Position numbers and translations under genes: made by a program. From IMG/VR virus record IMGVR_UViG_3300025889_000851, positions 1 to 25,768 of that record: a stretch of 25,768 nt of DNA; one strand, 5' to 3'. The notes under the pieces were generated by a model, which did no database searches, had not been told where the DNA came from, and saw only the letters and a list, made by a program, of their open reading frames with translations. This DNA is from a virus. Shown here one piece after another: positions 1-25,768 of the stretch; the first letter of the stretch is position 1, and each line of letters begins with the position of its first letter.

Positions 1-2
1 TG

Positions 3-116
3 GCGTTTGAGCTGGGGTTCACCGGAATTGGCGTACAGCAGAAAGGCACTGGGCGGTTCATTCATCTGGATGTTGTGGAGAAAGACCTGCCGCGCCCGAC
101 CGTGTGGTCGTATTAA
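3..116 (+). CDS. C-terminal end of M15-family peptidase (probable endolysin), partial
   Basis: This open frame enters from the left edge and stops with TAA at 114-116, so only the last 37 residues are visible. They read through GFTGIGVQQKGTGRFIHLDV, which resembles the end of M15 (D-Ala-D-Ala carboxypeptidase / L-Ala-D-Glu endopeptidase) domains. In that family a GIG segment precedes an aromatic-hydrophobic-H-x-D stretch, and the His is a zinc ligand. M15 peptidases in phages cut peptidoglycan crosslinks and usually act as endolysins or virion-associated lysins. The rest of the fold lies outside the window, so catalytic integrity cannot be judged. It sits 10 bases upstream of the tail protein gene, in the same orientation. 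The family call is an inference from a short stretch. Confidence 0.6.
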   Translation, partial: AFELGFTGIGVQQKGTGRFIHLDVVEKDLPRPTVWSY

Positions 117-126
117 GGGGTAATCG

Positions 127-2274
127 ATGCCGTTACAGAAACTCCAGTTCAAGCCCGGTATCAACCGCGAGAACACCAACTACGCTGGCGAAGGTGGTTG
201 GTACGACTGCGACAAGGTTCGCTTCCGCTCTGGTTATCCTGAGAAGATCGGCGGCTGGCAAAATCTTGCGGCGTCTGTGGACGGGGTGTTTAACAGCTAC
301 ATAGGCATCTGCCGAAATCTCTGGAACTGGATCACACTCAATAGCAGCAACCTGCTGGCACTGGGCACTGAGCAAAAACTCTACATCGAAAACGGCGGTG
401 TCTACTACGACATCACCCCGATCAGAGACACCGCCACGATCAACACCGACCCCTTTGCCATTACTACGGGCTCCAAACTTGTAACAGTCACCGATACGGC
501 ACACAGCGTAACTGCGGGTACCTACGTCACATTCTCTGGGGCTACTGGCACGGACTACACAGTGTTTAACGCCGAGTTTGAAATTGTCAAGATCGTTGAC
601 GCCAACAGCTACCAAATAATCCTCCCGACAGCAGCTGCGGCTACAGGGTCAGGTGGGGGTGCGTCAGTAAGCGCGGCCTATCAAATCAACGCAGGTAACT
701 CTGTGTCGTCGCCCAGCACCGGCTGGGGTATTGGCCCTTGGGGTCGTGATGGCTGGGGCGAAGAGTTCTCCGGTACTGCTGTGGTGCAGGAAACGAACGC
801 ACTGCGCTTGTGGTCTCTGGACAACTACGGACAAGACCTCGTTTCTGCTGTGCGCGAAGGTGCAATTTACTACTGGGCTGCGGATACAACGACTAGCCCA
901 CCCCGTGCGGTAACCCTGAAGAGCCTCGCCAATACCGCCGGATACGACGAAGATTTTGTGCCCAACAGGGTGTTTGAAATCCATACATCCGGTGTGCAGC
1001 GCTTTGGTATCTGTGTTGGCGCGAATCCTTATGACCCGGGCAATGCCAATACCGATTTCGATCCCATGCTGGTGCGTTGGTCGGATCAAGAGAACATCTA
1101 CCAATGGGTGCCTGCTGCGGACAATCAGTCCGGTGAGCTGCGGCTTTCTCATGGTTCGCGTCTGGTAACGGGTAGGCATGGCAGGCAGGAGTTCGTGATC
1201 TGGTCTGACAGCGCCATCTACTCGATGCAATACCTCGGGCCACCCTATATCTGGGGTGTCACCCTGCTGATGGATGGCATCTCGATTGCCTCTCCGAACG
1301 CCGTGGTGGGTGCGAGCAACATCATGATGTGGATGGGCATCGACAAGTTCTACATCTACGACGGTATCGTGAAGACGCTGCCTTGCTCTGTGCGGCAGTT
1401 TATCTTTGATGATATGAACCAAGACCAGATGTTCCAAGTGGTCTCTGGGGGCAACGAGCAATACAGCGAAGTTTGGTGGTTTTACCCGTCTTCCGACAGC
1501 ACCGTAAATAATCGGTATGTGGTGTACAACTATCTTGATAACGTTTGGCATTACGGAACGCTGAATAGAACTGCATGGCTGGACTCCTCCCTGCGCGAGC
1601 GGCCCATGGGTGCGTTTAGCGTCAAAACCAGCTACCTGTCGGCCCAGATCAGCTCGTCGGATACCACGATCAACCTGCTGGACGCCTCAAGCTACCCGGC
1701 TGCTGGGGTGATTCAGATCGACAGCGAGGAGATCGCCTACACCAGCCGCACCTCTATCGCGCTGTCTGGTTGCACTCGTGGGTATAACAGCACCACTGCT
1801 GCTTCGCATGTAGCCTACTCGACGGCTGGGTTGGTGATTCCCAATCAGGTCATGTATCACGAGACTGGCAATGATGATTTGTCTACCTCGACACCCGTGG
1901 CGATTGAAGCCTATGTGGACTCTTCGGATTTTGACATTGGTGACGGCCATAACTTCGGGTTCGTTTGGCGGATCATTCCCGACCTGACTTTTGACGGCTC
2001 CACGACTCCGGCCCCGGATTACCCTGCGGTCACGATGGTGTGCAAACCCCGGCAGAACTCTGGTACAGCTTACGGCACCCCCAGCGCTCCCACGGTCACC
2101 AGCACCCAGAGCTACAACACCCAACGCGTCTACACGGTGCAGCAGTTTACCGGGCAGGTATACACGCGGGTGCGGGGGCGGCAGATGGCGTTTGAAATTC
2201 GGTCAACCGGCCTTGGGGTGGCATGGCAGCTTGGAACCCCGCGTATTGATATCCGCCCGGACGGCAAACGATGA
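127..2274 (+). CDS. Phage tail structural protein, probable beta-propeller/tail-hub type
   Basis: A 715-residue protein with no signal peptide or membrane segment, rich in Trp, Tyr, Gly, Ser and Thr. The start at 127 is preceded by AAGGGG, a usable ribosome binding site. The N terminus (KLQFKPGINRENTNYAGEGG, then WYDCDKVRFRSGYPEKIGGW) is typical of a large group of phage tail proteins. The C terminus ends in a conserved GRQMAFEIRSTGLGVAWQLG segment. Roughly residues 500-573 form a separate module (DTTINLLDAS, IDSEEIAYTSR, CTRGYNSTTAASH) that recurs in unrelated phage structural proteins. By analogy with P22 gp10 and T7 gp12 it is probably a propeller-like component of the short tail that seals the portal channel. 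That functional match is inference. The next gene overlaps its stop by 4 bases (ATGA), which suggests translational coupling. Confidence 0.65.
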   Translation: MPLQKLQFKPGINRENTNYAGEGGWYDCDKVRFRSGYPEKIGGWQNLAASVDGVFNSYIGICRNLWNWITLNSSNLLALGTEQKLYIENGGVYYDITPIRDTATINTDPFAITTGSKLVTVTDTAHSVTAGTYVTFSGATGTDYTVFNAEFEIVKIVDANSYQIILPTAAAATGSGGGASVSAAYQINAGNSVSSPSTGWGIGPWGRDGWGEEFSGTAVVQETNALRLWSLDNYGQDLVSAVREGAIYYWAADTTTSPPRAVTLKSLANTAGYDEDFVPNRVFEIHTSGVQRFGICVGANPYDPGNANTDFDPMLVRWSDQENIYQWVPAADNQSGELRLSHGSRLVTGRHGRQEFVIWSDSAIYSMQYLGPPYIWGVTLLMDGISIASPNAVVGASNIMMWMGIDKFYIYDGIVKTLPCSVRQFIFDDMNQDQMFQVVSGGNEQYSEVWWFYPSSDSTVNNRYVVYNYLDNVWHYGTLNRTAWLDSSLRERPMGAFSVKTSYLSAQISSSDTTINLLDASSYPAAGVIQIDSEEIAYTSRTSIALSGCTRGYNSTTAASHVAYSTAGLVIPNQVMYHETGNDDLSTSTPVAIEAYVDSSDFDIGDGHNFGFVWRIIPDLTFDGSTTPAPDYPAVTMVCKPRQNSGTAYGTPSAPTVTSTQSYNTQRVYTVQQFTGQVYTRVRGRQMAFEIRSTGLGVAWQLGTPRIDIRPDGKR

Positions 2275-3662
2275 CCAATCTTGTTGTTACGTCTGAGTTT
2301 GAGCTTAACAGGGTTGCCACGCCCAACCTGCCGGTTGCGCCTATAGCATACAACGAGCGGTATCAGAATCAGCTCAACAACATCCTTCGGTTGTATTTCA
2401 ATCAACTAAACAACATTCTAGGGCAACTCACTACGAACATGGCCTCTTTACCGATTACCTTCCCGCCAACGTCGCTGGATGCGTTTGGCCGCCTGCGGGC
2501 GAGCGAACCCTACACCCTGTTTGACAGCCAAAACCGATTTGCCGCCGACTCTCAGTTTGATACCTCAACCACGGGCACCGGTTCGACCACATTCCTGACC
2601 AACGAGGCTGCGGTCAGCATGGCGGTTACAAGCGGCGGCGTGGGGTCGGTCGTGCGGCAGACATACCGCAGCTTTCCGTATCAGCCGGGTAAAGGGCTTT
2701 TGGTTCTAGCTACGATGGTAATGGACGGCAGCACCAGCGCCAACCTGACCCAGCGGGTTGGGTATTTCAACACCAACAACGGCGTCTATTTCCAACGCAC
2801 AAGCGGGGTCAACTCCTTCACCCTGCGCTCCTACATCACCGGCTCGGTATCGAATGCTCGTAATGTGACGCAGGCAAACTGGAACGGCGACAAGCTGGAC
2901 GGCACGGGCGCTTCTGGTCTGACGCTGGACGTATCAAAAGCCCAGATTCTGTGGATGGACTTTGAGTGGCTGGGCGTGGGGTCGGTGCGGTGCGGGTTCA
3001 TCATCAACAACCAATACGTCGTTTGCCACACGTTCACCAACGCCAATGAAATTACCAGCGTCTACATGACCACGGCAATCCTGCCGCTGCGCTACGAGAT
3101 CAGCACCACAACCAGCGCGGTCGCGGCGTCTATGAAGCAGATTTGCTCTACGGTCATTTCGGAAGGCGGATACGAGCAGTATTCGTATGGTCACATCGCC
3201 CGCCGGACTACGGCGTTGTCGACAATCGGGGCGACTTTCCTGCCGCTGGTGTCCATCCGGCTGGCTTCCGGGCGAGGTGGTGCGGTGGTGCTTCCGTCCC
3301 GGGTTCAGGTGCTGCCGACGACCAGCCAGAGCTATGAGGTGGCCTTGGTGAAGAACCCCACCCTTACCGGCGCATCTTGGGTTGCAAGCTCATCGTCGAG
3401 CGTGGAGGAGGATGTATCTGCGACTGCCATGTCTTTCCCGGCTGGAAGCCGGATCGTGCAGACAGACTATGTGGCGTCGAGCGGCAGCGGCGGCGTGAAC
3501 CCGCTGGTCGACCCTTCTGGGTATAACTGGGACTTGCAGCTTGGGGAATCCCTCGCTGGGGTCAGTGACATCTACACCATTGCCATTCGCGTCGTAAATA
3601 CTCCGCCCACTGGCGACGCCGTAGGCTCCCTGTCATTCTGGGATTTGACGAATGGAACGTGA
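2271..3662 (+). CDS. Phage virion fibre or capsid/tail-associated structural protein
   Basis: A 463-residue protein that starts inside the stop codon of the upstream tail gene (ATGA overlap). Residues about 27-52 (NERYQNQLNNILRLYFNQLN) form an amphipathic helix suited to oligomerisation or docking. The conserved core begins at about residue 69 with LDAFGRLRASEPYTLFDSQ. It then continues with beta-rich segments such as FPYQPGKGLLVLATMVMDG and AQILWMDFEWLGVGSVRCG. I recognise this core from virion proteins of many aquatic podoviruses and siphoviruses, where it is annotated only as structural or fibre-like. The composition (Ser, Thr, Gly, Val, few Lys) suits an extracellular beta-structured protein. 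Whether it is a capsid decoration fibre or part of the tail cannot be decided here. A host-recognition role is possible but unproven. Confidence 0.55.
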   Translation: MTNLVVTSEFELNRVATPNLPVAPIAYNERYQNQLNNILRLYFNQLNNILGQLTTNMASLPITFPPTSLDAFGRLRASEPYTLFDSQNRFAADSQFDTSTTGTGSTTFLTNEAAVSMAVTSGGVGSVVRQTYRSFPYQPGKGLLVLATMVMDGSTSANLTQRVGYFNTNNGVYFQRTSGVNSFTLRSYITGSVSNARNVTQANWNGDKLDGTGASGLTLDVSKAQILWMDFEWLGVGSVRCGFIINNQYVVCHTFTNANEITSVYMTTAILPLRYEISTTTSAVAASMKQICSTVISEGGYEQYSYGHIARRTTALSTIGATFLPLVSIRLASGRGGAVVLPSRVQVLPTTSQSYEVALVKNPTLTGASWVASSSSSVEEDVSATAMSFPAGSRIVQTDYVASSGSGGVNPLVDPSGYNWDLQLGESLAGVSDIYTIAIRVVNTPPTGDAVGSLSFWDLTNGT

Positions 3663-3689
3663 TATTATGCTGAAAATTTTGGGGGTTTT

Positions 3690-5624
3690 ATGAACCAAAT
3701 GACGCCTATAGCCGCCGGTATAGCCTCGTTAGGGCGCGGCAACGACAAGATGCTGGTACATATGACCCCCGGGGAAGTGCGGGGGCTCCAATCCCTCGCC
3801 ATGGCCCATGGCGGTTCCCTGACCATTAATCCACATACTGGACTCCCAGAGGCTGGGATTTTGAGTTCTCTCATTCCGATGATGGCTGGTGCGGTCCTGA
3901 CCCCCATTATGGGGCCTATGGGTGCAGCGTTGGTTGTTGGAGGTCTGGGCACGGTTGCTACCGGCAGTATCGGCAAAGGGCTGATGATGGGTCTGGGGGC
4001 GTATGGTGGGGCTGGTTTGGGCGAGAGTTTGAGTGCTGCGGGTGCGGCGGAGGGCAATGCCTTGGCGTCGTCTGAACTTGCCAAGGCCTCAAACGCTGCG
4101 ACCGAAGCGGGTGCGGCGGCGTCAGATCAAATAACAAGACTAGCCAATGCACCCATTGAAGGGGCCGTCCGACCCTCAGACTTCGTACAAAACCCATATA
4201 CCCCCGAAGGCGCAGCCTATATACAGTCTCAACTAGATATGCCGCTTGAGCAGATAGCGCAGAGCGCGAAAGAATACGCCGCCGACGCTTATCAATTTCC
4301 CGGGTACACCCCAACTACTCAAGCCGCCCTGAATCGCGGCCCGTTTGAAAATGCGTGGGAAGGTTTTAAAGGGCTTGGTACTGAAGCTGGCCGAGATCGG
4401 TTTATGAACGCTGTAGGAGGAGTAAAGGGTCTTGCTATGAAAGGCGGTATGGCCGCTGCCCCAATGCTGATGGCTGGTCTGCAACCCAAACCTCTGGAAA
4501 CTCCGCCTAAAAAACCCTACGAATACTATAAAACCTCATATTCTCAACAGCGCAACCCACTCTGGGGACAACCCGGCCAGCCCTATTTTATTCAGTCTTA
4601 TGGCCCCGGTTCGTATACAACCGACCCTAGAGAAGTGACGATGGCTAAAGCTGGTGGACTGATGGCTTTGGCGGATGGGGGGTATGTGCCGGAAAGTGGT
4701 AGCGTTAGGATTCCCACGGTAGAAGACGAAAACAACGAGTCCCGAGTGCCGGACACCAAGATTAGGTTTGCCGGATATGCCCCTGAAAAGTCCGGGTCTC
4801 TTGCGAATCTCTCAGAGTTGCAGCTGAAACTGATTGCCGCTCGGTCTACCGATCCTGAGAAAAGAGGTGCGGCTATTCGTGAGCTCTATGTTCGGCAGGG
4901 CACACAGCAGCCGAGGTCGCAGTTTATTTCTGCTGAGAAGTTTATGGCCGCCGACGGCGGCGTAGTTCCAGCCCCTCAGATGCCTATCAGCCCGCTATTC
5001 CAACAGACCCCCGCTGCCAACCCCGCTGCGCTTGAGAACTATCTGGCACAACTGGGCACCCAGATAATGGCGACCGGGGCTTCGCCGTCTACCCCTGCTA
5101 CTCCTACCCCTACCCCCCAATTACCTGCCACTAACCAATACGGCTACAACCCCGCGACCCAGACGTTTTTCATGAACCCAAACTACGTAGCTCCGGATAA
5201 ACCGGCTGAGAGCGACGACAATGACGGCGGAAGTGAAGGAAGTGGCGACGCTGCGGGGGGTCCGATCAAGGCTCGGTATGCAGCGGGTGGGCTTGGTTCC
5301 CTGCCTGAATACGCAGCGGGGGGCAGGCTGCTGGACAGCGACGACTACGCTGCCGGAGGTGATACCCATAATAGGGTGTCGGATGGGGTGGCGGACTTAA
5401 TCCCGGCAGTTATTAAAGGGCCGAAACCACAAAGGGCGGCGCTGGCTGACGGAGAGTTTGTTATCCCCGCACGGATTGTTTCAGAACTTGGCAATGGTTC
5501 TACCAAAGCGGGAGCTAAACGGCTTTATGCCATGATGGAACGGGTTCAGCAGGCGCGTAGAAAAACAACCAGGAAAGGAGAGGTAGCTGTTGATACTAAG
5601 CCAGATAAACTTCTGCCTGCATGA
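3690..5624 (+). CDS. Glycine-rich virion protein with YAAGG motifs (putative ejection/assembly protein)
   Basis: A 644-residue protein with GGGGG five bases before the start. The N terminus (GRGNDKMLVHMTPGEVRGLQ, then SLAMAHGGSLTINPHTGLPE) is a conserved phage module. Residues about 56-118 are a Gly/Ala-rich hydrophobic stretch that could insert into a membrane. The middle carries Gly-Gly motifs: AGGLMALADGGY (321-332), AADGGVV (420-426) and three YAAGG copies (530-534, 541-545, 553-557). The C-terminal module (ALADGEFVIPARIVSELGNG, then STKAGAKRLYAMMERVQQAR) is widespread in phage virion proteins. A Pro/Thr linker lies at about 465-480. It sits between tail genes and other internal-protein genes, so I infer a virion protein, perhaps delivered during DNA entry. 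No enzymatic motif is visible. Confidence 0.55.
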   Translation: MNQMTPIAAGIASLGRGNDKMLVHMTPGEVRGLQSLAMAHGGSLTINPHTGLPEAGILSSLIPMMAGAVLTPIMGPMGAALVVGGLGTVATGSIGKGLMMGLGAYGGAGLGESLSAAGAAEGNALASSELAKASNAATEAGAAASDQITRLANAPIEGAVRPSDFVQNPYTPEGAAYIQSQLDMPLEQIAQSAKEYAADAYQFPGYTPTTQAALNRGPFENAWEGFKGLGTEAGRDRFMNAVGGVKGLAMKGGMAAAPMLMAGLQPKPLETPPKKPYEYYKTSYSQQRNPLWGQPGQPYFIQSYGPGSYTTDPREVTMAKAGGLMALADGGYVPESGSVRIPTVEDENNESRVPDTKIRFAGYAPEKSGSLANLSELQLKLIAARSTDPEKRGAAIRELYVRQGTQQPRSQFISAEKFMAADGGVVPAPQMPISPLFQQTPAANPAALENYLAQLGTQIMATGASPSTPATPTPTPQLPATNQYGYNPATQTFFMNPNYVAPDKPAESDDNDGGSEGSGDAAGGPIKARYAAGGLGSLPEYAAGGRLLDSDDYAAGGDTHNRVSDGVADLIPAVIKGPKPQRAALADGEFVIPARIVSELGNGSTKAGAKRLYAMMERVQQARRKTTRKGEVAVDTKPDKLLPA

Positions 5625-6073
5625 GCCAAATAATATATGAAGATGTAGACCCGTGGAAATTTGTAGACGAGTTAAAAGAAATATTCCCGGTGCATTACGA
5701 AGAGTTGAGCGTAACAAAAGAATATGAATTAGAGCCGGATTACGATGCGTATAAAAGATTAGCAGATTGTAACTGGCTTCGTTGCATAACTTGTAGGTGT
5801 GATGCAGAGTTAATAGGCTATATAGTGTTCGTTGTTCAGCCGCATCTGCATTACAAATCGTGTTTAACGGCGTTTGAGGATATTTACTATGTCAAAAAAG
5901 AATACCGCAAAGGCCGCGTCGGGCTCCGGCTGTTTAAGTACGCCGAGGATGTATTAAAGAAACGAGGGGTAAATAGGATCATAATGCACACAAAAGTACA
6001 CATGGATCACTCTCGTATATTTGAATATTTGGGTTACAAGAACACTGACAAGCTGTTCTCTAAAATGCTGTAG
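5621..6073 (+). CDS. GNAT-like N-acetyltransferase
   Basis: A 150-residue protein overlapping the upstream stop by 4 bases (ATGA). The region from about residue 60 shows the GNAT order: beta strands (ELIGYIVFVVQ), then FEDIYYVKKEYRKGRVGLRL, which corresponds to motif A, the acetyl-CoA pyrophosphate loop and following helix. An IIMHT strand and a FEYLGYKNTD end, corresponding to motif B, follow. The loop RKGRVG is a degenerate form of the usual R/Q-x-x-G-x-G/A. The gene is clearly richer in A and T than its neighbours: two 60-base lines counted by eye have about 35-40% GC, against well over 50% nearby. Its Ile/Lys-rich, Cys-containing composition is also unlike the flanking virion proteins. 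It may be a late-acquired moron-type gene that modifies a host or phage protein. The substrate is unknown. Confidence 0.75.
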   Translation: MSQIIYEDVDPWKFVDELKEIFPVHYEELSVTKEYELEPDYDAYKRLADCNWLRCITCRCDAELIGYIVFVVQPHLHYKSCLTAFEDIYYVKKEYRKGRVGLRLFKYAEDVLKKRGVNRIIMHTKVHMDHSRIFEYLGYKNTDKLFSKML

Positions 6074-6081
6074 GAGAAACT

Positions 6082-7095
6082 ATGTATTCACGTAGACAAC
6101 TGGAAGCACTAGGCGAACCCCTTGGGGATTCCGTAACCACTAAAAAGGCTACGGGTGGCTATCTCCTTGGCGGCGGTGGTAGTTCGGCCCCTGCTCCCAC
6201 TTCTCAGACTGTAACCCAGACTAGCATCCCGGAATACGCCCAGCCCTATGCCACGGAGATGTTTGGTAAGGCACAGGCACTGACTGACATTAACCAAAAC
6301 CCGTACCAAACATACGGCGGGCAGCGGACTGCCGGGTTCAACCCCCTGCAGACTCAGGCATTTCAGAATGTCGCTCAAATGCAAGCGTCTCCCGCTATCG
6401 GTGCGGGTATGGGCTTGGCGTCAATGTCCGGGATGGGCGGGCTTGGTGCGGGACAGCAGTATCAGCAGATGGCGACAGACCCCGGTGCTACGGCGGCATA
6501 CATGTCCCCTTACATGCAGAACGTGGTGGACTTCCAGAAAAGTCAAGCAATCAGGGATTACGGCAGGCAATTGCCGGGGATGCAGGCTGCAGCAACTAAC
6601 GCGCGTGCCCTTGGCGGTTCTCGTCAGGCCATCGTAGAGTCCGAAGCGCAGCGTAATCTGCAGAACCAGCTGGCAGGTATTCAAGCGCAGGGTACGCAAT
6701 CGGCGTTTGACCAAGCTAGGCAAGCACAGCAGTTTGGTTCGCAGCTCGGGCTGCAGGGTCTGGGGCTGGCGGGCACCGCAGCGGGTCAACTGGGCCAGCT
6801 GGGTCAGCAAAACTATCAACAGCTCATGGGTATCAACCAAGCTCAGCAGCAGGCCGGTGCTCAGATTCAGGCGCTTGAACAACAAGGACTTACACAGCGG
6901 TATCAGGACTTCCTCAACCAGCAACGCTACCCGTACCAGCAACTTGCGTTCATGTCTGATATTCTGCGGGGTGTTCCGGCAGCTACGTCGGCGAAAACCC
7001 TGTATGAGGCACCGGGTAGTACAGCAGCGCAGGTCGTAGGTCTTGGTGGGGGGATTGGCAGTCTGCTTAGCGGCATAGGAAAGGTGTCCTCATGA
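6082..7095 (+). CDS. Glutamine-rich virion structural protein
   Basis: A 337-residue protein with a good ribosome binding site (TAGGAGA) before the start. After a Gly/Ser-rich head (KKATGGYLLGGGGSSAP) comes the conserved segment SIPEYAQPYATEMFGKAQAL, then TDINQNPYQTYGGQRTAGFN. I recognise this as a common but functionally uncharacterised virion protein type in aquatic phages. The central part is Gln/Ala-rich and predicted helical (QAQQQAGAQIQALEQQGL and similar), suggesting a long helical bundle or coiled coil. The C terminus (VVGLGGGIGSLLSGIGKV) is a short hydrophobic Gly-rich tail that could touch a membrane. No catalytic motif is visible. Its position between other internal-type proteins, with a 4-base overlap to the next gene, supports a role in the virion core or in ejection. 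Confidence 0.5.
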   Translation: MYSRRQLEALGEPLGDSVTTKKATGGYLLGGGGSSAPAPTSQTVTQTSIPEYAQPYATEMFGKAQALTDINQNPYQTYGGQRTAGFNPLQTQAFQNVAQMQASPAIGAGMGLASMSGMGGLGAGQQYQQMATDPGATAAYMSPYMQNVVDFQKSQAIRDYGRQLPGMQAAATNARALGGSRQAIVESEAQRNLQNQLAGIQAQGTQSAFDQARQAQQFGSQLGLQGLGLAGTAAGQLGQLGQQNYQQLMGINQAQQQAGAQIQALEQQGLTQRYQDFLNQQRYPYQQLAFMSDILRGVPAATSAKTLYEAPGSTAAQVVGLGGGIGSLLSGIGKVSS

Positions 7096-8705
7096 ACAAT
7101 AGCAACGGAGTTTCCAGCTATCTGGCGGGCCCGGGCGGGCGGTTTGATTTGGCCAACCCCTCTACTCAGGCGATGGTAAAAGACGTCATGGGCAACCCCG
7201 GCGCGGCTCCGAAATATGGCGTTTCGTTACCGGAGATTTTTCAGCTTCATCAGTTGCTGAAGCAGATTAGCGCACAAACCCCGCAGCCGCAGCAAACTAC
7301 GGTTGCCGACGACCTCAAGATGGCAGCGCTGGCCTCTATTCAAGCACCCAATGCCGCACCGCCGCAGGGTGCGCAACCGCTACAAGGTATCCAACAGGCA
7401 ATGCCCCAAGCTCGGATGCCACAGAACCCGATGGAGCAGGGAGTGGCTGGCCTCGATACCGGCATGATGGAGAACGCCGAATACGCGGGTGGTGGCATCG
7501 TTGCCTTCGCTGGTGAAGATGAGCAGCTTGTGCCCGGAGAAGAAGGTACAGCGCCGAAAGGTGTTTCGCCTTTCTCCGGTACCTCAAAAGAACTGTACGA
7601 ACAGATATTGGCAAATCAGCGCGCACAACAAGCTGCCTTTAGGGTGCCTACATTGCAAGAAGCGATGGAGGAGGAGCGGGTGGCGCGGGAAGCCGCGGGT
7701 ATCAAAGGGAAACTTGGTGAAGAGCGTCTCAAGAAATTAGAGGGGGCCGGAAAGAAAGACGCTGAACGGGAAAAGAAAATCGCGGGGGGTGCGTTGACTG
7801 ATGCTTTTTTCAGGATGGCTGTAGCTGGGGGGCGCAAAGGCGCTACCTTCCTTGGTGCCGCTGCTGAAGGCGCTTCCGCTGGTTTTGCCAACTACGTTTC
7901 GGCGCAAAAAGAACTGGAAAAACTTCAGGCCGAACGCGATAAAGAGATCGCCAACATCCAGAACCTGCAGCGAGCTGAAGACCTCGGGTTTGTTAAAAAT
8001 GCGTCGGGTAAGATAGAGAAAGCGCAGGGCCACCTTGCGGATATAGAGAGAAATATATCTACCACCCAAGCCAGTATTGCGGGGCAGATGAGCGCGGCGG
8101 AAAGATCGCAAGCTGAGGCAACGTCGCGTGAAGGAGTCGCTCGACTGGACCGAGGCGCAAGGGCAGAAGAGGCGGCAGCAAACCGTGGGGTGCAACTGCA
8201 AATCGCTAAACTGCATGCAGCAGGACAACCGCTCGATGTCCAGAAGATCATGGAAATGCCGCAGTTTAATGCAGCGCATGGCAATAAAGACCCGGAAACA
8301 CGTTTGAAGATCGCCACGGAGTTGCTTGCAGGAAGAAGGGCCAGCCCGGAAAAAACCCAAACCGCGTTGATCAATGCTACAAGAGATGCAGCAAAAGAGT
8401 GGGGCAAGCTCACCGGGATCGGCGGTAGGTTGAGTCAGATTGCAAAACGTGCGGAGAACGCAGACCCTAAAATATCTGGACCAGCTAAAGCACAACTAGA
8501 AGCCGCTCGCCAGCGCCATTACGCCGGGTTCGATTTGGAAGCACCGTCGCTCTCAGATGAAGCCAAATATATTTCGGGGGCACCGCAAGCAGCAACACCC
8601 ACTACTGGAGCAGGACAGTTTAACGTGTCCGCCCCCAACGGTAAGGTATACTCTTTCCAAACTCAAGAAGCAGCGGACCAATTCGCAAAATCAATCGGTA
8701 AGTAA
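7092..8705 (+). CDS. Coiled-coil virion protein, function unknown
   Basis: A 537-residue protein beginning within the ATGA overlap with the upstream gene. The N-terminal third is Pro/Gln-rich and contains the motif YAGGGIVAFAGEDEQLVPGE, related to the GG motifs of the 644-residue protein upstream. From about residue 190 to 350 it is highly charged and Ala-rich (LGEERLKKLEGAGKKDAERE, YVSAQKELEKLQAERDKEIA), typical of a long coiled coil. One more hydrophobic patch lies at about 235-265. The last 25 residues (FNVSAPNGKVYSFQTQEAAD) form a small module that recurs at the ends of phage internal proteins. There is no enzyme signature. Gene order (just before the giant polyvalent gene) and composition suggest an internal virion or ejection protein, comparable in position to T7 gp14/gp15. 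That equivalence is inference. Confidence 0.5.
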   Translation: MNNSNGVSSYLAGPGGRFDLANPSTQAMVKDVMGNPGAAPKYGVSLPEIFQLHQLLKQISAQTPQPQQTTVADDLKMAALASIQAPNAAPPQGAQPLQGIQQAMPQARMPQNPMEQGVAGLDTGMMENAEYAGGGIVAFAGEDEQLVPGEEGTAPKGVSPFSGTSKELYEQILANQRAQQAAFRVPTLQEAMEEERVAREAAGIKGKLGEERLKKLEGAGKKDAEREKKIAGGALTDAFFRMAVAGGRKGATFLGAAAEGASAGFANYVSAQKELEKLQAERDKEIANIQNLQRAEDLGFVKNASGKIEKAQGHLADIERNISTTQASIAGQMSAAERSQAEATSREGVARLDRGARAEEAAANRGVQLQIAKLHAAGQPLDVQKIMEMPQFNAAHGNKDPETRLKIATELLAGRRASPEKTQTALINATRDAAKEWGKLTGIGGRLSQIAKRAENADPKISGPAKAQLEAARQRHYAGFDLEAPSLSDEAKYISGAPQAATPTTGAGQFNVSAPNGKVYSFQTQEAADQFAKSIGK

Positions 8706-8716
8706 CAGGAGCCGGG

Positions 8717-11700
8717 ATGGACTACGATAAACTCGCCAAACAATTTGGCGGAACTACAGCTCCTGTAAATGCTCCAGATAAAACCGATTTTGACGCGCTT
8801 GCCAAGCAATTTGGCGGAACTGCAGTCCCTGCAAATACTCCAGATAAAACCGATTTTGACGTGCTTGCCAAACAGTTTGGCGGCGAGGCAATTAGTAAAG
8901 AATACGTCCCCGGCACGCCTGCAGCGCAACCCGGGGGAGAAGGTTCTTTTTGGGGTGAAGTCAAGAAAGGCTTTGGCGCTGCATGGGAAGGCATAAAATT
9001 TACACCCGATGCTTTGAAACTGCAGACAAATGCCGAAGCCGTAGATATGCACAAGCAGCTGCTTGACGCGTATACACAAATTGACACTGGTAAAGAGTTC
9101 TCTCCTGCAGAAGCCTCCAAACTGAAACTTGATTACGCATTGCTGCGTAACTACCAAAAAGCTGACCCGGATCAACGAACCATAATTAAAAACACGGGCA
9201 CACAATTTGTTGGCGAGCGCTCTCAACAGATTCGTGAGGCCATACCTGCTTATGCTGAGTATCAAAAGCGCCTTGAGCCGTATAAAGGGCGGGTGCCTGA
9301 CGCTACGGATATCGAATCGCTAAAAGACTTCCGTGATTGGCTCGGTTACAACGTAGCCTCGGGGGCGGTACAAGTTATCCCTGTTATGGCTGCAGCTTAT
9401 GCAACCGGTGGAGTGGGTGCGTTTGCACTCGGCACGGGTATGGCGATGCAGGAAGGCGTACAAAATCGCCTCGACTTTGTATTAGATAAAGTAAAAAATC
9501 TATCGAACGAGGAGCAGGCAAAGGCGGTGCAAGAGTATTTGAAGGCGTCAGGTGATACCACCATGACCGTTGCTATCGCTTCAGGTGCACTTGATCTTGC
9601 TGGCCCAGTCGGTTCAATCCTCAAAAAGCGGCTGGCCAAGGAGCTAGGTACTGAAGTCGTCGAGTACGAAACAAAACGAGAAGCCGCAAAAGCCGCGTTG
9701 AAACAAGTCCCTCGGGAAATGGGCGAGGAGTTTTTAACTGGCGGTGCACAGGAGATCGCCCAAATAGCTGGGGAGCGTACACTTGGCGAACAGACCGGGG
9801 ATGTTTTCTCCAAAGAGAACGTAAAGCGGGTCTTTAATTCCGCTGCAGCGGAGGCCGCAGGCAGTGTTGCCGGTAGCGGTGTAAATGTAGGTACCTCAGT
9901 GGGTCGTCAAATGGTTAGGGAGCGTGCGGAAGCTCTAGCCCAGCAGGAGTTTGAAAAGCAACTGCAACAACGCGCCGCACCCAAAGCCGCACCTGAGGAT
10001 ATTGCGCAAACGTACGAAGCGCTGGTCTCGCGGTACCAAGCTGAAGGCATGTCGGAAGTTGAAGCGCTCAAGGCCGCTGGTGCGGATATTGCTCAAGGAG
10101 GTATTGATCTTGGACCTATGGGAACCGGAGCAGAGCTCGAAGGGGCTGAGCAGCGAACAACTGGTGGAGCAGGCGTGGGAGTGTCTGTACCACAACCACC
10201 CACCGAAGCACCCGCAGTTACTGAAGCTGGACGAGGAAGATTGGATGTTACTGAAGGACCTGCTGGTGAGGCTGTTTCGAGAGAAGGCCAACCAGCTGGT
10301 GCATTGAAGGGTGCGCAGTTAACTACGGATCAAGTTGAACAGGCCATCGCTCAAGCACAACAGACCCCGGGGGAAGCCTACACTATTAAGCAAGACTTTG
10401 GTGAAGTCGGTACCGAGGAATTCAGTTCTGAGACGCATCAAGCTACTGTTACACGCTTACCGGATGGAACTGCCGTAGTTTCGGCCCCCACACTTAGCGA
10501 CTTTGGCACATCTGTAGTATCCAGTAAAAAAGCTGAAGGGCTGTCCGACGGAGAGTTGATTAAAACTACGCTGCGTCCCGTCTTGGAAAGGTATTACGCC
10601 GATCCAGCCGACGTAGACCAGCGGGTAACCATATCAAAAGAAACTCCCACTGCTGAAACTCCCACTGCTGAAACTCCCACTGCTGAAACTCCCACTGTTA
10701 AAACTATAACTGCCGCTCCAAAAACAGAAGCTATCGCTCCAAAAACAGAAGCAACTACAACAGAAACAACTACGCCTACTGAAGTAGTTCCTCTTGAGGA
10801 CGTAACGGTCGAAACCCCGACTTCGCAGCTGCCGGTTAACCCAGAGACCGGATTAAAACCCCCGGGTAAGCGTGGCCGCCCCCGCATCGAGCGCACTCCG
10901 GAAGAACAAGCCGCTGCGGAAGCACAACGCAAAGAACGACAAAAAGTCGGACGCGATGCCATCAGAGCCGTCGAGAAAGCACAGCAAACTATAGCTGCGC
11001 CGGTAGACATTGAGGCCATTCAAAGACTTGCTCAGACGGACAAAGCCGCTGCCGTTGCGGTGATCAAAGAAGTGCAGCAAGGTAGAGACCTTGCCCTCCT
11101 TGAGGCCGCCCGGGTTCTTACGGATAAAAAGTTGAGCCCCACGGCGAAAGCCAAGCAAGTTGCGAACGCAGTATTCAGCCACCCCAGCGTTACAGCCGAA
11201 GAGCGTCAGCGGGCACAACGTAATGCACAGCTACGCGACACTGCAAAGAACATTCTGGTCGAAGGTTCAACAAGTTTCTACCCAGACCCGTTTTATGAAA
11301 CGGTTACGGACGCAACACAGGCAGCTAACTACATCAGCAAAAAAGGCAACGCTTTTGAACGCCTGCTGATTAACCGCATCAAGCCATTTTTAAAGGGTGT
11401 CAAAGTTGTCGTAGTAAACGACCCCCGCGTGGATATCCCTGACCCCGTAACACGTAGGGAGTTTAGGGGCGCTGCGGGTCTGTATGCTGAAGGCGACGGG
11501 CAACGCATTATTTATCTGAACAATATTGGTGGTAGGCGTGAAGGGCTTACCAACATGACGTTCCTCCACGAAGCAGTCCATGGTGCGACCATGGCGCAGA
11601 TAAACAGATTTTATAAAGACCCCGGTTCGCTAAGCCCGCAGGTCGTGAAGGCCATCCAAGTGCTAACGGAAGTAATGATCCGGGCGGGTGACCACTACAA

Positions 11701-14700
11701 CGTGCTCAAGAAGCAAGGCAAGACAGACCCGTTGGAAGACAGGCTCAACGAGCTAGAAGTGTTTGATGACTTGAAAGAGTTCGTTGCCTATGGCATGACG
11801 CAGCCGGAGATGCAGGACTTTCTGCTCAAGGTTCCGGGCTTTATACAAGTCCGAGCAGACAGGCTTAACGGGCTGACTGCGTTCGTCCGGGCCATCCAGA
11901 ACATGTTTGGTTTGGGGCCGCAGCATAACTCGGCGTTCCAAGACCTGATCATTATCACTGATCGCATTATGGGTGTAGATCAGCTGCCTGCGCCTACCGA
12001 GTCTGTAGAGGTCGCTGCTGCCAAGAAGGTTAAGGCGCAGAATAAAACGATGGAGAAGATTGCTAAATCTCAAAGAGCCGCTGATGTAAACGCCGGTCTG
12101 GGCGAGCTGATGATGCAAACCCGTAACGCCAAAGATGCTATACGGCTGCTCAAGTCTGTGTATAGTGCTCTGTCCATCAACGCAGTTCGTAAAATTCTGC
12201 CTACCATGACCACCATGGATACCACGCGATGGGTAGGCGATAAAATCAATAACATAAAAGTCGTCAACGACGCGGTCGAAGGTATGGCTGGTATGCGGAC
12301 TAAGATGATCCGCGAGCTGGCGGAGAAGACCCCGCAGTGGATTGAGTTTGGCCGTAAGTTTGAACGCGGGGCTCGCACTCTTGGCGACGTTATGCACGCA
12401 TCTACGCTGCTTGGTATAGACCCGACGCAGCATGCCGATCTGGCTACCGCGCTGAAGAACGACGCTAAGCTCAAACAGCTCCGAGTGGATTACCAAGCTG
12501 CAATCGCTGACCCTACTAAATCTCCGGGTCAACGTAGTAAACTAAAAGGTGATGTCACTAAGCGCGAGAATGATCTGAAAGCTGTATATGAAGGCGGAGT
12601 GGTGCAAAATCCCCACACCGGCGAAAAATATCAAATTGAAGGTTGGACGCAGCTTGGAAAATACGGCAACGGCGAAGGGCATCGAGTATTCCGCATGGCC
12701 CGGGATTCGTACCGGGATACGTTTGATCTACATCAAAAACTGCTTACCGACAAAATAAACAAGTCGGGAATTCCCGCCGCATCCAAAGCCAAACTGATCG
12801 CGGAGATTACGCAAGGGTTCCAAGAAGCCAAGCAGCTGGGAGTCTATTTCCCATTGATGCGTTACGGTAACTTCTGGCTGCGTATTGGCAAGGGTAAATC
12901 CGGCGAGTATTACATGTTTGAATCCGCAGCAGCGCGGAATAACTACGCCCGTATGCGGGCGGAGGAGTCGGGTAGGACACTAGATCAGGCATTGGAAGCT
13001 CAAGAATATGATGTAGGCGACAACCTCGATCAGATTCGCAACGACATTGTGGAATCCAGCCGGATGCTGAAGAGCATTTTTAACGCGCTCGAATCCAATT
13101 CAACCACTGACCCAACCACTGGTAAAGTTGGTATCACTGACGTAGCAGCTATCAAGGATCAGGTCTATCAGATGTTTCTCATGACACTGCCTGACCGTGA
13201 TATGCGCAAACGGTTTACGCACCGCCAAGGCAAGACCGGCTTTAGCGCCGATGTACTGCGTAACTTTATTGTCAACCAGCATACTGCGGCTAACCAGCTG
13301 TCACGTTTGGCGTATGCGGACAAGATTCGCCTTGGTATTGGCTCAGCATATGCAGAGCTCGCGGGTAATCCAGACAAACTGAAACTCAGCGCGTTTGTAG
13401 ATGAGATCGCCATGCGAGCTGGCGCGGAGATGACTCCGGCGATTCCGAACGGGTTTGATTGGGGCAAGATGGCCAGCATTGGGAACCAAGCGGTGTTCTA
13501 CTACATGCTGACTTCGCCTAAGTCGGCCATCGTGCAGATGACTCAGCTGCCAGTCGTTGGTATGCCCGCGTTGCTGGCACGATACGGTTCAGTAGATACG
13601 CTAAAAGTTACCGCACGGTATACCAATCTATTCGACAAGCTTGGCACCACTAAGCGGGATCGGAACGGCAACGTGACTACGGAATGGGGTGAGCCATCGA
13701 TTAACGATTCCTCGTATGTAAACAAACACCCCGACCCTGCATACCGCAGGGCACTACGGCAAGCATGGCAAGTTGCGCAGGACCGTGATTTGTTTATGTC
13801 TACCTACGCTGCGGATATGACCGCACGAGCTGCGGTGCCAACGGCTAAATATCAGGGTGTTACACAAAGGTCGTTACGGACTGTAGGTAATTTTATGAGT
13901 GGTGCCTTTCACCACCTTGAACGGATCACCCGGGAAATTATGTACATGTCCACGTTTGAGCTGGAGTTTGCTCGGGCTAAGAAAGGCGGAGCGGATGACG
14001 CAACGGCCACCGCTCGCGGTATTAAAGCTGCCACTGACATGGTCTACGAAGCGCTGTTTAACTACAGCCAATACAACAAGCCCCGGATGATGAAGGCAAA
14101 CGCAGCGACCAAGATCGCTACGCAGTTCATGACCTACCCGCTGCAGATGACCTCGTATTTGGGTCGCAACTTCTTCAACATGCTGCGCTCGCTGCCCCCA
14201 CAAGAACGCAAAGAAGCCGCTATCAAATTCTTTGGCACCATGGGTATGACAACCATGTTTGCTGGTGTTGTGGGGTTGCCCGGATATAGCGCGATACTGG
14301 GCCTCCTTGAGGGTCTACGTGAAGCATTCCGTCCAGACATGGAAGATGAGGGTGCGGACGAATACTACGATGATGATGACGACAGCAATCCGCTCGGCAA
14401 ACGTAGCTTGGATTTGTGGTTCCGTGAGTGGTTTATCCCCGCGTACTTTGGCCCGGACAGCAGCATTGCTAAAGCACTGGGATTGGACCAAACACAGGCG
14501 CTGATGCTCCAACGTGTGGTCAAGATGGGACCTGTTTCGGCATTGACGGACTTGAACATCGGTTCTTCCGTATCGCTTGACGGCCTGTGGTTCCGTGATG
14601 ATACACCAGCAGAAACCTCAAAAGAAGCTTTTATGCAGTTCGTGTTTAACACAGTAGCGGGGCCGCTTGGCAGCATGGGGCTGCAATTCTTTTCGGCTTT

Positions 14701-15226
14701 TGATGACTTCAACAACGGACAATTTAATCGAGGCGTTGAGAAGATTCTGCCCGCGTTCTTCCGGGGGACGGCCAAAGCAGTGCGGTTGGCATCGGAGGGG
14801 GAGCAGACTCGACAAGGTGCGGAAATTCGTAACGCTGAGTGGTTTACTACCGGCAAGCTGCTAGGCACAACGCTTGGGTTTCAGAGTACGGAAATTGCGG
14901 AGATTCAGAAAAAGAATTTCCTCGCCAAGCAGGTAGTCGTAGATGTACAGAAAGAACGCCAGAAAGTTCTCACCGCACTCGATCTTGCGATTCGGCGCTA
15001 TGAAAACGACTCCACTGACGCAAATGAGCAGCGAGTCGAAAAAGCGCTTAAAGAAGTTGAACAGTACAACTACAAAAACGGCGCTTTGCCCATAGACGCG
15101 GATACTGTGCAGAAATCTCTTGAGGGCCGTGCCAAACGTCGCGGTGCCGCTATCGAAGGGTTTATAGCTGGCCCGAAAGAATCCGCTATTGCCCGCCCAA
15201 TACTGGAACGAACTCAAGTGCAATAA
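8717..15226 (+). CDS. Giant polyvalent internal virion protein with zinc metallopeptidase motif
   Basis: A 2169-residue protein. The start is preceded by CAGGAGCCGGG, a good binding site. Residues 2-56 hold two and a half 22-residue repeats of D(Y/F)D-x-LAKQFGG type. About 215-245 is a hydrophobic Gly/Ala-rich segment. About 430-730 is a low-complexity linker with ETPTA repeats (642-661) and an AT-hook-like KRGRPR (718-723). A metallopeptidase-like domain follows, with HEAVH at 951-955 and a downstream Glu at 1021 (DLKEFVAYGMTQPEMQDFL), the layout of a gluzincin-type site. About 1835-1867 is a second hydrophobic stretch, followed by an acidic run (EGADEYYDDDDDSN). The C-terminal part (GPVSALTDLNIGSSVSLDG, then VAGPLGSM) resembles the LPD38/PLxRFG-type ends of phage large polyvalent proteins. 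It is probably packaged and injected, as T7 gp16 is. I see no transglycosylase motif. Confidence 0.7.
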   Translation: MDYDKLAKQFGGTTAPVNAPDKTDFDALAKQFGGTAVPANTPDKTDFDVLAKQFGGEAISKEYVPGTPAAQPGGEGSFWGEVKKGFGAAWEGIKFTPDALKLQTNAEAVDMHKQLLDAYTQIDTGKEFSPAEASKLKLDYALLRNYQKADPDQRTIIKNTGTQFVGERSQQIREAIPAYAEYQKRLEPYKGRVPDATDIESLKDFRDWLGYNVASGAVQVIPVMAAAYATGGVGAFALGTGMAMQEGVQNRLDFVLDKVKNLSNEEQAKAVQEYLKASGDTTMTVAIASGALDLAGPVGSILKKRLAKELGTEVVEYETKREAAKAALKQVPREMGEEFLTGGAQEIAQIAGERTLGEQTGDVFSKENVKRVFNSAAAEAAGSVAGSGVNVGTSVGRQMVRERAEALAQQEFEKQLQQRAAPKAAPEDIAQTYEALVSRYQAEGMSEVEALKAAGADIAQGGIDLGPMGTGAELEGAEQRTTGGAGVGVSVPQPPTEAPAVTEAGRGRLDVTEGPAGEAVSREGQPAGALKGAQLTTDQVEQAIAQAQQTPGEAYTIKQDFGEVGTEEFSSETHQATVTRLPDGTAVVSAPTLSDFGTSVVSSKKAEGLSDGELIKTTLRPVLERYYADPADVDQRVTISKETPTAETPTAETPTAETPTVKTITAAPKTEAIAPKTEATTTETTTPTEVVPLEDVTVETPTSQLPVNPETGLKPPGKRGRPRIERTPEEQAAAEAQRKERQKVGRDAIRAVEKAQQTIAAPVDIEAIQRLAQTDKAAAVAVIKEVQQGRDLALLEAARVLTDKKLSPTAKAKQVANAVFSHPSVTAEERQRAQRNAQLRDTAKNILVEGSTSFYPDPFYETVTDATQAANYISKKGNAFERLLINRIKPFLKGVKVVVVNDPRVDIPDPVTRREFRGAAGLYAEGDGQRIIYLNNIGGRREGLTNMTFLHEAVHGATMAQINRFYKDPGSLSPQVVKAIQVLTEVMIRAGDHYNVLKKQGKTDPLEDRLNELEVFDDLKEFVAYGMTQPEMQDFLLKVPGFIQVRADRLNGLTAFVRAIQNMFGLGPQHNSAFQDLIIITDRIMGVDQLPAPTESVEVAAAKKVKAQNKTMEKIAKSQRAADVNAGLGELMMQTRNAKDAIRLLKSVYSALSINAVRKILPTMTTMDTTRWVGDKINNIKVVNDAVEGMAGMRTKMIRELAEKTPQWIEFGRKFERGARTLGDVMHASTLLGIDPTQHADLATALKNDAKLKQLRVDYQAAIADPTKSPGQRSKLKGDVTKRENDLKAVYEGGVVQNPHTGEKYQIEGWTQLGKYGNGEGHRVFRMARDSYRDTFDLHQKLLTDKINKSGIPAASKAKLIAEITQGFQEAKQLGVYFPLMRYGNFWLRIGKGKSGEYYMFESAAARNNYARMRAEESGRTLDQALEAQEYDVGDNLDQIRNDIVESSRMLKSIFNALESNSTTDPTTGKVGITDVAAIKDQVYQMFLMTLPDRDMRKRFTHRQGKTGFSADVLRNFIVNQHTAANQLSRLAYADKIRLGIGSAYAELAGNPDKLKLSAFVDEIAMRAGAEMTPAIPNGFDWGKMASIGNQAVFYYMLTSPKSAIVQMTQLPVVGMPALLARYGSVDTLKVTARYTNLFDKLGTTKRDRNGNVTTEWGEPSINDSSYVNKHPDPAYRRALRQAWQVAQDRDLFMSTYAADMTARAAVPTAKYQGVTQRSLRTVGNFMSGAFHHLERITREIMYMSTFELEFARAKKGGADDATATARGIKAATDMVYEALFNYSQYNKPRMMKANAATKIATQFMTYPLQMTSYLGRNFFNMLRSLPPQERKEAAIKFFGTMGMTTMFAGVVGLPGYSAILGLLEGLREAFRPDMEDEGADEYYDDDDDSNPLGKRSLDLWFREWFIPAYFGPDSSIAKALGLDQTQALMLQRVVKMGPVSALTDLNIGSSVSLDGLWFRDDTPAETSKEAFMQFVFNTVAGPLGSMGLQFFSAFDDFNNGQFNRGVEKILPAFFRGTAKAVRLASEGEQTRQGAEIRNAEWFTTGKLLGTTLGFQSTEIAEIQKKNFLAKQVVVDVQKERQKVLTALDLAIRRYENDSTDANEQRVEKALKEVEQYNYKNGALPIDADTVQKSLEGRAKRRGAAIEGFIAGPKESAIARPILERTQVQ
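8720..8888 (+). repeat. In-frame 66-bp tandem repeat, about 2.5 copies
   Basis: Copies begin at 8720, 8786 and 8852, and each encodes 22 residues starting D(Y/F)D-x-LAKQFGG. The third copy is cut short after FGGEA. The DNA copies are diverged but close, with shared blocks such as CCAGATAAAACCGATTTTGA in the second half of copies 1 and 2. This suggests internal duplication under protein-level constraint. Confidence 0.85.
10640..10699 (+). repeat. 15-bp minisatellite, four copies, encoding ETPTA
   Basis: The unit GAAACTCCCACTGCT occurs at 10640, 10655 and 10670 without change. It occurs once more at 10685 with one substitution (GTT at the end). It is in frame and encodes ETPTA repeats in a disordered linker of the giant virion protein. 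Copy number could vary by slippage or recombination. Confidence 0.95.
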
Positions 15227-15252
15227 AAAACCCCCGAGGGTTGCCCGGGGGT
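15225..15252 (-). terminator. Intrinsic terminator of the leftward replication transcript
   Basis: A perfect 7-base inverted repeat (ACCCCCG at 15230-15236 and CGGGGGT at 15246-15252) encloses a 9-base loop. Six A residues lie at 15225-15230. Read on the - strand this is a GC-rich hairpin followed by TTTTTT, the classical rho-independent form. On the + strand the hairpin is followed by AAATGG, not T residues. It therefore mainly stops leftward transcription, although the hairpin may also slow rightward polymerase. It overlaps the TAA stop (15224-15226) of the giant + strand gene. Confidence 0.8.
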
Positions 15253-15307
15253 AAATGGCAGCAATGCCAAGAGGGGTGGAAGGAGCGATTCTTCCGGGTT
15301 CAGTATA
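15253..15307. other. Short convergent intergenic region with two weak hairpins
   Basis: Between the terminator and the 64-residue - strand gene lie two small inverted repeats. TGGCA-GCAA-TGCCA at 15256-15269 is a 5-base stem with a GNRA-type loop. GGAAG...CTTCC at 15278-15295 has an 8-base loop. Neither is followed by a T-run on either strand. No gene or promoter is evident here. Confidence 0.4.
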
Positions 15308-15502
15308 TCAAATCCGCCAGACTCTTACACCCCTAATTCCGTCCTCAATAACTACCTTCGTCAGTACGTTGTATTTTAGTCTGCGCGTGGTACACAGTAT
15401 TTCTTTTTTGGCCCCGGCTGGATTGAGACAGGGGATGAAGAACGAACTTCCCCGCCTGAAGCTCTTCCAGTTGACCTGATAACTAACCCTCTCCACCTGC
15501 AT
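15308..15502 (-). CDS. Small basic protein of unknown function
   Basis: A 64-residue - strand frame whose start overlaps the end of the primase-helicase gene by 20 bases, with GGTGAG about seven bases before the ATG. The sequence is compact and basic, with segments SFRRGSSFFIPCLNPAGAKK and RRLKYNVLTKVVIEDGIRGV. This pattern of an N-terminal beta/loop, a basic helix and a final strand ending in VWRI looks like a folded small protein rather than random translation. I have the impression that similar small proteins occur in other phages, but I cannot verify it. It is the last gene before the leftward terminator, so it would be cotranscribed with the primase-helicase. It has no recognisable catalytic motif; nucleic acid binding is possible because of its charge. 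Confidence 0.6.
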   Translation of the reverse strand: MQVERVSYQVNWKSFRRGSSFFIPCLNPAGAKKEILCTTRRLKYNVLTKVVIEDGIRGVRVWRI

Positions 15503-18314
15503 TGTTACTCACCGGCTTGACGATTTCGTCCATGTTGAAAAACTCGGCATTGGAGCAATCAAACATCAGCGTATGCACTCCGGGGGCTACGATCTTCATA
15601 CCCTTGGATAGCCGTTTATTTGTGGTACCGAGAAAGATACCCTTCTTACCGAGTTCGTTCAGCGTAGACTTGTAGTTCACCTGAAACTTTACGCAGTCGC
15701 TTCTGAATGGCTTGGCTGCCATGTACATCCGTTTGGTGTCAGGCTCATACCGTATGCTCAGCTCCCCCTTGGGCTCTAGCGTAGGTAGCATAGCCATGTT
15801 AGTGCGCCGATCGACTTCCCCGTTGACCACCAAGATGTTCTGCATGTGCCGGTTGATGTAGTCACCGATCACGGACAGCACGTCGCTGGAAGGGGGCTTG
15901 ATTTCGACACGTAATGTTAGGATCATGTTAGTAGCCCATGCGTAGACTGCCCGCATGTCCCAGTCGATTAGCCCAAGGTTCTTGGCAATCAGACCCCCGG
16001 TAATGTTAGCAGCTACGACGGCGGACCAGAACCGCTCCCGCTGTGTCAACCGCAGTTCACGATCGATCTTGGCCTGTATCCCCAGCGCGGTAGACTTGGC
16101 CTCTTCCAGATTCTCTACTAGCCACCTAGCGTATATGTCGCCCGCATGCCCGTAGTTCTGCTTCAACTGGTGGTCGAACATATGCTTGGCCACGGCAACG
16201 TCAATAGCATCGCTATAGCCAATCGCATATTCCAGTAGCCGCATCATCTCGCCGTCCGGCGAGTTCTTCAGGGAGGTTAGTTTTTCGTAGAATGAAGCAT
16301 TAGAAGAGCATAGGGATATCGACTGCCACGAAGTGAGATTCAGACGCAGCTCGTTTGCCGAGGACTTCACTCGGTCGCGCCCCCGCCCCTGAGACATGCA
16401 GTAGGCCAACGTCGAGAAGTCCGCCGGGATCATATTGGTGATTTCATCCACGGTAAATGGCAGGTTGTTCATCACCCCCAGCCGGAGTAGCTTGGCGGCT
16501 AACGTGTCATCCCACATTGCGCAAAGCCGGGCCGGGTCGCCATAGACGCTGTTGCACATCTGCAGAACGGTGGTCTTGCCGGTGCCCGAACTAGAATGTA
16601 TCACGTTTATGATGGCCCCATTGTGACCCATGAACTTGAACAGGGGGGAGCCAAAGGCAGTCAGCGTCGCGAAGGCATGGGGTTCCAATCCGGGTCTGCC
16701 GTAGAGGGCAAATACTTCCTTCCACTTCTCCAACGTGCCAGCCGGTTGCATATGGCTCGCTAGGTTCTGAGTCGTTGATGACGGGGGACTATGGTAGATA
16801 CCGTCTGCGGTGATCTCGCGGTCCCCAATGATGAACTTGCTGTCCCTGTCGGCCCAGCCAAATTGCTGCCTCATAAGTTCTGCTCTCCGTTTAAATTGAA
16901 GCTCTCTGATGGAGAGGAACAAATATTCCATCAGGAGACCAAAGGCTTTCTCTCCACAAACTACGCCGTGACCTGCTAGGGCCTTACGTAGTTCTTTCTT
17001 GTCAGTGATCTGTATATTCGATACTACAAACTCTTTGATGCCATCCCGGGGTAGGTGTAGCTTCATCACCACAACATCCCCAAGCACCGGATCGCGCATG
17101 CGCTTGACTACGTACAGGTCATGCTCGTAGATATGAACCGGTTCTTCTTCATCCCCCATAGCCCTGTAGATGCCACCGTTACGCCCACGGAAAAACGGAC
17201 GGGGATAGGCAGGGATGGTGTGGACTTCGGGCTCTTCGTCCTCTTCGTCCTCTACAATTACGGTGTTATCTTCTTCAGTAGCCTCAGCAATTTCCCTGCC
17301 CAACGTGATAGGGGAGCGCACCTTGCCTTTGTGCGGGCAACCTTCGCAGCCACCCGGATTACTCTTTTCAAATTCAATACAGGTGTGAGGCCCTAAAATA
17401 TGCGCTACCTTGCTTTCCGTAGTAGCGTAGTCGTAGTCTGGGTGGCCTTCTGATAACTTGTGGATGGCAAAGTCACGGTCACTGCAAAACTTGGCAATCG
17501 ATAGCGCATCAAACCAGCGGGGTTCAGACAGTGTGTCTTGGTTGATATAGGCGTCATTCAGTTGCCTGCATCCGCCCTCTCCGCGCAGCATGATTTTGCT
17601 GAACGATGACGTCATATTCTGCGCCATCGCCTTGCCCAGTTCGGTCAGCTCCCGTTTTGGGACTACTTGAATTGGCTCTTTGACTCCAAGAATCTTGCGA
17701 AACTCTTCGTACTCTACAGGCGGGGCATCACTGATAAACTCTACCAGCGTAGGTGGATTGTCCTTGAAGTTGTATGTACCGGGGATACGTAATACCCGGG
17801 CCACCTCAAAAACTTTCCCGTCGATGTGGAAGTTGTGAAGCACACACAGCTCGCGCAGGCGGTCTGCAACGGGCTCCCATTCTTCCCTAGTAACTTCACG
17901 CGTAAGCGGCCAATAGGCATGGATACCACGACCTGAATTTACCAGTAGGGGGCGAGGTAACCCTATCTTCTGGCAGAACGTCCGTAGCTCTTCTAAGCCT
18001 GTGGCTTGGTCAATGTATCCATCAGGCCGCCCGGTATCGGGATTGATCTCGACCTTGGCTTCTCCGCAGTCAATATCAAGCCAGAATGCCTTCAGCCCTT
18101 TGACGTTGGACTTTTTTCGATTCTGATCCGTGGCAAACTTTGCCACGCCAAAAAAGACATTTCGCTCATCTGCAACATACTTAGCTGCTGCAGCGTCTAC
18201 CTCTTCGCGTGTTGCTACCAGCTTCTGTCGTACATCGTCCTTGCCTTTTATGCCCAGCACTGCGAACCACCCATCGGGTGGCTGAACAATACTTAAAAGG
18301 TCTTTTTGTTCCAT
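15483..18314 (-). CDS. Primase-helicase (AEP-type primase with DUF927-like ATPase)
   Basis: A 943-residue two-part replication enzyme. The N-terminal part is an archaeo-eukaryotic-type primase/polymerase: acidic pair FWLDIDCG (D80, D82), NSGRGIHAYW (G128, H132), and a third acidic position in HIDGKVFEVARVLRIPGTYN (D165). A Cys/His cluster follows (C312, C323, C326, H328; motif PGGCEGCPHKG), probably zinc-binding. An acidic linker at about 346-363 leads to an ATPase domain resembling DUF927: Walker A SSSGTGKTT (K580), Walker B LPFTVDEIT (D623, E624) and a polar sensor region SWQSISLCSSN. Such proteins prime and unwind DNA at phage origins. The start was chosen because the conserved N terminus begins almost at once. 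Unusually, no purine-rich ribosome binding site precedes it, only a G6/C6 hairpin. It would be cotranscribed with the HTH and ssDNA-binding genes. Confidence 0.85.
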   Translation of the reverse strand: MEQKDLLSIVQPPDGWFAVLGIKGKDDVRQKLVATREEVDAAAAKYVADERNVFFGVAKFATDQNRKKSNVKGLKAFWLDIDCGEAKVEINPDTGRPDGYIDQATGLEELRTFCQKIGLPRPLLVNSGRGIHAYWPLTREVTREEWEPVADRLRELCVLHNFHIDGKVFEVARVLRIPGTYNFKDNPPTLVEFISDAPPVEYEEFRKILGVKEPIQVVPKRELTELGKAMAQNMTSSFSKIMLRGEGGCRQLNDAYINQDTLSEPRWFDALSIAKFCSDRDFAIHKLSEGHPDYDYATTESKVAHILGPHTCIEFEKSNPGGCEGCPHKGKVRSPITLGREIAEATEEDNTVIVEDEEDEEPEVHTIPAYPRPFFRGRNGGIYRAMGDEEEPVHIYEHDLYVVKRMRDPVLGDVVVMKLHLPRDGIKEFVVSNIQITDKKELRKALAGHGVVCGEKAFGLLMEYLFLSIRELQFKRRAELMRQQFGWADRDSKFIIGDREITADGIYHSPPSSTTQNLASHMQPAGTLEKWKEVFALYGRPGLEPHAFATLTAFGSPLFKFMGHNGAIINVIHSSSGTGKTTVLQMCNSVYGDPARLCAMWDDTLAAKLLRLGVMNNLPFTVDEITNMIPADFSTLAYCMSQGRGRDRVKSSANELRLNLTSWQSISLCSSNASFYEKLTSLKNSPDGEMMRLLEYAIGYSDAIDVAVAKHMFDHQLKQNYGHAGDIYARWLVENLEEAKSTALGIQAKIDRELRLTQRERFWSAVVAANITGGLIAKNLGLIDWDMRAVYAWATNMILTLRVEIKPPSSDVLSVIGDYINRHMQNILVVNGEVDRRTNMAMLPTLEPKGELSIRYEPDTKRMYMAAKPFRSDCVKFQVNYKSTLNELGKKGIFLGTTNKRLSKGMKIVAPGVHTLMFDCSNAEFFNMDEIVKPVSNNAGGEG

Positions 18315-18323
18315 AAGGGAAAA

Positions 18324-18340
18324 GGGGGGTGTTACCCCCC
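18324..18340 (-). terminator. GC hairpin in the primase-helicase leader (possible attenuator)
   Basis: The + strand reads GGGGGGT-GTT-ACCCCCC, a perfect 7-base stem with a 3-base loop. On the - strand it is followed by TTTTCCC and then the ATG of the primase-helicase gene, 9 bases after the stem. It could act as a weak terminator or attenuator between the HTH gene and the primase-helicase gene. It could also hide the only G-rich stretch able to bind ribosomes. The four-base T-run is short for an efficient terminator. Confidence 0.5.
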
Positions 18341-18364
18341 GCCAGAGGTTTTAATAGGCGCGTG

Positions 18365-18601
18365 TTATTTACGACTGAACGAGGCAAGCAGCTTCTGAAT
18401 TTCATCTACTACCAGATTCTGGGGGCTTCGTTCCCCTATAAACCAGTTGTAGATCGTCTGCCGACTAACCCCAAGCGAAGATGCGACGTTTGTAACAGGT
18501 ATATTGTGTTTAATACATACCCGACCCAAACGCACACCCAACAGCTTAGGGTTGGCCTTTTTATTTAACCCGATCAGTCTTGAGCTATATCCGTGGCTCA
18601 T
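18365..18601 (-). CDS. Small HTH DNA-binding regulator
   Basis: A 78-residue protein with a helix-turn-helix: KLLGVRLGRVCIKHNIPVTN, then VASSLGVSRQTIYNWFIGER. The A-x-x-L-G-V-S-R-Q-T-I-Y-N-W pattern is typical of Xre/Cro-like recognition helices in small phage regulators. The N terminus is basic (SSRLIGLNKKANPK). It starts 4 bases after the stop of the ssDNA-binding gene, with no clear ribosome binding site, so translation by reinitiation is likely. It lies within the unit driven by the promoter at 19961-19988, whose -35 overlaps a palindrome. The protein could bind that palindrome and control its own unit. That link is inference, with no direct evidence. A 50-base gap with a hairpin separates it from the primase-helicase gene. 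Confidence 0.75.
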   Translation of the reverse strand: MSHGYSSRLIGLNKKANPKLLGVRLGRVCIKHNIPVTNVASSLGVSRQTIYNWFIGERSPQNLVVDEIQKLLASFSRK

Positions 18602-18605
18602 GAAG

Positions 18606-19514
18606 TTACTCAGGATTGCTCCACGCAGAAACCACGTCGGCCAGCTGTGCCTTGGGCTTAGGCGCGGCTTCAGCTTTCTTCTGCGGGCGCTTCACGGGCT
18701 CTTCGACACCATCGTCATCCGGCTCATCAGAACGAACTACTTTTTGCTTGGGCGCTTCGGGCTCAGCCTTAGCGGCAGGCGGCTGCTTCTTGACACCATC
18801 GGCTTGGGCTACCGTAATCACGGTATACAGCTTGGTCTCGGGTTTAGTTTGCGCGCCCTTAACCAGTTCGTATTCCTCGTCGCTAATGTTGCGCAGCGGA
18901 GTAAAAAGCAGCTCCATGGTGTCTGCATTAGCGTCGAAAGACACGTTCGTCACAACGTTGTCCGGGGATTCACCGTTTGCCAACAAGAATTTAACGTAGG
19001 ATTCAAACGGATGCACGTTACCAGTGCCCTTGCCGAATAGTGACTTGGCCGGAATATTCATCTGATAAACGTCGCCGCTGGAGTCACCCTCAACCAGCAC
19101 GGAGATACGACGCTGATAGCGACAGGCTTTGCTACCGTTATCGCCTGAACCCTTGATGTTCTGCGGGCATTCAGCGCAGCTTGTGTGTTGCTTATCGGCA
19201 GCGGCGGCTTCCGGCTTGTCACCGAGGTTAGACCAGCAGTTGGGCAGCGTGGCTTCTTTGTTCGGATCGAACTTCTCTTTGTAGAAAATACGCGATACCT
19301 TGGGCAATGCACCCACGATAATCACGTTGATCTCCCCACGAACGGCATTGCCGATTTGCTCGCCATTGACCATACGCTTGAACGTACCATTGGTATTGGT
19401 CTGTATACGGCGGCTCGTTGTGGAGGAAGCAAGGGTCTTGGCGAAGTCGCTAAGCTCCCGTTTACCCGTTACTGCTACGCCGGTTTGTTGTTTGAAAATA
19501 GCTACATTACCCAT
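18606..19514 (-). CDS. Putative single-stranded DNA-binding protein with four-Cys motif
   Basis: A 302-residue protein with a clear ribosome binding site (AAGGAGC, then eight bases to the ATG). The core holds C93 (PNCWSNLGDKP), C113 and C116 (TSCAECPQNIKGSGD) and C131 (KACRYQRRISVLVEGD). This spacing would suit one zinc site. The surrounding alternating beta strands are compatible with an OB-like fold. From about residue 240 to 285 the protein is disordered and charged (KAEPEAPKQKVVRSDEPDDD), as in the tails of ssDNA-binding proteins, although the last residues (VVSAWSNPE) are not strongly acidic. I recognise this CxxCPxNxxGSG architecture from phage replication clusters, where it is annotated as an ssDNA-binding or hypothetical protein. 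Its place beside the HTH and primase-helicase genes supports a replication role. The exact function is inferred. Confidence 0.55.
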   Translation of the reverse strand: MGNVAIFKQQTGVAVTGKRELSDFAKTLASSTTSRRIQTNTNGTFKRMVNGEQIGNAVRGEINVIIVGALPKVSRIFYKEKFDPNKEATLPNCWSNLGDKPEAAAADKQHTSCAECPQNIKGSGDNGSKACRYQRRISVLVEGDSSGDVYQMNIPAKSLFGKGTGNVHPFESYVKFLLANGESPDNVVTNVSFDANADTMELLFTPLRNISDEEYELVKGAQTKPETKLYTVITVAQADGVKKQPPAAKAEPEAPKQKVVRSDEPDDDGVEEPVKRPQKKAEAAPKPKAQLADVVSAWSNPE

Positions 19515-19525
19515 GAGAATGCTCC

Positions 19526-19933
19526 TTACTTGGCTGTTGGTTTGCGGACTTGCACGGTATACTTGCGCTCATTCTGGAGGCCGATCGGAATCTTGTCCGG
19601 GTTGTCCTCCAAAAATTGACGCATATTGCTGTTATGGATTCGTTGCTCCAGCAGGAAAGGTGCATCATTTTCTGAGATAAATTGATACATCGAATCCCAA
19701 TCGCTCGTCCAGTACCGTGACGCTACCCGGCGAGTGATAGTTCCTGCGGGAGTTTTAATGCTATCTGCTTCTTGCGCGTTGCAGATTTCAAGTAGCTTGT
19801 TACCAACAACATCAAACTGCTCCTTGAGCTCTTGGATTTCAAGCTTGTGCTGCTCTTCTTTTTCTTGTATGGCGGTACGAATCTTGATGTATATATTTAC
19901 AAGCTCTACCGTTGTCAAGTCTTTATCAGACAT
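19526..19933 (-). CDS. Conserved phage protein of unknown function in the replication unit
   Basis: A 135-residue protein. I place the start at the ATG at 19933 because CGGAGC lies six to seven bases before it. The longer in-frame reading, to 19975, would begin upstream of the predicted transcription start. The N-terminal half is a charged coiled coil (IQEKEEQHKLEIQELKEQFD). The second half is a conserved block: ADSIKTPAGTITRRVASRYW, then TSDWDSMYQFISENDAPFLL, and MRQFLEDNPDKIPIGL. I recognise this as a recurring protein of phage replication modules, but no function is known to me. It is the first gene after the strong - strand promoter and just precedes the ssDNA-binding gene (11-base gap). 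That placement suggests an early, abundant accessory factor. Confidence 0.75.
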   Translation of the reverse strand: MSDKDLTTVELVNIYIKIRTAIQEKEEQHKLEIQELKEQFDVVGNKLLEICNAQEADSIKTPAGTITRRVASRYWTSDWDSMYQFISENDAPFLLEQRIHNSNMRQFLEDNPDKIPIGLQNERKYTVQVRKPTAK

Positions 19934-19960
19934 AAATCGCTCCGTGTTGTTATTGAACCC

Positions 19961-19988
19961 AGTATAGCACAACATTTGACTGTGTCAA
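19961..19988 (-). promoter_or_regulatory. Strong sigma70-like promoter with extended -10
   Basis: On the - strand, TTGACA (19988-19983) is followed by a 16-base spacer and TATACT (19966-19961). TGC stands just before the -10, giving an extended -10 (TGN). The -35 matches consensus at all six positions and the -10 at five of six. Transcription would start near 19954, about 20 bases before the ATG at 19933. The -35 lies in the last codons of the SNF2 helicase gene. Confidence 0.8.
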
Positions 19989-19989
19989 A
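19975..19989. promoter_or_regulatory. Candidate operator: perfect palindrome over the -35
   Basis: TTTGAC-TGT-GTCAAA is a perfect 6-base inverted repeat around a 3-base centre, and it covers the whole -35 hexamer. A dimeric repressor bound here would block polymerase. The small HTH protein encoded downstream in the same unit is the obvious candidate, by inference only. Part of the symmetry could be chance, since TTGAC is required by the -35. Confidence 0.5.
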
Positions 19990-21544
19990 CGTCGTTTTCA
20001 ATTTCTCGACGATATAGATCAATAATTTTTTCGTGGTTTGTTATGTTGTTCTGCAGCATGTGATACAACTTACTTTCGACCTCACTACCCCGGATGTGCA
20101 CGATAGTCATGGCATTCTTCTGCCCGGGGCGGTTGATGCGGGCGTTTGCCTGTAAGTAAGTCTCCACACTGGTTACGGGGGCGTACCATATGATGGTATC
20201 TGCTGCAGTTAATGTGAGACCGTGTGACGCGGCTTGAGGTTGGATGATAAGGACGTGGGGATCGGAGGCTTCCTGAAACTGCTTGACTAACTCGCTTCGT
20301 TTATTAACCGACACCTGCCCGTTTATCACACCGCAGCTTATCTTGTTTTTCTCCAGCGTATCCCGTAGTAATTCAATGGTGTGGGTGAAGGGCACAAAAA
20401 CAAGAACTTTGTGGCTAGCTTCCTCAATCACTTCGAGAATAACTGCTAGCCTATTAGACACATCAAATTCAATGACCTCGCGCGTATCCGAGTAAACTGC
20501 ACCGCCCGATATCTGCAACAGCTTAGTGATGTTGGTCGCCGCGTTGACGGCACTTATTTCCTCTCCTGCGGCGCTGATCATCATTTGCTTCTTGAGCAGG
20601 CGGTAGTATTTCTGTTGTTGGGGTGTGAGGGGCGCATCCCGTTCAATGAACGTTACATCAGGAAGATCAAGACACTGATTTCTCTCAAACCGTATGGCGG
20701 GTTGTAGTAATTTATGCACCGTTTCTTGGGCTCGCGGCTTAGGTATCCACCGGAACTGAGAAACTTTCTGCATTACCTGATCCCGGAACTGCCCAAAGTA
20801 TTTAGGCGTGTTATCCGGGTTGACCAACTTGGCTAGCCCATAGGCGTCCAGTGGAGATTGCGCAGCGGGGGTGCCCGTCAACATCCAAAACCAATCCGCT
20901 TTTGCAGCGACTTCTTTGATAACCTTCCAGCGGTTGGTCTGCGGGTTTTTGTATGCGTTAGCTTCGTCAACTACAACCAGATCAAACCCCCCATCTAGTA
21001 CCTCCTGCTTAACAACGGCTAACCCGTCATAGTTTATGACGACAAATTCCGCCCCTGCGTTCACGATTTTGGCGCGTGCTCGGGCATCCCCGTACGCAAC
21101 TGAGCACGATCGGTGCATGGCGAATTTGAACAAATCTTGCTGCCACGCGGATTTCATAATGGATAGCGGGCACACAACTAACACGCGACGCACGAGCCCG
21201 AGATTCATCAAGTAATCCGCTGCCCATATAACGCTGGCGGTCTTACCGGTGCCCTGTTCGTTGAAGCAGAAAGCCTTTTTATACAGCGTCAAAAACGATG
21301 ACGTCTCGCGTTGGTGCACAAAAGGCGTTAGCTTCCCCGACCATTTGTAGTCGCGTTGGATAGTAGAGGGGACATTCTTGAAGCGCAGGTGCGCGAGCTG
21401 CTGTGCCTCTTCTAACCCCCATTTAACTGCCACTTGGTATACATCTTCTTCTTGGCCTACTACCGCGCTCATCTTGACTTCTTCAGTAATTAGATGCGGG
21501 CGTCGTGTCCTGACTAGCAATACTTTATCTTCAACGATTTGCAC
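19985..21544 (-). CDS. SNF2-family DNA helicase/translocase
   Basis: A 519-residue two-lobed SF2 ATPase. I choose the GTG at 21544 because the N terminus MQIVEDKVLLVRTRRP matches the usual beginning of these proteins and the start overlaps the HNH stop by 14 bases. A longer in-frame reading would start at a TTG at 21601 and overlap the HNH gene by 71 bases. Motifs: Q-like TPFVHQRETSSFLT; Walker A CFNEQGTGKTASV (K101); motif Ia VCPLSIM; motif II VVDEANAYKN (D193, E194), DEAN rather than the usual DEAH; motif III MLTGTPA; motif V SHGLTLTAADTIIW; motif VI LQANARINRPGQ (R469, R472). SNF2-type phage proteins translocate on duplex DNA and probably assist replication or recombination. It lies between the HNH gene and the internal promoter. 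Confidence 0.9.
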   Translation of the reverse strand: MQIVEDKVLLVRTRRPHLITEEVKMSAVVGQEEDVYQVAVKWGLEEAQQLAHLRFKNVPSTIQRDYKWSGKLTPFVHQRETSSFLTLYKKAFCFNEQGTGKTASVIWAADYLMNLGLVRRVLVVCPLSIMKSAWQQDLFKFAMHRSCSVAYGDARARAKIVNAGAEFVVINYDGLAVVKQEVLDGGFDLVVVDEANAYKNPQTNRWKVIKEVAAKADWFWMLTGTPAAQSPLDAYGLAKLVNPDNTPKYFGQFRDQVMQKVSQFRWIPKPRAQETVHKLLQPAIRFERNQCLDLPDVTFIERDAPLTPQQQKYYRLLKKQMMISAAGEEISAVNAATNITKLLQISGGAVYSDTREVIEFDVSNRLAVILEVIEEASHKVLVFVPFTHTIELLRDTLEKNKISCGVINGQVSVNKRSELVKQFQEASDPHVLIIQPQAASHGLTLTAADTIIWYAPVTSVETYLQANARINRPGQKNAMTIVHIRGSEVESKLYHMLQNNITNHEKIIDLYRREIENDV

Positions 21545-21833
21545 GTTTCTTTTCTCTCGCGCTTGTTTCCGATACCAGACGGTTCTTGGAGTCCCTAGCA
21601 AACGACCGGTTACTCGCGGCAGAGACCACTTTCAACCCGGTGCTGTTGCTGCCCCCCTTGGACAGAGCCTTGACGTGATGCACGTCTTTACCGTCACCTT
21701 TCTTTGCGGTGCCCTTCTCGACCGCTTTGCGACGGGCCGCGTTACGCACAGCACGGTTTTTCTTCTGTTCCTCAGTGCCCTGATATTGGGCATATTCTTT
21801 TTTGTAAGGTCTCGGTTTGTTGACGTAAGGCAT
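21531..21833 (-). CDS. Small HNH-type endonuclease-like protein
   Basis: A 100-residue, very basic protein. The start at 21833 has an excellent ribosome binding site (GAGGAG, seven bases upstream) lying in the last codons of the preceding gene. The 36-base longer reading lacks one. The N-terminal half is Lys/Arg-rich (NRAVRNAARRKAVEKGTAKK). An HNH-like core follows: KDVHHVKALSKGGSNSTG (H52, H53), then LKVVSAASNRSFARD with N75. This equals the DHI-x-PLS-x-GG-x-N...NL-x-V-x-x-N-x-x pattern of short phage HNH proteins, with VHH replacing DHI. No extra zinc Cys pairs are present. It may nick DNA during recombination or packaging, or be a free-standing homing-like nuclease. Its full integration into the operon, overlapping the SNF2 gene, favours a phage function. 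Confidence 0.7.
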   Translation of the reverse strand: MPYVNKPRPYKKEYAQYQGTEEQKKNRAVRNAARRKAVEKGTAKKGDGKDVHHVKALSKGGSNSTGLKVVSAASNRSFARDSKNRLVSETSAREKKRANR

Positions 21834-21837
21834 GATG

Positions 21838-22182
21838 TTACTCCTCGTTGGATAAGTTTCTCTTACCATATACTGCTAAAGTCATTAAGCCTATTTTTTG
21901 CAGTGCGTCTATTAGAATGTTACGTTCATACTCGCCGTTTATAAGCACAGCAATTTTGGGGGCCATATAGGGCTCAGTCCATGTGCCGTCTTCTTTTTCT
22001 ATCATAACCCCCATCGCGTAACCGCTAATACTGCCGGTATTAAGAGTCAGCGCCGAAGTTGACTCCCATTTTTCTCCGGCATGGCTTATTTGCAGTTCAA
22101 GCTCAAGCCCGAACATTGGGCAGTGTTGGTAGCTGAGCTCCGGGTTTTCTACTTTAAACTGTGGCGGTGTCAACGAACTCAT
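21838..22182 (-). CDS. Hypothetical protein
   Basis: A 114-residue protein that I do not recognise. The start is firm: AGGAAGAGATA precedes the ATG, and the ATG shares one base with the stop of the nuclease gene (TAATG). The sequence suggests a small alpha/beta fold, with strands such as GLELELQISH, ALTLNTGSISGYAMGVMIEK and IAVLINGEY, then an amphipathic helix (RNILIDALQKIGLMTLAVYG). There are no Cys pairs and no catalytic motif. It lies between the Cas4/RecB-like nuclease and the HNH gene, so it is probably an early accessory protein. Confidence 0.7.
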   Translation of the reverse strand: MSSLTPPQFKVENPELSYQHCPMFGLELELQISHAGEKWESTSALTLNTGSISGYAMGVMIEKEDGTWTEPYMAPKIAVLINGEYERNILIDALQKIGLMTLAVYGKRNLSNEE

Positions 22183-22850
22183 TATCTCTTCCTATTATGT
22201 TCACAAGTAGTAACCGGGCAATATGCACAGAGTGGCCCGGAGTTAGCGTTCCAAACCCCCGTCTCCTGCGCGGAGGCCAGTCGATCCAGCTCCGGAGTAA
22301 ACGTCGCGAAATACGAATCCCGCATCTCCACAAAGTGCTCCTTGTGTATCAGCTCGTTGGTTACAACAAACGCCAACGCGGACTTGATCTTCTTGACGTG
22401 GGGGAAATGCACAAACAACCCGGCAGCCAGTGCGTCCATCTGTTTCAGATCGGCATACCGGGAGTTCTTGCTAGTCTTGTAGTCCAAAGAAAATATCACG
22501 TCATCCTGCACCACAACCACGTCTCCGATACCCCGCCACCAGACTTCTTTATCGAAGAATCCACAGGGCTCGTATCCATTCGGCGTCTGCTTTACACCAA
22601 GCTTCAGCTCGCAGTGTTTCTCACCCGGTATGTTTTTAATAGCGGCAAGCAAGTCCTGAATAAACGAAAACTTGGACGGAACGGGGATACCATTTTTGAT
22701 ATGGTCCTCAGCCGCTTTGTGCAAAGCCTGCCCATAAATGGTCGCCTCGCTGCCTGAGTCTTTTACATTCTTGAGTACCCGTAAGTGATAATACTTCTTT
22801 GGGCACTGCTGGAAACTCTTAATACTTGAATACGACCATGCGATTGACAT
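22182..22850 (-). CDS. PD-(D/E)XK nuclease, Cas4/AddB-like
   Basis: A 222-residue protein. I place the start at 22850, four bases after the polymerase stop, because the conserved domain begins at once (AWSYSSIKSFQQCPKKYYH). A 14-residue longer reading inside the polymerase gene is possible. Nuclease motifs: GQALHKAAEDH (H44), GIGDVV (D110), SLDYKTSK (D123, K125) and Q137 (KQMDALAAGLFV). These correspond to the RecB-family order H, D, D-x-K, Q. The Cys pattern C16 ... C208-x2-C211-x4-C216 is the arrangement that holds a 4Fe-4S cluster in Cas4 and AddB. Such phage nucleases act as exonucleases in recombination or end processing. No cas1/cas2 or CRISPR array is present, so a phage replication or recombination role is favoured. 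Confidence 0.85.
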   Translation of the reverse strand: MSIAWSYSSIKSFQQCPKKYYHLRVLKNVKDSGSEATIYGQALHKAAEDHIKNGIPVPSKFSFIQDLLAAIKNIPGEKHCELKLGVKQTPNGYEPCGFFDKEVWWRGIGDVVVVQDDVIFSLDYKTSKNSRYADLKQMDALAAGLFVHFPHVKKIKSALAFVVTNELIHKEHFVEMRDSYFATFTPELDRLASAQETGVWNANSGPLCAYCPVTTCEHNRKR

Positions 22851-22854
22851 GTTA

Positions 22855-24678
22855 TTAACATTCTCCGTAGGAACGTCCAGCTCCGGATTCACAATTTAAC
22901 GGCAGACCCGGTGCCCACTTCGGACGAACCCGCATAGCCGCCTCAATCAGCGCTCTACCTGCATCTGCCTCACCTTCTGGAACTACGCAGGCGATTGCGT
23001 CGTGCACCGTCATAACCACCCGGTATTTCTTCGCTATCTGTAGCATCTGCTCACCGATCGTGATCCGGGCAATGGCTTGGCATACGTTCTCAATGACCTT
23101 ACCCCCGTATATACGGTTGGAAAGAATCACTCTGCTTCGAGTAGTATCGTAAACAAATTCTTCCTTGCCCATGTCATTGACTTGACGCCGTAGGTTGGGG
23201 TACTTGATATACAGCCCGTTTGGTAGTCGTATCCCCTTCTTGCCCTCAACTATAAGCGCCCCCTCCCGCCCCAATGGCGCTGTCTTTTCGTTAGCTATGG
23301 CATTTAAAGCCTCGCCAGCCTGCCGCCACAATGCGGGGATCAGGGGGTATGTCTGCCGATAAACCGAAATAATGCGCTCACATTCTTCTTGTGGCAAGTC
23401 CACCCCAAAAACTTTCAACTGCGCCCGAAACTTGGTAGGCCCCATGCCGTAGCCCGCGCCTAGAATTGTTGTCTTACCCACAAAGCGCTCTTGTTTATCG
23501 ATTTGATCTATGGGCTTTCCGTAAATGGAGGCAGCCATTATCTTGTACACATCTTCGCCCCGGTCAAACGCGTCCACCAAGTCATTCTGTTCGGCCAGCC
23601 ATGCTAACGTCCGCGCCTCAATTTGCGAAGAATCCGAGTCAACCATTACATACCCGGGCGGCGCAAGGATGGCGTGCTTGAGGGGGGAACTTCGGGGCAG
23701 ATTCTGCATGTTAACCTTGTCGTCCCCTCCCCACCGTCCAGTATGGGCCGCGTAATACCGCAGGGGTATGGGCAGCGCACCCCGCTTGGCGATCCCGATA
23801 AATCTCGCCGTCCGGGTCTCCTCGATTGTGGACTTCACGCCCAGCCTCGCCGCGACAATCGCCTGCACAACAGGGTTTTCGTGCTCAAGTAGCGCCTTGA
23901 ACCCTTCATCAGATTTGGAAAAAGCGTATGTTTCTTTACCCGTAGCCAGACTGATTTTCATCGGCGGCTCAACCCCGATACTACGAAGTAAATCAGCGAG
24001 CTGAGGGTTACTCATGAGCTGGTCTTTATCGATCAAAGCCTTGTTTAGCAGATCGGTTTTTTGTTGCTGAATCTCACGCAGGTGCTTAACCAGAACGTCC
24101 GTATTCAGCTGCAACACCGGCTCCGTGAACATCCGGATGGTCAGGTCGATCAAGTTAAGTTCGACGATCGGGAACTCCGGTGCCATGCGGGCAAACAACT
24201 TGTAGGTCAACTTCGTGTCGTTGACGCAGTAAGCGCCATAACGAGCAAGTTCCTCGTCAGAAAAATCTATACGGCGTTTGCCCAGCGCGTTGGTAACCTC
24301 CGTGCCTTTCTCGCCCAGCCGGTAATACCGAGCAAGAGTAGCTAGGCTGCCGCCAACTTCAGTACCATGAATAGCTCTAGCCATTGACAGCGTATCCGCA
24401 ATCTTCAAAGGACGGATACCAAAGCACCAGTTAAGTATCGCCATGTCAAACACAGCATTGTGCGCAAGCCCGATGGACTCATGCCATGGGAAGCTCAGCA
24501 ACCAGTCTTTCGTATCTTTCATGGTGCCGCTGAACCACTGCGTCTTGCCATCATCGACCTTAACAGCTACACCTATAACTTCAAATTGCTCGTCCCGAAT
24601 GTATTCCTCAGTCGTGATCTTCGACAGAGAAAACTCCCTGTCGTAGTACGTCTCAAAGTCTATAGTTATTATGTGCAT
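22855..24678 (-). CDS. Family A DNA polymerase with 3'-5' exonuclease domain
   Basis: A 607-residue replicative polymerase lacking the 5' nuclease domain, a common phage form. I use the ATG at 24678 because ACAGG stands about eight bases upstream. A TTG two codons earlier is an alternative. Exonuclease motifs: IIDFET-like ITIDFETYYD (D7, E9), HNAVFD (D78), YCVNDTKL (D154). Polymerase motifs: A, DSDSSQIEARTLAWLA (D349, E354); B, RFVGKTTILGAGYGMG (R398, K402, Y410); C, MTVHDAIACVV (H559, D560). The position matching E. coli Phe762 is Leu406. The usual Glu of motif C (HDE) is Ala561. The template-binding RYYAAHTGRWGG segment is intact. It heads the processing genes (nuclease, HNH, SNF2) and overlaps the upstream small gene by 26 bases. 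Confidence 0.95.
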   Translation of the reverse strand: MHIITIDFETYYDREFSLSKITTEEYIRDEQFEVIGVAVKVDDGKTQWFSGTMKDTKDWLLSFPWHESIGLAHNAVFDMAILNWCFGIRPLKIADTLSMARAIHGTEVGGSLATLARYYRLGEKGTEVTNALGKRRIDFSDEELARYGAYCVNDTKLTYKLFARMAPEFPIVELNLIDLTIRMFTEPVLQLNTDVLVKHLREIQQQKTDLLNKALIDKDQLMSNPQLADLLRSIGVEPPMKISLATGKETYAFSKSDEGFKALLEHENPVVQAIVAARLGVKSTIEETRTARFIGIAKRGALPIPLRYYAAHTGRWGGDDKVNMQNLPRSSPLKHAILAPPGYVMVDSDSSQIEARTLAWLAEQNDLVDAFDRGEDVYKIMAASIYGKPIDQIDKQERFVGKTTILGAGYGMGPTKFRAQLKVFGVDLPQEECERIISVYRQTYPLIPALWRQAGEALNAIANEKTAPLGREGALIVEGKKGIRLPNGLYIKYPNLRRQVNDMGKEEFVYDTTRSRVILSNRIYGGKVIENVCQAIARITIGEQMLQIAKKYRVVMTVHDAIACVVPEGEADAGRALIEAAMRVRPKWAPGLPLNCESGAGRSYGEC

Positions 24679-25012
24679 GTACAATACCTGTCGTTGTGGA
24701 ACGTTTTATGTGAGGAAATAACTCTAAGTCAAGCTGTTTAGGCGCGCATCGATCCGGCTCTGAGTCCGTCAATAACGTTTTTAAAACCTTTTCAGTAAAC
24801 AACTCATCCTGCAACGCCAGCCACTTATCATATATCTGACGCACTTCATCATCGGATAAAAACGGTAAGTCCGCCGTATGCTCGGGGTAGCCCTGCTGCG
24901 CTCTACGAATTGCAGGATTGATTGCCCAGCCCCACTTCTTCGTATCCGGGTTTGTAAATTCAGCCGGATTACTCTCCATACGTCTCAGTAGAACCTCCAG
25001 TCCGTTTTTCAT
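24653..25012 (-). CDS. Hypothetical phage protein
   Basis: A 119-residue protein. I start it at the ATG at 25012, four bases beyond the stop of the upstream gene. A 12-codon longer reading begins with TTG inside that gene. The body is helical and charged: KNGLEVLLRRMESNPAEFTN, KKWGWAINPAIRRAQQGYPE, then DDEVRQIYDKWLALQDELFT. The C terminus (HIKRSTTTGIVHAHNNYRL) overlaps the polymerase start. I have seen similar proteins next to phage polymerases but know no function. It carries no catalytic motif. Tight coupling with the polymerase suggests a replication accessory protein. Confidence 0.65.
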   Translation of the reverse strand: MKNGLEVLLRRMESNPAEFTNPDTKKWGWAINPAIRRAQQGYPEHTADLPFLSDDEVRQIYDKWLALQDELFTEKVLKTLLTDSEPDRCAPKQLDLELFPHIKRSTTTGIVHAHNNYRL

Positions 25013-25016
25013 GGTG

Positions 25017-25316
25017 TCATCGCTCACGTCCTGAAGGTACGTAGCCAACCAGCTCGGCGCTGCTCAACAGATGCACACTATCCTCTGCCTCGTCATCTTC
25101 ACGCACCCATTTGAATTTAATCTCCGGTCTGACGCACTTATTCTGCGCCTTCATTTTGGCTTGGTATTGCGGGGTGCAGTCGGTGCAGAACCATGCAGAA
25201 AGATTCGGGCGGCTCAATCTGGCCCGTTCCCTCCATTCATCGTATTGCGCAGCCGTAGCACAGGGATAATACATACTGGCCACGGTCCGTCGGTAGTCTG
25301 AGTCTCTTAAGTTCAT
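25017..25316 (-). CDS. Hypothetical Cys-containing protein, probable zinc-binding
   Basis: A 99-residue protein whose start overlaps the stop of the upstream gene by 4 bases (ATGA); AAGG lies eight to nine bases before the ATG. Four Cys residues (C19, C44, C47, C61) sit in MYYPCATAAQYDEWRERARL and WFCTDCTPQYQAKMKAQNKC, a pattern that could hold one zinc ion. The C-terminal third is acidic (REDDEAEDSVHLLSSAE). The CTDCTPQYQ-type block recurs in small phage proteins of replication clusters, but I know no function. Nucleic acid or protein binding is plausible from the zinc-finger-like layout. Confidence 0.7.
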   Translation of the reverse strand: MNLRDSDYRRTVASMYYPCATAAQYDEWRERARLSRPNLSAWFCTDCTPQYQAKMKAQNKCVRPEIKFKWVREDDEAEDSVHLLSSAELVGYVPSGRER

Positions 25317-25498
25317 TTCTTTTTACCTTTTATCAAGCGGACAGCAGGCTCCTCCAATACCTCCTGCCGGTACGCTTCAACGGTCTTGGTAATGTCGGTA
25401 TGCGCGGAGCTGGTCGGTTTGAACTTGCACCCTACGTCAAGGATGTACTTCTTCCTCTCGCGCAAGTACGCGATTGCAGCTTCCAGTTTCTCGTTCAT
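25313..25498 (-). CDS. Small hypothetical protein
   Basis: A 61-residue protein with a strong ribosome binding site (CCGGAGG, eight bases before the ATG) and a 4-base overlap with the next gene. It begins with an amphipathic helix (KLEAAIAYLRERKKYIL) and ends in a basic run (VRLIKGKKK). It contains one Cys and no motif. It resembles the many small early phage proteins that act on host factors, but no function can be assigned. Confidence 0.65.
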   Translation of the reverse strand: MNEKLEAAIAYLRERKKYILDVGCKFKPTSSAHTDITKTVEAYRQEVLEEPAVRLIKGKKK

Positions 25499-25516
25499 AA
25501 CGGTGCCTCCGGTATG

Positions 25517-25768
25517 TTATTTAGATTTACGCTTCGCTTTGCGGGCTTTCTGCATACGTTTCGCTGGCTTTTCGGTTTCCCAGTATTTGCTGCGCTTGGT
25601 GTACTTGCGCTTGGGTTTGGGGTAAGGCTCGAAGTGGTCAGGCAGGTGGATAAGTTCGTCTTCGGGAAAGGCCATGCCGTCGGTAGTCTCGTTGCGGTAG
25701 TTATCTTCATCTTTTGCTTTCGGTAGTTTTTCAAGTGGCGGATACTTGCCAGATTCAGATGCTTCTGT
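25517..25768 (-). CDS. Partial basic protein running off the right edge
   Basis: An open - strand frame enters from the right edge and stops with TAA at 25517-25519, giving 83 visible residues and no start in the window. It reads ESGKYPPLEKLPKAKDEDNY, then a middle block DGMAFPEDELIHLPDHFEPY. The tail is strongly basic (KPKRKYTKRSKYWETEKPAK, then RMQKARKAKRKSK). The codon pattern and the spacing (18 bases before the next gene) make it much more credible than the frame overlapping it at 25495-25734, which is Thr/Ser/Pro-rich and runs into the next gene's start. The basic tail suggests nucleic acid binding. The function is unknown. Confidence 0.65.
   Translation of the reverse strand, partial: TEASESGKYPPLEKLPKAKDEDNYRNETTDGMAFPEDELIHLPDHFEPYPKPKRKYTKRSKYWETEKPAKRMQKARKAKRKSK

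What the first reader, a model, noticed from the sequence alone, without database searches (positions are those of the whole stretch)
11561..11779. Zinc metallopeptidase motif inside the giant internal virion protein
HEAVH at residues 951-955 and a downstream Glu in DLKEFVAYGMTQPEMQDFL (E1021) make a gluzincin-like site. T7 gp16 carries a transglycosylase, which I do not see here. The peptidase could process virion proteins, open the cell wall, or act in the host cytoplasm after injection.
Basis: partly seen in the sequence, partly recalled or inferred. Interest (0 to 1): 0.55.

Follow-up and report, generated by a model that had tools for sequence, protein, structure and literature searches.

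The report
Protease domain in phage ejection protein
A giant protein that this phage probably packs in its head and injects into its host carries a well-conserved zinc-protease fold, and the same fold sits in injected proteins of two well-studied phage groups, in one of which it has been labelled a cell-wall enzyme.

Summary
HEAVH (residues 951-955) and E1021 are really there, in a 2169-aa protein (ORF 8717-15226) that ends an ejection-type cassette. HExxH is expected 0.009 times by chance in it. In 12 divergent proteins, window included, the only invariant columns are H951, E952, H955 and E1021; in 80 closer sequences they are kept 80, 80, 80 and 79 times. AlphaFold2 (pLDDT 87) gives a zincin: three strands, a helix with HExxH, a later helix with the Glu. 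The best solved match is the C1 domain of N4 virion RNA polymerase (Z 10.0, 195 residues); lethal factor follows at 5.6. The kind is known: the metallopeptidase of 'polyvalent' phage proteins. The same domain also lies in phiKMV/PhiM1-type ejection proteins, where it is labelled endolysin or transglycosylase; my searches showed no paper that says so. Profiles link the three families even with the motif masked. No activity is shown, and Pfam does not recognise the domain. I think it acts on protein after ejection; published N4 and PhiM1 data speak against routine self-cleavage in the virion.

The parts
8717..15226 (+). giant internal/ejection protein, 2169 aa
   Evidence: C-terminal part matches DarB-like/PLxRFG giant phage proteins
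10154..11056 (+). linker, residues about 480-780, poor in hydrophobic residues, in part Pro/Thr/Glu-rich (holds TPTAETPTAETPTAET), probably disordered
   Evidence: composition only. In relatives the stretch 180-600 residues before the motif is on average also poor in hydrophobic residues (0.18-0.23 against 0.27-0.37 after the motif), but Pro reaches 10% in at most 23 of 68 proteins in any one window of it
11288..11974 (+). zincin domain, residues about 858-1086
   Evidence: AlphaFold2 pLDDT 87.1, pTM 0.81; VIA to N4 vRNAP C1 Z 10.0, 4.2 A, 195 residues
11567..11581 (+). HEAVH, residues 951-955: two presumed zinc ligands and the presumed catalytic Glu
   Evidence: 80/80 for each of H951, E952, H955; invariant in 12 divergent proteins
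11777..11779 (+). E1021, presumed third zinc ligand
   Evidence: 79/80, one Asp; invariant in 12 divergent proteins
12062..15223 (+). C-terminal module, residues 1116-2169, mostly helical, of the kind found in large polyvalent proteins
   Evidence: AlphaFold2 pLDDT 77.1, pTM 0.70; Foldseek BFVD best E 1.4e-57 to LPD proteins, weaker (8.5e-7, TMq 0.33) to Internal virion protein D of Roseobacter phage CRP-5
12200..12850 (+). LPD39 match, residues 1162-1378
   Evidence: Pfam PF18858 E 4.5e-9, over cut-off
12839..14338 (+). PLxRFG tail-700 match, residues 1375-1874
   Evidence: NCBIfam NF032893 E 2.5e-90
6082..7095 (+). putative ejection protein, 337 aa, first of the cassette
   Evidence: phrog_4287 DNA ejection protein E 4.8e-22
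7092..8705 (+). second cassette gene, 537 aa, in the position of phiKMV gp36 or N4 gp51
   Evidence: order only; no PHROG match, sub-cut-off Pfam pilot-protein match E 0.024

Best explanation
Residues about 858-1086 are a zinc-dependent zincin (gluzincin-type) peptidase domain, homologous to the C1 domain of N4-like virion RNA polymerases and to the so-called endolysin domain of phiKMV/PhiM1-type tetrameric ejection proteins. It is carried in the head as part of an intact giant protein. After ejection through the tail it refolds in the envelope or at the inner membrane and cleaves a peptide bond in protein: a host or co-ejected protein (my lean), or the giant protein itself. Shown here: presence, homology, predicted fold, strict conservation of the presumed catalytic set. 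Inferred: packing and ejection, zinc binding, catalysis, timing and substrate.
For: Four invariant residues in 12 divergent proteins. In 79 loci plus the window they are kept 80, 80, 80 and 79 times; 19 of 19 loci found only through the Glu pattern have HExxH, and 46 of 47 found only through the HExxH pattern have the Glu, one Asp. 15 of 15 phiKMV-type and related sequences keep all four (3 of them are also). Predicted zincin fold; N4 vRNAP C1 Z 10.0, lethal factor 5.6, PPEP about 4. Profile links with the motif masked: 96.9, 98.8 and 95.1%, against 1.7% for a masked unrelated HExxH domain; unmasked, that domain scores 4.9 to 24.9%. phiKMV gp37 residues 415-563 match the vRNAP PHROG at 2.5e-17. 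phiKMV and PhiM1 (PMC11440229, passages) have a lysozyme-like domain in the neighbouring ejection protein, so a wall-opening role is already filled there. Recombinant full-length N4 gp50 showed no evidence of degradation (PMC12633501, passages) and N4 vRNAP is packaged unprocessed (PMC5512222, passages), which points to action after ejection.
Against: No activity, bound zinc or substrate for this domain in the passages I read. Conservation could reflect a structural zinc site. Pfam does not recognise the domain: in the window nothing better than an unrelated family at E 0.3; of 54 members two match a 'putative metallopeptidase' family (DUF6782) at best 0.034 and one SprT-like at 0.034. The vRNAP PHROG that matches phiKMV gp37 does not appear for the window protein at E <= 0.1. 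Foldseek gives no PDB match at E <= 0.001 (best 0.06, N4 vRNAP), and VIA rows at Z 4-5 also include unrelated folds such as Vip1 phosphatase (4.5). The PhiM1 authors, using BLASTP and DALI, called their domain endolysin/exotransglycosidase-like. One structure-library match to the zincin model is named for a lytic transglycosylase domain (A0A6J5QDC6, E 2.2e-7); I did not open it. For the window's own lineage I found no lysozyme or SLT in the ejection genes, so wall cleavage stays possible there.
Confidence: 0.55

Rival explanations
1. Self-processing in cis: the zincin cuts the giant protein, for instance in the linker before it, to release its N-terminal part or effector domains, as Iyer et al. 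proposed for polyvalent proteins. (If it happens only after injection, this overlaps with the best explanation.)
For: A stretch poor in hydrophobic residues precedes the domain here and, on average, in relatives; one relative adds an ART-PolyVal domain; stated hypothesis, with P1 DdrB processing as precedent (PMC5512222, passages).
Against: N4 vRNAP is packaged unprocessed and showed no degradation when expressed; the PhiM1 domain is described as part of the tetrameric ejection protein in the head; phiKMV-type proteins keep the site though Pfam finds no family over cut-off in the four scanned.
Confidence: 0.25
2. Wall opening: the peptidase cuts peptidoglycan cross-bridges in place of the T7 gp16 transglycosylase.
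For: No SLT in 23 of 23 related records; lysozyme in 2 of 24, both in open frames of 154-155 aa and not in the giant gene.
Against: The domain also occurs where a lysozyme-like domain lies in the partner ejection protein and in N4-type vRNAP, which is modelled to reach the cytoplasm (PMC10925440, passages); the nearest solved folds are protein-cutting zincins. M15-type peptidase matches in 4 of 24 records, 3 over the cut-off. The records may be fragments, and other hydrolase families were not searched.
Confidence: 0.1
3. A dead or structural site: zinc only holds the fold of the ejection protein together.
For: No activity is reported in the passages read of the PhiM1 and N4 structure papers.
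Against: Glu952, not needed for a structural zinc, is as invariant as the ligands: 80/80 and 12/12.
Confidence: 0.15
4. A chance HExxH in a helical phage protein, with no zincin.
For: 53 of 5000 shuffles have an HExxH.
Against: Conservation, fold and masked profile links.
Confidence: 0.02

Closest known systems
Zincin-like MPTase of polyvalent proteins (Iyer et al. 2017, PMC5512222, passages)
   Same: Giant phage protein with LPD-type domain; HExxH helix, three strands, second helix with Glu
   Different: I could not place it in one of their 12 clades; 'KMV' does not occur in the main text
C1 domain of N4 virion RNA polymerase gp50 (PDB 9pnr, 9pnt)
   Same: Best solved structural match, residues 2124-2367; profile homology 98.7-98.8%; from the first His 1272 residues to the C terminus against 1218 in the window
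   Different: No RNA polymerase domain found in the window protein; C-terminal modules not detectably homologous
Tetrameric ejection protein of phiKMV-type phages: phiKMV gp37, PhiM1 gp48 (related PDB chains 9sfn_G, 8vb2_A)
   Same: Profile hits at 6e-29 and 5e-4 with HExxH and Glu aligned; last of a three-gene ejection cassette
   Different: Called endolysin/exotransglycosidase-like; 1337 and 1263 aa; Pfam finds nothing in them and NCBIfam no PLxRFG tail in gp37
T7 gp16
   Same: Large protein of an ejection cassette (recalled)
   Different: T7 gp16 carries a transglycosylase (PMC11440229, passages); none found here

Membership tests
Zincin-like MPTase of polyvalent proteins | HExxH helix plus Glu in the second conserved C-terminal helix | tested here: met
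Zincin-like MPTase of polyvalent proteins | three-stranded sheet with an N-terminal helix before it | tested here: met
   helices before strands 895-900, 921-926, 929-935
Zincin-like MPTase of polyvalent proteins | resides in a large multidomain mobile-element protein with LPD-type domains | tested here: met
   LPD39 over cut-off, PLxRFG tail
Zincin-like MPTase of polyvalent proteins | recognised by an existing Pfam metallopeptidase model | tested here: not met
   none in the window domain at E <= 1; weak matches in a few of 54 members. A missing model, not a defining trait of the fold
Zincin-like MPTase of polyvalent proteins | peptidase activity | not testable with these tools
   needs biochemistry
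N4-type virion RNA polymerase | C1 zincin domain | tested here: met
N4-type virion RNA polymerase | RNA polymerase domain | tested here: not met
   Pfam vRNAP families hit EcP1 but not the window protein, nor does the vRNAP PHROG; whole-record search 0 of 24, with a silent control
N4-type virion RNA polymerase | C2-type C-terminal module | tested here: inconclusive
   hhalign 0.4%; N4 vRNAP not among the 50 rows listed of 527 chains aligned
phiKMV/PhiM1-type tetrameric ejection protein | homologous zincin/'endolysin' domain | tested here: met
phiKMV/PhiM1-type tetrameric ejection protein | homologous C-terminal part, and tetramer | tested here: inconclusive
   hhalign 5.0%, above its controls (0.1-0.6%) but low; tetramer not testable
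T7 gp16-type transglycosylase protein | SLT domain | tested here: not met
   0 of 23 related records
Lethal factor / PPEP peptidases | same detailed fold | tested here: inconclusive
   Z 5.6 over 153 residues, PPEP-2 4.2 over 131; below the level at which a common arrangement is excluded

The most novel reading that the evidence does not exclude
The 'endolysin' or 'exotransglycosylase' domain of phiKMV/PhiM1-type ejection proteins, so named in many phage records, is not a wall hydrolase but an injected zinc protease. The same protease sits in N4-type virion RNA polymerases and in the window's polyvalent proteins, and by structure-library hits perhaps in crAss-like phages. It would be a common injected protease of short-tailed phages that acts on host or ejectosome protein in the first minutes of infection.
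Probability: 0.45. Interest if true: 0.75.

Novelty: new member of a known kind. Interest (0 to 1): 0.5.

Why it matters
Short-tailed phages inject proteins ahead of or with their DNA, and what these proteins do in the cell is largely open. A strictly conserved protease-type site shared by three classes of ejected proteins gives a concrete enzyme to test, and solved structures (8vb2, 9sfn, 9pnr) exist in which a metal could be looked for. It also suggests that a common annotation, 'internal virion protein with endolysin domain', names the wrong enzyme.

Tried and rejected
Chance motif: rejected.

A shared C-terminal module with N4 vRNAP C2 or phiKMV gp37: not found by hhalign (window family against vRNAP 0.4%, against phiKMV type 5.0%, vRNAP against phiKMV type 1.7%; reversed and unrelated controls 0.1-0.6%), nor in a fold search of the C-terminal model (N4 vRNAP not among the 50 listed rows). 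The model is large and mostly helical, so this is no disproof.

The injected zincin as the protease that cuts host RpoA in phiKMV-like infection: rejected, because induction of Rac alone provokes the cut (PMC7552054, passages).

Natural gene splitting as a hint of a processing site: L022 is broken over several frames, which looks like frameshifts, not a split gene.

Prophage relatives: a scan of genome contigs gave 26 pattern stretches and no relative. It uses short patterns, so this is weak.

Whole-record search for the vRNAP domain: 0 of 24, but its control was silent.

Selection and dropped rows. Only the best 80 of 257 relatives were returned. One search used 79 of the 84 loci plus the window: L002-L005 were left out as repeats of contigs held under other ids, L085 because the frame read (390 aa) had no HExxH; the cause was not resolved. 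The ten phage records were picked from tblastn rows with E from 2e-10 to 9 before I looked for the motif; tblastn favours the best-conserved part, so they are not a blind sample. For one search I fetched 9 of the 80 rows listed and added four proteins held already and two IMG/VR loci; these two and Draal03 are not classified as Autographiviridae in the records seen.

Print: the listings of searches (20 of 51 papers shown; 25 of 420; 14 of 14; 15 of 15; 12 of 30; 20 of 3258; none found; 10 of 2404) showed no title or abstract start that calls the phiKMV/PhiM1 domain a zincin. I read passages, not whole texts, of nine papers (PMC8954989, PMC11440229, PMC12633501, PMC5512222, PMC10925440, PMC7824862, PMC8472413, PMC7552054, PMC13340212). 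The supplementary files of Iyer et al. were not readable, and most subscription papers are not held. No paper for 9SFN was found.
Full report
What is there. The window is a 25,768-base virus record. On the + strand three genes of 337, 537 and 2169 aa (6082-7095, 7092-8705, 8717-15226) follow two virion structural genes (127-2274 and 2271-3662), a 644-aa gene with no Pfam or PHROG match (3690-5624) and a GNAT gene (5621-6073). The first of the three matches a DNA ejection protein family. The order is like N4 gp52-gp51-gp50 and phiKMV gp35-gp36-gp37. That the 2169-aa protein is packed and ejected is inferred from this and from its relatives, not shown.

The motif. HEAVH is residues 951-955, and E1021 lies 66 residues after the second His. 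In an alignment of 12 proteins (the window, one close relative and ten from named phages; 17-57% identity to the window) only four columns are invariant: H951, E952, H955 and E1021. I then scanned IMG/VR with two patterns, one around HExxH and one around the Glu: 257 relatives, of which the best 80 were returned. In 79 loci plus the window, the four residues are kept 80, 80, 80 and 79 times of 80 (one Asp). Because the search patterns include the motifs, I looked at each motif in loci found only by the other: 19 of 19 have HExxH, 46 of 47 the Glu. Relatives whose frame is closed at both ends encode proteins of 1945 to 3269 aa, apart from L022 (583 aa, broken frames) and L057 (1378 aa).

The fold. 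AlphaFold2 on 54 sequences gave mean pLDDT 87.1 and pTM 0.81: helices, strands 895-900, 921-926 and 929-935, helix 946-967 with HExxH, a helical insert, and helix 1019-1028 with E1021. Foldseek against the PDB has no match at E <= 0.001; its first five rows are N4 vRNAP (E 0.06, probability 0.95), lethal factor, the CorA channel (no zincin) and twice a putative zinc metallopeptidase. The second look by VIA-align puts N4 vRNAP far ahead (9pnr, Z 10.0, 4.2 A, 195 residues, chain residues 2124-2367), then lethal factor (5.6, 153 residues) and PPEP peptidases (about 4); at Z 4-5 unrelated folds such as Vip1 phosphatase appear too. The N4 range is the C1 domain, whose HExxH motif the authors mention (PMC12633501, passages); a zincin domain in N4-type vRNAPs is also described in PMC8472413 (passages). 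Coordinates could not be read, so metal geometry is not measured. Pfam does not recognise the domain: the window has nothing better than an unrelated family at 0.3, and of 54 members two match DUF6782, a putative metallopeptidase family (best 0.034), and one SprT-like (0.034).

Three families of injected protein, one domain. A profile of the family hits two solved ejection proteins: 9sfn_G, 1337 aa, at 6e-29, and 8vb2_A, the PhiM1 tetrameric ejection protein, at 5e-4, both with HExxH and Glu aligned. Profile-profile comparison gives 98.7% with five N4-type vRNAPs and 99.4% with four phiKMV/PhiM1-type proteins. With alignments of 80, 6 and 15 sequences the values are 98.8, 99.6 and, between the last two, 98.3%; with the motif masked 96.9, 98.8 and 95.1%. 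A second, different HExxH domain from nine relatives scores 5.6, 24.9 and 4.9% against the three families unmasked and 1.7% masked (against the window family, the only masked pair run); reversed profiles 0.2%. PHROGs links phiKMV gp37 residues 415-563 with the vRNAP family at 2.5e-17, though the window protein shows no such match at E <= 0.1. In a set of 15 phiKMV-type and related proteins, three of them already, all 15 keep the four residues. N4 itself has HELVH at 2228.

Likely mis-annotation. Proteins of the phiKMV type are named 'internal virion protein with endolysin domain', 'peptidoglycan lytic exotransglycosylase' or 'internal core protein' in many of the rows listed, and the label passes on through automatic annotation (PMC13340212, passages). 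The PhiM1 paper describes residues 268-528 of its tetrameric protein as endolysin/exotransglycosidase-like, on BLASTP and DALI, and a lysozyme-like domain in the octameric partner (PMC11440229, passages). The family profile covers residues 380-531 of that protein. In the four such proteins scanned (phiKMV, PhiM1, R28Z, Draal03) Pfam finds no lysozyme or SLT at E <= 1. I therefore think the label is wrong. Against this: I have not seen the DALI result, polyvalent proteins can combine the peptidase with a lysozyme or transglycosylase domain (PMC5512222, passages), and one BFVD match to the zincin model is named for a lytic transglycosylase domain. The words protease, peptidase, metallo and HExxH do not occur, as word beginnings, in the PhiM1 paper's main text.

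What it does. Iyer et al. (PMC5512222, passages) predicted such domains in N4 vRNAP and other polyvalent proteins and proposed self-processing before or after injection, or attack on host proteins. Against routine self-processing stand the intact N4 protein, the PhiM1 domain still in place in the head and the retention of the site in phiKMV-type proteins in which Pfam finds no family over cut-off. Against wall opening stand the lysozyme-like domain in the phiKMV and PhiM1 partner proteins and the nature of the nearest folds; but for the window's own lineage no SLT was seen in 23 of 23 records and lysozyme only in 2 of 24, in short open frames, so that rival stays alive. Against a merely structural zinc stands the invariance of Glu952. 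I settle on action on protein after ejection, substrate open, at 0.55.

The rest of the protein. Residues 1116-2169 form a mostly helical module (pLDDT 77.1, pTM 0.70) with LPD39 and PLxRFG-tail matches. Its best BFVD matches are large polyvalent proteins over nearly the whole length (best E 1.4e-57, TM 0.79/0.74), and weaker ones include Internal virion protein D of Roseobacter phages CRP-5 and CRP-4. It is not detectably homologous to the C-terminal parts of N4 vRNAP or phiKMV gp37. A tree of 49 zincin domains keeps the 27 of the window group together (support 68); five of six vRNAP domains group (100), while that of nACB1 falls with the phiKMV type and Alcala (82), which hints at exchange between families.

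Novelty. The domain is a new member of a known kind. The link from N4-type and polyvalent proteins to the phiKMV/PhiM1 'endolysin' domain did not appear in the listings of my paper searches (top rows only, in most) or in the main text of Iyer et al. (no 'KMV'); their supplementary files were not readable.

Noticed in passing
L038 residue 2082, L040, L051, L052, L061, L063, L076, L082, L095 (also L045, L055, L069, L077): Some relatives, 2488-3269 aa as read, carry a second HExxH domain (HELAHF...HGA.F in most), SprT-like by recall; profile comparison of nine of them shows no link to the first domain.
   Followed up: partly
L095:2701-12507: One relative adds an ADP-ribosyltransferase of the polyvalent type (residues 1368-1512, E 1e-25) and a sub-cut-off HATPase match after the zincin.
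   Followed up: no
window 5621-6073: A GNAT acetyltransferase gene lies directly before the ejection cassette.
   Followed up: no
BFVD matches of the zincin model: Predicted structures from uncultured phages cr127_1, cr8_1, cr4_1 (crAss-like by recall) and Cellulophaga phage phi14:2 match the zincin model at E 3e-5 to 2e-3, so the domain may reach crAss-like giant proteins.
   Followed up: no
phage records H186, H188, H214, H218: Four RefSeq phage proteins annotated 'internal virion protein with endolysin domain' carry HExxH...E in the matching domain.
   Followed up: partly
L102 (Xanthomonas phage Alcala) 3699-10976: A 2425-aa protein annotated hypothetical has the zincin (HEVLH at 923) and a second motif HEMGH at 1125.
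   Followed up: no
window 3690-5624: A 644-aa gene with no Pfam or PHROG match between the structural genes and the GNAT gene and ejection cassette.
   Followed up: no
L022: The giant gene is broken over several reading frames in this contig; sequencing or assembly error is likely.
   Followed up: partly
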